A DNA stretch of 64,000 nt, taken from assembly GCF_009756665.1 (NCBI RefSeq), contig NZ_CP037953.1, positions 1,550,001 through 1,614,000 on the forward strand, in the 5' to 3' direction. This document shows, piece by piece, positions 1-64,000 of the stretch. Origin of the DNA: Permianibacter aggregans. GTDB lineage: Bacteria > Pseudomonadota > Gammaproteobacteria > Enterobacterales > Permianibacteraceae. Each line of letters opens with the position of its first letter. Within the stretch, counting starts at the first letter, position 1. Made by a program: the position numbers and the translations under genes. The notes beneath the pieces are model-generated. The model was given only the letters and a program-made list of their open reading frames with translations, did no database searches and had not been told where the DNA came from.

Positions 1-2
1 CG

Positions 3-3000
3 CTTTCTCCAGATGCCGAGCATGAGTACTACCCGATTCATTATCTCGAACCGGCGGGTTGGGATAATTTGCGTGTGCTGGGTTTCGATTTGGCTTCGGA
101 ACCAACACGGTTGGCCGCGATGAAGCAAGCGCAACGCGAACGCCGGCCGATTATGTCTGCGCCGGTCACGCTGGTTCAGCTTACCGCCGAATCACCGGAA
201 CCAGGAGTGACATTGTTCTGGCCAATCCATGATAAGTCGGTACTGTCGAGCACACAGGAAAGTCATTTTCTTGGTTTTGTCTATAGCGCGATCCGCATTC
301 CTGAATTGATCAATAGCGCGTTGCTAAGTCGCCTGGAACGTCTGGCGCTGACTTTGAAAGACGTGCAAGCTAAGGACGGCAAATTGTTTTATTCGACAAC
401 CGGTGAGCGTTTGCCGCAGTACATGGCTATGCGCCAGCTAAACTTTGCTGGCCGAACCTGGCAACTGGAGTTCTCCAGCACGCCCGCCTTTGAGAAGCAG
501 GTTTACAATAACAGTGCGCTGCTTATTGTTTTGATTGGCACTGGATTATCCGGGTTGATTGCGTTGGCGGTGGTCGTTTATTTCCACCAGCGTTTTCGCA
601 TGCAGCAGCAACGGGACATACTCACCCAGCAACTGCAGCAGCGGGAAGAACGATTTCGTACCTTGCTGGACGGCGCCCCCAACGCGATGCTGATGGTTGA
701 TAGCCAGGGCAGCATTGAATGGATCAATCCACAGGCGGAAGCCCTTTTTGGTTACAGTCGGGATGAGTTGCTGAATCAGTCTGTTGAGTTGCTGCTGCCC
801 GAGCGTTACCGCACTCAACATTCAAGCTGGCGTCACGCGTTTCAACAAGCGCCGTCACCGCGACAAATGGGCAGTGGCCGGGAATTGTTCGCGCGCCGAA
901 AAGACGGCAGTGAAGTGCCAGTGGAAATTGGTTTGAGCCCGGTGCAAACCGAGTACGGTGTTAAAACCATTGGCTCGATTATCGATTTGAGTGCGCGTCG
1001 CCATGCTGAAGAGCGCGCCAAAATGCTGGTTGAAGCCGCGCCCAATGCCATCGTGCTGGTCAATGCCGACGGCGAGATTGAGCTGATCAATAGCCAAAGC
1101 GAACAACTTTTTGGTTACACCCGCTCAGAACTGATCGGTGAAAAAGTGGAAATGCTGATCCCGGAGCAAATGCGACCGAATCATCCGACCTTACGCGAGA
1201 GTTATCACGAAGCGCCGACACAGCGACAAATGGGCGGTAATCGGGAACTGTTCGCGCGCCATAAATCCGGCCGTTCGATACCTGTTGAAGTGGGGTTGGC
1301 GCCGATCATTGCCGGTGGCCGGCGATTGATTCAAGCGGCCGTTATCGATATCTCCGCGCGAAAAGCCGCGGAACACAAGCTGCGTGAACAAGCCGAACAG
1401 TTGGCATTGGCCAATCGCTACAAATCCGAATTTTTGGCCAATATGTCGCATGAGCTCAGAACACCGCTCAATAGCATTCTGATTCTGAGCGAGCAACTGA
1501 AGTTGAATGCCGACGGAAATCTGAGCAGCAAGCAAACCGACCACGCCGACATCATCAACCGCTCCGGCAGTGATCTGCTGAGTCTGATCAACGACATCCT
1601 TGACTTGTCGAAGATCGAAGCAGGACGGATGACCTTGATCATGGAAAATGTCGACGTCCGGGAAATGGTCGCGAAGTTGGAGTCCACTTTCCAAGCCATG
1701 GCAGACGCCAAATTCCTACAGCTACGCAGCGACATTCATGACGATGTACCAAGCAGCATCAACACCGACGGCCAACGCCTGCAACAAATCATTCGCAACC
1801 TGTTATCGAATGCCCTCAAGTTCACCGAACAAGGACAAATTGTCGTCGAGATCAAGGTGGTCGAAACCGACATCATCGCCACACCCGATCATCGTGCGCT
1901 CTGTATCGCAGTGCGGGATACCGGCATTGGTATTGCTCCCGAGCAACAGGAAACAATATTCCAGGCGTTCCGTCAGGCGGACGGCTCCACCAGTCGTCGC
2001 TTTGGCGGTACCGGCCTTGGCTTGACCATTTCTCGCCAGCTTGCAGAGCTATTGGGCGGTGAAATTTTGCTGGAAAGTCGAGTCGGTGGCGGCAGCACGT
2101 TCCGTTTATTTATTCCACTTAGCGATGCCAAGAAAACGACGACAACTACTGAGGTCAAAATCAGTGGGCCGAAAGCCAATGCGCCCAGCATTCTGGTCGT
2201 CGAAGACGACCCGGGCTTTTCGCAGGTGCTGTCTGACACGGCCAATCAATATGGCTTTACCTGTTACGCGACCAGCAGCGGCGTGCAGGCCATCAAGCTA
2301 CTGCAAGAGCATCGTTTTGAAGGCATCGTTCTTGATTTGTTGCTACCGGATATCAGTGGCTGGCAAGTGTTGAAAGAAGTGCGCGCCAATCCGGAAACGC
2401 AGCATCTACCAGTACACATCGTGACCTGCGTGCAAGGACCGAAAACCTGGCAAGACCAGCAGTTGCACTACCTGGTCAAACCGGTGCGCAATGACGATTT
2501 GCAGCGGCTGCTGAAAACGATACTGCTCGACAATGTCGCCAGCAAGAACGTACTGCTGGTTGAGGATAACGCCACGGAACGCGAATATTATGCGCAGCTT
2601 CTGCAACAACTGGGCTTGTCGGTTGTCACCTGCGCTGATGCCGAAAGCGCTCTGCTGGCGTATCGCCAGGAAAGATTTGCCTGCCTGATTGTGGACCTTG
2701 AACTACCCGATATGTCAGGGCTTGAGTTACTGCAAAAGTTGCAGGATGAGCGACCATTGACCGACACCAGAGTGGTGATTCACACCGGTTTGGATTTATC
2801 CGAACAGGAATCGCGACAAATTCAACAACTGCATGCCTGTTTGGTCGCCAAGAATTCCAGCTCTGATGGCGCCTTACTGGATGCGGTGCATCCCTTCTTG
2901 AGTGGTGTTGTACCGGAGCCAAAACTTGATCCGCCTGCTGCCATCATGCCCTTGCTGCAAGGTGCTCGGGTGTTGCTGGTCGACGACGATGTCAGAAACA

Positions 3001-3338
3001 TCTATGCGATGTCAGCCTTGCTGGAAAAATTTCAGCTGCAGGTGGTGGTCGCACGCAATGGTCAAGAAGCGGTGCATACGCTGGCGAAAGACCGCGCATT
3101 CGATTTGATTTTGATGGACATGGCGATGCCGGTCATGGACGGTTACACCGCCACCCGAATTCTGAAACAGGAAAACTCGTTGGCCGTACCGATTGTCGCG
3201 GTAACCGCGCATGCGATGAAAGGCGACCGGGAAAAATGCCTGGCGTCCGGCGCGGATGATTACCTGGCCAAACCCGTTGATGAGGCCAGTATGCAACAAA
3301 TGTTGGCTCGCTGGTTGAAGCGCGTCCAAGGAGTTTGA
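3..3338 (+). CDS. CHASE-PAS-PAS hybrid histidine kinase with three receiver domains (5' end missing)
   Basis: The reading frame is open from the left edge, so the start lies outside the window. The first in-frame Met/Leu/Val-type codon inside it is TTG at 69, but residues before it ([14 protein letters not shown]) already belong to a CHASE ligand-sensing domain. Counting from 69, a membrane segment lies at about 149-171. Two PAS domains follow (about 195-310 and 320-435), then a HisKA domain with phospho-acceptor His461 in SHELRTPLN and an HATPase domain with GTGLGL. Three receiver domains complete the protein, the first and last with phospho-Asp near 756 and 1017. This is an inner-membrane sensor expected to read a periplasmic ligand and relay phosphate internally. 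Its stop is one base before the next start, so it is probably co-translated with the diguanylate cyclase/phosphodiesterase protein. Confidence 0.93.
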
Positions 3339-3339
3339 G

Positions 3340-5460
3340 ATGTTGCAAGCATTGGAACTGAAACAAAAACCGACGTTGTTGCTGGTCGATGACAGACCTG
3401 AGAATCTGGTCAGTCTGGAAGCAGTGCTGAATGACAACGAACGCATCATTCTGAAAGCACAAGACGGCGAACAAGCGTTGTCGTTGTTACTCGAACATGA
3501 CATCACCTTGGTGTTGTTGGATGTGCAAATGCCGGGTATGGATGGCTACGAAGTGGCGCGACTGATGAAAGCCAATCCGCGCACCCGGGAGATCCCCATT
3601 TTGTTTATCACGGCAACGCAGCCCGATGAACGCAATATGCTGCGCGGATACCAGCACGGCGCCATTGATTACATTTACAAGCCATTCAATACCGAGGTGC
3701 TGCGCAAGAAAGTGGCGGTACTGCAAGAGTTGCAGCTGTCACGCCGTTGTTTGTCGGTCATGAACCGCAGTCTTGATGAAGCACGTTCCTACTACGCAGC
3801 GATTCTGAGCACCGCTGCCGAAGGTATTCTGGTTGTCGATGAACAGGGTTCGATTCGTTATGCCAATCCTGCTGCTTGCGAGCTATTGCAGTGCGACCTG
3901 GATTCACTCGAAGGCGAGCAGCTTCATCACCTGGCCATCGCACCCGATAGCAATATCATTGCCTGGGAGAACAGCGTCTTTTTTCAGCACTGGCGTAAGA
4001 AGCTGACTTATCGCGCGCATGACGCCCAATTGTTTACTCCATCAGGACAGGAATTGCCGGTCACACTGAGCTGTGCGCCACTACCAGCGCCGCATCGAGG
4101 ACTCGTCGTCGTCTTTTTGGATAATCGCATTCCGAAAAAACTGCAGGAGCAGTTGGTCAAGCAGGCGGTCACGGATACCTTGACGGGTCTATACAATCGT
4201 CATGGTTTCTTGCAGTCGTTGCAGGCCTCGCTTTCGCGCAGTGGTCGAGCCCATAAACCGCTGGCCGTTCTGTACCTGGACCTTGACGGATTCAAGCGCA
4301 TCAACGACACACTGGGACATCCCGCCGGTGATGAATTGTTATGTGTGATGGCCGATCGATTGCGGCGATGCACGCGCGCCTACGACACCGTGGCGCGATT
4401 GGGCGGTGATGAATTCACGATCGTGCTCGACAGCATGGACACACCAGAAGACGCCGCGCGCATCGCCGAAAAAATTTTGGATTCACTGGCCACACCGATC
4501 GAAATTCAAGGCTTGAAATTAGCCGTCAGCGCCAGCATTGGCATTGCGACTTATCCCGACTGTTCGGAAAATGTCGACGGCATGATGCAAGCCGCCGATA
4601 TGGCCATGTATCAAGCCAAGTCCGAAGGTCGAGGTCAGTACCGCTTCTTTACCGCCGCGATGAATGGCCGGGCACGCGCCAGGCTGATGCTGGAAGAAAG
4701 TTTGCGTCAGGCGGTTGCCACCGAAGAATTCGTCCTGCATTACCAACCACAGATCATGATGCGCGACGGAACACTGCGAGGCTTCGAGGCCTTGCTGCGG
4801 TGGCAACATCATCAGGCGGGTTTGGTCTCGCCGGGAATATTTGTGCCGCTATTGGAAGAAACCGGTTTGATCACACGCATTGGTAGTTGGGTGATTGAGA
4901 AAATCTGCCATCAGCGCCGCTTGTGGGGTAACACCTTTCCGCAAGACATGGTGTTGTCGGCAAACCTTTCTGCACGGCAGTTTGGCCAAAGCGAGCTCGT
5001 CGATCTGGTTTTCCAATTGCTCGACGAGCATCAACTGTTCGCCCACCAACTGGAACTGGAAGTCACCGAAAGCTCGCTGATGAATGATATTGAGCACAGT
5101 CAGCGCGTGCTGCAGGCACTACGCAAGAAAGGTGTGCGAATTGCCATTGATGATTTTGGCACCGGCTATTCGTCTTTGGCTTATCTGCGTCAGTTCGAAA
5201 TTGACACGCTGAAAATTGATCGCACCTTCATCGCCAACGCCTTGGTGTCGCCAAAAGATGCGGCCATCGTCGAGGCATTGGTTGCCTTGAGTCACAGCCT
5301 GGACGTTGAGGTTGTCGCGGAAGGCGTGGAAACCACAGAGCAACTGCAATGGCTACAGCAAATTGGTTGCGACTGCGTGCAGGGATTTCTGTTCGCGAAA
5401 GCATTACCGGTGCTGGAAGCGGAACAGTATCCAGCCAAGCTCGACTTCGAGAAACTTTAA
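3340..5460 (+). CDS. REC-PAS-GGDEF-EAL cyclic-di-GMP signalling protein
   Basis: A 706-residue cytoplasmic response regulator. The N-terminal receiver ([23 protein letters not shown]) precedes a PAS domain at about 150-260. The GGDEF domain is intact at 355-359 and has an RAYD inhibitory I-site at 346-349, five residues upstream as in canonical product-inhibited diguanylate cyclases. The EAL domain has EAL at 483-485 and keeps [27 protein letters not shown] and AEGVE, so the phosphodiesterase site also looks complete. The gene could therefore both make and degrade c-di-GMP. The start overlaps an AAGGAG ribosome site placed across the stop of the upstream hybrid kinase, implying translational coupling. 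The kinase is the likely phosphodonor; this is inference from position. Confidence 0.95.
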
Positions 5461-5552
5461 CCATAAGCCGACTGGGCCATTGGGCTCATGTGGCAGCGGA
5501 CTGCTGCTCGTTGACGTATACTCTGCGCCACGCTTTCATCTGCGACTTTGCC

Positions 5553-6101
5553 ATGCGAAACATTCCTCATCTGATGCTTGCCCTACTACTCACATTTAGT
5601 GGCGCAAATGTATTGGCCGATGGTGCTGCACCACTGACCGCGCAGCAACAATTCTTTCAGCGGCTAACGACATTGTGCGGGGCAAGTTTCTCCGGGCAAA
5701 CCGCGTTCCCTATGGACAAAACTGATCCGTTCGCCGGCAAGGAATTACGTGCCACGTTGAAGCACTGCACGCCTGAAGAAATTCGCATTCCTTTCTCCGT
5801 TGGCGAAGATCGTTCGCGTACCTGGCTGCTGCGCTGGCAGCAAGGACGCTTGGAGTTGAAACATGATCACCGACATGAGGACGGCACACCGGACGACGTG
5901 ACGATGTACGGTGGCTTGGCCAGCGATAGCGGCAGCGCTTTACAGCAATCGTTTCCGGCTGACGCCTACACGGCTTCGCTTATCCCGGCGGCGGCCACCA
6001 ATGTCTGGACACTATCACTGAACGAGCAGGGCACCGAATTGACCTATTATCTTGAGCGCGACGGCAAACCGCGTTTCAAGGCCACACTGATTCGCCAGTA
6101 A
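5553..6101 (+). CDS. Uncharacterised secreted protein
   Basis: 182 residues from ATG 5553. A longer in-frame start at 5349 would overlap the end of the EAL gene and remove the signal peptide, so the internal ATG is preferred. Residues 1-22 form a Sec signal ending near ANVLA-DG. The mature part carries a Cys pair (42 and 72), a GEDRSRTW segment and a His/Asp/Glu-rich HDHRHEDG motif at 104-111 that could bind metal. It resembles a conserved secreted protein family of unknown function in proteobacteria. No pathway can be assigned. Confidence 0.8.
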   Translation: MRNIPHLMLALLLTFSGANVLADGAAPLTAQQQFFQRLTTLCGASFSGQTAFPMDKTDPFAGKELRATLKHCTPEEIRIPFSVGEDRSRTWLLRWQQGRLELKHDHRHEDGTPDDVTMYGGLASDSGSALQQSFPADAYTASLIPAAATNVWTLSLNEQGTELTYYLERDGKPRFKATLIRQ

Positions 6102-6111
6102 ACTTACCGCC

Positions 6112-6297
6112 ATGTCCAACGTCGTTTCCTTCAAAAAAGCCAAACAGCAACGCAACAAGGGCCAAAGTCCGTTGTGTCGCGAAGGCTTTCATAAATGGCA
6201 AGTAGTGACGGCGAATCAGTTCGATGTCAAACAGGGTAAGCTGGTTACCGCCTATCGCTGCGAACGCTGCGGCAAACAGAAAATCGAAGCACGCTGA
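6112..6297 (+). CDS. Small zinc-ribbon-like protein
   Basis: 61 residues, starting 10 bases after the preceding stop, so probably in one transcript with it. Cys22, His27 and the CERC pair (Cys50, Cys53) could form a small zinc site. The N-terminus is lysine/arginine rich (SFKKAKQQRNKG), compatible with nucleic-acid contact. Small proteins of this pattern are conserved but unnamed. The function is unknown; zinc binding is inferred only from residue spacing. Confidence 0.72.
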   Translation: MSNVVSFKKAKQQRNKGQSPLCREGFHKWQVVTANQFDVKQGKLVTAYRCERCGKQKIEAR

Positions 6298-6400
6298 ATA
6301 CTTATCGCGTGCCAGTAACATGATTCCGTTCACGGATTGTTCACGCCGAGCCAGTAAAATCCGCGTCGGCTTTCTGCTATCGACAACGGAGTCATATTCG

Positions 6401-6964
6401 ATGAAACGGATTTTGCTTGCGTGCATAACGCTTTTTGCCGCATTCCATCTTCAGGCCAACACGGGCATGTCTGGTAACCCGTTTCAGGTTTCTGGTGCCG
6501 ACCAGGCGGAAATGAACCAGCTGCAACTGAACCCCAAACTGTTGTCCGAATACCAGAAAATCAAAAAGCTGATGTTCACCGAGAAAGATGGTGTGGTACC
6601 GATTCTGGATGTGCTGCAAAAAGGCGGACAGGATTACCCGGTACTAAAGTCTATCGACGACACCCATCTTTTCTTCGAGCAAAAGGGGTTATTCGGCATC
6701 ATCAAGGTAAATGGCATGAGTACTCGCCAATTTGCCGTGATTGAACGCACCATTACCTATTATCAGATCTGGGCCAAAATGATGCGTGATCATATGGGCA
6801 TGAGTTTGACGCCACCGAAAGGCAACGGCGAAAAGAACATGAAGTTCGTTCACGACAATTTGGATCAGATCATTGCGTTCAACACTGAGCTGTGGACCAG
6901 CATTGGTATTGATCCGGACGGCGAAGACGAAACGTTTGACGACCAAGCACCGGACGACGAGTAG
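6401..6964 (+). CDS. Uncharacterised exported protein
   Basis: 187 residues from ATG 6401, chosen because it opens a clean Sec signal peptide (MKRILLACITLFAAFHLQA-N). The frame runs upstream to 6224, but that part overlaps the zinc-ribbon gene. The mature protein is largely helical and polar and ends in an acidic tail (DPDGEDETFDDQAPDDE). No recognisable domain. Its stop directly abuts the stop of the convergent LysR gene. Confidence 0.75.
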   Translation: MKRILLACITLFAAFHLQANTGMSGNPFQVSGADQAEMNQLQLNPKLLSEYQKIKKLMFTEKDGVVPILDVLQKGGQDYPVLKSIDDTHLFFEQKGLFGIIKVNGMSTRQFAVIERTITYYQIWAKMMRDHMGMSLTPPKGNGEKNMKFVHDNLDQIIAFNTELWTSIGIDPDGEDETFDDQAPDDE

Positions 6965-7864
6965 TTAACTGACGCTATGACCGTGGCGCGCGGCGATATG
7001 TTGCTTCAGCGCCTCGGTCAGCTTCTGTGAAGCCTTGCCGGTGGCTCGGTCGACCCGACTAACGAGGCGTGGGGTAAACTCATAACGGCTGCCTTCGCGA
7101 TACTTCACCTCAACCAATTCACCGCTGGCCAGCTCGTCTTCAATCAGGAATTTCGGCATCCAGCCGAACCCCAATCCCATCAGCAACGCGTCTTTTTTGG
7201 CGATAAAGCCGGATAAGCGGAACACCCGTTCACCACCAAACATATGGCGGTCATCGCCACGGTCGCTGGAGTCTTGCACGCTCAGTTCAATATGCGATTG
7301 CAGCTCAGAGAGGCTGATATCCACTTGCTTGGCCAAAGGGTGGTCTTTGGCGACACAGAGAATGCATTCGATGGTTGGCAGATCTTCAGACTTCAACAGC
7401 GGATGCGGTTCGTAGTCTTTCACCAGCATGATGTCCGCCTGATCTTTTTCGAAGCGGTATTGCACGCCGTAGAGAAATTCCACTTTCACCTGAATACGGG
7501 TCGGCACCCGGGCATCGGCCATCTGCTTCAGCGCCAGCAAAATCGGATTCAACGGCAGAATGCCGTCGATGATGACCATCAGGCTCGGTTCCCAGCCGCT
7601 GGCAAACGAATGCGCCAGGGCTTCCAGTTGGCCGGCATTGGCCAGCAACTTGCGGCCTTCGGCCAGCACCGCCTCGCCGGCCGGGGTCAGTTGCGCCCTG
7701 TAACTGGCGCGATCGAGCAACTCGAGGTTCAATGCCTGTTCCAGCTTGCGGATCTGGTAACTGACGGCTGATTGGGCTTTGTGCAGGCGCTCAGCAGCCT
7801 TGGCGAAACTCCCCTCCGAGATCACCATGTCCAGCGCTTTTAAGGATTCCAGGTCAACGCTCAT
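6965..7864 (-). CDS. LysR-family transcriptional regulator
   Basis: 299 residues. The N-terminal winged helix-turn-helix is typical of LysR (LKALDMVISEGSFAKAAERL, SAVSYQIRKLEQAL), followed by a periplasmic-binding-protein-like effector domain. It is transcribed divergently from hppD with a 194-bp gap. LysR regulators usually control the adjacent divergent gene and themselves, so it is a candidate regulator of 4-hydroxyphenylpyruvate dioxygenase; the effector is not known. It meets the upstream secreted-protein gene tail to tail with no gap. Confidence 0.93.
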   Translation of the reverse strand: MSVDLESLKALDMVISEGSFAKAAERLHKAQSAVSYQIRKLEQALNLELLDRASYRAQLTPAGEAVLAEGRKLLANAGQLEALAHSFASGWEPSLMVIIDGILPLNPILLALKQMADARVPTRIQVKVEFLYGVQYRFEKDQADIMLVKDYEPHPLLKSEDLPTIECILCVAKDHPLAKQVDISLSELQSHIELSVQDSSDRGDDRHMFGGERVFRLSGFIAKKDALLMGLGFGWMPKFLIEDELASGELVEVKYREGSRYEFTPRLVSRVDRATGKASQKLTEALKQHIAARHGHSVS

Positions 7865-7885
7865 CTTTATCTGCTTATTCGATTG

Positions 7886-7939
7886 GCATTAACGGAATAA
7901 TATGCTTTTTTTGATGATTCGGGCTACTTAAGCTATATC
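7886..7939 (+). promoter_or_regulatory. Possible LysR operator and hppD promoter
   Basis: In the divergent gap, an AT-rich imperfect palindrome at 7886-7905 (ATTA-N6-TAAT core at 7888-7901) has the dyad style of LysR-type sites. A weak sigma-70 match follows: TTGATG at 7911-7916, 17-bp spacer, TATATC at 7934-7939, about 120 bases before the hppD start. Both are short matches. Confidence 0.3.
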
Positions 7940-8058
7940 TTTCATATCTGACAGCGGTCCGCGCCGAGCCGGCGCATCCAATGGTCCATGCTTGTTCAGC
8001 GTGCGTACCGCGGGCTTTCTAGCCTTCCGCTTTCTGCTTACCGATCCGGAGACTGTTA

Positions 8059-9099
8059 ATGAACGAGAACATGCCCAATCCTTTGAACCTGCGCGGCATC
8101 GAATTCACCGAATTCGTTGGCCCGAGCAATGAGCAACTGGAAAAGCTGTTCTGGGATTTCGGTTTTTCGAAAGTCCGTCGCCACAGAGACAAGGACATCG
8201 TGCTGTTCAAACAGAACGATATCCAGTTCCTGCTGAACAATGAGAAAGAAGGCTTCACCCGTGATTTCGCCAAGAAGCACGGCCCGGCCATTTCCTCAAT
8301 GGGCTGGCGCGTTGACGACGCTCAGTTCGCCCATGACGAAGCGGTGCGCCGCGGTGCCCGTTCCGCCAATGACACCAATAAAGATTTGCCGTATCCGGCG
8401 ATTTACGGCATTGGCGACAGCCTGATTTATTTCATCGACAAGTTTGGCCCGAAAGGCACGATTTACGACACCGATTTCGTTGCGCTCGATAACCCGAAAA
8501 ACCAGCCGGACAAAGGCTTCCTGTTTGTCGATCACCTGACCAACAACGTGCACAAAGGCACGATGCAAAAATGGTCGGACTTTTACCAGAACGTGTTCGG
8601 TTTTTATGAAGTGCGTTATTTCGACATCAAAGGCGTGAAAACCGGCCTGACGTCATATGCGCTACGTTCGCCGGATGGCTCATTCTGCATTCCAATCAAC
8701 GAGAACAAGGACGATCGCGACCAGATCGCCGAGTACCTGCGTGAATACGATGGCCCAGGCGTACAGCACCTGGCATTCGGTACCCGCGATATTCTGGCCT
8801 CGCTCGACAAAATGGTCGGCACCAGCATCGAAACGCTGGATATCGACGATGAGTATTATCAAGAAGTGTTCGACCGCGTGCCGAACGTCAAAGAAGATCA
8901 TCAGCGGATTCGCAAGCATCAAGTGCTGGTTGACGGCAACGAGAACGGTTACCTGCTGCAGATCTTCACTCGCAACATCATCGGCCCGATCTTTATCGAG
9001 ATCATCCAGCGCGAGAATGACCTTGGCTTCGGCGAAGGCAACTTCGGCGCGCTGTTCCGCTCGATTGAAAAAGATCAGGAACGTCGTGGCGTGATCTAA
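8059..9099 (+). CDS. hppD: 4-hydroxyphenylpyruvate dioxygenase
   Basis: 346 residues, the usual size for bacterial HPPD. This Fe(II) enzyme converts 4-hydroxyphenylpyruvate to homogentisate in tyrosine degradation, or pyomelanin formation if homogentisate accumulates. The C-terminal metal domain has the expected facial triad by spacing: His159 (VDHLTNNV), His237 (VQHLAF) and Glu314 (IFIEIIQRE). The conserved C-terminal GFGEGNFGALFRSIE segment is present. It sits alone, without hmgA or fahA in the window, opposite a LysR regulator and followed by a strong terminator, so it is probably monocistronic. Confidence 0.97.
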   Translation: MNENMPNPLNLRGIEFTEFVGPSNEQLEKLFWDFGFSKVRRHRDKDIVLFKQNDIQFLLNNEKEGFTRDFAKKHGPAISSMGWRVDDAQFAHDEAVRRGARSANDTNKDLPYPAIYGIGDSLIYFIDKFGPKGTIYDTDFVALDNPKNQPDKGFLFVDHLTNNVHKGTMQKWSDFYQNVFGFYEVRYFDIKGVKTGLTSYALRSPDGSFCIPINENKDDRDQIAEYLREYDGPGVQHLAFGTRDILASLDKMVGTSIETLDIDDEYYQEVFDRVPNVKEDHQRIRKHQVLVDGNENGYLLQIFTRNIIGPIFIEIIQRENDLGFGEGNFGALFRSIEKDQERRGVI

Positions 9100-9114
9100 G
9101 CCTGACCGAATAAA

Positions 9115-9144
9115 AAAGCCCGCGTTATCGCGGGCTTTTTTTTA
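9115..9144 (+). terminator. Rho-independent terminator of hppD
   Basis: Perfect 7-bp stem GCCCGCG/CGCGGGC with a TTAT loop (9118-9135), followed by a run of nine T, 18 bases after the hppD stop. Confidence 0.92.
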
Positions 9145-9174
9145 CTAAAATTCATCTGGTGAAAAACGCAAACG

Positions 9175-9207
9175 AAAAAAGGGCCGTTACCTTTTGGGTA
9201 ACGGCCC
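9175..9207 (-). terminator. Minus-strand rho-independent terminator of the candidate RNA
   Basis: Perfect 11-bp stem (GGGCCGTTACC at 9181-9191 with its complement at 9197-9207). On the minus strand it is followed by six T, so it terminates leftward transcription. No protein gene lies upstream of it on that strand. Confidence 0.8.
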
Positions 9208-9420
9208 TCGCAATCGCGAACCACCTGAAAACCAGGTTCCCTGAAAGCTGTTACTCATCGAAATGAACAACAGCGAGGTGCACACCCCAAAGCGACTCTA
9301 AAAAGAGGCTTTGGCAGCAGCCAACGTCAAAATTGCTTTCCCGAGCGTGACCATCCACTGGTCGCCACCATGCAAACGTGACGTTGGCCGCTGGAAGGCA
9401 TTACAACGTCTGAACGCCCC
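9175..9420 (-). ncRNA. Candidate structured small RNA, family not recognised
   Basis: Read on the minus strand, the segment folds into a chain of perfect helices ending in a terminator. A long rod comes first: a 9-bp closing stem GCCAACGTC/GACGTTGGC (9320-9328 with 9380-9388), inner TTGC/GCAA, and a 5-bp tip stem (9349-9353/9359-9363) whose loop reads GTGGA. A 7-bp stem with an inner 4-bp stem follows (9287-9314). Then comes GCTGTT/AACAGC with an inner TCAT-TTCG-ATGA hairpin (9247-9274), whose UUCG tetraloop exists only on the minus strand. A small hairpin (9223-9237) and the 11-bp terminator complete it. No protein frame explains the segment. It matches no 6S, RNase P, tmRNA or SRP motif I know. 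The 5' end is a guess. Confidence 0.55.
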
Positions 9421-9560
9421 TCATTCAATGATCATTTGGTATCAGTTTGTAGCTTTTTGTACAGATTCACATTTCGCGCGGCTTGTCATGATTTAGCCCT
9501 TGCAGTAACGTGCGCGCCACTTCACAAACAAATAGTCGCGAAGCGACGTAATCCTTTCAG

Positions 9561-9697
9561 CCCTCTCCCCCTTGTGGGAGAGGGTGGCGCGAAGCGCCCG
9601 GACAAATTCGCCGGGAGCGAATTTGCACGGCGTAGCCGCCCGCAGGGTGGCCGCCTTGATTGGCGGCCATGAAAGGGGAACGCGAGCCGCAAGCGGC
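9561..9697. repeat. Cluster of perfect palindromes before prmA
   Basis: Six hairpins in 137 bp: CCCTCTCCC/GGGAGAGGG (9561-9584); GGCGC/GCGCC (9586-9598); CAAATTCGC/GCGAATTTG with loop CGGGA (9603-9625); CGGC/GCCG (9628-9638); GGCCGCC/GGCGGCC (9649-9668); GCCGC/GCGGC (9686-9697). The first two resemble widespread intergenic REP-like palindromes of proteobacteria. They lie in the presumed 5' leader of prmA, so an effect on that mRNA is possible. Nothing else is seen between 9421 and 9560. Confidence 0.75.
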
Positions 9698-9715
9698 GCG
9701 CGTCAGGATTTCACC

Positions 9716-10612
9716 ATGTCGTTTATCGAACTGAAAATTCAGGTCAACAAAACTCAAGCCGAAGCGCTCGATGAATTGCTGATGGAGTTCGGCTCGTTGG
9801 CCGTGACGCTGGAAGACGCTGAAGATCAGCCGATACTGGAACCGGGCCCCGGCGAAACGCCGCTCTGGCAACAGATTGTGTTGACCGCGTTGTTCGACAG
9901 CGACATCGACCGGGAAGCGACGCTGGCCGCAATTCAGGCCGATGAAGCCTGGCCTGCTGGCGCCCACGCCCGCTTTCAGGCGGTGCCCGATCAGGATTGG
10001 GTAAGGGCCTGGATGGACCGCTTCCAGCCGATGCCGTTCGGCACCAAGCTCTGGGTTTGCCCGAGCTGGCGACCCATTCCGGCAGAAGCAAAGGTGCCGC
10101 TGCTGCTCGATCCGGGTCTGGCCTTTGGCACCGGCACCCATTCGACCACGAGGCTCTGCCTGGAATGGCTTGATAGCGCCGATCTCAGCGGCAAGCATGT
10201 ACTCGATTTTGGTTGTGGATCCGGCATTCTGGCAATCGCAGCCGGTAAACTTGGTGCCGCCAAACTGACCGCGCTAGACAATGATCCGCAGGCGCTGATT
10301 GCCACCCGCGAAAATGCCGAGCGCAATGGCATTGCCGCCGACCAAATCGATATTCAGTTGCCGCCGCTGGCCGAAGGTTTTCACTGCGACGTGATTCTGG
10401 CCAATATTCTGGCCGAACCATTACGGCAACTGGCGCCGCTTTTCGCCACGGTGTTGAAGCCGGGTGGAGCGCTGGTACTCAGCGGACTATTGGCCGAACA
10501 GGCCGACGAATTACTTGCGCGCTATCAGCCCTGGTTTGATAGTCTTGCGGTCAGCCAGCATGAAGACTGGATACGCATTGACGGCAAGCGCAATTTCACG
10601 GATGTGACATGA
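9716..10612 (+). CDS. prmA: Ribosomal protein L11 methyltransferase
   Basis: 298 residues from ATG 9716, chosen because AGGA lies about 8 bases upstream and the translation begins at the family's usual MSFIELKI. The frame extends back to 9572 through the palindrome cluster, which is unlikely to be coding. The N-terminal L11-recognition domain is followed by a linker with LDPGLAFGTGTHSTT and a class I S-adenosylmethionine fold (VLDFGCGSGILAIAA, NILAEPL). It trimethylates lysines and the N-terminus of ribosomal protein L11 in the cytoplasm. Its stop overlaps the next start by four bases (ATGA). Confidence 0.97.
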   Translation: MSFIELKIQVNKTQAEALDELLMEFGSLAVTLEDAEDQPILEPGPGETPLWQQIVLTALFDSDIDREATLAAIQADEAWPAGAHARFQAVPDQDWVRAWMDRFQPMPFGTKLWVCPSWRPIPAEAKVPLLLDPGLAFGTGTHSTTRLCLEWLDSADLSGKHVLDFGCGSGILAIAAGKLGAAKLTALDNDPQALIATRENAERNGIAADQIDIQLPPLAEGFHCDVILANILAEPLRQLAPLFATVLKPGGALVLSGLLAEQADELLARYQPWFDSLAVSQHEDWIRIDGKRNFTDVT

Positions 10613-13218
10613 CCGATTTTTATACCCGCTGCCCGCACTGTCAGACGGTTTTTCGTCTCAGTGCTGCCCAGCTACAGCTTGCTGAAGGAAAAGTTCGCTG
10701 CGGCGCCTGCCTGCATGTATTTCTAGCCAAGCAACACCTGGTCAGGCCGAAAGCCGGCCCAGCTCCAGCTCCAGCTCCAGCTCCAGCTCCAGCTCCAGCT
10801 CCAGCTCCAGCTCCAGCTCCAGCTCCAGCTCCAGCTCCAGCTCCAGCTCCAGCTCCAGCTCCAGCTCCAGCTCCAGCTCCAGCTCCAGCTCCAGCTCCGG
10901 CTCCAGTTCCGGCTCCAGTTCCGGCTCCAGTTCCGGCTCCAGTTCCGGCTCCAGTTCCGGCTCCAGTTCCGGCTCCAGTTCCGGCTCCAGCTCCGGCTCC
11001 AGTTCCGGCTCCAGTTCCGGCTCCAGCTCCGGCTCCAGCTCCGGCTCCGGCTCCAGCTCCGGCTCCAGCTCCGGCTCCAGTTCCGGCTCCAGTTCCGGCT
11101 CCAGTTCCGGCTCCAGTTCCGGCTCCAGTTCCGGCTCCAGTTCCGGCTCCAGTTCCGGCTCCAGTTCCGGCTCCAGCTCCAGCTCCAGCTCCAGCTCCGG
11201 CTCCAGTTCCGGCTCCAGTTCCGGCTCCAGTTCCGGCTCCAGTTCCGGCTCCAGTTCCGGCTCCAGTTCCGGCTCCAGTTCCGGCTCCAGCTCCGGCTCC
11301 AGTTCCGGCTCCAGTTCCGGCTCCAGCTCCGGCTCCAGCTCCGGCTCCGGCTCCAGCTCCGGCTCCAGCTCCGGCTCCAGTTCCGGCTCCAGTTCCGGCT
11401 CCAGTTCCGGCTCCAGCTCCGGCTCCAGTTCCGGCTCCAGTTCCGGCTCCAGTTCCGGCTCCAGTTCCGGCTCCAGTTCCGCCGGTTGCGTCGGATGACC
11501 CATTCGCAGTCTTTGCCAACTCGCCGTTGCCGAAAGTTGCCAAACCTGCCGCGTCGGCGCCTGTTCCGGCGCCTGCACCGATACCTGAACCCGAACCGGA
11601 GATCGACGATGAACCACTGTGGATCAACGATGACCCGGAAGTGGATTTGGCCGAATCGGCCCGCGAGACCGCCCAGGGTTCACATAGCTGGTTGAGCTCG
11701 TTTACCACCAAGGAACAGCCGCAACCAGCCGATGCCGATTACCAACCGGAAGTCGATGAAATTGATTTAAGCCTGGATGCACCGGGTCAGCACGACATCG
11801 AATTCACACCTTCGCGTCATGCTGAAGCCTTGGTATCCGAGACGACTGACGAACCTTTCCTTGATGAAAGCGAATTGGCGTTTGAGGCGAAATTTGACGA
11901 TGAGGCCCTGGTTTCGGAAGCACCGGCGGAAGCCTTGGATCTGACCCCGGCCGAAACCGAACAAGGACCAGCGTTTGTCCATCGTGATGCGCCGTCTGCG
12001 GCCGTGCCGGAAATCGAGAGCATCGATCTGGACGCCGAGCTGCCGGATCTGCGCGCCGACGAACTTGATGAACTGGAATCCCTGGAACAAAACGAAACGC
12101 CGGAACAGCACATGGCGCTTGAACCGGAAAGTTTTGATCTGGATATCCATGATCCGGAAACGGACTCGACGGAAGCCGAGCCTTCGGTGGACGAAGAAGA
12201 TACCCTCGATGAACCGGAAACGCCGCCGGAGAACGACTGGGATTTATTGCGTCCCAGTCGTGATCGTCATGAGCCAGTGTTTGATGACGACAACGGTCTG
12301 GAATCGGAATCCGAACCAAGCCGGGCGTTCGCGGTAGAAGAAAGCCAGCCAGACGCTGCTGACGAAGATTACCTTGAGGCCAACGAGCCAATCGACGCGA
12401 CGGAAAGTGATGCCGAGGAATCGACCAGCGATGAAGCAGTAGCCGAACCGCCAGAAGCAGAAATCCCCACGGCAGAGACGCCTCCGCCACCGGTGGAAAT
12501 CGTCGACTTCGGTGAAACCGATGCGAACTGGGTCGACCCGAGTTCACGCGTGGAAACCGTCGATATCACTAATCCGCTGCCGAAAAGCCGGCCGAAAGCG
12601 AAACAAATCGCTGACGCGTTACGCAAACCCACCGCTAGCGAGCCATTGGCGCTCGATGACAGCTGGACGCTGGAACCGATGGGTCATGACAGTTTTGATC
12701 ACGCCCTCTCGCAACATCAACAACGTCGCTTCCCGTGGAAGGCGGTGTTGTGGACGTTGGCGGCATTGCTGCTCGGCACCGTATTGGCAGCGCAATACCT
12801 CTGGAGTCAGCGTGTCGAAATGCGCGACGACCCGACGTTCGGGCCGTTGATCGAATCGGCTTGTGAGATCGTTGGCTGTGAACTGCCGCCAAAACGCGAC
12901 ATCAACAAAATCGTCATCAAGCAGAAGAGCGTGATCAAGGAACGCGACGACGCCCGCAAGCTGAAAATCGATTTGTTGATCGTCAATCAGGCCGGCTTCG
13001 ATCAGCCCTACCCGGACCTGATGCTGCGCTTCACCAATATCGAAGGCAAGGTGGTCGCCGAAGACCGTTTCGCGCCGAACGAATACCTGCGCGAGATGCC
13101 GGAAGAGCCGATGATGCCGATGGACATTCCGGTGCATGTCTCGTTCATCGTGCGCTCGCCGTCGGACGCGGTCACCGGCTACGAATTCCGCTTTCTGGAA
13201 CCCAAGCCGGCGAAATAA
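10609..13218 (+). CDS. Zinc-ribbon/DUF3426 membrane protein with giant Pro-Ala repeat
   Basis: 869 residues, far longer than usual DUF3426 proteins because of an insert. The N-terminus is an MJ0042-type zinc ribbon with Cys8, Cys11, Cys31 and Cys34. Residues about 51-294 are almost pure Pro-Ala and Pro-Val dipeptides. Residues about 300-700 are highly acidic and disordered-looking. A membrane segment lies near 708-732 (WKAVLWTLAALLLGTVLAAQ), and the DUF3426 domain forms the C-terminus. By topology the zinc ribbon and repeat are cytoplasmic and DUF3426 periplasmic. Function is unknown. The gene overlaps prmA by 4 bp; in other gammaproteobacteria DUF3426 genes also follow prmA and precede dusB-fis. 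Confidence 0.93.
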   Translation: MTDFYTRCPHCQTVFRLSAAQLQLAEGKVRCGACLHVFLAKQHLVRPKAGPAPAPAPAPAPAPAPAPAPAPAPAPAPAPAPAPAPAPAPAPAPAPAPAPVPAPVPAPVPAPVPAPVPAPVPAPVPAPAPAPVPAPVPAPAPAPAPAPAPAPAPAPAPVPAPVPAPVPAPVPAPVPAPVPAPVPAPVPAPAPAPAPAPAPVPAPVPAPVPAPVPAPVPAPVPAPVPAPAPAPVPAPVPAPAPAPAPAPAPAPAPAPAPVPAPVPAPVPAPAPAPVPAPVPAPVPAPVPAPVPPVASDDPFAVFANSPLPKVAKPAASAPVPAPAPIPEPEPEIDDEPLWINDDPEVDLAESARETAQGSHSWLSSFTTKEQPQPADADYQPEVDEIDLSLDAPGQHDIEFTPSRHAEALVSETTDEPFLDESELAFEAKFDDEALVSEAPAEALDLTPAETEQGPAFVHRDAPSAAVPEIESIDLDAELPDLRADELDELESLEQNETPEQHMALEPESFDLDIHDPETDSTEAEPSVDEEDTLDEPETPPENDWDLLRPSRDRHEPVFDDDNGLESESEPSRAFAVEESQPDAADEDYLEANEPIDATESDAEESTSDEAVAEPPEAEIPTAETPPPPVEIVDFGETDANWVDPSSRVETVDITNPLPKSRPKAKQIADALRKPTASEPLALDDSWTLEPMGHDSFDHALSQHQQRRFPWKAVLWTLAALLLGTVLAAQYLWSQRVEMRDDPTFGPLIESACEIVGCELPPKRDINKIVIKQKSVIKERDDARKLKIDLLIVNQAGFDQPYPDLMLRFTNIEGKVVAEDRFAPNEYLREMPEEPMMPMDIPVHVSFIVRSPSDAVTGYEFRFLEPKPAK
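10759..11487 (+). repeat. Hexamer/dodecamer coding repeat with a 300-bp tandem duplication
   Basis: The stretch is built from CCAGCT hexamers and 12-mers such as CCGGCTCCAGTT, encoding Pro-Ala and Pro-Val runs. A higher-order copy exists: 10870-11176 equals 11170-11476 at an exact 300-bp offset, with a single difference (T at 11117, C at 11417). All units are multiples of six bases, so changes in copy number keep the frame. Confidence 0.95.
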
Positions 13219-13278
13219 TCAAGCCGAAAATTTGTCATCATTCCCGCCCGCGCATGGTGAAAAAATCGCCAGCGCGGG

Positions 13279-13284
13279 TATAAT
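13279..13284 (+). promoter_or_regulatory. Probable dusB-fis promoter (-10 box) with GC-rich discriminator
   Basis: A perfect TATAAT is followed by GCGCCCCCC, 45 bases before dusB. A GC-rich discriminator is characteristic of stringently controlled promoters such as that of fis in enterobacteria. The -35 region is weak (TGGTGA near 13255), as expected for an activated or growth-rate-controlled promoter. Confidence 0.5.
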
Positions 13285-13328
13285 GCGCCCCCCTTCTGAA
13301 ACGCCCCCGCTGAATAGTTAAGACACCG

Positions 13329-14339
13329 ATGCAAGTTGGCCCGTATCAGTTACCGAATGCGCTATGGCTCGCGCCGATGGCGGGGGTAACCGATCGCCCG
13401 TTCCGGCAGCTTTGCCGCGATCTCGGTGCCGGCCAGGCGGTAGCGGAAATGATTTCAGCCAATCCTGCGCTCTGGGATACCGAAAAAACCCAGCGCCGGA
13501 TGGACCATGCCGGTGAGTCGGGTTTGCGGGCCGTGCAAATCGCTGGCGCCGACCCTGACTGGATGGCCGAAGCGGCCCGTTTCAATGCCGAACGCGGCGC
13601 CCAGATCATCGATATCAACATGGGTTGCCCGGCGAAAAAGGTCTGCCACAAGTATGCCGGTTCGGCGCTGATGGCTGATCTGAAGCTGGCACAAGACATC
13701 ATTCGTGCCGTCGTTGAAGCCGTCGATATCCCGGTGACGGTGAAAATGCGCACCGGCCCGAAACCAGACCTGATCAACGCCGTGAGCTTGGCACAAATGG
13801 CCGAGGCCGCCGGCGCCACGCTGGTCACCGTGCACGGTCGCACCCGCGACCAGCTTTACAAGGGTTTTGCCCAGCACGAGACCGTTACGGCGGTGAAACA
13901 AGCTGTGCGCATTCCGGTCATCGCCAACGGCGATATCGACTCACCGGAAAAAGCCAAACAGATTCTCGAACAAACGGGAGTCGATGCCTTGATGATCGGC
14001 CGCGCCGCGCAAGGCAACCCGTGGATCTTCCGCGAAATTCAGCACTTTCTTGAGACCGGTGAACGCTTGCCGCCACCGTCGCTGGAGGAAGTGCAGCACG
14101 TCATGGATCGGCACTTGGCCCAGTTGCATTCGTTTTACGGCGAATACAAGGGCTTGCGCATTGCCCGCAAACACGTCGGCTGGTACCTCGAAGGTCGCCC
14201 CGGTGGTGAAGCGTTCAAAGCGCAGTTTCATCAAATCGAAGACGCCGGCGAACAACGCCGTCGGCTCACCGCTTTCTGGCAGCAATGTCAGCAAACGGAA
14301 CCCACGTTAACTGGTAACTCTGAACAAAAGGCAGCTTAA
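13329..14339 (+). CDS. dusB: tRNA-dihydrouridine synthase B
   Basis: 336 residues. This FMN-dependent enzyme reduces uridine in the tRNA D-loop. The TIM-barrel start has LAPMAGVTDRPFR. The catalytic cysteine is Cys100 in NMGCPAKKVC, the same number as in the enterobacterial enzyme. VKMRTG, VHGRTRDQ and IGRAAQGNPW phosphate/FMN-binding motifs follow. It is the first gene of the classical dusB-fis operon, with only four bases to fis. Confidence 0.97.
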   Translation: MQVGPYQLPNALWLAPMAGVTDRPFRQLCRDLGAGQAVAEMISANPALWDTEKTQRRMDHAGESGLRAVQIAGADPDWMAEAARFNAERGAQIIDINMGCPAKKVCHKYAGSALMADLKLAQDIIRAVVEAVDIPVTVKMRTGPKPDLINAVSLAQMAEAAGATLVTVHGRTRDQLYKGFAQHETVTAVKQAVRIPVIANGDIDSPEKAKQILEQTGVDALMIGRAAQGNPWIFREIQHFLETGERLPPPSLEEVQHVMDRHLAQLHSFYGEYKGLRIARKHVGWYLEGRPGGEAFKAQFHQIEDAGEQRRRLTAFWQQCQQTEPTLTGNSEQKAA

Positions 14340-14343
14340 GATT

Positions 14344-14619
14344 ATGGAAAACTTCATTGTGGACAAAGCCGTTTCCTCCACAACTCCGGTGGTGCAACCG
14401 ACTCTGCGCGAAAGCGTGCAGCGCGCGGTGCAAAACTACTTCGATCATCTCGAAGGCGAACTGCCGAATAATCTGTATGACCTGGTGCTCGCAGAAGTCG
14501 AGGCACCGATGCTGGAAGTGGTCATGAAGCAGGTGCGCAACAACCAGACCAAGGCCGCCAATCTGTTGGGGCTGAACCGTGGCACACTGCGCAAAAAACT
14601 GAAGCAATACGATCTGTAA
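14344..14619 (+). CDS. fis: DNA-binding protein Fis
   Basis: 91 residues. The small nucleoid protein bends DNA and activates rRNA/tRNA promoters. The C-terminal helix-turn-helix is intact (NNQTKAANLLGLNRGTLRKKLKQYDL), preceded by the dimerisation helices. It is translated downstream of dusB, the arrangement known from Escherichia and Pseudomonas relatives. Confidence 0.97.
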   Translation: MENFIVDKAVSSTTPVVQPTLRESVQRAVQNYFDHLEGELPNNLYDLVLAEVEAPMLEVVMKQVRNNQTKAANLLGLNRGTLRKKLKQYDL

Positions 14620-14629
14620 TGTTTGAGTG

Positions 14630-14651
14630 GACGCTGCCTGCGGGCAGCGTC
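14630..14651 (+). terminator. Strong hairpin after fis
   Basis: Perfect 9-bp stem GACGCTGCC/GGCAGCGTC with a TGCG loop, 10 bases after the fis stop. It is followed by CAAAAATTT rather than a T-run, so it may stabilise the 3' end or attenuate read-through into purH instead of being a classical terminator. Confidence 0.5.
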
Positions 14652-14740
14652 AAAAATTTCCGGATGCCGGCGCATCGGCCTGCCCCGTTCACCGATCCGC
14701 CTTGAATGTTCTTCTCACCGACTCGCAACAGACCCATACC

Positions 14741-16312
14741 ATGACTGATATTCGCCCGATCCGCCGCGCGCTGCTGAGCGTTTCCGACAAAACCGGCATT
14801 GTTGAATTTGCCCGTGAGCTGAGCACGCTCGGCGTGCAATTGCTGTCCACCGGCGGCACGTTCAAACTGCTGCAACAAAACGGCATTGCCGTCACCGAAG
14901 TGTCCGACTACACCGGTTTTCCGGAGATGATGGATGGCCGGGTGAAAACCCTGCACCCGAAAGTGCATGGTGGTATTTTGGGTCGCCGCGGCACCGATGA
15001 CGCGGTCATGAAAGATCATGGTATCGACGCCATTGATCTGGTCGTCGTCAATCTCTATCCGTTTGCGCAAACGGTCGCGAAACCGGATTGCACGTTGACC
15101 GATGCCATCGAGAACATCGATATCGGCGGCCCGACGATGGTGCGCGCCGCAGCCAAGAATCACAAAGACGTCGCGATTGTCGTCAACGCCGGTGATTACA
15201 GCGATATCATCGTCGCGCTGAAAAATGGCGGGCTTAACTTTGCGCAGCGTTTCAATCTGGCGGTCAAAGCCTTCGAACACACGGCGATGTACGACGGCAT
15301 GATTGCCAATTACCTCGGCGCCACCAAAGCAACTGGTGAGCGCGAAACTTTCCCGCGTACGTTCAACAGCCAGTTCATCAAAAAGCAGGACATGCGCTAC
15401 GGCGAAAACCCGCATCAGTCAGCGGCGTTTTATATCGAAGCCAATCCGTCCGAACCCAGCGTTGCCACCGCCATTCAATTGCAAGGCAAAGAGCTGTCGT
15501 TCAACAACGTTGCCGATACCGATGCCGCGCTGGAGTGTGTGAAATCCTTCGTGAAACCGGCTTGCGTCATCGTCAAGCACGCCAATCCTTGTGGTGTCGC
15601 CGTCAGCCTTGATGGTGTTCGCGCGGCTTATGAGCTCGCCTACGCCACCGATCCGGAAAGCGCGTTCGGCGGCATCATCGCGTTCAACCGTGAGCTCGAT
15701 GCGGAAACCGCAAAACTGATCGTCGAACGTCAGTTTGTCGAAGTGATCATCGCCCCGAAAGTATCCGATGCCGCAAAACAAGTCGTCGCCGTCAAACAGA
15801 ATGTGCGACTGCTGGAATGCGGTGAATGGGACAGCGTGCGCGCGCAAGGGTTTGACTACAAGCGCGTTAACGGCGGCTTGCTGGTGCAGGACCGTGACAA
15901 CGGCATGATCACCGAAGCGGATCTGAAAGTCGTCACCAAGCGCGTACCGACTGAAGCGGAAATGCACGACCTGATATTCGCTTGGAAAGTCGCCAAGTTC
16001 GTCAAATCGAACGCGATTGTTTACGCGAAAAATCGTCAGACGGTCGGCATTGGTGCCGGCCAGATGAGCCGGGTCAATTCGGCCCGTATCGCCGCGATCA
16101 AAGCTGAACACGCTGGTTTAGCCGTGCAAAACGCCGTGATGGCTTCCGACGCCTTCTTCCCGTTCCGCGATGGCATCGATAACGCCGCCAAGAATGGCAT
16201 TGCTTGCGTCATTCAACCCGGCGGCTCGATGCGCGACGCCGAAGTCATTGCCGCGGCCGACGAGCACGGCATGGCGATGGTGTTTACCGGCATGCGTCAC
16301 TTCCGCCACTAA
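14741..16312 (+). CDS. purH: Bifunctional AICAR transformylase/IMP cyclohydrolase
   Basis: 523 residues from ATG 14741 ([19 protein letters not shown]), the family's normal start; the frame runs upstream to 14627 without a homologous N-terminus. The N-terminal MGS-like IMP cyclohydrolase domain ([28 protein letters not shown]) precedes the formyltransferase domain ([33 protein letters not shown]). It catalyses the last two steps of purine synthesis. purD lies 2 kb downstream, separated by unrelated genes, so the two are not one operon. Confidence 0.98.
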
Positions 16313-16326
16313 CTGGTGTCAATCGA

Positions 16327-16357
16327 AAAAACCCGTGCCTCGTCACGGGCTTTTTTT
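16327..16357 (+). terminator. Rho-independent terminator of purH
   Basis: Stem CCCGTG/CACGGG (16332-16337 with 16344-16349) followed by C and seven T. Confidence 0.85.
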
Positions 16358-16452
16358 GTTTCCGGCCACCGCATGAATACGATTCAGCCTGAATTAAGCC
16401 AGCGCCGGTTTAAATAGCGCACATCATCGAAAGTGGTTCAGGAAGTTCACTT

Positions 16453-17031
16453 ATGCGCAGCAAACTACTCGCGGCACTGGCGCTGACTTTTGCCCTCAGC
16501 GCTCAGGCCTATGACGATTACCCGAAAGTGTATTTTGGCATTGGTGCCGGCAGCACCGAAATGGACAACAAGTGCCCGGAGCAGTTCGTCAACTGCGAGG
16601 AAGAGGAAGCCTTCTACCAGATGTATGGCGGCTTCCGGTTCAACGAATCCTATGCGGTCGAATTCGGCTACAAGGAATCCGGCGATTTTGGTTTTCGTTA
16701 CAACGACGACTTGCAGGCCCATGTCGAACTGTTGACGTTGACCGGCTTGGCGTTTGTTCCGGTCGGTAAGCATTTCGAATTCTTCGTTGGCGTTGGCGGT
16801 GCGATATCGGTCGTCGAAACCCATGATTACTGGGATTACTATTACTACGACGATCACTACACCGACACCGGTGTTGCCGGTGGCATTCTGGCTGGCGTGC
16901 AGATTCACCCGACCGAGTTTTTCACGATTCGCGCGCAGGCAGAACAGTGGCGCAATATCGATGGCTCGCCGGCCTTCGATGGCGATCTCGATTTCAACTG
17001 GTTTTCGTTGAACGCCCAGTTTTCGTTTTAG
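16453..17031 (+). CDS. Outer-membrane beta-barrel protein
   Basis: 192 residues. The signal peptide is clear (MRSKLLAALALTFALSAQA-Y). Alternating aromatic/small strands (VYFGIGAG, YQMYGGFRF, YAVEFGYKE, FVGVGGAISV, GILAGVQIH) and a terminal Phe (LNAQFSF) fit an 8-stranded barrel folded by the BAM complex. Two cysteines (41, 48) lie in the first external loop. Another predicted loop at 123-139 is extremely rich in Tyr, Asp and His. The ligand is unknown; it belongs to the broad OmpA/OmpW-like 'porin family' type. Confidence 0.85.
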   Translation: MRSKLLAALALTFALSAQAYDDYPKVYFGIGAGSTEMDNKCPEQFVNCEEEEAFYQMYGGFRFNESYAVEFGYKESGDFGFRYNDDLQAHVELLTLTGLAFVPVGKHFEFFVGVGGAISVVETHDYWDYYYYDDHYTDTGVAGGILAGVQIHPTEFFTIRAQAEQWRNIDGSPAFDGDLDFNWFSLNAQFSF

Positions 17032-17045
17032 CGCTGGGACAGTAT

Positions 17046-17534
17046 CTAAATGGGCTTATGCATCAAACAAGCGCCGTCACCGTAGCTGTCGGGGACGGCG
17101 TAGCCATACTTTTGCGTGAAACCGAAGTTATGCCAATACGCTTGTGAGTTCTGCACAGCAACCAAAAAAAGCGCAGCAAAACCTTTCTCGATCACCGTAT
17201 CCAGAACACGCTGGAAAAGTGCCGCTGCAATACCTTGACCTCGTGCTGGCGGCGCAATGGCCAGGTCATGAATAAACAATTCCGTTGCCGTTATCGAGCC
17301 GGCGATCTCGGTATCGAGTTTCGGCGGCTGCTCACCCTGCCATGGATGTGACAATAGATAACCAACGCAGCGATGCTGATGATCCACCGCGACAAAACAA
17401 GTGTCGGGTGAAGCCCGCCATTTGCTGCGCAACACCGCCATCGCTTCCGGTACGACATCGTAATAAGCGGCTGCTTGAATGGTCTCGATTTGCGGCCAGT
17501 GCGCATCGGTAATCGCCACCACATTGATGGTCAT
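17046..17534 (-). CDS. GNAT-family N-acetyltransferase
   Basis: 162 residues with the GNAT fold. The acetyl-CoA pyrophosphate loop reads PPARGQGIAAALF (motif A, R-x-x-G-x-G/A), followed by a motif B region ending VQNSQAYWHNFGF. The substrate cannot be inferred. It lies tail to tail with the beta-barrel gene and 21 bases downstream of phnA on the same strand, so the two may be co-transcribed. Confidence 0.88.
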   Translation of the reverse strand: MTINVVAITDAHWPQIETIQAAAYYDVVPEAMAVLRSKWRASPDTCFVAVDHQHRCVGYLLSHPWQGEQPPKLDTEIAGSITATELFIHDLAIAPPARGQGIAAALFQRVLDTVIEKGFAALFLVAVQNSQAYWHNFGFTQKYGYAVPDSYGDGACLMHKPI

Positions 17535-17555
17535 TGATATGGGTACTCTTCGAGC

Positions 17556-18119
17556 TCAGGATCTCTTCACGTAACAGCAGAGAATGACAATCGTTTGGCC
17601 GTTGATCCGGCCTTCAATATGTTCCGGGTTGTCAGTCAGTGTGATACCGCGCACCGCCGTGCCGCGCTTGGCAGTAAAACTGGCGCCTTTGACGTCCAGA
17701 TCTTTAATCAGCGTTACGGTATCGCCCGCACTCAAAACATTGCCATGGCAATCTTTATGAACGATGGTCTCGCTCGCTGACTCGTTCGCGGCTTCAGCCC
17801 AACGCTGCATTTCCTCATCGAAATACACCATGGCCAGGATGTCCTGGGCAAAGGCTTCTGCTTCCAGTTTTTTCAGTATGCGCCAGGCCATCACCTGCAC
17901 CGCTGGCATTGGGCTCCAAATGCTGTCGCGCAGGCAACGCCAATGTTCGGCATCTGGCGTTTCGGCATCGATCTGCTGGGCGCAATTGGCGCAGACCATT
18001 ATCTGCGCATCGTCACGTCCAGAACTGGCCGGTAGCGCGTACGACGATAGCGGTGCTTCAGCGGCACACAGCTCACAGCGGCCACCACAGCGGGCTAACA
18101 ATTCCGCATCAGTCGACAT
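17556..18119 (-). CDS. yjdM: PhnA/YjdM-type zinc-ribbon protein
   Basis: 187 residues. An N-terminal CxxC-type ribbon (CGGRCELCAAEAP, VCANCAQQI) is followed by the PhnA domain with VHKDCHGNVLSAGDTVTLIKDL and a small beta-barrel (KRGTAVRGITLTDNPEHIEG, NGQTIVI). The family is named for a gene next to the phosphonate operon of E. coli but is not a phosphonate enzyme; its biochemical role is not settled. No phn genes occur here. Confidence 0.93.
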   Translation of the reverse strand: MSTDAELLARCGGRCELCAAEAPLSSYALPASSGRDDAQIMVCANCAQQIDAETPDAEHWRCLRDSIWSPMPAVQVMAWRILKKLEAEAFAQDILAMVYFDEEMQRWAEAANESASETIVHKDCHGNVLSAGDTVTLIKDLDVKGASFTAKRGTAVRGITLTDNPEHIEGRINGQTIVILCCYVKRS

Positions 18120-18253
18120 GAAAAGCTCCGGTAATTCAACGAGGCGGCATTGTAATCGCTGAGCCGCAATAATTCCCGAGATAAATCAAGGGATTTAGCG
18201 ATAGCCGCCGCCATGGCGATCGGCTATATCCGGCCACTACGTCAGCAATCCGG

Positions 18254-18259
18254 TATAAT
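18254..18259 (+). promoter_or_regulatory. Probable purD promoter -10 box
   Basis: Perfect TATAAT 67 bases before the purD start in the divergent gap with phnA. No convincing -35 box, and I see no PurR-type palindrome. Confidence 0.4.
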
Positions 18260-18325
18260 CGCCGCGCTATTATTTCGCGGGATTCGTCCTGGATTCCCGA
18301 TTCCAACAGACAAGGGTTTGCTCGC

Positions 18326-19606
18326 ATGAATGTACTGGTCATTGGCAACGGTGGGCGCGAACACGCGCTGAGCTGGAAAGTGGCGCAGAGTCCAAAGGTC
18401 AAAAAGGTTTATGTCGCACCGGGCAATCCGGGCACCGCGCGCGAAACCAAATGCGAGAACGTCAATATCGCAGCGACCGATGTCGAGCAGTTGCTGGTGT
18501 TTGCCCAATCACACGGCATTGACCTGACGATTGTTGGTCCGGAAGCGCCGCTGGCTGCTGGCGTTGTCGATGCCTTCCGCGCCGCCGATCAGAAAATTTT
18601 CGGGCCGCATAAATTTGCCGCGCAGCTGGAAAGCTCGAAAGCCTTCGCCAAGGATTTTCTCGCCCGTCACAACATCCCGACGGCGCAATATCAGACCTTT
18701 ACCGAGATCACGCCAGCGAAAGCCTATGTCGAAAAGATGGGCGCGCCAATCGTCATCAAAGCCGACGGCCTTGCCGCCGGCAAAGGCGTCATTGTCGCGA
18801 TGAGCAAAGACGAAGCCTTCGCCGCCATTGACGATATGTTGTCCGGCAATAAATTCGGTGAAGCCGGTTCGCGCGTCGTCATTGAGGAATTCTTAACCGG
18901 CGAAGAGGCGAGCTTTATCGTCATGGTTGATGGCGAGCACGTTATCCCGATGGCAACCTCGCAGGACCACAAGCGCCGCGATGACGGCGATAAAGGACCG
19001 AACACGGGCGGTATGGGCGCCTACTCACCGGCACCGGTCGTGACTCAGGCGGTGCACGATCGGGTCATGAAAGAAATCATTTGGCCAACCGTCAATGGCA
19101 TGAAAAGCGATGGTCATCCCTATGTCGGTTTTCTTTATGCTGGTTTGATGATCAACGATGAAGGCGCGCCGAAGGTGATCGAATTCAACTGCCGTTTCGG
19201 CGACCCGGAAACCCAGCCGATCATGATGCGTCTGCAATCGGATTTGGTGGAGCTGTGTTTGGCCGGTGCCGATGGCGAATTATCCGAAGTCAATCCGGAA
19301 TGGGATGAACGCGCCGCGCTCGGCGTGGTACTCGCTGCCGCCAATTACCCGGAAACGCCACGCAAAGGCGATGTCATCAGCGGCCTGGAACAAACGGTGG
19401 CGGACGCGAAAGTGTTCCATGCCGGCACCAGCGAAAAAGACGGTAAGGTCATCACCAGCGGCGGTCGCGTGCTGTGCGCAACGGCGCTTGGTGCCAACAT
19501 CACCGAAGCGCAAGCAAATGCCTACGCACTTGCGAACACCATTTCTTGGGACGGAATGTTTTATCGCAAGGATATTGGCTGGCGCGCGATTGCCAGAGAA
19601 AAATAA
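18326..19606 (+). CDS. purD: Phosphoribosylamine-glycine ligase
   Basis: 426 residues, standard length. This ATP-grasp enzyme forms glycinamide ribonucleotide in purine synthesis. The N-domain starts VLVIGNGGREHAL; the ATP-grasp core contains KADGLAAGKGVIVA and GPNTGGMGAYSPAPV; FNCRFGDPETQ supplies metal ligands. It is transcribed divergently from phnA, apparently alone. Confidence 0.98.
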   Translation: MNVLVIGNGGREHALSWKVAQSPKVKKVYVAPGNPGTARETKCENVNIAATDVEQLLVFAQSHGIDLTIVGPEAPLAAGVVDAFRAADQKIFGPHKFAAQLESSKAFAKDFLARHNIPTAQYQTFTEITPAKAYVEKMGAPIVIKADGLAAGKGVIVAMSKDEAFAAIDDMLSGNKFGEAGSRVVIEEFLTGEEASFIVMVDGEHVIPMATSQDHKRRDDGDKGPNTGGMGAYSPAPVVTQAVHDRVMKEIIWPTVNGMKSDGHPYVGFLYAGLMINDEGAPKVIEFNCRFGDPETQPIMMRLQSDLVELCLAGADGELSEVNPEWDERAALGVVLAAANYPETPRKGDVISGLEQTVADAKVFHAGTSEKDGKVITSGGRVLCATALGANITEAQANAYALANTISWDGMFYRKDIGWRAIAREK

Positions 19607-19653
19607 GCCTCGGTCCGTCTTTCCCCACTCATCTACTGAACCATTGCCTTCAG

Positions 19654-19681
19654 CGCTTGCCGGTTTAAAAACCGGCAAGCG
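19654..19681 (+). terminator. Long perfect hairpin after purD
   Basis: 13-bp perfect inverted repeat with a 2-base loop (19654-19666 with 19669-19681). There is no T-run on either side, so it may be a 3'-end stabiliser or a repeat rather than a true terminator. Confidence 0.45.
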
Positions 19682-19782
19682 TGGTCACTTTGGCCTGAAC
19701 CCAGCACTCGCCACATGCTCAACACGGAACTTCGCGCCGCTGGCTGCCACTAAACGCCAATCATCAGTAACGGAGTACGTTA

Positions 19783-20445
19783 ATGTTCCCCCAGGTTCGC
19801 GTAGTTGTTCTCTCAGCGCTATTGGCCAGCAGCAGTCAGGCCGCCGAAAAAATCATCCCGTTCAGTGAAATGAGCTGGCTGGCCGAGATACCGCCATCAG
19901 AATTATTTGCCGTTACCCCCAGGTTAAGCTTGCTCAGTAAGGAGCAACAAACTCGCTGCAAAGGCGCAGTACTGGATTTCATCAACGGCGATAAGATTTT
20001 TCCGGTCGACATTGATAGCCATGGCGAAGCCACGCTGGCAATTCCGGTGCAGTATTTTTCCGAACAAACCAAGATTCGGCTGCAGAAGGATGATGATGCC
20101 GGACCTTGCACGCTGACGTTTGGCGTTGCCTTTAGCGCTAAATCACCGGACAGACCGGTGCGCTATGCCGAGTACATGAACCTGGAAGCGGTTTACGATC
20201 AGCTGGTCGATTCACAGGCCGGCATGCTGTCGATGTTCGCGCCCGATTTCGAAGGGCTACAGTTTGTGTTTGCTGACGGGGCGACCGCCGCCGCAACGCT
20301 GGTCAGCGATGATGGCTCAGAAATCAAACTGGCCGGCGAGCAACAACGCATCAAATTACCGAAGAAATCACAATGGCTGAAGCAGAATCCCGTCGTCCGC
20401 TTCAACGAGCCTCCTATGCGGATTGAACCGCTTTTGGAGGACTAA
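19783..20445 (+). CDS. Uncharacterised exported protein
   Basis: 220 residues with a Sec signal peptide (MFPQVRVVVLSALLASSSQA-A). The mature part is beta-rich with two cysteines (CKGAVLDF and PCTLTFG), probably disulfide-linked in the periplasm. ATG 19783 follows a GGAG-type ribosome site. I do not recognise a family. It precedes the YdbH-like gene by 240 bases; that gap shows only GC-rich inverted repeats and no clear promoter. Confidence 0.75.
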   Translation: MFPQVRVVVLSALLASSSQAAEKIIPFSEMSWLAEIPPSELFAVTPRLSLLSKEQQTRCKGAVLDFINGDKIFPVDIDSHGEATLAIPVQYFSEQTKIRLQKDDDAGPCTLTFGVAFSAKSPDRPVRYAEYMNLEAVYDQLVDSQAGMLSMFAPDFEGLQFVFADGATAAATLVSDDGSEIKLAGEQQRIKLPKKSQWLKQNPVVRFNEPPMRIEPLLED

Positions 20446-20685
20446 ACCACTGCTAGCCAGGGCGTACCTTTTTCGTAGGGCACACGGGCCGAGTGAAGAC
20501 ATCGCCGCCGCTGGCTTTAGCGCGGTAAACAAATGGGCGTTGCCCAGGCTGTATCATACATTGAGCGCTAGACTTGGCATCGGCAGTGTCGTGAGCACGG
20601 CGGCCGCGTCCTCCTGCAACGCGGTTGCGGCCGTGCCGGTCGCTCGCTACCCTAGCATTATCTTTTGGCTGCCCGGCCGTCCTCT

Positions 20686-23340
20686 GTGAAATTCACTTGG
20701 CGCGTTGTTATTCCTGTGTTGTTGCTATTGCTGATCATCGCGATCGGCATCGGCTTTTGGCGCGCACCGGATTGGATACGCAGTGTTCTGATTACCGAAT
20801 TGGAGCAGGTCGGTGTCGAGGTTCAACAACTGGACGAGCCGTGTTTGAGTTGGCGCGGCATCACCTTTGGGCAAGCACGCTTGCGCTGGCAACAAGCCGC
20901 TACGCAGGTCGATGTCGAAATCGAAAACCTGGTGACCAATATCGATTGGTCGGCACAACGTGTTGAAGCGCTAAGCATCGGGCATCTGCGCTTGCATTAT
21001 CAAAGTAGCGGCAGCGGCATGACTTCTGATTGGCCAGCTTTGCAGTTGCCGGCCTTGCCAATTGATCAGATCAACATTGATATGTTGACCGCCGAGCTGC
21101 AACTTGCCGAACAAACGCTAAGCCTGCAGGGCGCCCTGCAACTGACACCAAAACCACAGCACTGGCAGTTGCTGTGGCAGCAAGCCGCTTACACACTGAA
21201 TGTCGAACTGAAACAACAGCAAGCCTGGCAACTCAATGCCGAACTATCAACCGATAAACATCAGGCAAGCTTGGCGCTGAGCTTGGAACAAAACTCACTG
21301 GCAAACGCGACACTGCAATGGCAAGTGCAGGCACCGCTAGCAATGCTGTCGTTACTGCCACTGCCTGAGCATTCCCCATCAATTGGCGGTGAATTGAAGG
21401 CTAACGGCACATTGCTACTGGGTGCACAATCCGGCGATTGGCAACAGTTACTGGCTGATTTGACGGTGTCCTCATTTACCGCCGAACAACAACCCATTGC
21501 AGTAAACGGGAAGATCAAAGCGGCGCTGAGTCTTATACCGGAAAGCGCCACGTTAACGCTGCAACAGGAGACGGCATTGCACGTCGCGGCATTACCGCAA
21601 TGGCAATTATCCGCCACCGACATTACGCTGCCGACGCCTTTGCAGATTCATCTCGCTTTGAACGAATCGGCCGTTTCCTCGCTGCAACTGCAAGGGGCAG
21701 TACAAGCTTCCGTGCAGTATCAGGACGTCACCACAACCTGGCAACTGAATGCGGGACACGAGGGATTGAACATCGACTTGCAAAACCCTTCACTGCCCGT
21801 GCAGTTCAGCGCCAATGCCGAGCGCTGGAGTTTTGCCGAGGCCAACTTCAAACAACTCGCCGCCAATGGGCAACTGCGCCTGCAAAAGCAAGACGAGCAG
21901 TGGCAGATCAAAACCGCATCACCGGCAACACTGAACTGGCAACAGATTGGCTATCAGGATTTTCTGGTACAGAGCGGCGAAGCAGCGCTGAATGCTTCCA
22001 GCTTGCTTGATAAAGATTTTTCTTTGCGGAAGCTGAATGCAGAGCTAAGCGACTCAGATTGGCGCATCAAACAAGGTGATACCGAGTACACACTGCAACA
22101 GGGAAAAATTCATTATCAGCAGGAAGCTAACGGATTGCAGCTTGAACTGCATGCCAACCAAGCAGCGATGCAAACCCCGGAGCAAACGATCAGCGTTCAG
22201 GATGCGCAAGTTCAGGCAAAGGGCAAAGACCTCGCGGCGCTGAAAAAACAAATTCAAATCAGCGCCAATCAACTGGAGCATCCGTTACTTCAGGAATGGC
22301 CGAAACCCAATCTGCAAATGGTCGCCAGCGAAAAACGCGCCGGCGTCTGGCTGGCAGAGGGCCAGTTGCTGCTGGCGCAAAAGCAACTGGCGGAATTTTC
22401 CGGCCAGCATCAGTTGGCCGAAGCAAAAGGACAGGGACAAGTGCGTTGGCAGTGGCCGGTCGCGGAACTGCAGCAAATGCTGACCCGCAAACCAAAAGCC
22501 TTGTCGCCGTTGTCGCTGGTGGCCGGCAGCAGTCAAGGCGAGCTGGCCTTGCAATGGCAGAAAGTTGACGAGCAATGGCAGTTGCACAGCAGCGGCCAAA
22601 CCCATGTCGATGACACGGCCTTGGTCTGGCAGGAATCAAGCGCCAGTGGTTTGTTTGTCGATGCCGACATCAAGGATATGTTGGCGCTGCATGGCCATGT
22701 CAAAGCCAGAATGTCGGCGTTCGCGTTGGCCGCCGGTATTAATGCCACAGAGTTGAGTGCCGAGATCGACCACAGCCCTGAGCGCCTGATCCTGAACAAT
22801 ATTTCCTGGCAGTTGCTCGATGCCAAATGGTATGTACCGGATCAACAATTCAGCAAACAAGACACCATTCAAGCGCCTGTGGCCTTGCTTGGCTTGAATC
22901 TGGAAAAGCTGCTGAAGCTGTTTGATGTGCACGGTTTATCGGGTCAGGGCACGCTCGATGGCGCCATTCCGATCACCCTCGGTGATGACGGTGTTGTCGT
23001 GCGCGATGCCGAGTTGCATGCGCGCATTCCGGGTGTGCTGCGGTACGCGCCGGGTGAGCCGGACCCGAATGCCAATATCGGTCTGCAAGTGTTGCGCGAT
23101 TTTCATTATCAGACGTTGCGCGTGCGCTTTGATTATCAGGAATCCGGTGAATATATTGTGAAGCTGACCCTGAATGGCAGTAATCCATCGTTCTATAATG
23201 GTTATCCGATCAACCTGACGATGAATATCCAGGGCAAATTGCCGGGCCTGTTCAAAGCGGCGGTGTTTTCCGGCGATTTCAATAAGCACATTTTGGAAAG
23301 CATCGGCGCTGGAACCGGAAAGCTCCCGACACAACAGTGA
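20686..23340 (+). CDS. ydbH: YdbH-like intermembrane lipid-transport (AsmA/TamB-superfamily) protein
   Basis: About 884 residues from GTG 20686, which places KFTWRVVIPVLLLLLIIAIGIGFW at the N-terminus as signal anchor; TTG 20665 would add seven residues. After the anchor come hundreds of residues of amphipathic beta repeats, as in the AsmA-like bridge proteins that carry phospholipids between inner and outer membrane. The C-terminus has the YdbH features GQGTLDGAIPITL, RYAPGEPD, NGSNPSFYNGYPINLTMNI and GDFNKHI. In enterobacteria ydbH is followed by ynbE and ydbL; here it is followed by a methyltransferase instead. Confidence 0.85.
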   Translation: MKFTWRVVIPVLLLLLIIAIGIGFWRAPDWIRSVLITELEQVGVEVQQLDEPCLSWRGITFGQARLRWQQAATQVDVEIENLVTNIDWSAQRVEALSIGHLRLHYQSSGSGMTSDWPALQLPALPIDQINIDMLTAELQLAEQTLSLQGALQLTPKPQHWQLLWQQAAYTLNVELKQQQAWQLNAELSTDKHQASLALSLEQNSLANATLQWQVQAPLAMLSLLPLPEHSPSIGGELKANGTLLLGAQSGDWQQLLADLTVSSFTAEQQPIAVNGKIKAALSLIPESATLTLQQETALHVAALPQWQLSATDITLPTPLQIHLALNESAVSSLQLQGAVQASVQYQDVTTTWQLNAGHEGLNIDLQNPSLPVQFSANAERWSFAEANFKQLAANGQLRLQKQDEQWQIKTASPATLNWQQIGYQDFLVQSGEAALNASSLLDKDFSLRKLNAELSDSDWRIKQGDTEYTLQQGKIHYQQEANGLQLELHANQAAMQTPEQTISVQDAQVQAKGKDLAALKKQIQISANQLEHPLLQEWPKPNLQMVASEKRAGVWLAEGQLLLAQKQLAEFSGQHQLAEAKGQGQVRWQWPVAELQQMLTRKPKALSPLSLVAGSSQGELALQWQKVDEQWQLHSSGQTHVDDTALVWQESSASGLFVDADIKDMLALHGHVKARMSAFALAAGINATELSAEIDHSPERLILNNISWQLLDAKWYVPDQQFSKQDTIQAPVALLGLNLEKLLKLFDVHGLSGQGTLDGAIPITLGDDGVVVRDAELHARIPGVLRYAPGEPDPNANIGLQVLRDFHYQTLRVRFDYQESGEYIVKLTLNGSNPSFYNGYPINLTMNIQGKLPGLFKAAVFSGDFNKHILESIGAGTGKLPTQQ

Positions 23341-23347
23341 GTTCCTT

Positions 23348-24643
23348 ATGCAAAACTGGCTATTACCATTGCTGCGCTGCCCTGCCAGCCAACAAGCGTT
23401 AACAGAAAAAGATGGCAAGCTGCACAGCACCGCACAAAGCTATCCGTTTCTGCACGGCATTCCCTGCCTGTACAAGAATCCCGGTATGGCGCTGCTGGAA
23501 TGGGGCACGAAGATCCAGAATTACGTCAACGAGGAAAGTCAGCAGATTGAGCACCTGAACATGTTGGCGCGCACACCGGCACTTGAGTTGACCAAAAAGC
23601 GATTGCAACAGCAGATGCAGGCGCGACAACAGAACCTGGATTTTTTGACCAGCTCGTTGCATGCCTTCCTGCACTATCCGCCGGTGCCGATCATGCCATC
23701 GAGCCAGCAGATCCATTCCTATTTTCAATTGTTTTTCCGCGACTGGTGTTGGGCCAGCGAAGAATTGGATGCCTACACGGCGTTTGTCAGCCGGCATCTT
23801 GGTGATCGCAAGCTGAACGTTTTACTGCTCGGTTCCGGTGCTGGCGGATTGAGTTACCGTTTGGCGCACGCGCATAGCAATGCGAACATTATTTCACTGG
23901 AGCACAATCCGTTTCTGGCCATTACCGCTGAACGCCTGATGCTTGGTGAAACGCTGAGCATGCAGCACTACGAATCCTATCCGCGTTCAGCCGAACAAGC
24001 TATGCAATCCTGGCAGTTGAAAGCCGATAAGCCGCTTGGCAATAATCATCAGTCCTTGTTGGCCGGTTTTCCGCATCTGCCCTTCGCTGAGCGCAGTATT
24101 GATGTGGTGATTGCGCCGTGGTTTTTCGACATTCTCGATCTGCCATTTGCCAATGCCGTGCGCCATGCACTGCCTATGTTGAAAGATGACGGCGAGATGC
24201 TGTTATTCGGGCCGGCCAATGTCCATAAATCGGCACCGGAAGAGCAGTGGACAACGGAAGAAATTGTGGCGTATCTGCAGCCCTTGTTTGCCGATGTGCA
24301 ACATGAAAGCCAGCGCTTGTTTTATCTCGACAGCCCGTTGGCGGCGCAGAGGCGACAAGAGCAGATCGTGTTTGTTCACGGCCAGTCACCCAACGACGAA
24401 GCAAGGCGAAAAGCTGATGATGCACCTGTAAAGTTAAAGGTGACACCGGAGCTGCAACAGTACAAAGCCCAGAACGAAACGATGCACGCGGTGCTTGGCG
24501 TCATCAATGAAGATATCGATGTGCCGACACTGGCCAAGCGCTTGCAGGAGCAATTCGGTTTCGACGCCAAGGAGGCGCCGTATTACGCAGAACTGTTTAT
24601 CCGCAAAATCCAGTTCGAGCTTTACAGTAAATCTCCGCGCTGA
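23348..24643 (+). CDS. Trm112-like domain fused to a class I methyltransferase
   Basis: 431 residues. The first 45 residues resemble the Trm112/YcaR zinc-less module (LLPLLRCPASQQALTEKDG, YPFLHGIPCLY). A helical region leads to a SAM-binding Rossmann core near 155-250 (LNVLLLGSGAGGLSYRLA, IISLEHNPFLAI, IDVVIAPWFFDIL). The substrate is unknown. It starts seven bases after the YdbH-like stop, so it is presumably in that operon. Confidence 0.82.
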   Translation: MQNWLLPLLRCPASQQALTEKDGKLHSTAQSYPFLHGIPCLYKNPGMALLEWGTKIQNYVNEESQQIEHLNMLARTPALELTKKRLQQQMQARQQNLDFLTSSLHAFLHYPPVPIMPSSQQIHSYFQLFFRDWCWASEELDAYTAFVSRHLGDRKLNVLLLGSGAGGLSYRLAHAHSNANIISLEHNPFLAITAERLMLGETLSMQHYESYPRSAEQAMQSWQLKADKPLGNNHQSLLAGFPHLPFAERSIDVVIAPWFFDILDLPFANAVRHALPMLKDDGEMLLFGPANVHKSAPEEQWTTEEIVAYLQPLFADVQHESQRLFYLDSPLAAQRRQEQIVFVHGQSPNDEARRKADDAPVKLKVTPELQQYKAQNETMHAVLGVINEDIDVPTLAKRLQEQFGFDAKEAPYYAELFIRKIQFELYSKSPR

Positions 24644-24648
24644 TCCGA

Positions 24649-24666
24649 AACGGATGCCAATCCGTT
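24649..24666. repeat. Short hairpin between methyltransferase and receptor genes
   Basis: AACGGAT/ATCCGTT, seven perfect base pairs with loop GCCA, just after the methyltransferase stop. It has no T-run and could be an operator or a weak terminator. Confidence 0.3.
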
Positions 24667-24706
24667 AAATGCTGTTCGGTTTAAGAACGCCAGATCGAGG
24701 TCGATA

Positions 24707-26773
24707 TTGAGTCATCGTGCGTTAGCTTTTTTATTCATACTTTGGTTGCCGCTGCTCTCCCGCAGCGTTATCGGTGCTGAGGCAACGGATGGCGAGATTA
24801 CGCGCATCACGATCATTGCCGAGCGGCGGCCGCAAGCAGATACCGATATTGCCCACAGCACCGATCGAATCGATAGCGACACTCTACGCGATACTGCCCA
24901 TAGCCACGCCCAACAGATTCTGAACCGGATGGCTGGTGTCCATTTTCATCGCAATGATGGCATGGAATATTTGCCAGCAATTCGTTCGCCAGTGTTAAGC
25001 GGCCCCGGTGCCTGCGGCAGTTTTTTGCTGATGGAAGACGGCATACCGCTGCGCCCAGCTGGCTTTTGCAATGTCAATGAGTTGTTCGAATCACATCATG
25101 AACAGGCCAGCGGCATTGAGCTGTTACGCGGACCAACGACAGCGTTTTATGGCGGCAATGCTCTGCATGGTGCCCTGAATATTGCAGCGCCGGCAGCCAT
25201 TAACAGCGGCAACCAGAGTCGGGTGTTGTTCAGCGAGCATGATTACGGACAGTGGCTGATCAACACCAGTAACGAAAACACCGGAGTCGCACTGACACTG
25301 GCACATGAAGGCGCGGTACGCGAAGACGCCGGTTATGATCAGCAAAAGTTGTCGGCCAGATCCCGTCATCAATGGCTTGATGCTGAAGTCATCAGCGCCC
25401 TGACGTTGACGCACTTGCAACAGGAAACCGCAGGCTATCTGGTTGGCGATCGGGCTTACAAAGACAAGAACCGCCTGCGCGATAACCCGAACCCGGAAGC
25501 GTTTCGTAACGCCGAAGCTGCTCGCCTCTGGCAACATTATCAATGGCAAAATGGTTTGCGCATCAGCCCGTATTTCCGTTATTCCCAGATGCGTTTTTTG
25601 CAACATTTTCTGCCGGGGCAACCGTTCGAGGAAAACGGCCATTACAGTTTCGGCCTGCAGGCCCAACAAGTGCTTTGGCAGGACGAACAACACGAGTGGT
25701 TTGTTGGTGCTGACGTGGAAAGCGCCTCGATGTATTTACGTGAATGGCAGGATAGCCCCACGATCGGTTCGCCATTTCTGCAGGCAACGATTCCGGTTGG
25801 CCGCCATTACGACTATGAAGTGCAAATGGACACGCTGGCGCTGTTCACGCAATATCAATGGCAAATCAGTGAGCCATGGTTGCTGACTGCTGGTTTGCGT
25901 GCCGAGCAGAATCGCTACGATTACGACAATCAAATGATTGCTGGACGAGTCGATGAAAACGGCAATGTCTGTGGATTCGGTGGTTGTCGCTTCAATCGCC
26001 CTGTGGATCGTCACGACCGATTTACGCAACTGGCACCCAAGCTTGGCCTGATTTATCGCTTTGACGAGCAACATGCGTTCAGCGCCACCTGGGGCGAAGG
26101 GTTTCGGCCGCCACAAACGACCGAGTTGTATCGATTGCAGCGAGAACAGGAAGTCGCGGAGCTCGATAGTGAGCGTTTGCGCGGAGGTGATCTGTCGCTG
26201 TTTGGTCAAATCAAGCTGCCAACGGCTAGCCTCGATTACCGGCTCTCCGCCTATCATTACGACAAAGCCAACGCGATTCTGCGTGATACGCAGTTTTTCA
26301 ACGTTGCCGATGGCGAAACCCAGCATCAGGGCATCGAGCTCAGCATGACGCTGCGCATCAAGGAAAGCTGGCGCGTTCAACTGGCCTGTGATTGGTCGCG
26401 ACACAGGTACCGGAACAACCCGCAACTCAGTGACCAGGATATCGTCGGCAACCGTATCGATTCGGCGTCAGCGCGTACGGCTTTTATCGCGATTGGCCAT
26501 CAATCGGAGCCGTTCGGTGCGCAAGCGTTATCGCTACGCTACGATTCTGGCTATTATCTGGATCCGGAGAACGAGCGACGCTACCCCGGCCATACGGTGA
26601 TCGATTGGCGTTGGCGCTATCCATTGTTCGACAAGGTTGATCTACTGTTGCAGGTGCTGAATCTGGCTGACCGCCGCTATGCCGAGCGCGCCGATTATTC
26701 GGCGTTCGATGGTCAGCGTTATTTTCCCGGTCAGCCGCGCCGTATTTATTTCGGTGCCAGCTGGTCATTCTAA
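24707..26773 (+). CDS. TonB-dependent outer-membrane receptor
   Basis: 688 residues from TTG 24707, which opens a signal peptide (LAFLFILWLPLLSRSVIGA). The plug domain carries TDIAHSTDRID, a loop with two cysteines (GPGACGSF, GFCNVNELF) and GIELLRGPTTAFYGGNALHG. A 22-strand barrel follows, ending in Phe (YFGASWSF). The TonB box is not obvious; it may be the EITRITIIAE segment. The substrate is not shown by sequence. The gene lies 11 bases before a PQQ-type sugar dehydrogenase with an attached cytochrome, so uptake of the cofactor or of the sugar substrate is an attractive inference. No Fur box was seen upstream. Confidence 0.93.
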   Translation: MSHRALAFLFILWLPLLSRSVIGAEATDGEITRITIIAERRPQADTDIAHSTDRIDSDTLRDTAHSHAQQILNRMAGVHFHRNDGMEYLPAIRSPVLSGPGACGSFLLMEDGIPLRPAGFCNVNELFESHHEQASGIELLRGPTTAFYGGNALHGALNIAAPAAINSGNQSRVLFSEHDYGQWLINTSNENTGVALTLAHEGAVREDAGYDQQKLSARSRHQWLDAEVISALTLTHLQQETAGYLVGDRAYKDKNRLRDNPNPEAFRNAEAARLWQHYQWQNGLRISPYFRYSQMRFLQHFLPGQPFEENGHYSFGLQAQQVLWQDEQHEWFVGADVESASMYLREWQDSPTIGSPFLQATIPVGRHYDYEVQMDTLALFTQYQWQISEPWLLTAGLRAEQNRYDYDNQMIAGRVDENGNVCGFGGCRFNRPVDRHDRFTQLAPKLGLIYRFDEQHAFSATWGEGFRPPQTTELYRLQREQEVAELDSERLRGGDLSLFGQIKLPTASLDYRLSAYHYDKANAILRDTQFFNVADGETQHQGIELSMTLRIKESWRVQLACDWSRHRYRNNPQLSDQDIVGNRIDSASARTAFIAIGHQSEPFGAQALSLRYDSGYYLDPENERRYPGHTVIDWRWRYPLFDKVDLLLQVLNLADRRYAERADYSAFDGQRYFPGQPRRIYFGASWSF

Positions 26774-26784
26774 GGAGCGAAACA

Positions 26785-28209
26785 ATGCCTATTACCTTTT
26801 CCCGTTTGCTGGTTTCGATCATCGCGTGCTCGGCACTGAGCGCGACAGCTGCGTCACGCATTGGCACCGGCGCCGTGCAGGAACTCTATGAACAAAAATG
26901 CGGCGCTTGTCATGGCATGAAAATGGAAAGCGGCATCGGCGGTTCGCTGGTCGACGATACCTGGAAGCACGGCAGTAGTGATGAAGCGATCGCCAACGTG
27001 ATTCGCAATGGCGTGCCCGGCACGGAAATGATCGCGTTCAAAGAACAACTGAGCGAAGAACAGATTCGCGCACTGGTCATTCTGATTCGCGAACGTCAGC
27101 AAATGACCGAACCAACGCCAACCAGCAGCGACGATGTCATCAACGCCGGTGATTTGCGTCTGCAGTTACAGCCGCTGATGACCAGCGACAGCCTGCTCTG
27201 GGGCATGACGGTGCTGCCGGATCAATCGATGCTGGTCACCCAGCGCAGCGGCAAGCTTTGGCACTATCACAACGGCAATAAACAATCGATTTCCGGCGTA
27301 CCGGAAGTTTGGCATCAGGGTCAGGGCGGTTTGCTCGATGTTGCCGCGCATCCGGATTACGCCAATAACGGCTGGATTTACCTGGCATTCTCCGAAACCA
27401 GCGGCAAGAAAAATGATCAGGGTCGGCAAGTGGGCGCCACCAAGATTATTCGCGCCAAGCTGAAGAACAATGCGCTGGTGGAACAACAAACCATTTTCTC
27501 GGTGCCGCTTAATGAACAAGTCAATCGCGGCTGGCACTTTGGCTGCCGCCTGGTGTTGGTTGATGGTTATCTGTTCTTTGGTATCGGTGATGCCGGCTTT
27601 CCGGAAAACGCCCAGAAGCTCGACAACGTCAACGGCAAGATCCATCGCCTGCATGACGACGGCCGGGTGCCAAGCGACAACCCGTTCGTCAATAACAAGG
27701 AAGCGATCAAAAGCATCTGGACTTACGGCAATCGCAACCCGCAGGGCCTGACCTACGACGTGCAAAGAAAAATACTCTGGGAAGCTGAACATGGACCACG
27801 TGGTGGCGATGAGATTAACGTCATTGAAAAAGGCAAGAACTACGGCTGGCCGACGATCACCTACGGCATCAACTACGACGGCACACCGATTACCGACAAA
27901 ACGGCTGCGCCGGGCATGGAGCAACCCAAGCACTATTGGACACCATCGATAGCCGTTTCCAATATCGATATCTATCGCGGAGATGTGTTCAAGTCCTGGC
28001 AAGGAAAAATGCTGGTGTCGAGCCTGGCAGCACAAGAGCTGCGAGTGCTTGATATCAACGCAGAGAAGATCACTGGCGACACGCTGATCTTCAACGACAG
28101 AGGTCGCATTCGCGATGTTCAAGTCGGGCGTAACGGCGAAGTGTTTCTGCTGATCAATAACGAGCAGGAGCAAAGCTTTGGACTGTACTCGTTGAAATCG
28201 ATCAAGTGA
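26785..28209 (+). CDS. Cytochrome c-fused PQQ-dependent aldose sugar dehydrogenase
   Basis: 474 residues with a signal peptide, so periplasmic. The N-terminal cytochrome c domain has the haem motif CGACH near residue 36. From about 130 a six-bladed glucose/sorbosone dehydrogenase propeller follows (GLLDVAAHPDYANNGWIYLAFSE, GNRNPQGLTYD, EHGPRGGDEINVIEKGKNYGWP), as in soluble YliI/Asd-type enzymes that use PQQ. The fused haem domain should take electrons from PQQ to the respiratory chain. No pqq biosynthesis genes occur in the window. It is co-oriented with the preceding TonB-dependent receptor; the next gene overlaps its stop. Confidence 0.9.
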   Translation: MPITFSRLLVSIIACSALSATAASRIGTGAVQELYEQKCGACHGMKMESGIGGSLVDDTWKHGSSDEAIANVIRNGVPGTEMIAFKEQLSEEQIRALVILIRERQQMTEPTPTSSDDVINAGDLRLQLQPLMTSDSLLWGMTVLPDQSMLVTQRSGKLWHYHNGNKQSISGVPEVWHQGQGGLLDVAAHPDYANNGWIYLAFSETSGKKNDQGRQVGATKIIRAKLKNNALVEQQTIFSVPLNEQVNRGWHFGCRLVLVDGYLFFGIGDAGFPENAQKLDNVNGKIHRLHDDGRVPSDNPFVNNKEAIKSIWTYGNRNPQGLTYDVQRKILWEAEHGPRGGDEINVIEKGKNYGWPTITYGINYDGTPITDKTAAPGMEQPKHYWTPSIAVSNIDIYRGDVFKSWQGKMLVSSLAAQELRVLDINAEKITGDTLIFNDRGRIRDVQVGRNGEVFLLINNEQEQSFGLYSLKSIK

Positions 28210-28781
28210 CGAGCATTCCGTCCGCTTCGTACAAGATAACCTGGTCACCGTTCCCGGAATTGAATACGGAGCGATGCATTCTACGCCGTATTGTTCCGGA
28301 GGATGCGCCTCGGGTGTTCTTGGGTTTATCCCATCCGGAAGTCACTGAGCATTATGGCGTTCGTTATCATTCGCTGGAACACACACAAGTGCAAATGGAC
28401 TGGTTTGAAGACATTTACGCGTCCGGAACGGGCATCTGGTGGGGCATAGCTTTGCGCAGCCAACCCGAACAATTGATTGGCGCCACGGGTTTGAATGATT
28501 TGGTCATCGAACACCGACGGGCCGAGATGGGATATTGGTTGCTACCGGAATGGTGGCGGCAAGGCTTGGCTCGCGAATGCGTTTCGGCCATGCTGAATTT
28601 TGCGTTCACGACCTTGCAACTTTATCGAATCGGTGCCGAAGCGGACTTCGATAACGAACCCAGCATTCAGTTGTTGAAAAAATTAGGGTTTAAGCATGAA
28701 GGGGTACGGCGCGCGTTTGAATTCAAGAATGGCGCTCCGCTGGATCTGCTGCAGTTCAGTCAGCTTGCATCCGATCGCTGA
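28206..28781 (+). CDS. RimJ/RimL-type GNAT acetyltransferase
   Basis: 191 residues, GTG start overlapping the dehydrogenase stop (GTGA). It starts with TERCILRRIVPEDA and continues with IWWGIALR, AEMGYWLLPEWWRQGLARE and NEPSIQLLKKLGFKHEGVRR, the signatures of the ribosomal-protein/small-molecule acetyltransferase subgroup. The substrate is unknown. The overlap suggests translational coupling rather than shared function. Confidence 0.9.
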   Translation: MTSIPSASYKITWSPFPELNTERCILRRIVPEDAPRVFLGLSHPEVTEHYGVRYHSLEHTQVQMDWFEDIYASGTGIWWGIALRSQPEQLIGATGLNDLVIEHRRAEMGYWLLPEWWRQGLARECVSAMLNFAFTTLQLYRIGAEADFDNEPSIQLLKKLGFKHEGVRRAFEFKNGAPLDLLQFSQLASDR

Positions 28782-28815
28782 ATTCTCGCCGAAGTTCTCA
28801 TAGTGATGATTGGCA

Positions 28816-29385
28816 TCAATCGCCGTAGCGATAATGCCCGGTCACTGGATACGCAAACAACACATCCTCTTGCCGGGTGCCGCGACCAATATTGTGAATA
28901 ATCAGCGGCACACCTTTCGCGTTTTTCTGCTCCGAAACGATGCCGATATGCGGAAGGTTGCCCGGTAGCATCCAGGTGACCAGATCGCCTGGCAAATAGC
29001 TCTCCGCGCGTGAGCTCACCGGCAATGATTGCCCGTGCCGCTGAAAAAATTTCTGCAAATTCGGCACCCGGCGATGATCAATATTCGTGTCCGGTTTGGT
29101 CAGCCCCCAGAGTTTCGGGTAGGCGCTGAAATGAGCGCGCATGTCCTGATGCACGCGCTGTTGCAGATCGATGCCGAGCAGGCGATAAGCGCGGATGATG
29201 ACATCAGTGCAGACGCCGGTATGGTTCGGCACATCGCCATTGGGATAGGCAATGCGTTGATAGCGACCGTCGTATTCAACGGTGACGCCGATTTGCTGGC
29301 GGGCAGCGTTGATTAGCGCTTGGGGTTCGGCTGAGGCGGTGAAGCTGAGTGTGACCAACAGTAGCAGTCCGTATCGTTTCATCAT
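28816..29385 (-). CDS. yijF: DUF1287 protein (YijF-like), secreted
   Basis: 189 residues with signal peptide (YGLLLLVTLSFTASA-E). The domain is an NlpC/P60-like papain fold of unknown activity: NHTGVCTDVIIRAYRLLGIDL carries the putative catalytic Cys, PHIGIVSEQ the His, and IIHNIGRGTRQEDVLF the third polar position. A cell-wall or peptide hydrolase role is inferred from the fold only. Confidence 0.88.
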   Translation of the reverse strand: MMKRYGLLLLVTLSFTASAEPQALINAARQQIGVTVEYDGRYQRIAYPNGDVPNHTGVCTDVIIRAYRLLGIDLQQRVHQDMRAHFSAYPKLWGLTKPDTNIDHRRVPNLQKFFQRHGQSLPVSSRAESYLPGDLVTWMLPGNLPHIGIVSEQKNAKGVPLIIHNIGRGTRQEDVLFAYPVTGHYRYGD

Positions 29386-29433
29386 TGTTCCTCTTATATC
29401 CCCGGAGGTTTAACCCCACCCCAACGTTCATTC

Positions 29434-29670
29434 GTGCCATCTGACCCACAGGGATGTGGGAAATGCCGAAAAGCGTATGGAACGCTTTCGGCCATGGCAC
29501 TCACCCTTCGGGCAGCTCCGCTGCGCACAAAATTGTCTGGAACAATTTTGAGGCGTAGCCCCGCTTACAGCGGGTTTGGTCCATGGATGGACCAAACAAA
29601 TCGGCAATCCTGCCGATTTGTCCCCTTGCCAGGGGAGGGAGCTGAGTTCCCCCTCCTGCTAAGGAGGGGG
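29434..29670. repeat. Array of nine to ten perfect hairpins, several with GGA in the loop
   Basis: An outer stem GTGCCAT/ATGGCAC (29434-29440 with 29494-29500) encloses two hairpins: CCCACA-GGGA-TGTGGG (29445-29460) and an 11-bp stem with loop ATGGA (29465-29492). Then come CCC-TTC-GGG and CAGC-TCC-GCTG (29504-29523), CAAAATTGT-CTGGA-ACAATTTTG (29528-29550) and CCCGCT/AGCGGG (29560-29574). TTTGGTCC-ATGGAT-GGACCAAA (29575-29596), a 10-bp stem with loop ATCC (29597-29620), TCCCCT/AGGGGA (29621-29636) and a 9-bp GC-rich stem (29649-29670) complete it. Stems differ in sequence while loops are alike. It fills the gap between yijF and cysJ; no gene is seen. Confidence 0.8.
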
Positions 29671-29824
29671 TTAGGGGGTGGTGAAACCCAAGCCACATGC
29701 CTCTCAGACCCGCCACATGCCATTTGGTTTTAACTGTGTAACCGCCGGTCCTTTCCGGATTGGACGGCCAAACCCTACCCTGCCTGCATAACCATCCCAT
29801 TACGACCCGGTAGGAGTACGCCCC

Positions 29825-31630
29825 GTGGCGGCAGGTAACGTTATTTCCGCATTTCCGCTCAGCCCTCAGGACGCCCAGAGTTGGCTGCCGCGCCTGCATG
29901 AGCTTGATAGCCAACAACTCTGGTGGTTGTCCGGCTATGCCGCCGGCCTTGCCCAACGCAGCGGTGTCGCCCAGGCCGTTGGCCAGGCGGTGCAGACCAA
30001 CGAACCGGTTGCGGACGCGGCGCCAGCACTGCGCGCCACCGTGCTTTACGGCACCGCTACCAACAACGCCAAGCGCATTGCCGAACAACTCGGCGCCGAC
30101 TTGAGCGCACGCGGCGTCGAAGCGCGCGTGCAACGCTTGTCGCAATACAAAACCAAAGATCTGGCGCAAGAAGCCCTGCTCTACTTCGTTGTCAGCACCC
30201 AGGGCGAAGGCGAACCGCCGGAAGACAGCGTACCGTTTTTCAAATTCTTGAGCGGCAACCGCGCGCCGAAACTCGATAAAACCCAGTTCGCAGTGTTGGC
30301 GCTCGGAGACAAAAGTTATGCCGAGTTTTGCGCCTTCGGTAAATCGATTGAAAAGCGTTTGCTGGAACTCGGTGCCAAACCCTTGTTCGCGCGTGCCGAT
30401 GCCGATGTCGAATTCGAACCGGTTGCCAAAGCCTTTCGCGAAACCGCATTGGAAAAACTGCCCGCCGGCAACAAACCCGCGGCCAATGTACTGCCACTGA
30501 AAACCTCGGCAGCACATAGCCACTACCACCGGGACAAACCGTTCGCCGCACCAATTCTCGCTGTGCAGAAAATTACCGCCCGCGACAGCGACAAGGATAT
30601 TCGCCATGTCGAGCTATCGCTGGAAGGCTCTGGCCTGCATTATCAACCGGGTGATTCGCTGGGTATTTGGCCACGCAATCCGCAAAGTAGTGTCGACGCC
30701 GTGCTGCAAACCAGCGGCATCAATGGCGACGAAAACGTCACGCGCGATGGCGAAACGCTCAGCGTGCGTGAATGGTTGCGCAAACGGCTGGAAATCACCC
30801 AGTTGGCAAAGCCGGTGCTGGAGGCTTATGCCAAACTCGCCGGAAATGCCGAACTGAATGCGCTGCTCGCCAGCGACAGCAAAACCTTTCAAGCCTGGCT
30901 GAAATCGCACCAGCTGTTCGATGTGCTGCGCGCTTTCCCTGCAAGTTTGAACGCCGAGCAATTGATTGCCTTGCTGCGCAAGCTGACACCAAGGATGTAT
31001 TCAATTGCCTCGGCTCAGGATGCCGTCGGCGAAGAAGTGCATCTGACCATTGCTGTTGTAGATGACAAGCAACAACCGACGCCTCGTCGCGGTGCCGCCA
31101 GTTTTTACTTATCGGAACTGACCGAGGCCGACAACGTTGAGGTGTTTATCGAATACAACGATCAATTCCGTTTGCCGGCCAATGATCGCGACATCATCTT
31201 GATCGGCCCCGGCACCGGTGTCGCGCCTTTCCGCGCATTCATTCAACAGCGGGAGGAAAGTGGCGCCGAAGGCCGCAGCTGGTTGTTCTTCGGCAACCCG
31301 AAGTTCACTTCTGATTTTCTGTATCAAACCGAGTGGCAGGCTGCATTGAAAAGTGGCGTGTTGAGCAAACTGTCGCTGGCGTTCTCTCGCGACCAGGCCG
31401 AAAAGATTTACGTGCAGCATCGCTTGCGCGAACACGGCGCCGAAGTATGGCAATGGCTGCAGAACGGCGCGCATTTGTATGTCTGCGGCGACGCCAGCCG
31501 GATGGCACCGGATGTCCATCAAGCGTTGATTGATATTGCTGTTCAGCATGGCGGGTTCAATGCGGAACAGGCGGATGAGTATTTAACCGATCTGAAAGCC
31601 GAAGGGCGATATCAGCGGGATGTTTACTGA
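29825..31630 (+). CDS. cysJ: Sulfite reductase (NADPH) flavoprotein alpha-subunit
   Basis: 601 residues, GTG start with a GGAG ribosome site. An FMN-flavodoxin domain (about 65-200; TVLYGTATNNAKRIAEQL, GEPPEDSVPFFKFL, LGDKSYAEFC) leads to an FAD domain (about 235-440; RMYSIASAQ) and an NADPH domain (IGPGTGVAPFRAFIQQRE, LFFGNPKF, YVCGDASRMA), ending in the family's RYQRDVY. It passes electrons from NADPH to the CysI haemoprotein for sulfite-to-sulfide reduction. cysI follows after a 298-bp gap holding a palindromic repeat. Confidence 0.97.
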   Translation: MAAGNVISAFPLSPQDAQSWLPRLHELDSQQLWWLSGYAAGLAQRSGVAQAVGQAVQTNEPVADAAPALRATVLYGTATNNAKRIAEQLGADLSARGVEARVQRLSQYKTKDLAQEALLYFVVSTQGEGEPPEDSVPFFKFLSGNRAPKLDKTQFAVLALGDKSYAEFCAFGKSIEKRLLELGAKPLFARADADVEFEPVAKAFRETALEKLPAGNKPAANVLPLKTSAAHSHYHRDKPFAAPILAVQKITARDSDKDIRHVELSLEGSGLHYQPGDSLGIWPRNPQSSVDAVLQTSGINGDENVTRDGETLSVREWLRKRLEITQLAKPVLEAYAKLAGNAELNALLASDSKTFQAWLKSHQLFDVLRAFPASLNAEQLIALLRKLTPRMYSIASAQDAVGEEVHLTIAVVDDKQQPTPRRGAASFYLSELTEADNVEVFIEYNDQFRLPANDRDIILIGPGTGVAPFRAFIQQREESGAEGRSWLFFGNPKFTSDFLYQTEWQAALKSGVLSKLSLAFSRDQAEKIYVQHRLREHGAEVWQWLQNGAHLYVCGDASRMAPDVHQALIDIAVQHGGFNAEQADEYLTDLKAEGRYQRDVY

Positions 31631-31679
31631 ATGATTGAAACCCTTTTGAAACCTGATCAAGACGTACAAAAAATCATCT

Positions 31680-31748
31680 GTCATACCCGCGCAGGCGGGT
31701 ATCCAGAGTCATGGAAAGAGACTGGATTCCCGCCTACGCGGGAATGAC
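31680..31748. repeat. Inverted REP-type element in the cysJ-cysI gap
   Basis: A CATACCCGCGCAGGCGGGTA unit and its inverted partner with CATTCCCGCGTAGGCGGGAA (read on the other strand) form a near-palindrome, each half being itself a hairpin. This TCATTCCCGCG...GGGAATCCAG type is a common dispersed repeat in proteobacteria. The rest of 31631-31928 shows only a CCGGG/CCCGG hairpin near 31816-31831. Confidence 0.8.
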
Positions 31749-31928
31749 ATAGGTTGAATTACGACCTTTAAAGTAAAGCGATTAATCAAGGCAGCAGAAT
31801 TTTACCAAGCACCCGCCGGGGCGAGACCCGGCAACGCATAAAGTCGAGATCAAGCCAAAGCAGGCGGACATCTCAAGAATTTCCAAGATGATGCGAAAAA
31901 GCATCATCAGGCAGAACTGAGAACGGCG

Positions 31929-33590
31929 ATGACCAACAAATTATCCGATGTCGAACGCATTAAAACCGAAAGCCGCTATCTACGTGGCCGCCTTATCGAC
32001 AGCCTGGCCGATGACATTACCGGTGCCATTCATCCCGATGATACCCAGGTGATCAAGTTTCATGGCAGCTATCAGCAAGATGATCGTGACATCCGTGCCG
32101 AACGCCAGGAACAAAAACTCGAACCGCTTTACAGTTTTATGTTGCGGGTGCGGATGCCTGGTGGTGTCGCGACGCCAACGCAATGGCTGGCGATGGATGA
32201 GCTGGCGCGTACTTACGGCAATAACACCTTGAAGCTGACAACTCGACAGGCGTTTCAATTGCATGGCGTATTGAAGCGCAACCTGAAATCAACCATTCAG
32301 AAAATGAATTCAGTGGCGCTCGACACCATCGCCGCTTGCGGCGACATCAATCGCAATATTCTTTGCAGCGCGACGCCGGAACAAAGTATGGTTTGGCAGC
32401 GCGTCTATGAAGATGTCAAAGCCGTCGCCGAATTGCTGCTGCCGAAAACGCGTGCCTATCACGAGATTTGGCTCGATGGCGAAAAAGTCGAGGGCAGCGA
32501 GAGCGAACCGATTTACGGTGCGACCTACCTGCCGCGCAAATTCAAAACTGCATTCGTCGTGCCGCCGGTCAATGACGTCGATGTCTTTGCTCATGATATG
32601 GGCTTTATCGCCGTGGTCGAAAACGGTGAGCTGCTCGGTTACAACGTCACCGTTGGTGGCGGTCTTGGCTCGACTCACGGCGACAAAACCACCTACCCGC
32701 GTTTGGCCTCGACCCTTGGCTTTATCACGCCGGACAAAGTGCTCGCGGTGGCCGAGCATATCGTTACCGTTCAGCGCGATTGGGGTAACCGGGAAACGCG
32801 TAAATGGGCACGCTTGAAATACACCATTGATCGAGTTGGCATTGACGCGTTCAAAGCGGAAGTGGAAAAACGCGCCAATGTGGTGTTTGCACCGACCCGC
32901 GAGTTTTCTTTTGATACCAATACTGATCGTTTCGGTTGGACTGAGGGCGTCAACGGTACGCATCACTTAACCTTACGAATCGAAGGCGGCCGCGTTATCG
33001 ATAGACCTGGTGAGTTATGGCTGACCGGTTTGCGTGAAATCGCCAAAGTCCATCGCGGTGATTTCCGTTTGACGGCGAATCAGAATCTGGTCATTGCCAA
33101 TGTGCCGAGTACGCAGCGCGCCGCCATTGACGCGCTGGTGTTGCGCTATGGTTTGAATGCCTACGCGACCTTTTCGGAACTGCGTCAGCGCGCGATTGCC
33201 TGCGTGGCGTTACCGACCTGCTCGCTGGCCTTTGCCGAAGCAGAACGTTACCTGCCGGAGTTTTCGCAAAAGATTGAAGCACTGCTGCAGAAAAATGGTT
33301 TGTTGCATTTGCCATTGCACTTACGCATCACCGGTTGCCCTAATGGCTGCGGTCGGCCGTGGTTATCGGAAATCGGATTGATCGGCAAGGCGCCGGGTAA
33401 ATACAACCTGTATCTCGGCGGCGATCAGGCCGGCACTCGCTTCAATGTGCTGTACAAGGAAACGCTGGATGAGCAGCAGATTCTGACCGAGCTGGATGGT
33501 TTGATTGCCCGTTTTGCCCGCGAGCGCAAACCGCAGGAAAGTTTCGGCGATTGGGTAGCGCGCAATGAGATTGTTACGGTGGCGGCATGA
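31929..33590 (+). CDS. cysI: Sulfite reductase (NADPH) hemoprotein beta-subunit
   Basis: 553 residues. Two ferredoxin-nitrite/sulfite-reductase half repeats are present. The cysteines for the 4Fe-4S cluster and sirohaem are in CVALPTC (C-x5-C) and CPNGC (C-x3-C) near the C-terminus. [16 protein letters not shown] and [14 protein letters not shown] contain substrate/sirohaem contact arginines and asparagines. It reduces sulfite to sulfide with electrons from CysJ. Its stop overlaps the cysH start (ATGA). Confidence 0.97.
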
Positions 33591-34294
33591 GTACCGTCAC
33601 CGAGCAAATCGATTTGCCGGCTCTGAACGCACGCTTCGCGGAGTTGAGTGCCGAAGCCCGTATCGCCGAAAGTGTCGAGACACTGGCCGGGCCGTTTGCG
33701 CTATCGTCAAGTTTTGGCGCGCAAGCTGCAGTGTTGTTGCACATGGTCAACGACGTCGTGCCGGAAATTCCGGTGGTGTTGATCGACACCGGCTACCTGT
33801 TTCCCGAGACCTATCAGTTTATCGATCAATTGCAGGAACGTTTGAAACTGAACCTGCGGGTGTTCCGCAATGAGTTATCGCCGGCCTGGCAGGAAGCGCG
33901 TTTTGGCAAGCTCTGGGAACAAGGACTGGAAGGTATCGAGAAATACAATCAGCTGAACAAAGTGCAGCCGATGGAATCGGCACTGAAAAAGCTCGGCACA
34001 CAAACCTGGTTTGCCGGGCTACGCCGCTCGCAATCGGAATCGCGCGCGAATATTCCTTACGTCGGCGTGCAAAAAGGCCGGTTCAAAGTGCACCCAATCG
34101 CCGACTGGACCGATCGTGACATTGGCATGTACTTGAAGAAGCACAAGCTGCCTTATCACCCGCTTTGGGAGAAAGGCTACGTGTCGATTGGCGACTGGCA
34201 CACAACGCGGGCACTCGAAGAGGGCATGCGCGAAGAAGACACGCGCTTCTTCGGTCTGAAACGCGAGTGCGGGCTGCACGATTATTCCATTTGA
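33587..34294 (+). CDS. cysH: Phosphoadenylyl-sulfate (PAPS) reductase
   Basis: 235 residues. The adenine nucleotide alpha-hydrolase fold has the PP-loop-like [39 protein letters not shown] and the C-terminal catalytic ECGLH. The extra Cys-Cys and CxxC cluster ligands of APS reductases are missing, so PAPS is the expected substrate, with thioredoxin as donor. It is translationally coupled to cysI. The product, sulfite, is the substrate of CysJI, giving a compact assimilatory branch. Confidence 0.96.
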
Positions 34295-34413
34295 GTTTTT
34301 ACCCTGACGGCGGAGCATTGACCGCCACCACTCTCACTGGTTAAGGTGCGCAGGTTAATGGCATCGGAAGCCATGCCGGCTGGCGATGTCGCCTTCATAC
34401 AGGGAGAGAAACC

Positions 34414-35025
34414 ATGAGAGCCACCCTTCTCGCCGTCTGCGCCTTGTTGTTCAGCGCTGTCAGCCACAGTTATTCCATTCCCGATATCGAGTACAGCGCC
34501 AACTGGACCATTCAAACCAGTCAGGGCGCATTCACCAATAAAGTCTATAACGCCGCCAAGAAAGAGCGCCGCGAGATGGAGCAAGGCGGCCAGAAGATGG
34601 TCATGATCAGTCGGCGTGACAAGCAACTGGTCTGGATGCTGATGCCGCAACAAGGCATGTACATGGAAATGCGCACCGACGAAAAAGGCGTACCGCAAAT
34701 GCCGATGGCAAAGCAGGACGACCCGGCCGACCTCGATCGCTACGAGTGGCAGCAAACCAAAGTCGGCAGTGAAACGGTCAATGGTGTCGCAACGACAAAA
34801 TACAAAGTAAAAATGATCGACAAGAAAAAGCCGGGCAATACCATGGATGGTCACTACTGGCTCAGCAAAGATGGCATCATGATTCGACTCGATGCCACCA
34901 GCGTCGATGACAAGAACAAGAATCATGTCCGTATCGATGTCACCGATTTGAAACTGGGCAAGCAAGATCCAGCGCTATTTGAAGTGCCGGCCAATTTGCA
35001 GAAGTTCTCGATGCCGGGATTCTGA
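34414..35025 (+). CDS. DUF4412-like exported protein
   Basis: 203 residues, Sec signal (MRATLLAVCALLFSAVSHS-Y). The mature protein is a beta-rich, Lol/VioE-like sheet with unusual Met-rich stretches (MLMPQQGMYMEM, VPQMPMAK). NGVATTKYKVKM and HYWLSKDGIMIRLDA fit DUF4412-type proteins, which resemble lipoprotein carriers. Function is unknown. It stands alone and is followed by a terminator. Confidence 0.75.
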   Translation: MRATLLAVCALLFSAVSHSYSIPDIEYSANWTIQTSQGAFTNKVYNAAKKERREMEQGGQKMVMISRRDKQLVWMLMPQQGMYMEMRTDEKGVPQMPMAKQDDPADLDRYEWQQTKVGSETVNGVATTKYKVKMIDKKKPGNTMDGHYWLSKDGIMIRLDATSVDDKNKNHVRIDVTDLKLGKQDPALFEVPANLQKFSMPGF

Positions 35026-35039
35026 TCGTTCGCCCATCG

Positions 35040-35070
35040 ATGCCTCGCCAACGGCATGACGAGGCATTTT
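35040..35070 (+). terminator. Terminator of the DUF4412-like gene
   Basis: Perfect stem ATGCCTCG/CGAGGCAT (35040-35047 with 35060-35067) followed by a short T-run (TTTCTC). Confidence 0.7.
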
Positions 35071-35144
35071 CTCATTGATCAGGGGCTGGATCTCAGCAAT
35101 TCCGGCGGTATAGTGCCTGCGGGAAATGAGAAAGGTGTTTTGTC

Positions 35145-35849
35145 ATGAAGTGGCCTGCTGTCATCCGCAAACTGCACAAATGGATAGGCCTTATCATCGG
35201 CCTACAATTACTGGCCTGGGTGTTGGGAGGATTGGTCATGACCTCGTTGCCGATAGAGCGCGTTCGCGGTGAACATTTGCGTGCCGCTGCGCCAGACGTA
35301 GATTGGCGGCAAGCGAGTTACTCGCCACAGCAAATTTTGCAGCAGTATCCTGGCGCACGCTTAATCAAGCTGTCGCATCGCCTTGGCGAGCCGGCGTATG
35401 TGCTACAGCACAATCAAACCGTGTTGCTGGTTTCTGCCAGTAGCGGGCAGGTCTATTCTCCACTTACTTCAACGCAAGCCATAACACTCGCCCGAGCAGC
35501 ATTTGTCGGCATCACCGCGCAGCCTGAAGCCAACTACGTGACCGAAGCGCCTACTGAATATCGCAATAAAGCTTTACCGGCCTGGCAAGTGCGCATGCAG
35601 GATGAAGAAAACACCCACGTGTATCTTGACGCGCAAACCGGAGAAATCACCGCGATGCGCACCGGCACTTGGCGCGTGTTCGACTTTTTTTGGATGTTGC
35701 ATGTCATGGATTACTCCACTCGTGATGATTTCAATCATCCGCTTGTCATTTCAGCGGCTGCGATTGCGCTAACCGCGATCCTTTCCGGCTTTTTCATGCT
35801 TTACTTTGTCATGCGCCGACGGCGCCACGCCTCAACTCCCATTTCTTGA
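35145..35849 (+). CDS. PepSY-domain membrane protein
   Basis: 234 residues. A transmembrane helix near 14-32 (IGLIIGLQLLAWVLGGLVM) and one near 201-224 bracket a periplasmic domain with a PepSY-like ending (HVYLDAQTGEITAMRTGTWRVFDFFWMLHVMDY). PepSY proteins act as protease inhibitors or in metal/electron handling at the membrane. It precedes an FAD oxidoreductase by 19 bases, suggesting co-transcription. Confidence 0.85.
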   Translation: MKWPAVIRKLHKWIGLIIGLQLLAWVLGGLVMTSLPIERVRGEHLRAAAPDVDWRQASYSPQQILQQYPGARLIKLSHRLGEPAYVLQHNQTVLLVSASSGQVYSPLTSTQAITLARAAFVGITAQPEANYVTEAPTEYRNKALPAWQVRMQDEENTHVYLDAQTGEITAMRTGTWRVFDFFWMLHVMDYSTRDDFNHPLVISAAAIALTAILSGFFMLYFVMRRRRHASTPIS

Positions 35850-35868
35850 TCAGTGAGATGCGATTGCC

Positions 35869-37149
35869 ATGAGCCATACCGAATACCCGGACTCATATTA
35901 CGCCGCGTCGGCATTACCGCATGCGGTACGCCGTCAACTGCAAGAAGATCTGCACACCGATGTCGTGGTGATTGGCGCTGGCTATACCGGTTTGTCGTCG
36001 GCACTGCATCTGCTGGAAGCCGGTTATAGCGTCGTCGTGTTGGAAGCCGCGCGCGTCGGCTGGGGCGCATCGGGGCGCAACGGTGGTCAGTTGGTGCAAT
36101 CGTATTCGCGCGATGTTGATGTCATAGCCGATAAATATGGCCAAGACACCGCCCGCATGCTCGGCAGCATGATGTTCGAAGGCAGCCAGATCATCCGCGA
36201 ACGAGTGAAAAAGTATCAGATTCAGTGCGACTTGAAAGACGGCGGTTTGTTTGTCGCCTTGAGTGACAAACAAGTGCATGGTCTGCGCGAACACAAAGCG
36301 CTCTGGGAACAATACGGCCATAAAGGTCTGGAGTTTCTGGATGCGCGGCAGACGCAAGATGTGGTGCATAGCGAGCGTTATCGCGCCGCGTTGCTCGATC
36401 ACTGGGGAGGTCATATTCATCCGCTGAATCTGGCGCTTGGTGAGGCGGCGGCGGTCGAGTCACTCGGCGGGAAGATTTTTGAGCAGTCGGCCGTCACATC
36501 AATTGAACGCACCGCCAAACCCATCGTGCGGACTGAACACGGCAGCGTGCAAGCGAAGTTCGTGGTCGTCGCCGGAAATGCGTATCTCGGTGGTTTAGTA
36601 CCGGAACTGGCGGCGAAATCGATGCCGTGCGGCACACAAGTTATCGCCACCGAACCGCTTGGCGAACGCTGGCAGGAAGTGCTGCCATCTGATTACTGCG
36701 TCGAGGATTGCAATTACCTGCTCGATTATTTTCGCCTGTCCGGCGACAAGCGTTTGATCTACGGCGGTGGCGTTATTTACGGCGCCCGCGACCCGGAACA
36801 TATCGAGTCAATCGTTCGTCCGAAGCTGGAAAAAACCTTCCCGCAATTGAAGGATGTGCGCATCGATTTCGCCTGGACCGGCAACTTTCTACTGACGTTG
36901 TCGCGACTGCCACAGTTCGGTCGCCTCAACGACAATATTTATTACATGCAAGGCTATTCTGGCCACGGAGTTACCACCACACACTTGGCCGGCAAACTGG
37001 TTGCCGAAGCGATCAAAGGCCAAAGCGAACGCTTTGATGCGTTTGCTTCATTGCCGCACTTGCCGTTTCCGGGTGGACGGTTATTCCGGGTGCCGGCGAC
37101 GGCCTTGGGTGCGTGGTATTACTCGCTTCGGGATAAGCTTGGAATATAG
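35869..37149 (+). CDS. FAD-dependent amine oxidoreductase (PuuB/OrdL-like)
   Basis: 426 residues of the DAO family. The dinucleotide-binding motif is VVVIGAGYTGLSSALHLLEAG, followed by GWGASGRNGGQL, a hallmark of the gamma-glutamylputrescine oxidase/OrdL group. The C-terminus has GYSGHGVTTTHLAGKLVAEAI. Expected to oxidise a secondary amine or amino acid, making H2O2 or passing electrons on. No other putrescine genes accompany it, so the substrate stays open. Confidence 0.9.
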   Translation: MSHTEYPDSYYAASALPHAVRRQLQEDLHTDVVVIGAGYTGLSSALHLLEAGYSVVVLEAARVGWGASGRNGGQLVQSYSRDVDVIADKYGQDTARMLGSMMFEGSQIIRERVKKYQIQCDLKDGGLFVALSDKQVHGLREHKALWEQYGHKGLEFLDARQTQDVVHSERYRAALLDHWGGHIHPLNLALGEAAAVESLGGKIFEQSAVTSIERTAKPIVRTEHGSVQAKFVVVAGNAYLGGLVPELAAKSMPCGTQVIATEPLGERWQEVLPSDYCVEDCNYLLDYFRLSGDKRLIYGGGVIYGARDPEHIESIVRPKLEKTFPQLKDVRIDFAWTGNFLLTLSRLPQFGRLNDNIYYMQGYSGHGVTTTHLAGKLVAEAIKGQSERFDAFASLPHLPFPGGRLFRVPATALGAWYYSLRDKLGI

Positions 37150-37203
37150 AGGAATTAATACAAGCAACGCATTTTTTGCTCAACAAACGCGGTTGAAAAA
37201 GTG

Positions 37204-37716
37204 CTACCAAGTGTCATGATAAACCCATACACCATCATAAACTTGGTGATACATGCCCTCTGGGATGTGGCCCATAGGAAACTGACTGATATCACCGACA
37301 ATAAATCCCCAGTGTTTTGTTAACGCACTACCATAGAAAACATCGACATAATCTGTAGTGATTCGAAATCTAGGCGGTATTGGACTGAGTGCCAGCAGCC
37401 TGGGAAATTTTTCTCTGAAGAATTTTACGTTCCGCTGAGAGTCGTCTGCCGTGTTCCAATTAAAAATGCGTGTTTGTACATCTGTGGCAAATACCTGAAG
37501 TTCTGCACGAGAAACACCTGTAGAGATGGACTCGCGCATGCCATCAACATAGCTCGGAAAACGAATTTCGAATAGCAACACCAAAATGGCAATGTAAACA
37601 ACACCTGGGCGTAGACTTTTTACTGGCTGTTTTCGTCGTATAACCGTGATCGAGGACAAGATGACGTGGATAATCAATGCCATCGAGCTCAACAGGAAAA
37701 CCGACAGCACATACAT
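37204..37716 (-). CDS. Uncharacterised membrane-anchored protein
   Basis: 170 residues. Two hydrophobic N-terminal segments (about 2-23 and 39-52) are followed by a soluble domain containing RIFNWNTADDSQRNVKFFREKFP and IPEGMYHQVYDGVWVYHDTW. Base composition is visibly more AT-rich than in neighbouring genes, and the family is not recognised. It may be recently acquired. A 33-codon frame precedes it by nine bases on the same strand. Confidence 0.6.
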   Translation of the reverse strand: MYVLSVFLLSSMALIIHVILSSITVIRRKQPVKSLRPGVVYIAILVLLFEIRFPSYVDGMRESISTGVSRAELQVFATDVQTRIFNWNTADDSQRNVKFFREKFPRLLALSPIPPRFRITTDYVDVFYGSALTKHWGFIVGDISQFPMGHIPEGMYHQVYDGVWVYHDTW

Positions 37717-37725
37717 TGGAACTGA

Positions 37726-37827
37726 TCAGAACTTGTCAAAGGCAAGTCCTTCGAAATACGGTGCCATTCGCATCGTAAGCAGTGCCGCACCAGCCAACAC
37801 AGCGAAAAGGTGAACAACTTTGCCCAT
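37726..37827 (-). CDS. Possible 33-residue membrane micropeptide
   Basis: ATG at 37827, stop at 37726. The peptide starts MGKVVHLFAVLAGAALLTMR, a single hydrophobic helix after a basic start, and ends EGLAFDKF. It stands directly upstream of the membrane-anchored protein on the same strand. The rest of 37828-38039 shows no feature. The call rests on position and hydrophobicity only. Confidence 0.35.
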   Translation of the reverse strand: MGKVVHLFAVLAGAALLTMRMAPYFEGLAFDKF

Positions 37828-38039
37828 GAAAAACTATCTCGCTGATAAGCGCCGCAATCTGATATAACAAGCAGGCGTTTTGTTCTCATTCTCCTGATAT
37901 TGCACAAGTTCGAACAGTCTCGCACCATTCCTGAGCGCGTTCAGGCTGTTTTCGCGACAAAGCCTGCGAACTTTCCGATGTTTCCGCTGGCCCACCATTT
38001 GCTAAACGCCGGTCACCCTCCCCCAGCAAGGTGTCAGTC

Positions 38040-38516
38040 ATGCAAATTCGTCTAGATGATTTATCCGGCCCGGAAGTCGCGGCGTTTCTCGAAGAACATA
38101 TTCAGGACATGCGCTCTGTGTCGCCACCGGAAAGCAGACACGCGCTTGATTTGGAAGCCTTGAAGGCACCGTCGATTCGATTTTGGACGATGTGGCAGGA
38201 TGACTTGCTAATTGGTTGCGGCGCGCTGAAAACCTTGAGCCATGATCACGTTGAATTGAAATCGATGCGCATACGCGCCAGTCATCGCGGTTTGGGGTTT
38301 GCCACCGAGTTGCTGCATTTCCTGTTGGATCAGGCGCGTTGGCAAGGGGCTGAGCGCATCAGCCTGGAAACCGGCTCAATGCCGTTTTTCGCTTCAGCAC
38401 GAGCCCTGTATCGGCGCCACGGCTTTATCGATTGCGCACCATTTGGTGCATACAAGCCCGACCCGAACAGCGTGTTCATGACCCGCTTGGTCGCCAAAGC
38501 ACAAAGAACGGCTTGA
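38040..38516 (+). CDS. GNAT-family N-acetyltransferase
   Basis: 158 residues from ATG 38040, favoured over GTG 38031 because AAGGTG lies just upstream as ribosome site. GNAT motif A reads KSMRIRASHRGLGFATELLHFLL; SARALYRRHGFIDCAPFGAYKPDPNSVFM is typical of the YsnE/PA4866-like subgroup. The substrate is unknown. Confidence 0.9.
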   Translation: MQIRLDDLSGPEVAAFLEEHIQDMRSVSPPESRHALDLEALKAPSIRFWTMWQDDLLIGCGALKTLSHDHVELKSMRIRASHRGLGFATELLHFLLDQARWQGAERISLETGSMPFFASARALYRRHGFIDCAPFGAYKPDPNSVFMTRLVAKAQRTA

Positions 38517-38531
38517 GCCGACGCCTTTACG

Positions 38532-38556
38532 CGGGCCGAGCTAGAGCTTCGGCCCG
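38532..38556 (+). terminator. Hairpin after the GNAT gene
   Basis: CGGGCCGA/TCGGCCCG with inner GCT/AGC. It has no T-run and lies between the acetyltransferase gene and the tonB promoter, so it is a likely transcript end. Confidence 0.45.
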
Positions 38557-38598
38557 TGCCTGATTACAGGGTAGAAAGCAATGTCACCTTCATCTGCA

Positions 38599-38617
38599 AA
38601 TGCAATACATTATCATT
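38599..38617 (+). promoter_or_regulatory. Fur box upstream of tonB
   Basis: AATGCAATACATTATCATT matches the 19-bp Fur consensus, written AATGATAATCATTATCATT, at 15 of 19 positions. It lies 32 bases before the tonB start, as expected for iron-repressed control of the tonB-exbB-exbD operon. Confidence 0.75.
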
Positions 38618-38648
38618 CGCACCCCTATTTTGATCATTCCGGCTCGAC

Positions 38649-39284
38649 ATGCGCCTGGCGATCGTCAGTTTCGTTGTGGTGTTCGGCCTGCATTCGCTGG
38701 CACTCGCTGTCGTGCTGCGCCCGGTTGAGCCGGAGCTGATCCCGCCGAAACCGCTGCCGGTGCGCATAGCGATGGTGACACCGAATGTGCCGGAGCCGAT
38801 TGTCACGCCGCCACCGCCGCAGCCAAAACCCGAACCGCCGAAGCCGGAACCCAAGCCCGAGCCGGTTAAAAAGCCAGCGCCCAAACCGATCAAACAGCCC
38901 GAACCGGTCGCGACGACAGAACCCGTTATCGCCAGTGCGCCGGTTACGCCCAGCCCTGTGGTAGCTGACGCGCCTCCGGTAGTGGCTCCTGTGATTAGCG
39001 AGCCGCGCTTTGACGCCGGCTATTTGAATAACCCAGCGCCAGAATACCCGTCGTTATCGCGCAAACGCGGCGAACAGGGCACGGTGCTACTGCGCGTGCA
39101 TGTGCTGCCGGATGGTCTTCCGGACCAAATCGAATTGGCCGAATCCAGCGGCTTCTCGCGGCTCGATAAAGCCGCGATGCGCACCGTCAACCAATGGCGT
39201 TTTGTGCCGGCCCAGCAAGGCAGCGAAACCGTTGCCGCCTGGGTGCTGGTTCCCGTTACTTTTGAACTGCAATCGGAAAGCTGA
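38649..39284 (+). CDS. tonB: Energy-transducing protein TonB
   Basis: 211 residues. The N-terminal anchor (LAIVSFVVVFGLHSLALAVVL) is followed by a Pro/Glu/Lys-rich periplasm-spanning rod (PPPPQPKPEPPKPEPKPEP) and a C-terminal TonB domain (PAPEYPSLSRKRGEQGTVLLR, RTVNQWRFVPA). It carries proton-motive energy from ExbBD to outer-membrane receptors. First gene of a tonB-exbB-exbD operon under a Fur box. Confidence 0.96.
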   Translation: MRLAIVSFVVVFGLHSLALAVVLRPVEPELIPPKPLPVRIAMVTPNVPEPIVTPPPPQPKPEPPKPEPKPEPVKKPAPKPIKQPEPVATTEPVIASAPVTPSPVVADAPPVVAPVISEPRFDAGYLNNPAPEYPSLSRKRGEQGTVLLRVHVLPDGLPDQIELAESSGFSRLDKAAMRTVNQWRFVPAQQGSETVAAWVLVPVTFELQSES

Positions 39285-39285
39285 A

Positions 39286-40008
39286 ATGAGTGTGAATTCC
39301 CCTTACGGCATCGCCTCGCTCTGGGCTCAGGGCGACTGGGTGATCAAAACCATCGCGATACTGCTGTTGATCATGTCGGTGCTGAGCTGGACGGTGATGG
39401 CCGTCAAGGCGGTGCAGTTGATGCGCCAGCGGCGCCGGGCCCGGATGGTCAGCGAGCAGTTCTGGCATGCCCAGAGCTTTGATCAAGCGTTGTCTGCACT
39501 TGGTGATGCCCGTCGTAACCCGTTTCGTCAATTGGCGGAAGAAGCACGCAGCGCCGTCGAGCACCACGCTCAGCATCGCGGCGACCTGCACGCACAGCTG
39601 AATATTTCCGACTGGTTAACGAGCTGCCTGCGCCGGGCCATCGAGAATGCCACGGCGCAATTGCAGGCTGGTTTGGCCGTGCTGGCCACCATTGGCTCGA
39701 CCGCGCCGTTCATTGGTTTGTTCGGCACGGTCTGGGGCATTTACCACGCGCTGATCGCGATTGGCGTATCCGGCCAAGCGAGCATCGACAAAGTGGCAGG
39801 CCCGGTCGGCGAAGCGGTGGTGATGACCGCGTTTGGTCTGTTCGTCGCGATACCAGCGGTCATGGGTTACAACGCGCTGACCCGCGCCAATAAAGCATTG
39901 GTGATGGGCCTGTCGTCATTCGCCCATGATCTGCACGCCTACTTCATCACCGGTTCGCGTCTACGCAGCCGCGACTCGGCACCACGGCTTGCCGTGGGGG
40001 CTCATTAA
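39286..40008 (+). CDS. exbB: Biopolymer transport protein ExbB
   Basis: 240 residues from ATG 39286, one base after the tonB stop; the frame runs further upstream but through tonB. It has three membrane segments. The conserved MotA/TolQ/ExbB channel region is present (LAVLATIGSTAPFIGLFGTVWGIYHALIAIG and VGEAVVMTAFGLFVAIPAVMGYNALTR). It forms the proton-driven motor with ExbD and TonB in the inner membrane. Confidence 0.96.
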   Translation: MSVNSPYGIASLWAQGDWVIKTIAILLLIMSVLSWTVMAVKAVQLMRQRRRARMVSEQFWHAQSFDQALSALGDARRNPFRQLAEEARSAVEHHAQHRGDLHAQLNISDWLTSCLRRAIENATAQLQAGLAVLATIGSTAPFIGLFGTVWGIYHALIAIGVSGQASIDKVAGPVGEAVVMTAFGLFVAIPAVMGYNALTRANKALVMGLSSFAHDLHAYFITGSRLRSRDSAPRLAVGAH

Positions 40009-40451
40009 TGGCGTTTGGAAGCGGCGAATTCGATGGCCCGGATGAGATCATGAGCGAAATCAACATGACGCCGCTGGTCGACGTTATGTTGGTGCTGCTG
40101 ATTATTTTCATTCTGGCCGTACCGGTGCTAACCCGTATGCTGCCAGTCGACCTGCCAGAAACCGATGGCGCCGAACAAGCCGCCGAACCGGATGCCAATC
40201 AACTTGGCATCGCCACCGACGGAGCGCTGATGTGGAACGAGCAGCCACTGCGCGATGACGAGCTGGCGACACTGGCCACGCAAAAACCGCAGCCAGAGCT
40301 GCAAATCCAGGCCGACAAACAGGTGCCGTTTGAAAAAGTGGCGCAAGTGTTGGCCACCGCGCAGGCCGCCAAGCTGGAAAAACTGAGCTTTTTGACCGAG
40401 CCGCCCCTAGAACAAGCCGGCTCTGTTCTGCTTCAGAAAAATAGTGTCTAG
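40008..40451 (+). CDS. exbD: Biopolymer transport protein ExbD
   Basis: 147 residues, sharing one base with the exbB stop. The conserved MSEINMTPLVDVMLVLLIIF contains the proton-carrying Asp of the single membrane helix; a periplasmic domain follows (ELQIQADKQVPFEKVAQVLATAQAAKLEKL). Motor subunit with ExbB. Confidence 0.96.
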   Translation: MAFGSGEFDGPDEIMSEINMTPLVDVMLVLLIIFILAVPVLTRMLPVDLPETDGAEQAAEPDANQLGIATDGALMWNEQPLRDDELATLATQKPQPELQIQADKQVPFEKVAQVLATAQAAKLEKLSFLTEPPLEQAGSVLLQKNSV

Positions 40452-40467
40452 AACAGACTGAACATTA

Positions 40468-40486
40468 AATGCTGATCATTATCTTT
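40468..40486 (+). promoter_or_regulatory. Fur box in front of a decayed receptor gene
   Basis: AATGCTGATCATTATCTTT matches the Fur consensus at 16 of 19 positions, 50 bases before the remnant receptor start codon. The site has outlived the gene it controlled. Confidence 0.72.
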
Positions 40487-40535
40487 TGCCCCCTGATTTT
40501 GATCTAGCTCAACACCAATCTTCGTGGGGACCCCT

Positions 40536-40740
40536 ATGCCATTCCGCAAAACACCTCTGGCCGCCGCCATTTGCCGCCCAGGCTGCCGACCAGAAGCAAG
40601 GCGAAACCCGCCTGCCGGAAGTGAAAGTAACTGCCGAGCAGGAGGCACCAGCCTATAAACCAGAAGAAGTCTCATCACCGAAATTCACTGCACCGCTACG
40701 CGACACATCGGTGTCGGTCACCGTGGTTCCGCGTTGGTGC
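40536..40740 (+). pseudogene. Remnant of a TonB-dependent siderophore-type receptor
   Basis: ATG 40536 starts MPFRKTPLAAAIC, the beginning of a receptor signal peptide. The frame then changes near 40569, where the hydrophobic core seems deleted, and continues as FAAQAADQKQGETRLPEVKV, then TAEQ and SSPKFTAPLRDTSVSVTVVP, the start of a plug domain. Homology stops at about 40733, so nearly the whole plug and barrel are missing. A Fur box is still present upstream. It is a clear gene relic beside tonB-exbBD. Confidence 0.8.
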
Positions 40741-40778
40741 GACGCTGGGCGAATACTTGATTTCACTTTATTAGAATT

Positions 40779-40843
40779 GTCCGATTGAAATCGGACCTAC
40801 AGAACCGCGAACACCGCAGAGGTAGGTTCGAATTTATTCGAAC
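40779..40843. repeat. REP-like palindromes, copy 1
   Basis: GTCCGATT-GA-AATCGGAC (40779-40796) and GTTCGAAT-TT-ATTCGAAC (40826-40843, preceded by GGTAG). The same design recurs at 48579-48683. Confidence 0.7.
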
Positions 40844-40872
40844 AATAAGCCGGAGAATGCTGAACACCACCT

Positions 40873-43419
40873 TCAATATACGTCTCGATTATAACTCCCC
40901 GCCAAGGCCAGTTCCGTAACAGCCGCTTCGCCAAGAATTTGCTTTAGCGTTTGATCAACGGCTTGCGACATGCCCACCATGCTGCCGCAAACATAGATCG
41001 CGGCACCATTGCTGAGCCATTGCTTCAACTCATCACTAGCGGCCAGCAATTTATCCTGCACGTACACACGTTGCTGCTGGTCGCGTGAGAACGCGACATC
41101 AACACGTGCCAGCACACCAGTTTGCTGCCAGCGCTCAATTTCTTCTCGGTAGTAGAAATCAAACTCAGCGTTGCGCTCACCAAACAACAGCCAATTGTTG
41201 TTGGCACCGGCCAATTCACGCGCGCGGATATGCGCACGCAAAGCTGATAGGCCCGAACCATTGCCAATCAAGATCATCGGCTTATTCATCTCACGGCAGT
41301 GAAAACGTTCGTTGCGCACAACACGCATCGGCAAGGTATCGCCAATGTTCAATTGCTCGGTCAGCCAACCGGAAGCAAGACCGAGTTTTCCGTCGCTGCG
41401 CTGCGATTGCCGCACCAGCAACCACAGCGAACCATCTTCCGGCACGGAAGCAATGGAATACGAGCGCGGGCGTAATGGCAGCAGACGTTTGCTGACCAGT
41501 TCCAGCTTCCAGTTTTTTGCCAGTTGCGGTTCTGGCAGTTCACGTTTGCTGAGCCATTGCGGCAACGGTTCGCCGTCGATTTCGGCATCGCTAGGCCAAC
41601 CGGTTGCTTGCAGCCAATCGCTGATGGTTTGTTCGCTGTGTGTTGGCAATACATCGATCAGATCGCCGGCTTGCCATTCGAGTTGGCCATCCAGCGGTTG
41701 CAATGCCAAATGAAACATCGCCTCACCGGCACTGCCTTCGTTCAGGCAGCGTCGCTCACTGAGGCACCAGCTGGTGTAGTTGTCAGCAAAGGTTTTGATT
41801 TCCGGCATCGTCGTCTTGGTCAGGGTTTGCAGATGTTGTCGCCATTGTTCGATCGCTTGCGGATCGCCATTATCCACTTCGACACGCTCGAACAGTGCTT
41901 TGGCGCCGTTGCCGGACAGCCATTGCTCCAGTTTGCGACCGAACGCGCAGAAGGTTTCGTATTGTTTATCGCCGAGTGCCAGCACGGCGAAACTCAAGCA
42001 CTCCAGCGAGCTTTGCTCAGGCATCAAGCGTCGCACAAATCCTTGCGCGGCGTCCGGTGCTTCGCCATCACCAAAGGTGCTGACGACAAACAACGCCTTG
42101 TCGTATTGCGACAATTGTTCGCGCTCGATCGCAGCCAAAGGTTTGACGGTAACCGGCACGCCAGCGGCCTGCAATGCACCCGCCGTTTGCCAGGCCAGTT
42201 GTTCGGCAAAACCGGTTTGGCTGGCGAAACTGATCAAGGTTTGTTGACCAGCTGCGTTCGCGGTTGTGAAGCCGCTGGCGGTAGCGCGCGCCGCTTTTTT
42301 CTTGCGGCGACGGTCAAGATAAAGCATCCAACCGCTAATCGCGAACAGCGGCATCAGCGCGCTGGCAATCATGATGATGATGAGGCCGACGAGGCCGAAG
42401 AACTCACCGGTGTGCAACACGAACATGCTGCGAATCAACTTGCCGCCAGCCGGTAAATCGGCATAGCGCTCATGTTTGGTGACGCTCAAATCACCGGCTT
42501 GCAGCGCCAACGTATTGCTGGCCCGGCTATGTGCCGGCTCGGCATCAAGATAGCGAAACTCGACCGGCCGCCCTGCTTTCTCCGGCAAGCGCATCGTGAC
42601 GCTGGAGAGCCCGGCTGGCAGCTGGCGTTCGAACGCCTGCCAAACGTTATCGACATCGATTTCCGGACGTGGCGCTTTTTCCGCACACTCACCGCGCTGG
42701 GTTTTCTCTTGACCTGATGCCTGTGCTTGTTGTTGCTGCGCTGGTGGATTCGGCCTTGGCGTGCCGGTTAAATCGTAAAGCGCGTTGCGATACCAATCGT
42801 AGGACCAATACAAACCGGTCAACGCCGACAACAAGTAAACGATCAACACCCAAGTGCCGACTGCGGCGTGCATCTGCCAGAGAAAACTGCGACCTTTCAG
42901 CGCCCAACTAAAGCTCAGCCAAGTGCGCCAATTGCCGAGCTGACGCGGCCAGCGCAAATAAAGTCCGGTGCAGCACATCAGAATCAAGATAAGTGCCGAA
43001 GCGCCGGTGATGGCCTTGCCTGTATCACCAGCGGCCAAGCGACGATGGATATCTTCCATCAAGTGCACTAAATCGTGGCCGCGCTCGGGCTTGCCAAGCA
43101 GCGCGCCGGTGTACGGGTTCTGGTAATGCCAATCGCCACGGCGACCGCCTTCAAAACCGATTTGCCCGGCATCGTCCGGCGCCATCGAACGGGTTATGCC
43201 GATAATCGCTTTATCCGGCATTTGTTCACGGGCCTTGGCGACCAGCTCGGAGGGCGCCAACGCGCGCTCGCCTGGCTCGACAGTCATCACTTCCGGGTTC
43301 AACAGGCGCAGGATGTCCTGCTCGAACGACAGCGTGGCACCGGTAATACCCATGACCGCCAACACCACACCAGCGGTGATGCCCAAGAACCAGTGAATTT
43401 GAAACCAGAAACGTTTCAC
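40873..43419 (-). CDS. PepSY-TM/flavodoxin/ferredoxin-reductase fusion, putative ferric reductase
   Basis: About 848 residues from GTG 43419 (MKRFWFQIHWFLGITAGVVL); TTG 43449 would add ten residues but leaves only eight bases to the Fur box. The N-terminal PepSY-TM module with four membrane helices (about 350 residues) is followed by a flavodoxin domain (ISFASQTGFAEQLAWQ, LGDKQYETFC). An FAD domain (RPRSYSIASV) and an NADPH domain (IGNGSGLSALRAHIR, LLFGERN, YVCGSMVGMS) follow, ending SYNRDVY as in CysJ. It is predicted to carry electrons from NADPH across the membrane, probably reducing ferric siderophores; the function is inferred from architecture and Fur control. Confidence 0.88.
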   Translation of the reverse strand: MKRFWFQIHWFLGITAGVVLAVMGITGATLSFEQDILRLLNPEVMTVEPGERALAPSELVAKAREQMPDKAIIGITRSMAPDDAGQIGFEGGRRGDWHYQNPYTGALLGKPERGHDLVHLMEDIHRRLAAGDTGKAITGASALILILMCCTGLYLRWPRQLGNWRTWLSFSWALKGRSFLWQMHAAVGTWVLIVYLLSALTGLYWSYDWYRNALYDLTGTPRPNPPAQQQQAQASGQEKTQRGECAEKAPRPEIDVDNVWQAFERQLPAGLSSVTMRLPEKAGRPVEFRYLDAEPAHSRASNTLALQAGDLSVTKHERYADLPAGGKLIRSMFVLHTGEFFGLVGLIIIMIASALMPLFAISGWMLYLDRRRKKKAARATASGFTTANAAGQQTLISFASQTGFAEQLAWQTAGALQAAGVPVTVKPLAAIEREQLSQYDKALFVVSTFGDGEAPDAAQGFVRRLMPEQSSLECLSFAVLALGDKQYETFCAFGRKLEQWLSGNGAKALFERVEVDNGDPQAIEQWRQHLQTLTKTTMPEIKTFADNYTSWCLSERRCLNEGSAGEAMFHLALQPLDGQLEWQAGDLIDVLPTHSEQTISDWLQATGWPSDAEIDGEPLPQWLSKRELPEPQLAKNWKLELVSKRLLPLRPRSYSIASVPEDGSLWLLVRQSQRSDGKLGLASGWLTEQLNIGDTLPMRVVRNERFHCREMNKPMILIGNGSGLSALRAHIRARELAGANNNWLLFGERNAEFDFYYREEIERWQQTGVLARVDVAFSRDQQQRVYVQDKLLAASDELKQWLSNGAAIYVCGSMVGMSQAVDQTLKQILGEAAVTELALAGSYNRDVY

Positions 43420-43457
43420 AACGACGTACCCGAGACCGAGGAACGGCAATCAGTGCA

Positions 43458-43476
43458 AACGATAATGATTATCAAA
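43458..43476 (-). promoter_or_regulatory. Fur box of the PepSY-reductase gene
   Basis: On the minus strand TTTGATAATCATTATCGTT matches the Fur consensus at 16 of 19 positions with an unbroken TGATAATCATTATC core. It is the best Fur site in the window. Confidence 0.85.
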
Positions 43477-43558
43477 CTCGGAAGATAGTCGTTTTCATGA
43501 AGAGATTGTGGAAAATCGCATCTTGGGCTTGCTACGGGTTACCGCCACACCCGCGCGT

Positions 43559-44011
43559 TCACGGCTTGGCCTTGTCCGCAGTGGCGCCCTGTTTGCGCCA
43601 GACTTCGTATTCAACCCGGCGGCCATCCTGCCAGCGTTCGTTGCACCAAAGCTCGCCATCCCGTCGAAAACGAAACGCGTAAACCGTGGCCGTCTCCATC
43701 GGATAGGAAACAAAGCGCGGCGTTTCGACATAACGCTCACCTTCAACCTGATAGGTGCCTGCGCCAGCAGCCCAGAACTTGTCGCCGGCCATGCTGATGA
43801 ATTGGTAATGACCATCCGCGAGCAATTTCACCGATTTCATCCCCAGCGTTTGATAGTCAACCAGCTTTCCTGAGCCATCAACATATTCACCAGAAACGAG
43901 CTCCCACACGCCATTGAAATCATTGGCGTTGGCATGACCTATGGCGACACAACAATACAGAGCACAAATCGACAGACTTTTCCGTAACATCCTTGTTCTG
44001 ACTTTTTTCAT
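43559..44011 (-). CDS. Exported lipocalin-like protein
   Basis: 150 residues, or 143 if the second Met at 43990 is used, which would give a better signal peptide (MLRKSLSICALYCCVAIGHA). The mature part begins FNGVWELVSGEYVDGSGKLV and has a beta-barrel pattern like DUF4488/lipocalin-like proteins. Ligand unknown. Confidence 0.72.
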   Translation of the reverse strand: MKKVRTRMLRKSLSICALYCCVAIGHANANDFNGVWELVSGEYVDGSGKLVDYQTLGMKSVKLLADGHYQFISMAGDKFWAAGAGTYQVEGERYVETPRFVSYPMETATVYAFRFRRDGELWCNERWQDGRRVEYEVWRKQGATADKAKP

Positions 44012-44121
44012 TCAAGGTAGGTCGAGTGTAAAACCCGTTCGCGAAGCCGGTCATGAGCATTGAGCATATTGGCGGCACCACGTTAGACTGCGGACGTTAA
44101 ACGAAAAGCATACGATGAACG

Positions 44122-44448
44122 ATGAAACTTCTGTTTGTCTGCACCGAGAATCGCTTGCGTAGCCCGACTGCAGAGGTAGTGTTTGCCCAAATGCCGGGAA
44201 TCGAAGCATTGAGCTGCGGCACCAATCGCGACGCCGAAACACCATTGACTGGTGACCTGGTGCAATGGGCCGACGTGATCCTGGTCATGGAAAAATTTCA
44301 TCGGCAAAAAGTCGCGCAGCGATTTCCGAAATTGCTGAAAGACAAACGACTCGTTTGCCTTGATATTCCGGATCACTACGATTACCTGCAACCGGAACTG
44401 ATTGCGCTACTGCAGCGGCGAGTCGCGAAAGTCTTGAACCTGAATTGA
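44122..44448 (+). CDS. Short low-molecular-weight phosphotyrosine phosphatase-like protein
   Basis: 108 residues, shorter than classical LMW-PTPs (about 150). The active-site loop C-x5-R is present as CTENRLRS with Cys7 and Arg13. A DIPDHYDY segment near 89 is placed like the general-acid loop of the family. Substrate unknown; it could act on protein or arsenate-like substrates. Confidence 0.82.
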   Translation: MKLLFVCTENRLRSPTAEVVFAQMPGIEALSCGTNRDAETPLTGDLVQWADVILVMEKFHRQKVAQRFPKLLKDKRLVCLDIPDHYDYLQPELIALLQRRVAKVLNLN

Positions 44449-44518
44449 TGTTGGCACGCAAGCACAAATCTCGTGCCGACAAGGCGTGCCGTAGCTAAGA
44501 TAAGTTATCCTTGATCGG

Positions 44519-45280
44519 ATGGCTTCGATTATGTCCTCTTCGCCACACAGTCCGTTGCACCGGGAACACCAGCCAGACGCCATTCGGCGACGCTTGCGAA
44601 AGCCGCCCAGTGCCAGTCATTTGCCCGATGCCGTACTCGGCGGTATTGATGGCTGTGTTACGACTTTTGCCGTGGTGTCCGGCACGATTGGCGCCGGGTT
44701 TGATCCGATTGTCGCGCTGATTCTCGGCATCGCCAATTTAATCGCCGACGGCTTCAGCATGGCGATCAGCAACTCTCAGGCCATTCGCGCCCAGCACGAA
44801 CACATCCAGCATGCACGACAAATCGAAACGATGCATATCGAAACGATTCCGGAAGGTGAGCGCGAAGAAATTCGGGAGATTTTCCGCCAGAAAGGTTTTG
44901 ATGGTGAAACCCTGGAACGCATCGTCAGCACCATTACCGAAGATAAAAATCGCTGGCTCGATACCATGCTGCGCGAAGAATGGGGTTTGTCGACCAACCT
45001 GCCCGTTCCCTGGCGTTCCGGAGTTGCGACCTTTCTGGCGTTTGTCGGCGTTGGCCTGATGCCTTTGCTGCCATTTCTATGGCCCGAACTCGACACCAAC
45101 ACACGATTTGCGATCAGCGCATCGCTGGCCGCGCTCATGTTTTTCTCGATCGGTTGGCTGAAAGGCCGAGTACTGCAACAGCGAGCCTGGCGCGCCGGAT
45201 TGCAAACGCTATTTACTGGCGGCAGCGCGGCGATGCTCGCTTACATCGCCGGGCATGGTTTACGCCTTTGGTTGAACTGA
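44519..45280 (+). CDS. VIT1/CCC1-family iron/manganese transporter
   Basis: 253 residues (ATG 44531 is an alternative start). The first helix pair has [22 protein letters not shown] and [17 protein letters not shown] cytosolic Glu-rich metal-binding loop follows ([24 protein letters not shown]), then three C-terminal helices. This matches CCC1-like exporters that remove Fe2+ or Mn2+ from the cytoplasm. Its last 21 bases overlap the end of the convergent CDF gene. Confidence 0.9.
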
Positions 45281-46219
45281 AGAATGCTCCAAGGGTTCGT
45301 AATCACCATAAGCCCGCTCATCTTCGAGCGGCTCCAAATGAATGCTGAGCACCAGATTCGGTAGTTGCTGTCGCACATCTTCCTCAATGGCTTCTGCCAG
45401 ATCATGTGCTTGCAACATGGTCCAACGGCCAGGAACCAATACATGCACCGTGGCGAATGCGCGTCGCCCTGCACGACGATGACGCAGTGCATGCCATTTC
45501 AGTGGCGTCTGGCAGTGATGCTTCAGGATCTTGGTCAATGTCTGTGCGCTTTCGGCGTCGAGCGCTTCATCCATCAACCCGCTCCAGGCGCGGTAAATCA
45601 GCATGCCGCCAGTCCAGAAAATATTGATCGCCACCAATAGCGCAATCACCGGATCCAGCCACCACCAGCCGCTAATCCCAACAATACCAATCGCCGCGAT
45701 AACGCCAACCGAGGTCCAGACATCGGTCAACAAATGATGGCCATCGGATTCCAGTGTCAATGAATGATGTTGCTTGCCGATGTTCATCAACTTCCAGCCA
45801 ACGACACCGTTGATCACCGAGGCAATTGCGGCCAACACCGCACCGAGCCCAATTGCCTGCAAATCCATTGGATTCAACAACCGATCAATCGAGGCCCAGG
45901 CAATGCCAATCGCCGCCAGCAGAATCAAACCGCCCTCAAAACCACCAGCGAAATATTCAATTTTGTCGTGCCCGAAATGATGATTGTCATCAGCCGGCGC
46001 TTCGGCAACCCGGACGGCAATCACGGCAAAAATCGCCGCGACCAGATTGACGATCGATTCCATCGCATCGGACAGCAGACCAACGGAATCGGTCCACCAC
46101 CAGGCCGCCAGTTTCAGCGCAATGGTCAATACCGCAGCCAGTACCGACAGCCAGGCCCATTTCTCCAGCGAAGGGGGAAGCGAAGCCGGCGTAGCGTGGT
46201 GATATTCGTGTTCAGTCAT
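45260..46219 (-). CDS. Cation diffusion facilitator (FieF-type) metal exporter
   Basis: 319 residues with six membrane helices. Metal-site motifs are [12 protein letters not shown] in helix 2 and HHLLTD (HxxxD) in helix 5; [14 protein letters not shown] follows helix 3. The C-terminal cytosolic domain has [20 protein letters not shown]. It is expected to expel Zn2+ or Fe2+. Its start overlaps the stop of the preceding membrane protein by four bases. Confidence 0.93.
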
Positions 46220-46803
46220 GGAATGGAGGTCGATTGCAGGGTGGATCGTTCGCGAATATCAATCGGCATCGATTGCAGACGCTCACAGTATTTTTGATCT
46301 TGCAGTAACGGCCACCACTCGTACAGGAAAATTTCCACCGGCCGCCACATTGCCACCCAACCGAGAATGACGACGCCAGTGTTCAGCAAGGTATGATGCA
46401 ACACCGGCTGATTGAACACCGTCAACGCCAGGGTCTGACACAACACCAAAAAAATCAGACCGACCACCAGTGCCTTGCGGCCGATGCGCAACAAATGCCG
46501 GCGTTGCTGGTGCAGTTTCAACGCCCGGTAATAAAAATAATGGTGAATGGCATGAGCCAAATCGTTGCGTGTGGACTCATCCGGCAGAATCGGAAAATAC
46601 AGCACGATTTTGACTTTTCTTTCGTCTGCCAATTCACGTGCAGCTTCCAGCAAGTATTGCGCGGCTTCCGCATCCAACTCGCGCTGATGAAACGGTGCCG
46701 GGTCAAGCAAGCTATAAAGCTGGCGAGGTTCCTGCAGCTTCAGGGCAATACAGCGAGTATCGCCTTCACTCGGGTATAACTGGCGCAGCGCGTCGCGGTC
46801 CAT
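46216..46803 (-). CDS. Uncharacterised membrane protein
   Basis: 195 residues. A soluble N-domain (YPSEGDTRCIALKLQEPRQL, KVKIVLYFPILPDE) is followed by two helices (VVGLIFLVLCQTLALTVF and TLLNTGVVILGWVAMWRPVEIFLYEWW). It is translationally coupled to the CDF exporter. Function unknown; a partner role in metal export is only suggested by the coupling. Confidence 0.8.
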   Translation of the reverse strand: MDRDALRQLYPSEGDTRCIALKLQEPRQLYSLLDPAPFHQRELDAEAAQYLLEAARELADERKVKIVLYFPILPDESTRNDLAHAIHHYFYYRALKLHQQRRHLLRIGRKALVVGLIFLVLCQTLALTVFNQPVLHHTLLNTGVVILGWVAMWRPVEIFLYEWWPLLQDQKYCERLQSMPIDIRERSTLQSTSIP

Positions 46804-46998
46804 GTTTTTGTCTCAACGCCTTGGGTAGCTAGCCTGCAAGCATAATCTCTGGCGATGACAAGCGCTGCTTTGACCAACGAGGGGAATGACACAAGATGGC
46901 CGGATTTGTCCGCTTTTGGTCCAGCGCCGGCCTCTTTTATGGCATTGAACGAACTTACACTGGCCTCCTATCACCTACCCCGGCACAGGAGCCAAGCT

Positions 46999-47559
46999 AT
47001 GAAAGTGCTAAGAAAATCAGCTATTCTCGTTATTGACGTGCAGCAATCCTTCCTGAAAAAAACCTACTGGCGCGAGCAGGAAGTACCAGCCTTTGCCGAC
47101 AAGCTCGCTACCCTGATTCACGGTGCGATGGCCAAAAACGTCCCGATTGTGCGTATCATGCATGTCGAGCCGGAAGGGCCTTTCAGCCTGGCATCAGGCC
47201 TCGTCAAGCCGTTCGAGTTCGTGCCGAGCCATCACGACGTCGAGTTCCAGAAGCAAGCCCATAACGCGTTTACTACCACCGGCTTGCAGCGCTGGCTGAC
47301 CGAACGCGGTATCAACCATGTCGTGATTACCGGCATCCGCACCGAGCAGTGCTGCGAAACCACGACACGGGTTGCCTACGATTTAGGTTTTGAGGTCGAC
47401 TTTGTCACCGAAGCGACGCTGACCTTCCCGATGCGTCATGAAGCAAGTGGCAAGGAATTTTCAGCCGAAGAAATTCGTCAGAAAACAGAGTTGGTGTTGC
47501 AAGGCCGGTTTGCCGAGATCGTGAATGTTGATCAGGCGTTGGAACGAATGAAGGCTTGA
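46999..47559 (+). CDS. Isochorismatase-family cysteine hydrolase
   Basis: 186 residues from ATG 46999, preceded by AGGAG at good spacing; the frame extends to 46855 without homology. The Asp of the catalytic triad is in AILVIDVQQSF and the nucleophile in ITGIRTEQCCETTTR. Such enzymes hydrolyse amides such as nicotinamide, N-carbamoylsarcosine or isochorismate. The next gene is a GlxA-type regulator, a frequent neighbour. Confidence 0.9.
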   Translation: MKVLRKSAILVIDVQQSFLKKTYWREQEVPAFADKLATLIHGAMAKNVPIVRIMHVEPEGPFSLASGLVKPFEFVPSHHDVEFQKQAHNAFTTTGLQRWLTERGINHVVITGIRTEQCCETTTRVAYDLGFEVDFVTEATLTFPMRHEASGKEFSAEEIRQKTELVLQGRFAEIVNVDQALERMKA

Positions 47560-47575
47560 GAAATTTGGAGAAGCC

Positions 47576-47611
47576 GCACTCAAGTCATGCCGGTGAGTAT
47601 GACTTGAGTGC
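47576..47611. promoter_or_regulatory. Perfect 13-bp inverted repeat before the GlxA-type regulator
   Basis: GCACTCAAGTCAT at 47576-47588 and its exact complement at 47599-47611, 10 bases apart, lie between the hydrolase stop and the regulator start. There is no T-run. It may be an autoregulatory operator or an mRNA hairpin near the regulator's ribosome site (GGAG at 47615-47618). Confidence 0.55.
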
Positions 47612-47624
47612 CGTGGAGTAGAGG

Positions 47625-48575
47625 ATGCGCGATCTATACATGCTAATGATGCCGAACATGGTCCTGCTCGATTTTGCTGGGCCATGGCAGGCGCTGCACT
47701 ACGCTAATCGCGCCGAACCTCGCTTGCGTTTGCATATGGTCGGCCCACAACCAGATATCGCGCTGTTAACTGACTTGCAATTGAGCGGCATTCAAATGCT
47801 GCCGGAATCGATTGCCGATAACGCCATTGTCATGGTCATCGGCACCCACGGCCATCAATACACGAACATCAGCGCGGAGCACATGCAGAGCATTGCCTGG
47901 CTGCGCGATACCGTAAAACCAAGTCACACACTGGTCACCGTCTGTGCTGGCGCGCTGTTCGCCGCGCAGGCAGGATTACTGCGCGACAAACGCTGCACGA
48001 CTCACCACAGCCTTTGCCCACAACTTCGCGAAGTGGAACCGTACGCGAACGTTCGCGATGATCGCATTTTTGTTCAAGACGGCAACGTCTATACCAGCGC
48101 AGGCATAACGGCCGGATTGGATCTGACCCTGTTTCTGATTGGGCAGTGGTGGAATCAGCACGTGGCCATGTCCGTCGCGCGTGAACTGGTGGTGTACTTG
48201 CGCCGCAGCGGCGACGACCCGCAGCTGAGCCCTTGGCTCAATTGGCGCAATCATCTGCATCCAAAAATTCATCAAGTGCAGGACATCATTTGCCAGCATC
48301 CGGAGCAGCGTTTGAGTCTCGATCAGCTAGCGGATCAAGTGCATATGTCGGTGCGCCATTTAACGCGAATGTTTCGCGACATCACCGGCATCAGCCTGCA
48401 TGACTATCAGCAGCGCATTCGCCTTGATTACGCCAAGCGCTTGTTGGAAGAAACTTCGCATTCATTGGAACGAATCGCCGAGCTGAGCGGCTACGGTAGT
48501 GCCCGCAGTTTGCGTCGGGCTTGGCACAGCGAACACGGCGTAGCACCATCGGAAGTGCGTAAGACGGCGCATTGA
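47625..48575 (+). CDS. GlxA-family transcriptional regulator (DJ-1/PfpI plus AraC domain)
   Basis: 316 residues. The N-terminal DJ-1/PfpI-like amidotransferase fold has LVTVCAGALFAAQAGLLRDKRCTTH, with the Cys at the nucleophile elbow. The C-terminal AraC double helix-turn-helix includes LSLDQLADQVHMSVRHLTRMF and SHSLERIAELSGYGSARSLRRA. Probably activates the adjacent hydrolase gene; inducer unknown. Confidence 0.93.
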   Translation: MRDLYMLMMPNMVLLDFAGPWQALHYANRAEPRLRLHMVGPQPDIALLTDLQLSGIQMLPESIADNAIVMVIGTHGHQYTNISAEHMQSIAWLRDTVKPSHTLVTVCAGALFAAQAGLLRDKRCTTHHSLCPQLREVEPYANVRDDRIFVQDGNVYTSAGITAGLDLTLFLIGQWWNQHVAMSVARELVVYLRRSGDDPQLSPWLNWRNHLHPKIHQVQDIICQHPEQRLSLDQLADQVHMSVRHLTRMFRDITGISLHDYQQRIRLDYAKRLLEETSHSLERIAELSGYGSARSLRRAWHSEHGVAPSEVRKTAH

Positions 48576-48578
48576 TTG

Positions 48579-48683
48579 TCCGAATAAATTCGGATGTACT
48601 TGGTAGGTGCGAATTTATTCGCACTGCAATGCCGGGCCACTATGTCAGGATAAATCCGGACCCACCTCGCTCGGATGAATCGA
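48579..48683. repeat. REP-like palindromes, copy 2
   Basis: TCCGAAT-AA-ATTCGGA (48579-48594), GTGCGAAT-TT-ATTCGCAC preceded by GTAG (48607-48624), GTCAGGAT-AA-ATCCGGAC (48644-48661, one mismatch) and a weaker fourth hairpin. Same CGAAT-(TT/AA)-ATTCG core as at 40779-40843. Confidence 0.7.
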
Positions 48684-48696
48684 ACTGATTCGCGCA

Positions 48697-49848
48697 CTAT
48701 TTCTGCATCGCGCGCAAAACGACCAAACCAAACAGCAAGCCCCAGAACGCACTGCCAACACCAAACAGCGATAAGCCTGATGCCGTGACCAGAAAAGTGA
48801 CCAACGCGGCATCACGCCCCTGCTCTTCATGCAATGCGCCGGTCATGGCATTACCGATAGTGGCAAGTAATGCCAAACCGGCAATCGCCTGAATCAAAGC
48901 CGTCGGTAATGCGGCAAATAACGCTACTACCGTTGCACCAAAAATCCCGGTCAGGCAATAAAAACCGCCGGCCCAAATCGAGGCCCAGTAACGCCGCTTT
49001 GGATCCGGATCGGCATCGGGACTCATGCAAATTGCGGCGGTGATCGCGGCCAAATTAAAGGCAAAGCCGCCGAATGGCGCCAGCAACATGCCGGTGACGC
49101 CAGTGGTGGTGATCAGCGGCGAAACTGGCGTTTGATAACCATTGGCGCGCAGCACCGCCAAACCCGGCACATTTTGCGAAGCCATCGTGACGATAAAAAG
49201 CGGCAATCCAACGCCGATGATCGCGCCAAGCGAAAACTGCGGCAGGACAAGTTCCGGTTTCGAGATTTGCCACTGCAGTTGCTCAACGACGATCAAATCC
49301 TGCAATGCCGCCACCAATAAACCGACACCGAGGCAAGCAACAATCGCGTAGCGTGGGAACCAGCGTTTGCCGATGAAATACACCACGGCCATGACACTGA
49401 CCAACAGCAATTGCGTTTGCATCGACACGAACACATCAAGACCAAACTTCAGCAGCACACCGGCCAACATCGCTGCGGCCAGTGAGCGCGGAATATGCCG
49501 CGTCAACGCATCGAACCAGCCCATCAATCCGCATAGCGCCATCAGACCGGAGGAAACCAGAAACGCACCAATCGCTTCCGGCATCGTGATGCCATCGACC
49601 GAAGTCACCAACAACGCTGCGCCCGGCGTCGACCACGCAGTCAGCACCGGCGTTTTGAAATACCAGGCGAGACCGATACAGGTCACCCCCATACCCAAGC
49701 CCAAAACCAGCAGCCAGGAACTGAGCTGTCCGGGCGTCGCCCCCAGCGCATGCGCGGCCTGAAAGACAATGGCAACCGAGCTGGTGTAACCGACCAGCAC
49801 GGCAATAAACCCGGCAATCAGATGAGAAAACGAAAAGCGGCTGTTCAT
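48697..49848 (-). CDS. benE: BenE-family benzoate/proton symporter
   Basis: 383 residues from ATG 49848 (MNSRFSFSHLIAGFIAVLVG); the upstream extension to 49902 would cover an operator. It has about twelve membrane helices with family motifs (AWSTPGAALLVTS, GVGLPLFIVTMASQNVPGLAVLRANGY, APFGGFAFNLAAITAAICMSPDADPDPKRRY). It should import benzoate or a related aromatic acid; no ben catabolic genes are in the window. Divergent from an XRE-cupin regulator. Confidence 0.93.
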   Translation of the reverse strand: MNSRFSFSHLIAGFIAVLVGYTSSVAIVFQAAHALGATPGQLSSWLLVLGLGMGVTCIGLAWYFKTPVLTAWSTPGAALLVTSVDGITMPEAIGAFLVSSGLMALCGLMGWFDALTRHIPRSLAAAMLAGVLLKFGLDVFVSMQTQLLLVSVMAVVYFIGKRWFPRYAIVACLGVGLLVAALQDLIVVEQLQWQISKPELVLPQFSLGAIIGVGLPLFIVTMASQNVPGLAVLRANGYQTPVSPLITTTGVTGMLLAPFGGFAFNLAAITAAICMSPDADPDPKRRYWASIWAGGFYCLTGIFGATVVALFAALPTALIQAIAGLALLATIGNAMTGALHEEQGRDAALVTFLVTASGLSLFGVGSAFWGLLFGLVVLRAMQK

Positions 49849-49877
49849 GAGCGTCTCAATCGGGTAACTTTTGCGGC

Positions 49878-49928
49878 GTGCGCTAAAACGCACAGACGCC
49901 ACCCTAACATTCGTGCGCTATAACGCAC
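49878..49928. promoter_or_regulatory. Twin palindromic operators between benE and its regulator
   Basis: GTGCGCTAAAACGCAC (49878-49893) and GTGCGCTATAACGCAC (49913-49928) are two near-identical dyads (GTGCG/CGCAC arms) 35 bp apart in the 115-bp divergent gap. They are well placed to bind the XRE regulator and control both genes. Confidence 0.8.
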
Positions 49929-49963
49929 AATGGTATTTTTGGAACAGGATTGTTTCCCCAGCC

Positions 49964-50530
49964 ATGCCACTCGACGAAACCAGCCAACAAGTCGCCAATG
50001 CCTTGCGCGCACTGCGCCACCAGCACAACTGGAGCCTCGACAGAGCCAGCGAAGCCACCGGCGTCAGCAAGGCCATGCTCGGCCAAATCGAGCGCGGCGA
50101 GTCGAGTCCAACGGTCGCAACTCTGTGGAAAATCGCTACCGGCTTCGGCGTTTCGCTCTCCAGTTTGCTGGAACCGAAACCGGAAATCCCGACAACCACG
50201 CAACTGCGCCGCGTCGCCAAGCTGCGTCGTAATCCAGGCGGCGATCAGATGACGGTGGCGCCTTTGTTGCCGTTCGAGCCGGGCCTCGGTTTCGAGATTT
50301 TCGAGCTGACCATCGAGCCCGGCGATGAGCGCCATTCCGAGCCACACGAAGCCGGCGTCACCGAAATCGTCATCGTCGCCAAAGGCAAAATGGAAGTGTT
50401 GATTGATAGCGAATGGCAAACACTCAATGAAGGCGATGCGCTGCGCTTTGCCGCCGACAAACCGCATGGCTATCGCAATCGCGGCAGGAAACCGGCGGTG
50501 TTTTATGATGTGATTCGATATTCGCGATGA
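49964..50530 (+). CDS. XRE-family regulator with C-terminal cupin domain
   Basis: 188 residues from ATG 49964. The N-terminal lambda-repressor-like HTH (WSLDRASEATGVSKAMLGQIERGESSPTVATLWKIA) and C-terminal cupin (HEAGVTEIVIVAKGKMEVLI, LNEGDALRFAADKPHGYRN) are the layout of PuuR/SutR-like regulators. Often such genes sit next to the transporter they control; here that is benE. The cupin probably senses a small ligand. Confidence 0.92.
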   Translation: MPLDETSQQVANALRALRHQHNWSLDRASEATGVSKAMLGQIERGESSPTVATLWKIATGFGVSLSSLLEPKPEIPTTTQLRRVAKLRRNPGGDQMTVAPLLPFEPGLGFEIFELTIEPGDERHSEPHEAGVTEIVIVAKGKMEVLIDSEWQTLNEGDALRFAADKPHGYRNRGRKPAVFYDVIRYSR

Positions 50531-50910
50531 GAAGCAACTGGCAAATGAGACGTAATCGATTAGCAGAGATTTGGGCAACGCTTCGCGGTGCCCTATTCTT
50601 GTTTTTTACTTTCGGCTCGCTTTTCATCATCTTTGGCGTCATAAGCCTTGATCGGATACTTGAGTTTGGTGCACATACCGCATTTCGCGTTGGCAATACC
50701 GAAATCCCAAAGTGGCAAGGTGCGGGTGCTACCAATATTGGCATTTTCATTTTCTGCGTGGCAGGACTCATCGCTGTCGCCATTGCCGTCTACCTTCGTT
50801 ACCGACAGCATCAAGGCAAAATAAAACTGCTCAGAGAAAAAGGAATTACTGATTTTGACGGTGATGGAAAGGTGGATTCCTTTGCCGACCGATTTCTAGA
50901 CGACTTATAA
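50527..50910 (+). CDS. Small two-helix membrane protein with Ca2+-type loop
   Basis: 127 residues, start overlapping the regulator stop (ATGA). Membrane helices lie at about 22-42 and 72-90. The C-terminal tail has DFDGDGKVDSFADRF, close to the DxDxDG calcium loop of EF-hand and dockerin proteins, placed in the cytoplasm or periplasm depending on topology. Base composition is AT-richer than the regulator gene. Function unknown. Confidence 0.7.
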   Translation: MRSNWQMRRNRLAEIWATLRGALFLFFTFGSLFIIFGVISLDRILEFGAHTAFRVGNTEIPKWQGAGATNIGIFIFCVAGLIAVAIAVYLRYRQHQGKIKLLREKGITDFDGDGKVDSFADRFLDDL

Positions 50911-50938
50911 ACACTGTTCAGCAGATTATTTCGAGTAT

Positions 50939-51625
50939 CTACCCCGGCGTCACCGCCACACCATTCATCATCAGCGGCAACTGGCTCAAATCCCAATTAT
51001 TCTTGGCGATCTGATCTTTGAATGCCTGTGTGCGATAAACGGTTTTCTGCAGGATCTTGCGCGGATGATTGGCCAGCCAATCATGACGCACATCGACATA
51101 CGCTTTGACCCATTTTTTCTCATCGCCGCCAAGCGAAGGCGGGCTCTCGGCAAAGCGCTGGCGCAGAAACCACAGGATTTGACCGCTATGGATAAACGAG
51201 TCGTAAATCACCAGCGCTGACAACGGCAACTTGAATTGATGATCATCAGCCCATTGCATGGCCGGGCGAAAATACACGTCATCAAAAAACTGATCCTGAA
51301 CCTTGCGCATCACCGGATCGTTCTTGCCGGCATTTTTCAGCAAAGCAATGAAGTTGTTGTCATCGGTCAAAGGGTCGCTTCCCACCCGATCGGCGTACAC
51401 CGACAGCTCGTGGCTGAACATGCCGTTGGCAGCAACATAAGCTTGTACCAGTTTACGTAAATTGCCGTACTCGGTCGTTTGTGAACGGCCGTAAGTAATT
51501 TGCCGGATATTGTGCGGACCATCGGCATAGCGAACGATGGCGGCATAATTGCCATCGGGTTTACCGGTTTCGACGACATTGATCGTGCGCTCGATGATAG
51601 CGCGCTGGGCGGGAGTCAATTCCAT
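50939..51625 (-). CDS. GH46-type chitosanase-like glycosidase
   Basis: 228 residues. The pattern fits family GH46: the catalytic Glu in VVETGKPDGNYAAI near residue 19, ITYGRSQTTEYGNL, FFDDVYFRPAMQWADD, LSALVIYDSFIHSG and GGDEKKWVKAYVDVRHDWL. These enzymes cut chitosan between GlcN units. No signal peptide is visible from the ATG at 51625, which is unusual for a secreted enzyme. A role on peptidoglycan-like substrates is possible. Confidence 0.8.
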   Translation of the reverse strand: MELTPAQRAIIERTINVVETGKPDGNYAAIVRYADGPHNIRQITYGRSQTTEYGNLRKLVQAYVAANGMFSHELSVYADRVGSDPLTDDNNFIALLKNAGKNDPVMRKVQDQFFDDVYFRPAMQWADDHQFKLPLSALVIYDSFIHSGQILWFLRQRFAESPPSLGGDEKKWVKAYVDVRHDWLANHPRKILQKTVYRTQAFKDQIAKNNWDLSQLPLMMNGVAVTPG

Positions 51626-51773
51626 TTGCCTGACATCCTTTTGTGGCTTGGTCAGGCAATCATGACAGAGAATGCTTGAGCACCAAGCCGATCGCGCGAA
51701 CGGTTCTTACATAACACGCTTTTTAATGGCGAATGGAATATGACCCCGGCAAAAGCAGATTTCGCGGGCAGAC

Positions 51774-53462
51774 CTAGGGTAAAAACAATCGCACAAGCTT
51801 CAAGGTTTCGAAGGAATGGCGGCCACCGAAACGTTGATGGATCGGCCCGAGCCTACCATCCTCGGAAGTTGACCAAGCACAGAGAATGGCATCGAATTCG
51901 TCAATGTCGTCACGCAAGTGAAGCAGGTCAGGCAGCGCACCCTGCCCTTTCAGTTTTTCCATATGGCTGAGTACGGTACCTACGGTCAGCCCGCGCTCAT
52001 TGGCGATTTCCGCCAAGCTTAATTTACGCTCGAGCAGACAGCGGGTCAGTTCATGCGTGGCGACGGCCTTGGTTTTTGCTTTGCGTTGCCGGCGTGATTT
52101 GCCTGCTCCAAGCCCTTCGGCTGGCAGGCCTTTGAAGCGCTCGAATAGTGCAGCATCCATTCGACGGCGCTGCTCCTCTTCGGACAGCCGAGTCAATTCG
52201 CTGACCGCCTGTTGCGACAAACGCCGGAATTGCCCATCGCGAGCGAGAATGGCCGGATGCACTCGCAACGCGATCTCATTCAAGCCAAGTAGTGTCAGAC
52301 CACCGAGTGTGCGCACCCGCGACAACGCGACGTAACCCATACCCGGTTCGAACGCATCGGACAAATCCAGCTCAACGGCATCGAGCGTCATGCCTTGGCT
52401 CTTGTGTATCGTGATTGCCCAAGCCAGGCGTAGCGGCAACTGCTTGAGCGCGGCGCGAATAACCCCCTCTTCTTCCAGCCGCCATTCCATCGGTTCAGCC
52501 AGCAGCCGCTGACCTTCGAGCAATTGCACTTCCGGCCAACCCGTTTCGGCATCGAAACCCAGCACACGGCCACGACTGCCATTGACGAAACTGCCGTCCG
52601 GTGCGTTCTTGACGAACATCACTTCGGCGCCGATTTTCAGTCGTAAAGTTTCCGGCGCCAGACAGTTGCGTTTCAGGCCTTCGACCAGTGCCGCAAATCC
52701 CCGCGTTTCCATGACAAATTCGACCGTTTTTCCTGGTAGCGCAGCGAGCTCTTTTTCATTGATGCTGTCGACATTGATGTTGCGTGCATAGAGCCGGGTT
52801 GGCTGTACGGCGCCAACGCCGACCGGCGGTTTTTTGTAGCGCGTGCGCAGTGGCACTTTTGTGTGTTCGCCGGCGTGGCCACTGCGAATATCGTTCAACA
52901 CCGTCAGCAGCGAATCATTACCCTGACGATGGTTTTCCGTCAGATAGGCAATGTTGAAATCAGCGCGCTGCCAGCTTTGCGCTTCAAAGGCAAATTGCCG
53001 TTCGCTGGCTGGATCTTCAGCGCCGGTGACCGGCGGCAACTGAAAAAAATCTCCGCAGGCAATCAGCTGTATGCCACCGAATGGCGCTTCGTTATCGCGC
53101 AGTCGGCGCAGCACCTGATCAACCAAATCCAGTTGAAACGCGTGCAGCATAGAAATCTCATCGATGACCAATACCTGCGCTTCAGTGACATGGCGCCGAA
53201 TGACGCGGTTCTTCGTCAGCTTTTCAAACGCTTTTTCATCGAGCGTACGCTGCACGCCAATGCCGCTCCAGGCATGAATGGTCTGGCCGCCAAGATGGGT
53301 GGCCGCGATACCGGTTGAAGCGGTAACCGCAACGGTCACGCCATGCTCGCGCAGCATCGTGATATAGCGATTGAGCAGAAAGGTTTTGCCGCTGCCGGCA
53401 GCACCGGTAAGAAAGGTGTTGTACCCCAAACGCAAAAGCGTCAATGCGTCCGATTGCCGCAT
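51774..53462 (-). CDS. Pif1-like helicase with C-terminal helix-turn-helix
   Basis: 562 residues. The Walker A motif is GAAGSGKTFLLN, Walker B VLVIDEISML, with GDFFQLPPV, LTENHRQ and the UvrD-type C-terminal WAITIHKSQGMTLD and YVALSRVRT, all Pif1/RecD-type SF1B signatures. The end (THELTRCLLERKLSLAEIANERGLTVGTV) is an HTH_40-like domain as seen in bacterial Pif1 and RecQ proteins. It probably unwinds 5'-tailed DNA or G-quadruplexes during replication or repair. Confidence 0.92.
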   Translation of the reverse strand: MRQSDALTLLRLGYNTFLTGAAGSGKTFLLNRYITMLREHGVTVAVTASTGIAATHLGGQTIHAWSGIGVQRTLDEKAFEKLTKNRVIRRHVTEAQVLVIDEISMLHAFQLDLVDQVLRRLRDNEAPFGGIQLIACGDFFQLPPVTGAEDPASERQFAFEAQSWQRADFNIAYLTENHRQGNDSLLTVLNDIRSGHAGEHTKVPLRTRYKKPPVGVGAVQPTRLYARNINVDSINEKELAALPGKTVEFVMETRGFAALVEGLKRNCLAPETLRLKIGAEVMFVKNAPDGSFVNGSRGRVLGFDAETGWPEVQLLEGQRLLAEPMEWRLEEEGVIRAALKQLPLRLAWAITIHKSQGMTLDAVELDLSDAFEPGMGYVALSRVRTLGGLTLLGLNEIALRVHPAILARDGQFRRLSQQAVSELTRLSEEEQRRRMDAALFERFKGLPAEGLGAGKSRRQRKAKTKAVATHELTRCLLERKLSLAEIANERGLTVGTVLSHMEKLKGQGALPDLLHLRDDIDEFDAILCAWSTSEDGRLGPIHQRFGGRHSFETLKLVRLFLP

Positions 53463-53573
53463 CCTGGCAGTCTCCGAATCGTCCCTGAAAAGCGCAAGCT
53501 AACTGAGCGGTGCCTGTCGCGCAAGTGTGTCGTCTTGGCGGTCTCCGCGAGAGAGGTAGGAGCGCTTCTGCTC

Positions 53574-53603
53574 TGCCTCGGGTTCGATTCCCCTCATCCC
53601 ACC
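53574..53603 (+). other. tRNA 3'-end-like fragment, inverted relative to tRNA-Ala
   Basis: GGGTTCGATTCCCCTCATCC followed by CACC closely matches the T-arm and acceptor end of the tRNA-Ala gene located about 50 bases away on the opposite strand (one substitution and one missing base). No D-arm or anticodon arm can be fitted upstream, so it is a fragment rather than a gene. Confidence 0.5.
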
Positions 53604-53618
53604 GAACAAGCTGCCGAC

Positions 53619-53642
53619 AAAAAAACCGCGATCTTCGCGGCT
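53619..53642 (-). terminator. Terminator of the tRNA-Ala transcript
   Basis: On the minus strand, stem CCGCG/CGCGG (53636-53640 with 53626-53630) is followed by seven T, 10 bases past the tRNA 3' end. Confidence 0.8.
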
Positions 53643-53651
53643 TTCTTGATT

Positions 53652-53727
53652 TGGTGGAGATGAGGGGAGTCGAACCCCTGGCCTCGTCATTGCGAACGAC
53701 GCGCTCTACCAACTGAGCTACATCCCC
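53652..53727 (-). tRNA. tRNA-Ala (anticodon CGC)
   Basis: 76-nt cloverleaf with encoded CCA. Acceptor GGGGATG/CATCTCC contains the G3-U70 pair that identifies alanine tRNA. The D-arm is GCTC-AGTTGGTA-GAGC. The anticodon stem is CGTCG/TGACG with loop TTCGCAA, giving CGC (codon GCG). The T-arm is AGGGG-TTCGACT-CCCCT. Confidence 0.96.
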
Positions 53728-53805
53728 AAACGTCTTGGATTTCCCTAAACGGCGTGCATTGTAGCGACTGAATTCGCTTCGGTGAAGGGTGTTGGTTATT
53801 CCCTT

Positions 53806-54402
53806 TCAGCGCGGTTCGGTGGCCATCAGGCTGGGCCGGTGGCGGACCTCGGCGAACCATTCGGACAATTTCGGGGCGGCGCTGCGCCAGGCGATTTCGG
53901 CGTGGCGGAAATCCAGGTAGCCGAGTGCGCAGGCGATGTGCAGACCGAGGAAGCAGGGCTCGCAGGGCATTTTCGGCATGTCGGTTTCCAGTTGGCGGAC
54001 TGAGCGCATCAGGGCGTCGCGGTTGCGGTTCATCCATAGCGCGGATTGCTGGGCTTCCGGTTTGGTTTTTTCGATGCGCAGCTGCACGGCGACATCGAGC
54101 ATGCCGTGGCTCAGGGCCTGCCATTTTTTCACTTGCCAGTCGCGCTGATGGGCGGCGTATAGATCATCACCCTCGCCTATCGTATTCAGGTAATCGTTAA
54201 TGACGGTGCTGTCGAACAGGTTTTGCTTATCGTCGAGAATCAAGCAAGGAATCTTGCCGAGCGGATTCAGCGCAAAAAGGTGCGGCGGGTTTTCCAGCGG
54301 ATTGACTTCGGTTTCTTCGATGCGATCCAACAAGCCCTTTTCACGCAGCATGACCCGGCAGGTGCGGGCATACGGCGAGGCGTGCGAGTAGAACAGTTCC
54401 AT
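53806..54402 (-). CDS. Glutathione S-transferase
   Basis: 198 residues from ATG 54402 (MELFYSHASPYARTCRVML), the natural start of the thioredoxin fold; the frame extends eight codons upstream. NPLGKIPCLILDDKQNLFDSTVINDYLN is the glutathione-binding segment with the cis-Pro and SNAIL-like DST. The helical C-domain follows (HIACALGYLDFRHAEIAWR). Conjugates or reduces electrophiles in the cytoplasm; specific substrate unknown. Confidence 0.92.
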   Translation of the reverse strand: MELFYSHASPYARTCRVMLREKGLLDRIEETEVNPLENPPHLFALNPLGKIPCLILDDKQNLFDSTVINDYLNTIGEGDDLYAAHQRDWQVKKWQALSHGMLDVAVQLRIEKTKPEAQQSALWMNRNRDALMRSVRQLETDMPKMPCEPCFLGLHIACALGYLDFRHAEIAWRSAAPKLSEWFAEVRHRPSLMATEPR

Positions 54403-54471
54403 GCTTACAACTCCGGTCGGCAGCAATTGCGCCGGAGTGTAACGCGTAATGGTGCGGGAGGTTAAACAGCG

Positions 54472-55329
54472 CTAAACGACGACAGCGGCCGAGGGTGCAA
54501 TGATGCTCAGTACTTGCAGCGCCGAATCACGTGTTTGCCGCATGGCGTCTTGCAGCTGTTCATCGGTGCTGCCGAGCATGTCTTTCCAGCCGGGATTGAT
54601 GGCGGCCAGAAACTCGCTCGGTTTTTCCGGCGCCTGGCCGGCCAGCAGGTGCTGGGCGGCATAACGCGCCACGTGAATGATGCTGGCCGCGACCCGTTCG
54701 GCGCCGGCGGTCTCTGGCAGGTGCTGATGCTTGATCGCCAGTGTGATGCTGGTCGGCAATCGCCAAGCGCTAAGTAAAGCATGGCCGACGTCGGCAAAGG
54801 TGTATCCGAGCAGCGATTGCTCGATATCGGCCCGGAAATGACCGCGGGAGTCGGTCAGGATCGTCCGGCAAGCGTCGGGCTTTTGCTCGAGCAAGGCCAG
54901 CAAGCCAATATTGAACAACAGGCCAGCCGTGAACAGCCGCTCGCCCTGGCGGAAACCACAGTGTCTGCCGAGGAATTTGGCGACCAGACCGGTATACACC
55001 GACAACTCCCAGAAACTTTCCATGTCCAAGACGTCACGTGGTACCCGGTTGAACGTGGACACGGCTGAGGTGGCCAGCGCCAGGTTGTAAAGCTCGTTGG
55101 TGCCAATCAGGCGCACGGCACGGGAGACGCTGTCGACCTGCATCGGGAAGTTGTAGAACGGGCTATTGGCGATTTTCAGCAGCCTGGCGGTCAGTGCCGG
55201 GTCGAGCGCGACCTGATCGGCAATTTCAAAGACACTGGCCTGTTTGCTGATCAGTTCCTGCAATTGCAGGCAGATGTCGGGCAGGCTGTAGAGACGGGCG
55301 GCCTCCTTGACGACATCATGGATACTCAT
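54472..55329 (-). CDS. HDOD-domain signalling protein
   Basis: 285 residues from ATG 55329. The frame continues to 55560 but would overlap the divergent sensor gene and add non-homologous sequence. The HDOD domain covers about 15-215 (LPDICLQLQELI, IADQVALDPALTARLLKIANSPFYN, AVRLIGTNELYNLALA, LFTAGLLFNIGLLALLEQ). HDOD proteins lack HD catalytic residues and act as signalling scaffolds, often with c-di-GMP or two-component proteins. It is divergent from the large sensor-cyclase, so a joint role is possible. Confidence 0.92.
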   Translation of the reverse strand: MSIHDVVKEAARLYSLPDICLQLQELISKQASVFEIADQVALDPALTARLLKIANSPFYNFPMQVDSVSRAVRLIGTNELYNLALATSAVSTFNRVPRDVLDMESFWELSVYTGLVAKFLGRHCGFRQGERLFTAGLLFNIGLLALLEQKPDACRTILTDSRGHFRADIEQSLLGYTFADVGHALLSAWRLPTSITLAIKHQHLPETAGAERVAASIIHVARYAAQHLLAGQAPEKPSEFLAAINPGWKDMLGSTDEQLQDAMRQTRDSALQVLSIIAPSAAVVV

Positions 55330-55493
55330 GCCGGGCGTCCGGTTCGGTGATGCATGCTTTAAGCATAGGCGGTTTTTGCCGAAGCGCAGTGTTTCCGCCC
55401 ACGCAGAGCGGTACGCTTTTTGCGCAGATTTTGCTTGGGCCTGAGGCTGCCATGGCCTAGGATCGAGCAACTGACTGAAGAGAGTAGTAGCAG

Positions 55494-58400
55494 ATGAGTC
55501 GATGGTGGTGGTTGGTGCTGTTGCTGGCGCAAAGTGCGCTGGCGGTAGAGACCGTGACATTCCGGCACCTCGATAGCCGCAGCGGCCTGCCGCAGAACTC
55601 GGTGACCAGCATCGCCCAGGACCGGGCCGGCTATATCTGGCTTGGCACCCATGACGGCCTGCACCGTTACGACGGGTACAGTTTTACCAGCTACCGCAGC
55701 GACCCACGCCGCCAGGAATCGCTGTCCGACAACCTGATTCTGAATTTGTTGCTCGACCGTGACGGCCAGCTCTGGGTTGGCACCCAAAGCGGCTTGAACA
55801 AATTCGATACCGCCACCGGCAGCGCCAAACGCTATTTACCGAATGAGAATTTTGGTTCGCTGTCACATCGGCGCATTTCCAGTTTGCTGGAAGATTCATT
55901 GGGCCGGCTGTGGATCGGCACACCAGACGGCCTGAACCGCTACCAACCGGATTCCGACAGTTTCGCGGTGTTCCGTCATAACCCGCTCGACAGCGCCAGT
56001 ATTCCGCCTGGTTTTATTTCGGCGCTGGCCGAAGGGCCGCAAGGTCGCATCTGGGTGGGCTCGCAGGTCTTGGCCTTGTTCGACCCGGACGAGGGCGTAA
56101 TCAAGCAATTCAAAAGCAATCAGGAAAATGCCCCGCGCAATATCACGGCGCTGTGGCGCGACAACGACGCCGGGCTGTGGATCGGCACGCTCAGCGATGG
56201 TTTGTTTTATCTGCCGCCCGATGAATCGCGCTTTCGCCAATTCCGTTTTATCGCCCACGAACCGAACTCACTGCCGAGCAATGCTGTGCGCAGCATCTTG
56301 CGCGATAAAGGTGGCCGGCTCTGGGTTGGCACCGAAGGCGGTGGCCTGGCCCGGATGCTCAGCGATGGCTCGGGCTTCGATGTTTACCGGCGCAACGGTG
56401 CCGATGTGCACAGCATCAGCTTCGACGAAATTAATGATTTGTTTGAAGATCGTTCGGGCTTGTTGTGGATTGGCACACTCGGTGGTGGTGTCAACACCAC
56501 ATCGCCGGAGCGCACTGGTATCGGCCGCGTCATTCATTCCAGCTATCAACCGAATTCATTGAGTGACCCGTTCGTTTGGCAGATCACGCGCGACCAGCGC
56601 GATCATCTTTGGGTGGGTACACTGGCCGGGCTTGATGAAATCAATCCAGCCAGCGGTGAAATTGTTCGCTACGTCAATTTTGCTGATCGCCGTGGCAAAC
56701 CGTTTACCCCACGCGTGCAAACGGTAACCAACGATCATCAAGGACGCATTTGGCTTGGTAGCACTGTTGGTGAACTGGCGGTGTTTGACCCGGAAAGTCT
56801 GCGTGTGAAATTACTCAGTCATCCGGGATTTCTGCAAGGCAAAATCAGCAACTATCGCGTGTTCATGGTGCAACAGGACAGCCAGAAACGAATGTGGGTG
56901 TCGACAGGCGAAGGCATTTCTGAAGTCGATACCGAAACGCTGGAAATCGAGCGCACGTTTCCAATCAGTGACGAAGGCTTTCCACGCGCCACCGTGCGCG
57001 TAATGGCCGAAGTCGATAACCAATTGTGGTTCGGCACCCAGGGCGGTGGCTTGCAGCGTTTTGATTATGACACGCGCAGTGTGCGCACTTATCAACACCG
57101 TGCTGACGACCCGAACAGCTTGTCGAATGACATGATTCGTGCCATTCATGTCGACGACAAAGGCGATATGTGGATCGGCACAATGAACGGCCTGAACCTG
57201 TGGCGTTCAGTCGACCGACGCGGCAACGTCGAGCGCTTTCAAAGCTGGTTCGTTTCTGATGGATTACCAAACGCCGTCGTCTACGCGATTTTGCCGGATC
57301 AATTCGGCAAGCTCTGGCTATCGACCAATAGCGGTTTATCGGAGTTTGACCCGCTGACCGGCAAGTTCCGCAATTTTGATTTGATTGACGGCTTACCCGC
57401 CCAGGAATTCAACAGCCTGGCCGCGGCAAAAACCAAGGATGGCCGACTCTGGTTTGGTGGCAATGCCGGCATCGCCGTGATCAATCCATCGCAGTTGAAT
57501 TACTCATCGAATCCGGTTTCGACGCTGATCACTCATTTTGAAGTGCGCTATCCGGACAATAATGGCAAAACGCTGGAAAACGGCATTTGGCAACTGGCCG
57601 CCGATCAAAACGATATCGAATTCCGGTTCGCTGCGCTCGATTATCGGGCACCGAATCGCAATCGATTTTCCTGGCGCTTGAGCGGCTTCCAGAACGAGTG
57701 GAGCAAGCCGAGTTTCCGCAACCAGATCGCCTTTACCAATCTCGATCCGGGCCAGTACACGTTTGAAGTGCGCAATGCCAATGCCGATGGCGTGTGGAGC
57801 ACCGATATCGCCAAGGTCATGTTCTTTATCCAGGCGCCCTGGTATGCGCGTTGGTACAGCTATGTTGGTTACGTGGCGCTGGTGCTGCTGCTGATCAGCT
57901 GGGCGTATTACAACCATCGCCGCAAGATCGCCAGTCAACAACGCATCAACGAGCAACTGCGTCGTATCGACAAACTGAAAGACGAATTCCTGGCTACGAC
58001 TTCGCACGAGCTGCGCACGCCGCTGAACGGCATTATTGGTATCGCCGATGCGCTGCGCGATGGCGTAGCGGGTGACTTGAACGATCGGGCGCGCAACCAT
58101 TTGTCATTGATTGCCGACAGTGGTCGCCGGTTGTCGCATCTGGTTAACGAAATTCTCGATTTCAAAAAGCTCTCGCACGGGAACGTTACGCTCGATCCGC
58201 ACACGCTTGATCTGCAGTCATCAGTCGCCGTCGTGCTGGCGTTGTCACAACCCTTGGTTGGAGATAAAAGCATTAGTTTGGTCAATGCCGTGCCGGCCGA
58301 TTTTCCGCCCCTGTTCGCCGATGAAGATCGGCTCGAACAAATTCTGCATAACCTGATCGGCAATGCGATCAAATTTACCCAGCAAGGTCATGTCACCGTT

Positions 58401-59873
58401 ACCGCCCGTGTTGAAGGTGACAAAGCCGAAATTCAGATTGCTGACTCCGGCATTGGCATTTCGCCGGAACAACTGGAACGGATTTTTCTGCCGTTCGAGC
58501 AGGTCGCCGAAGCCAATACCCGTCGTCATGGCGGTACCGGGCTTGGTCTTGCCGTAGTGAAAAAACTGGTCGAGATGCACGGCGGTAATGTCGAAGTGCA
58601 AAGCTCGATTGGCAACGGTTCGCAGTTCCGCTTTACGCTACCGCTGGCGGAAACCGGTGCCAAAGTCAAACCAGCGAAGCCGACGTCACTGTCCACCGCG
58701 CAGTTGACGCAAATGCATTTGCCGGTAACGACTGCGACCGACAATGCCCTGGCGACGATTCTGGTCGCTGACGACGAACCATTGAACTGTCAGGTGGTGG
58801 CGGACTGTCTGGGTTTGCAGGGGTATTCCGTGGTGACCGTTGGCGATGGCCAGGCAGCGCTCGACATGATCGCCAAACGCCCATTTGCGTTGGTCATCCT
58901 CGATGTGATGATGCCGAAGCTTTCCGGCTTTGATGTCTGCCGCAAGTTGCGCGAAGTGTACGCGCCGCATGAGTTGCCGATTTTGATGCTGTCGGCACGT
59001 AATCGCGCCGAAGATATTGCCACCGGTCTCGCCGCTGGCGCCAACGACTACATCGGCAAACCGGTCGAGCGCAGCGTGCTGGTGGCGCGGGTGAAAAACC
59101 TGCTGGCCTTGCATGAAGTCAACGACGCCAAACAGGCGCAAGAAAAAGCGCGAATGGTGCAAGAAGCTTGCGACCGTTTGGCCCGTTATTTCCCACCACC
59201 GCTGGTGCGCAAATTGTTGGCTGGCAGCGAACCTGAATTGCTGAAAGCCGAGCGTCGGCGATTGACCGTGGTGTTCGCCGATTTGGTCGAGTTCACGACA
59301 CTGACCGACCGCTTTGAACCGGAAATCATCACCGATTTGTTGAATACTTTCCTCGGCAAGATGAGCGAACTGGTCGAGCAACACGATGGCACACTGAACG
59401 AGTTGCTCGGCGATGGCATGGTGATTTTGTTCGGTGCGCCAGAGCGGATGGACAAACAGGATCAGGCCGAAAAAGCGGTGGCCTTGGCCGTCGCGATGCA
59501 GAAAGAAATGGAGAAACTGAAAACGCTGTGGCTGGAATCCGGCATCGATCACAATATCGATCTGCGCATCGGCATTCATCAGGATTTTTCAACCGTCGGT
59601 AATTTCGGTGCCGGACAGGTGCTGGCCTATCGTGCCGTTGGCAGTGGCGTTAATCTGGCTGCGCGTTTGCAGTCGCACTGCAAACCCGGTCGGGTCATGG
59701 TCAGTTATCCGATTTACGCCTTGACCCGCGAGCGCTACCCGTACGATGAATTGCAGGAGATTGCCATCAAGGGCTTTTCCCATCCGCACCGCGTTTGTGA
59801 ATTGGACCCGGATTCGGTGGTCGAAACGCGGTTACGACTGGTGGATAAATCGGATCCGATGGGTGCGGCTTGA
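55494..59873 (+). CDS. Propeller sensor/histidine kinase/receiver/class III nucleotide cyclase
   Basis: 1459 residues with a signal peptide ([15 protein letters not shown]). A periplasmic two-component-regulator propeller is built from many WIGT/WVGT blades (about 20-670), then a Y_Y_Y domain (about 680-780). One membrane helix lies near 787-810. HisKA has His838 in [10 protein letters not shown]; the HATPase has GTGLGLAVV; the receiver has Asp1137. Last is a class III cyclase domain (about 1255-1430) with metal Asp1263 and Asp1307 (spacing 44, as in known cyclases), Asn1387 and transition-state Arg1391. The purine-selecting residue is Glu1303 rather than the Lys of adenylate cyclases, and Arg1380 stands at the second selector position. 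It should couple an extracellular carbohydrate-like signal to cyclic nucleotide synthesis. Confidence 0.92.
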
Positions 59874-59884
59874 GCGATTGATAC

Positions 59885-60421
59885 TCAGCGAATCCCGAAG
59901 GACTCCGGTTTGTACACTTTGCGTGAATTGGCTTCTTCAATCATTGCCTTGATCGCCACGCCTCTTTCCTGGGCACGTTTTCTTCCTTCCTCGGAAATTT
60001 CCGGCCCATAGGTTTTCACTTTGCGTTTACCGGCATGATCGCCGTTGCCGGCGGCTACCAGCATCCAGGCATAACCTTCAATCAAATCGTGAGCAACATA
60101 ATCGCCATTGATATACATCGCGCCAACATTGTGTTGTGACGTGGCATGTTCGCGTAATGACGCTTCATAAAATGCCAGGAAGGCTTTGCGATAGCTTTGC
60201 GAGATGCCGGAGCCTTCCGGCGGCGCGTAATAGAGATTGCCCATCCGGAACAAGGCATCCGGGTCGCCAAGTTCAGCGCGATGACGCAGCTTGCTCCAGT
60301 CCGAGACATAGATATACGTGTATGGACCGATGCGATCGCCGCGGTCATTGGCCTCGGCAACCGGCAGCAACGACACCGCCAGCAGCAGTGCCAATGAAAA
60401 GAGTTTGGCGAATGTGTACAT
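59885..60421 (-). CDS. Exported Sel1-repeat protein
   Basis: 178 residues from ATG 60421, which opens a signal peptide (YTFAKLFSLALLLAVSLLPVAEA). Sel1-like TPR units are GDPDALFRMGNLYYAPP, AFLAFYEASLREHATSQHNVGAMYINGDYVAHD and LIEGYAWMLVAAGNGDHAG. Such solenoids mediate protein-protein contacts in the periplasm. It lies between the sensor-cyclase and the Crp-like gene on the opposite strand. Confidence 0.85.
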   Translation of the reverse strand: MYTFAKLFSLALLLAVSLLPVAEANDRGDRIGPYTYIYVSDWSKLRHRAELGDPDALFRMGNLYYAPPEGSGISQSYRKAFLAFYEASLREHATSQHNVGAMYINGDYVAHDLIEGYAWMLVAAGNGDHAGKRKVKTYGPEISEEGRKRAQERGVAIKAMIEEANSRKVYKPESFGIR

Positions 60422-60563
60422 GTATACGCTTGCTAAAAGTCTCAGCAGGAAATTGTAGGCCTGATAGCTATATAATCCTCTGATAATAGTCATTGCAATG
60501 GCTGTGCAATATTTACCTTGCCGCTGGCCCCATGACTGCGCTTTTTTATGAGGATAGTGAATC

Positions 60564-61244
60564 ATGTCTGATGAACAAGAAGGCCTCAACGCCATGGAGT
60601 TACGCGATTTCAAAATCCTGCAAGGCCTGTCCGACGCTGATATCGAGCGGCTTGCGCGCCATATCCACATCCGCCATTACGGTAAACGCACGCAAATCAT
60701 CAGCGAAGGCGAACCGGCACACTGCCTCTATTTCGTGCTCTCCGGCCGCGTCAAAGTCTATCTGGACGATGAAAAAGGCAAAGAGATCACCGTGAATTTT
60801 CACGAAGAGGGCGAGGTGTTCGGCGAGTTGTCGCTGATTCAGGGCATCGATCGCACGGCTTCGGTGGTCACTGTTGACGATTGTAGGCTCGGCCTGATGT
60901 CCGATATCGATTTTCGTCAGTGCATGCAGGAGGTGCCGGCGTTTAACCAGAATATCATGAACGACTTGATCGACCGGCTGAAGCAAGCGACCGAAATCAT
61001 TCGTCGCCTTGGCCTGATGGATGTCTATGGCCGCATCGCGGTGCTGCTGCTGAATGAATCGGTCGAGCAGGATGGTATTCGCGTCATGAAAGAAAAGCTG
61101 ACCCAGCAGAACATCGCCAGCCGGGTTGGTTCATCAAGGGAAATGGTGGCCCGCATTCTGAAGGATTTGCGCATTGGCGGTTATGTCGATGCCAATGACG
61201 AAGGCTTTTTGGTCATCCACAAACCGCTACCGCATTCCTGGTAA
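60564..61244 (+). CDS. Crp/Fnr-family cyclic-nucleotide-type regulator
   Basis: 226 residues, ATG with GAGG upstream. The cNMP-binding barrel has GEL at 87-89 and Arg97-Thr98 in the phosphate-binding cassette, equivalent to Arg82-Ser83 of E. coli CRP. The C-helix has Ala142-Thr143 where CRP has Thr127-Ser128, the adenine contacts. The recognition helix is in QQNIASRVGSSREMVARILKDL. The phosphate pocket is kept but the base pocket differs, so the ligand may not be cAMP. No Cys cluster of Fnr type is present. Confidence 0.92.
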   Translation: MSDEQEGLNAMELRDFKILQGLSDADIERLARHIHIRHYGKRTQIISEGEPAHCLYFVLSGRVKVYLDDEKGKEITVNFHEEGEVFGELSLIQGIDRTASVVTVDDCRLGLMSDIDFRQCMQEVPAFNQNIMNDLIDRLKQATEIIRRLGLMDVYGRIAVLLLNESVEQDGIRVMKEKLTQQNIASRVGSSREMVARILKDLRIGGYVDANDEGFLVIHKPLPHSW

Positions 61245-61247
61245 GAC

Positions 61248-61967
61248 TCAGGATTGTTTGACCACCGTCAGCAGCTCGGCATAATCGAGTCCGCCGGTCA
61301 GCAATGCTCGGCCAATGACCACACCAGCGAGTGCACTCAACGGCTTCTTGCGCAGCAAATCCGCTGTCGTGAAGGCATGCACACCACCATTGCAAACCAC
61401 TGGCAGCGAGGTATTTTTGGCTAACGCCGCTGCATACGGCAGTGGATCGCGGCGATCTCCCGGCGCATGCATTTCCGAATAAAAGACGCCGGCGGCGCCG
61501 TCCTCTTCGTACTGGGGAATCAACACTTCCGCAGCGACTGCACCATTACTGCCATTGACCAAACCTTCGCGCGCCTCAATCGAGACAATCACCGCGCCCG
61601 GATACTCACCACATAAATCGATGACTGAATCGCGTTGACGCATCATTTTCCAGGTCAACACGACAAAGCTGGCGCCGACATCCAGCCATAATTCGGCATG
61701 AGCGATGCTCTTGATACCGCCGGTGACTTCGATTTCGAGATTCGGATGATTTTTGCGCAGTTGCTGGACGATATCGACATTGACCGGCTGGCCTTCATGA
61801 GCGCCGTCGGTGTCGATCAAATGCACCCGGCGCGCACCAATGTCGACAAAGCGTTTGATGGTATCGAACGCGTCCAGGTACATCAGCGGATCTTCTTTTT
61901 TATCGTGTACCGGTTTCGGCACCGCGATATGGCCTTTGCGCAATTCAAATCCGGGAATCAATAGCAT
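61248..61967 (-). CDS. HisA/HisF-superfamily TIM-barrel protein, catalytic residues altered
   Basis: 239 residues, the length of HisA. The barrel, both phosphate-binding ends (VTGGIKSIAHAE and CNGGVHAFTTAD...GVVIGRALLTGG) and HLIDTDGAHEGQPVN follow HisA. The two catalytic aspartates of HisA (Asp8, Asp129 in E. coli) are represented by Glu8 (IPGFEL) and Glu131 (VSIEAR). It stands outside any his operon, convergent with the Crp-like gene. It may be a paralogue with a new reaction; true HisA function cannot be assumed. Confidence 0.8.
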   Translation of the reverse strand: MLLIPGFELRKGHIAVPKPVHDKKEDPLMYLDAFDTIKRFVDIGARRVHLIDTDGAHEGQPVNVDIVQQLRKNHPNLEIEVTGGIKSIAHAELWLDVGASFVVLTWKMMRQRDSVIDLCGEYPGAVIVSIEAREGLVNGSNGAVAAEVLIPQYEEDGAAGVFYSEMHAPGDRRDPLPYAAALAKNTSLPVVCNGGVHAFTTADLLRKKPLSALAGVVIGRALLTGGLDYAELLTVVKQS

Positions 61968-62012
61968 GGTTTGCTCCAGTGCTTTTAGTATTCCCGTTTA
62001 GTGTAGGACAGG

Positions 62013-62897
62013 CTATCCAGATTGCCTTTTGCGATCACGCAGGCTTTCGATGCTGAGCAAGACCAGACCCGCCCAGATGCAGGCAAAACTCGCTAAGCGG
62101 GTCAGCGAGAACGGCTCCTGATAGACGAAGATCGCCAGCAGAAACGTGCAGCTCGGCGCAATGTATTGCAGAAAACCCATCGTCGTCAGCGTCAGCCGAC
62201 GAGCACCCGCGGCAAACAAGGCGAGCGGCACCGAGGTTACGACTCCGGCCAACATCAACAAGCCATCGGTGCGCCAACCGAGTTCACCGAAGTGATTGGC
62301 GTTACCGGCCGTCAACCAATAGAGATAAGCCAGTGCAATCGGCGCCAATAACAGGGTTTCGACCATCAGGCCATTGAGTGGACTGACCGGCGTTTGCTTG
62401 CGCATCAGGCCATAGAGCGCAAACGTCGTCGCCAAGCTCAGGCTTACCCAGGGCACGCCGCCAATGACCAGCACCTGCCAGCCAACGCCAACCAGCGCCA
62501 GCAACAGCGCCGCCCACTTCAGCGTTGATAAGTGTTCTTTCAACACGACGACGCCGAGGGCTATGGTCAGCAGCGGATTGATGAAATAACCGAGGCTGGT
62601 ATCGAGAATGCGGTTATTGGCAATGGCCCAGACGAACACAAACCAATTGGCGCTGACCAAAGCCGCGGAAATCGCCAGCCGGCCCAGCAAAGACGGTTGC
62701 CGGAAAATCGCCAGCCATTGCTGCGGTTGACGCATCAGTACGATCAGCAGCCAGGTGACCGGCACCGACCAGGCAATGCGATGGGCCAGAATTTCATCAG
62801 CCGGCACTTCGCTCAACCATTTGAAATAGATCGGCGCCAGGCCCCAAATCAAATAGGCGGCAATGGCCTGGCTGACGCCGGCGCGCGTACTCGCCAT
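62013..62897 (-). CDS. rarD: EamA-family transporter RarD
   Basis: 294 residues from ATG 62897; TTG 62909 is an alternative. Ten membrane helices with RarD-specific sequence: AAYLIWGLAPIYFKWLSEVPADEILAHRIAWS, SLGYFINPLLTIALGVVVLKE and TTMGFLQYIAPSCTFLLA. Drug/metabolite superfamily; RarD was linked to chloramphenicol resistance but its natural substrate is not settled. It lies just downstream of yigI and is likely co-transcribed. Confidence 0.93.
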   Translation of the reverse strand: MASTRAGVSQAIAAYLIWGLAPIYFKWLSEVPADEILAHRIAWSVPVTWLLIVLMRQPQQWLAIFRQPSLLGRLAISAALVSANWFVFVWAIANNRILDTSLGYFINPLLTIALGVVVLKEHLSTLKWAALLLALVGVGWQVLVIGGVPWVSLSLATTFALYGLMRKQTPVSPLNGLMVETLLLAPIALAYLYWLTAGNANHFGELGWRTDGLLMLAGVVTSVPLALFAAGARRLTLTTMGFLQYIAPSCTFLLAIFVYQEPFSLTRLASFACIWAGLVLLSIESLRDRKRQSG

Positions 62898-62910
62898 TTC
62901 GCTTGCCAAT

Positions 62911-63387
62911 TCAGCCCACCAGATAGGTGCCGGAGCCGACCGCGATCAGCTCCTGGTTTTCGTTGTGCAGCTCCATCCGGGCAACCGCCACTTTATTGCC
63001 GGCGCGTAACAGCGTTGCCGATGCACAGAATTCCTGACCACGGCCGGGACGCAGATAATCGATGCGCAAATCGATGGTGCCGAGTTTGGAAAGCCGTATC
63101 GACAAATCATTTTCCGAGGCATCGCCGTGTTTTTGGATCAATCCTGCGGCCGCCATCGTGCCGCCGGCGACATCGAGTGCGGTAGCGATAACGCCGCCAT
63201 GCAAAATGCCCTGAACATAATTACCGACCAACTTGTCATCCATCTTGAACACCAGCTCGCAGCGCTCGGTACTCAGGCTACGAAAATGCAGGCCGACCAC
63301 CTGATTGAACGGAATATGACTGGCAAAGGTTTCGGCCAAGGCAGCCAGCCGTTTTTCGTGCAGCGATGCATCAGCGCTCATAACCAT
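62911..63387 (-). CDS. yigI: YigI-type acyl-CoA thioesterase
   Basis: 158 residues, hotdog fold. It closely follows E. coli YigI: MPFN-like IPFNQVVGL, VQGILHGGVIATALDVAGG (active-site region), GTIDLRIDYLRPGRGQEF and LLRAGNKVAVARMELHNE, ending YLVG. YigI hydrolyses medium- and long-chain acyl-CoAs. The start could be the third codon (second ATG). Confidence 0.93.
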   Translation of the reverse strand: MVMSADASLHEKRLAALAETFASHIPFNQVVGLHFRSLSTERCELVFKMDDKLVGNYVQGILHGGVIATALDVAGGTMAAAGLIQKHGDASENDLSIRLSKLGTIDLRIDYLRPGRGQEFCASATLLRAGNKVAVARMELHNENQELIAVGSGTYLVG

Positions 63388-63458
63388 TCCTCAATCGGGC
63401 TTGCATTGCCCTGTGTGAACGCGGCATTGTAATTCAATCGCTGCCATTAACCGACCCA

Positions 63459-64000
63459 ATGATGAATCACGCGGTAACTGAACCAACGATGCTACCGGCA
63501 AGCTTGCCACCCTTCGCACCGAAAGGCTGGCTGCGCAATCCGCATTTGCAAGGCATTGTTTCCCGCCTGCCGCATCGGCGCAAAAAAGTGCTGCAATTGG
63601 CGCAGCCGATGTTGAACGCGGCAAGGCCGATGTTGTTGCAAGCACGCGAGGGTCAGCTATTGGCCTGGCATTCCGCGCAAGCCGATCGTGATCGGCCGCT
63701 GGTGGTGTTGCTGCACGGCTGGGAAGGCTCATCGGATTCACTGTATTTGCTGGCGACGGCGGCCGAACTGTTCGATGCCGGTTATTCCGTCTTGCGGCTG
63801 AACCTGCGCGATCACGGCGAGAGCCATCACCTGAACGAAGAGCTGTTTCATAGCTGCCGCGATGCTGAGGTCACCGAGGCGATCGCCGATGCCCGTCAAC
63901 GCTTGCAGGCGTCAACAGTGGTGATGATTGGCTTTTCGCTCGGTGGCAATTTTGCCCTGCGGGTGGCGCTGCGCGCACCAGAGCTGCTGCAACAGGTGTT
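63459..64000 (+). CDS. YheT-like alpha/beta hydrolase (3' end missing)
   Basis: Open from ATG 63459 (ATGs at 63462 and 63489 are alternatives) to the right edge, about 180 residues. FAPKGWLRNPHLQGI at the N-terminus, VVLLHGWEGSSDSLYLLA, RLNLRDHGESHHLNEELFHSC and the nucleophile elbow IGFSLGGNFALR identify the YheT-type hydrolase family. The acid and His lie beyond the window. It is divergent from yigI. Confidence 0.88.
   Translation, partial: MMNHAVTEPTMLPASLPPFAPKGWLRNPHLQGIVSRLPHRRKKVLQLAQPMLNAARPMLLQAREGQLLAWHSAQADRDRPLVVLLHGWEGSSDSLYLLATAAELFDAGYSVLRLNLRDHGESHHLNEELFHSCRDAEVTEAIADARQRLQASTVVMIGFSLGGNFALRVALRAPELLQQV

Follow-up and report, generated by a model that had tools for sequence, protein, structure and literature searches.

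Among described regulatory RNAs, the trans-acting, terminator-ended small RNAs (sRNAs) of gammaproteobacteria, that is, the Hfq class exemplified by OmrA/B and MicF, are what we take to be the closest kind to the locus reported here. Like these, the proposed sRNA is intergenic, carries its own terminator, lies behind a proposed OmpR/PhoB-like activator site and belongs to a genome with an Hfq gene. However, it has no sequence or Rfam match, and its conservation peaks in a structured rod tip, not in an open seed. At ~250 nt it is also longer than most Hfq-class sRNAs. A rod with internal loops is likewise a feature of 6S RNA (RF00013), but the present fold is not one long rod, and 6S RNA gave no match at the locus; the genome has its own, separate 6S gene at G000:C1:2649371-2649555. 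The conserved structure described below is real, is undescribed within the databases and literature searched, and belongs to a common type, the lineage-restricted sRNAs. It would add an undescribed sRNA family to a poorly studied gammaproteobacterial lineage, and a by-eye reading of 64 kb of DNA has in this case led to a conserved RNA structure absent from Rfam.

Setting and predicted fold

The DNA analysed (the window) comprises 64,000 nt at positions 1,550,001-1,614,000 of the 4.27 Mb single-contig genome of Permianibacter aggregans (G000). The proposed sRNA locus lies between hppD (8059-9099, plus strand; TIGR01263), its convergent neighbour, and prmA (9719-10612, plus strand; TIGR00406 and PF06325), its divergent neighbour. 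A terminator scan placed an intrinsic terminator on the minus strand at 9175-9208, consisting of an 11-bp stem (9181-9207) and six T. The preliminary description had held that this terminator has no gene to end, and this proved correct: the same scan gave hppD a separate terminator on the plus strand (9112-9141), so that the 9175 terminator is without an annotated gene to serve. Beyond it no minus-strand gene follows in the window; the convergent hppD lies there. Between the proposed sRNA and prmA there is a repeated element (~9600-9673), similar copies of which occur elsewhere in G000 (L002, L003 and L008). The gene after prmA (10609-13218), presumably encoding a zinc-ribbon-like protein, has a very long PAPAPVPAP repeat in its product, which is shorter in the second genome of the genus (G001). 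A literature search of partial coverage found no text describing an sRNA next to prmA; in PMC3091763, PrmA is called a regulator.

Folding of the minus strand at 9165-9430 (266 nt) gave -116.1 kcal/mol, compared with -86.95 ± 4.54 kcal/mol for 200 dinucleotide shuffles, none of which was as good (z -6.4). In a GC-corrected scan of the 64 kb, the 250-nt interval from 9175 on the minus strand would rank about second among 1020 scanned segments (residual z -3.83, the best being -3.95), in agreement with the initial impression of a helix density above chance. In the same scan the most strongly folded 250-nt stretch, on both strands, was found at 29376-29750, which has the appearance of nested inverted repeats. 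The plus strand of the sRNA locus folds nearly as strikingly as the minus strand (z -7.7), and the strand can therefore not be chosen from fold energy alone.

On the evidence of the fold, the terminator and the alignment with G001, the proposed transcript would occupy 9175-9431 on the minus strand, with an uncertain 5′ end at 9415-9431. Its main element is a rod at 9315-9393, the region of model R1, in which a 15-bp helix (9379-9393 with 9315-9329) is capped by a conserved tip (9334-9374). The tip has the form UGC-AU-GGUG ... CGCU-CGGGAAA-GCA, with a 2x7 internal loop, and ends in the apical loop AGUGGAU (9353-9359). In the fold, the rod is followed by a second hairpin, CCAAAGCC...GCUUUGG, at 9287-9314, a 12-bp hairpin with a UUCG loop at 9247-9274, and small hairpins at 9237-9223 and 9219-9208, all on the minus strand. 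The UUCG loop is closed by a U-A pair and is thus not a classic cUUCGg. The helices and the leftward-pointing 11-bp terminator with its T-run, as well as GUGGA in the loop of the rod tip, had all been noted by eye and were all recovered by the fold and the terminator scan.

A homologue beside prmA in a second genome

A DNA search of 59 genomes, G000 among them, gave one strong match besides G000 itself (E 1.8e-10). This match is in G001, which is the sole further genome of the genus that was examined, and the proposed sRNA is accordingly found in both of the two genomes of the genus. The homologue is located immediately upstream of prmA and divergent to it, while hppD of G001 is found ~4 kb away with other genes between; it is therefore prmA, and not hppD, that stays next to the sRNA. 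Scored against R1, the homologue reaches 102.6 bits, by construction, as the model was built from both copies. All covariation discussed here comes from these two sequences and is for that reason statistically light.

The rod and tip align over 79 columns, with all 25 pairs kept in the window and 24 of the 25 modelled pairs in G001; the rod helix measures 14-15 bp. Five pairs, three of them consecutive, were changed on both sides, and two on one side via G-U. This result was equalled in 11 of 500 column shuffles, and sliding the partners left only 0-1 two-sided changes. Similarly, the terminator helix keeps 11/11 pairs in G001 with five two-sided changes, nearly half its letters having been replaced, and this copy was found again by the terminator scan on the same strand. 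Two properties of bacterial intergenic sRNA genes in general are thus present: an intrinsic terminator of its own on the coding strand, in G000 and in G001, and a secondary structure conserved through compensatory change, as seen in two sequences only. Loss of the helices without compensatory change in close relatives had been named in the preliminary description as evidence against a structured RNA; in G001, the only relative compared, the pairing of both rod and terminator was instead kept.

These data also settle the strand as minus, because of two G-U pairs and the T-run. Both G-U-containing pairs would become A-C on the plus strand, where 23 (G000) and 22 (G001) pairs are formed versus 25 and 24 on the minus strand, and the T-run lies on the minus strand in both genomes. 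The same observations bear on a plus-strand function, in which the locus would serve prmA as a structured 5′ UTR or as a regulatory region, the minus-strand appearance being a by-product. The strong plus-strand fold, the conservation of prmA as neighbour and the short distance between the upstream repeats and prmA in G001 (~90 bp) are in line with such a function, but given the A-C mismatches and the orientation of the T-runs we regard it as very improbable. The reading of the locus as a minus-strand structured RNA is supported by a homologue on the same strand and in the same place beside prmA, and the locus is predicted with high confidence to be a genuine RNA gene on the minus strand.

A mobile or repeat element, or a structure arisen by chance, is extremely unlikely. 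The repeated element noted above does adjoin the locus, but the sRNA region is present in a single copy in G000, is found at the same location in both genomes and shows compensatory changes. The best other match in G000, a 78% match at G000:3707168 (L090) tried as a paralogue, was rejected as lying inside an ORF.

Conservation is unevenly distributed along the RNA. None of the hairpins that separate the rod from the terminator, the UUCG hairpin among them, is conserved in G001 by alignment or by fold, and the place of the second hairpin (9287-9314) is taken there by no more than a small CUC/GAG hairpin. The initial reading was therefore well founded for the rod and the terminator, which are conserved, but placed too much weight on the middle hairpins. 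Both cores, folded alone, take the same shape (-40.0 and -37.9 kcal/mol). For full-length G001, a fold without the rod was 0.4 kcal/mol better than the rod-forced fold, which in this modelling argues slightly against the rod as the only form. Within the rod, the arms are identical between the genomes at 9/15 and 9/15 positions and the sides of the internal loop at 9/9 and 14/14. The tip is near letter-identical (UGCAUGGUG...CGCUCGGGAAAGCA), with an apical loop of AGUGGAU in G000 or AGCGGAG in G001, and GGA is kept in the apical and internal loops of both. Arms of free sequence combined with a fixed tip are the pattern of a scaffold presenting a working site. An alternative source of tip conservation would be an encoded 14-codon peptide (ATG GTG ... 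TGA), whose frame, start and stop are the same in both genomes; however, the first, second and third codon positions carry 3, 1 and 3 changes, without an excess at the third, and the ATG lies inside the rod and is not preceded by a visible ribosome-binding site, making such a peptide a highly improbable explanation.

No match to 6S RNA, RNase P, tmRNA, SRP or a known riboswitch could be made when the locus was first read, and the searches agree. Rfam 15 at gathering score returned only a tRNA (53655-53727) from the whole window and nothing at the locus, and the 6S gene is encoded elsewhere. With E up to 10, the locus gave sub-threshold leader and terminator look-alikes only, none believable. 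The resemblance to the amino-acid operon leaders Leu_leader and Trp_leader consists of such cmscan matches (31.6 and 29.7 bits), but these fall below the gathering scores of 50 and 41, respectively, and no operon follows downstream; the two candidates were rejected, the matches being due to the two adjacent terminators. Over 394 genomes of the order, R1 found four matches at E ≤ 0.1 (G000, G001, L105 and L106) under strict filters by which weak relatives may be missed. L105, without the internal loop, and L106, with several helix pairs and the GGGAAA broken, were both rejected as chance. In class samples of 369 genomes, a 41-nt pattern (3 mismatches allowed) and R1 each returned only G000, and G001 is a match in neither. 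No match to the sRNA, R1 included, came from G002, a member of the same family, whose prmA has alongside it what we take to be a MerR-like gene. R1 was also run on 26 of 50 prmA-relative loci, the 24 weakest (L066-L089) being left out, and on two viral-contig stretches from a pattern scan; the best score was 15.2 bits (E 0.64; L045 and L046), taken as chance. Likewise, blastn of plasmids and phages gave no match to the sRNA. Of all the genomes examined, only the two of this genus (2/2) are thus known to have the sRNA, which would appear genus-restricted by these searches, the filters of which may lose weak relatives.

Candidate mode of action of the rod tip

In the proposed mechanism, an sRNA of ~240-255 nt would be transcribed leftward from a promoter switched on by an activator bound at three 10-bp direct repeats, and transcription would stop at the intrinsic terminator of the sRNA itself. 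The rod, with its covarying pairs, would act as a scaffold that is free in sequence. The working part would be the invariant tip, composed of the 2x7 internal loop AU/CGGGAAA and the AGYGGAK loop, and this tip would pair with mRNAs in trans, together with Hfq. As a whole, a stand-alone, activator-controlled, genus-restricted sRNA whose tip acts in trans, most probably through base pairing assisted by Hfq, is given about an even chance. Taken separately, action in trans through the tip is reasonably probable, and if the tip does act in this manner, base pairing is a little more probable than protein binding. The 41-nt tip forms a core of the sRNA that is open to test.

An Hfq gene (PF17209) was found in both G000 and G001, and ProQ (PF04352) in neither, with a positive E. 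coli control, which leans towards Hfq-type base pairing. Conversely, the invariant internal loop and the invariant pairs flanking it point to a protein or ligand site, for which they are no less suited than for a base-pairing seed. Base pairing is left with a modest lead over protein or ligand binding.

A protein-binding decoy, e.g. a small CsrA-sequestering RNA in which the two invariant GGA would form a dimeric site, is rather unlikely. Here the comparison is with RNAs of the CsrB/RsmZ/McaS type, with which the locus shares GGA in loops. The GGA of the apical and internal loops, 15 nt apart, are kept in both genomes, and the internal loop is flanked by invariant pairs. However, GGA occurs only three (G000) and four (G001) times in the 244 nt after the repeats, approximately as estimated from composition and too few for that type. 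Known CsrA sites have the consensus ANGGA, whereas the apical loop reads GYGGA and ANGGA hairpins are lacking, and Rfam gave no CsrB or Rsm family match.

We also considered whether the RNA serves in cis, as a riboswitch or attenuator leader to a minus-strand gene lying downstream. This finds some basis in G001, where an unnamed gene for a 189-aa lipoprotein-like product starts on the same strand ~180 nt after the terminator, and in a leader segment of each genome (7 nt and 10 nt) that could pair with the 5′ arm of the rod in place of the 3′ arm. The competing helix was matched by 0/5000 shuffles in G001, and is marginal in the window (84/5000 shuffles and 176/4126 window segments). These segments lie, however, at different places in the two leaders. 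Moreover, the window has the convergent hppD in place of a downstream minus-strand gene, and it is prmA rather than the downstream neighbour (hppD versus the lipoprotein-like gene) that is conserved, leaving a leader function quite improbable. A further reading would make the locus a new RNA motif, with the 2x7 loop (AU/CGGGAAA) and AGYGGAK as a protein or ligand receptor, a 5′ leader segment copying the 3′ arm of the rod to give a two-helix switch, and an uncharacterised regulator of the TACAAA repeats; we consider this combination unlikely.

Upstream repeats

For the stand-alone sRNA, a promoter position is occupied by TACAAA-type repeats. Three TAC-starting 10-bp direct repeats, TACAAAAAGC TACAAACTGA TACCAAA..., are found at 9435-9461 on the minus strand, aligned and conserved in G001, and the block ATTGAATGAG is likewise kept in both genomes. 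The repeats are a putative activator site; their 10-bp spacing is, we assume, that of OmpR/PhoB-type regulators. The conserved block includes a candidate -10 element, TTGAAT (9423-9428, minus strand), and GATACC (9443-9438, minus strand) is an alternative; depending on the choice, the RNA would start at ~9431 or ~9416. A sigma-70 promoter scan gave no match at the locus on either strand, nor a promoter consensus in G001.

The three-repeat pattern, drawn from the 9435-9461 site itself, occurs once in the window. A two-repeat pattern gave 13 sites (8 in G000, including an overlapping pair, and 5 in G001), compared with 0 for the mirrored pattern. For 12 of the 13 loci, comparison with ORFs of at least 90 aa found 5/7 in G000 without overlap and 5/5 in G001 overlapping, a count that includes spurious ORFs, the G001 sRNA site itself being flagged. 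R1 on 10 of the 13 loci, leaving out the two sRNA loci themselves and the overlapping L123, scored at best 16.3 bits (E 0.058), away from any repeat site. The promoter motif, with a handful of other sites in the two genomes, is open to test.

The 10-bp direct repeat TACAnAAnnn is found at 9435-9461 (minus) in the window, at L117, L121, L127 and L129 in G000 and at L118, L120, L122 and L126 in G001. Possibly these sites make up an unnamed regulon, some of them inside coding sequence. At L121, the minus strand downstream of three repeats (~1250-1500) is ORF-poor with 7 GGA in 244 nt, and no minus-strand terminator was found in it. At L117 (1501-1701; G000:C1 ~1302603), three repeats are followed by a short terminated stretch (terminator 1663-1688) with a 33-aa ORF (MLRATKMIAPSAKSFVNFSRFKRMRSLMRFPFF), which might represent a further small RNA or a gene for a small protein.

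What the first reader, a model, noticed from the sequence alone, without database searches (positions are those of the whole stretch)
55494..59873. One-protein path from propeller sensor through kinase and receiver to a nucleotide cyclase with Glu as purine selector
The usual hybrid two-component propeller sensor ends in an AraC-type HTH or receiver. Here the output is a class III cyclase with both metal Asp residues, Asn1387 and Arg1391 intact. Glu1303 replaces the adenine-selecting Lys; guanylate cyclases have Glu at that place. The second selector is Arg1380, seen in neither standard class. The product could be cGMP or something else.
Basis: partly seen in the sequence, partly recalled or inferred. 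Interest (0 to 1): 0.65.

Follow-up and report, generated by a model that had tools for sequence, protein, structure and literature searches.

The report
Sensor-kinase guanylate cyclase with CRP partner
One bacterial protein joins an outside sensor, a phosphorelay and an enzyme predicted to make cyclic GMP, and a neighbouring CRP-type gene switch, inherited with it and altered at its base-reading residues, is its likely receiver: a candidate cyclic-GMP signalling system in a group of Gammaproteobacteria.

Summary
Structure-based alignment puts E1303 at the Lys1057 position of CyaC and the Glu488 position of the guanylyl cyclase Cya2. E and R are invariant in 24 of 24 orthologues from three families; the pair occurs in none of 130 other relatives sampled. 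Both genes occur in the same 21 of 394 genomes of the order. Within one family, among genomes at least 90% complete, 15 have both, 19 neither, none only one. The partner CRP keeps the ribose-phosphate pocket but has changed all three adenine contacts (S62N, T127A, S128T), while the genome's ordinary CRP keeps T127 and S128. Most likely the cyclase makes cGMP on phosphorylation and the CRP paralogue reads it, apart from a separate cAMP-CRP pathway. No product was measured. This is a new variant of known bacterial cGMP-CRP systems with an apparently unreported Glu/Arg selector pair.

The parts
55494..59873 (+). Hybrid two-component cyclase, 1459 aa: signal peptide, propeller, Y_Y_Y, TM, HisKA, HATPase_c, receiver, class III cyclase
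   Evidence: same architecture in orthologues
55551..57830 (+). Predicted periplasmic sensor: Reg_prop propeller repeats and Y_Y_Y domain (57639-57830)
   Evidence: 13 W[IVLF][GAS][TS] repeat motifs at aa 48-607
57852..57908 (+). Putative transmembrane segment (about aa 787-805)
   Evidence: hydropathy scan
57978..58649 (+). HisKA (H838 at 58005-58007) and HATPase_c (58320-58649)
   Evidence: H838 invariant in 13 aligned relatives
58758..59096 (+). Receiver domain, phospho-acceptor D1137 at 58902-58904
   Evidence: D1093, D1094, D1137, K1189 invariant
59259..59774 (+). Class III cyclase domain: metal Asp 1263 and 1307, selectors Glu1303 (59400-59402) and Arg1380 (59631-59633), Asn1387, Arg1391
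59885..60421 (-). Small Sel1-repeat secreted protein; the ORF opens at 60670 but orthologue starts suggest the ATG at 60421
   Evidence: conserved between cyclase and CRP genes; window Sel1 match is under the Pfam cut-off, orthologue match is over it
60564..61244 (+). Partner CRP/FNR-type regulator: cNMP-binding domain and Crp HTH; GE...RT phosphate cassette kept, N62, A127, T128 (E. coli CRP numbering)
61248..61967 (-). HisA-like TIM barrel, conserved fourth gene of the cassette, function unknown

Best explanation
A self-contained two-component guanylate cyclase with a dedicated receptor. A periplasmic propeller senses an unknown ligand; the histidine kinase phosphorylates itself on H838 and passes phosphate to D1137 of the fused receiver; this changes the activity of the C-terminal homodimeric class III cyclase. 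Glu1303 reads N1/N2 of guanine and Arg1380 probably donates a hydrogen bond to O6/N7, so GTP is converted to cGMP. The CRP paralogue encoded 0.7 kb downstream binds cGMP through a conserved ribose-phosphate cassette and a changed base pocket (N62, A127, T128) and controls its own regulon, insulated from the cell's ordinary cAMP-CRP system. Shown here: architecture, intact catalytic residues, selector columns, invariance of E/R, co-inheritance and synteny with the CRP paralogue, change of its adenine contacts. Inferred: phosphorelay direction, product, ligand of the CRP, regulon, Arg chemistry.
For: Domains and catalytic residues. Selector columns by sequence and structure against CyaC, CyaB and Cya2. 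E/R in 24 of 24 orthologues; monophyletic, support 98/96. None of 130 other relatives has E/R; the genome's other three class III cyclases have K/T, K/T and K/D (L001 read), so this one is the exception in its own cell. E488K alone converts Cya2 from guanylate to adenylate cyclase (PMC5995499); [quoted passage not shown] Partner CRP: identical sets of 21 of 394 genomes; family f8, genomes at least 90% complete: 15 both, 19 neither, 0 discordant; adjacency in three families and, in a distant relative, a Q/T kinase-cyclase beside a CRP. Partner CRP keeps G71, E72, R82 and S/T83 but has N62, A127, T128 in 21 of 21, whereas the same genome's canonical CRP has A62, T127, S128. In CAP the adenine contacts are S62, T127, S128 (PMC11253593); in Clr the Thr at the S128 position contacts N2 of cGMP, a substantial difference from the inactive CAP-cGMP complex (PMC10127613). 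The genome also has a class I adenylate cyclase. Precedent for the wiring: 2c-Cyclop opsin-HK-receiver-GC needs phosphotransfer (PMC6284317).
Against: No activity, nucleotide or ligand was measured. I found no characterised cyclase with Arg at the second position, so its effect on GTP is unknown; it could also pair with Glu1303 and close the pocket. The tyrosine that boosts guanylate cyclase activity in Cya2 is absent. One orthologue (G002) has Ile for Asn1387. A127 removes a contact that in Clr also reaches O6 of cGMP. In two genera (g89, g107) cyclase and CRP genes are no longer adjacent. No operator site for the CRP was found. Co-occurrence rests on few independent events because genomes are related.
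Confidence: 0.62

Rival explanations
1. An adenylate cyclase, or one of relaxed specificity, that feeds the general cAMP pool; the selector changes are tolerated and the CRP paralogue is just another cAMP receptor.
For: Closest solved relatives by fold and sequence are the adenylate cyclases CyaB and CyaC. Some characterised cyclases lack textbook selectors.
Against: Glu at this column is typical of guanylate cyclases and is invariant here while the cell's other class III cyclases keep Lys. The partner CRP has lost T127, the adenine N6 contact. A class I adenylate cyclase and a canonical CRP already exist in the genome.
Confidence: 0.13
2. The product is another cyclic nucleotide (cUMP, cCMP, cIMP or mixed), as in Pycsar-like cyclases.
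For: PADLOC PycC models match the domain, and Arg is not known from guanylate cyclases. Pyrimidine cyclases carry Arg near the base pocket (PMC11224242).
Against: The Pycsar specificity residues differ (EaPycC F100, R142, Q144; BcPycC Y50, D94, R97; PMC11224242). The PycC matches are weaker than the match to CyaB and reflect the shared domain. No TIR or membrane effector is adjacent; the neighbour is an HTH regulator.
Confidence: 0.08
3. A degenerate cyclase used as a nucleotide sensor or scaffold: Glu1303 and Arg1380 form a salt bridge and the domain no longer turns over.
For: One orthologue has Asn1387 replaced by Ile.
Against: Both metal Asp and Arg1391 are invariant in all orthologues and Asn1387 in 23 of 24. 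XC_0250 makes cGMP without the Asn/Arg pair (PMC3770947).
Confidence: 0.09
4. It makes cGMP, but the CRP paralogue next door is not its receptor: it answers another signal or is ligand-independent, as DdrI is.
For: DdrI also has Ala at the T127 position and binds DNA without cAMP (PMC11253593). The genes are unlinked in g89 and g107.
Against: The partner CRP keeps E72, R82 and S/T83, whereas DdrI has Ala for S83 and fills its pocket with Tyr113 (PMC11253593). Co-occurrence is complete in good genomes.
Confidence: 0.08

Closest known systems
Cya2 (Synechocystis), bacterial class III guanylyl cyclase, PDB 2w01
   Same: Homodimeric cyclase fold (Z 26.9), Glu at the purine-selector column, both metal Asp
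   Different: Second selector Gly, not Arg; has the activity-boosting Tyr; different regulatory region; 30% identity
CyaC (Spirulina/Arthrospira) and CyaB (Pseudomonas aeruginosa) adenylate cyclases
   Same: Closest folds (Z about 30); CyaC is also a kinase-receiver-cyclase protein (own knowledge)
   Different: Lys/Thr selectors, make cAMP; no propeller
2c-Cyclop of Chlamydomonas and Volvox (PMC6284317)
   Same: Sensor, histidine kinase, receiver and guanylyl cyclase on one chain; phosphotransfer needed for activity
   Different: Eukaryotic, rhodopsin sensor, light-inhibited; no CRP partner
Rhodospirillum centenum guanylate cyclase with CgrA (PMC4681086) and Sinorhizobium Clr (PMC10127613)
   Same: Cyclase output read by a CRP homologue that responds to cGMP; gene linkage in R. 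centenum
   Different: Alphaproteobacterial cluster G CRPs; Clr has TT, here AT; no kinase-receiver-cyclase fusion described there
XC_0250/XC_0249 of Xanthomonas campestris (PMC3770947)
   Same: Gammaproteobacterial cGMP synthesis with an adjacent cNMP-binding effector
   Different: Effector is a GGDEF protein; cyclase lacks Asn/Arg and has TPR repeats

Membership tests
Class III nucleotide cyclase | Pfam PF00211 domain above cut-off and cyclase fold | tested here: met
   75 bits against cut-off 21.9; Z 25-30 to solved cyclases
Class III nucleotide cyclase | Two metal-binding Asp and the Asn/Arg transition-state pair | tested here: met
   D1263, D1307, N1387, R1391; Asn is Ile in one orthologue
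Guanylate cyclase | Glu at the first purine-selector column | tested here: met
   Aligned with Cya2 Glu and CyaC/CyaB Lys
Guanylate cyclase | Second selector Cys, Ser, Thr, His, Ala or Gly | tested here: not met
   Arg1380; the position is variable in known guanylate cyclases and is not a strict definition (list from PMC4215837). For this reason it is said to be predicted to work as a guanylate cyclase, not filed as a proven one.
Guanylate cyclase | Conversion of GTP to cGMP | not testable with these tools
   needs an enzyme assay
Hybrid histidine kinase | HisKA with His, HATPase_c, receiver with acidic pair, Asp and Lys | tested here: met
cGMP-CRP signalling system | Cyclase gene linked to and co-inherited with a CRP-type gene | tested here: met
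cGMP-CRP signalling system | CRP with intact ribose-phosphate pocket | tested here: met
   G71, E72, R82, T/S83 in 21 of 21
cGMP-CRP signalling system | CRP activated by cGMP | not testable with these tools
   T128 resembles Clr T141, A127 differs from Clr T140 (PMC10127613)
Pycsar pyrimidine cyclase | PycC specificity residues and an adjacent TIR or membrane effector | tested here: not met
   Glu at the selector column; neighbour is an HTH regulator (PMC11224242)

The most novel reading that the evidence does not exclude
A separate gammaproteobacterial cGMP-CRP pathway in which enzyme and receptor were re-specified together from a cAMP-type ancestor: a Glu/Arg-selected guanylate cyclase with Arg reading O6, driven by an intramolecular phosphorelay, and a CRP paralogue with an AT base motif selective for cGMP, running in the same cell as ordinary cAMP-CRP without cross-talk.
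Probability: 0.45. Interest if true: 0.7.

Novelty: new variant of a known kind. Interest (0 to 1): 0.55.

Why it matters
cGMP signalling in bacteria rests on a handful of cases. Here enzyme, probable receptor and the residues that changed in both can be read from sequence, in bacteria of which some are cultured (Aliikangiella species carry the cyclase), so the question whether bacteria run parallel, insulated cAMP and cGMP circuits becomes directly testable. The Glu/Arg pair is a selector combination that I found in no described cyclase.

Tried and rejected
CRP operator sites: the E. coli type palindrome TGTGA-N6-TCACA with up to 2 mismatches gave 8 matches in the window, fewer than chance (25.7), none in the cassette's promoters. 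A search for shared inverted repeats upstream of 20 partner CRP genes found no common motif. S83T of the CRP was considered as a cGMP mark and dropped: Kangiella-type canonical CRPs also have Thr there and one partner has Ser. Pycsar membership was tested and dropped (PMC11224242). Literature searches found no paper that describes this protein, this pair or an E/R cyclase, but most subscription journals are not held. The model gave no coordinates, so the Glu1303-Arg1380 distance and a GTP dock were not computed.

Full report
Observation. The ORF at 55494-59873 (+) encodes 1459 aa. Pfam finds propeller repeats (Reg_prop), Y_Y_Y, HisKA, HATPase_c, a receiver and a class III cyclase domain in that order. 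It starts with a signal-peptide-like stretch and has a hydrophobic segment near aa 787-805, so the propeller is most likely periplasmic and the rest cytoplasmic (inference). All residues named in the finding are at the stated numbers.

Selector columns. HMMER alignments to solved cyclases put E1303 on the Lys of CyaB and CyaC and on the Glu of the guanylyl cyclase Cya2, and R1380 on the Thr of CyaB and CyaC and the Gly of Cya2. An AlphaFold2 model of the domain (mean pLDDT 89.0, pTM 0.84) aligns to CyaB (Z 30.1, 188 residues, 1.1 A), CyaC (Z 29.7, 188 residues, 1.2 A) and Cya2 (Z 26.9, 186 residues, 1.5 A); by the aligned ranges model residue 101 (E1303) falls on CyaC 1057, its known selector Lys (number from my own knowledge). 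In guanylate cyclases Glu stands at this column and the second position varies (C, S, T, H, A or G; PMC4215837). [quoted passage not shown]

Is E/R real or drift? The pair is present in 24 of 24 orthologues from three families of the order, at 45-75% identity over the domain. The group is monophyletic (support 98/96), its branching broadly follows taxonomy, and its sister is a Q/T cyclase from another order. Among 130 further relatives none has E/R: 73 from the species-genome scan (two E/T, one Q/T, one K/R, the rest K, nearly all with T, S, A or G) and 57 from class and phylum searches (47 K/T; one each of E/A, E/D, E/G, Q/T). These samples were drawn by similarity to the query and do not cover all class III cyclases. 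In the window's own genome the other three class III cyclases have K/T, K/T and K/D. Kinase and receiver residues H838, D1093, D1094, D1137 and K1189 are invariant in 13 aligned relatives. One orthologue, G002, has Ile for Asn1387.

Neighbourhood. The order cyclase, Sel1-repeat protein (opposite strand), CRP-type regulator (same strand as the cyclase), HisA-like protein (opposite strand) is conserved in the window's family, in family f14 and in genera g74 and g94 of family f8. In g89 the last three genes stay together while the cyclase lies elsewhere; in g107 cyclase and CRP also lie on different contigs. In the Q/T relative (G530) a CRP gene, the best match there to the partner CRP, is 84 bases away and divergent from a kinase-receiver-cyclase with a different sensor.

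Co-inheritance. Cyclase (E at most 1e-40) and partner CRP (E at most 1e-48, threshold set before the search) occur in the same 21 of 394 genomes of the order. In family f8, 17 of 40 genomes have both, 21 neither, one only the cyclase (73% complete) and one only the CRP (82% complete); among 34 genomes at least 90% complete and at most 5% contaminated the counts are 15, 19, 0, 0. Hits are cleanly bimodal (1e-50 or better against 1e-27 or worse). The genomes are related: the absences are one genus (g9) plus G357, so few independent events stand behind this.

The CRP. The partner keeps G71, E72, R82 and S/T83, the ribose-phosphate contacts, but in 21 of 21 has N62, A127, T128 where E. coli CRP has S62, T127, S128. 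The window genome's second CRP (L152), the second CRP of G530 and the Kangiella-type CRPs keep T127 and S128. In CAP the base contacts are S62, T127 and S128 (PMC11253593). In the cAMP/cGMP receptor Clr, T141 (the S128 position) binds N2 of cGMP, a substantial difference from inactive CAP-cGMP (PMC10127613). So a pocket for a cyclic nucleotide is kept while the adenine reading is altered, in the same lineage in which the cyclase selector is altered. The genome also encodes a class I adenylate cyclase, so cAMP signalling is already served.

Mechanism. Most likely: propeller signal, H838 phosphorylation, transfer to D1137, change of cyclase activity, cGMP, partner CRP. The phosphorelay logic has a precedent in 2c-Cyclop (PMC6284317). 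Chemically, Glu accepts from N1-H and N2-H and Arg can donate to O6/N7 of guanine (inference). None of these steps has been measured.

Novelty. Parts and principle are known (CyaC-type kinase cyclases, Cya2, CgrA, Clr, XC_0250/0249). New, as far as the searches here show: the Glu/Arg pair, the propeller-driven version with a guanylate-type selector, and the co-inherited CRP paralogue with altered base contacts. I file it as a new variant of a known kind.

Noticed in passing
61248-61967 (-); L033, L031, L032, L029, L030, L161-L167: A divergent HisA-like TIM barrel is the constant fourth gene of the cassette. The genome has strong His_biosynth matches as a pair elsewhere (3698742-3700144, presumably hisA/hisF). 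By eye the usual catalytic Asp positions read Asp or Glu, so it may not be a working HisA.
   Followed up: partly
59885-60421 (-): A small secreted Sel1-repeat protein lies next to the partner CRP gene on the opposite strand in every context looked at, also where the cyclase has moved away. Role unknown.
   Followed up: partly
L007/L030/L034 (genome G002): The orthologue there has Ile in place of catalytic Asn1387 while E/R, both metal Asp and Arg1391 are kept.
   Followed up: no
L225 5388-7961 and 4606-5304: A kinase-receiver-cyclase with Gln/Thr selectors and a different sensor, beside a divergent CRP with N62, L127, S128: another cyclase-CRP pair whose messenger specificity may differ.
   Followed up: partly
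L186, L187, L193: A separate cyclase group with Arg at the first selector position and Ala or Gly at the second, two of them with receiver-like motifs; its substrate is unclear.
   Followed up: no
54472-55329 (-): HDOD-domain gene divergent from the cyclase; the ORF is open to 55560 across the cyclase start, but the likely ATG is at 55329. It is adjacent in the same-genus genome G001 too.
   Followed up: partly
50939-53462 (-): Glycosyl hydrolase family 46 (chitosanase-type) gene next to a PIF1-like helicase carrying a C-terminal HTH_40 domain (51774-53462).
   Followed up: no
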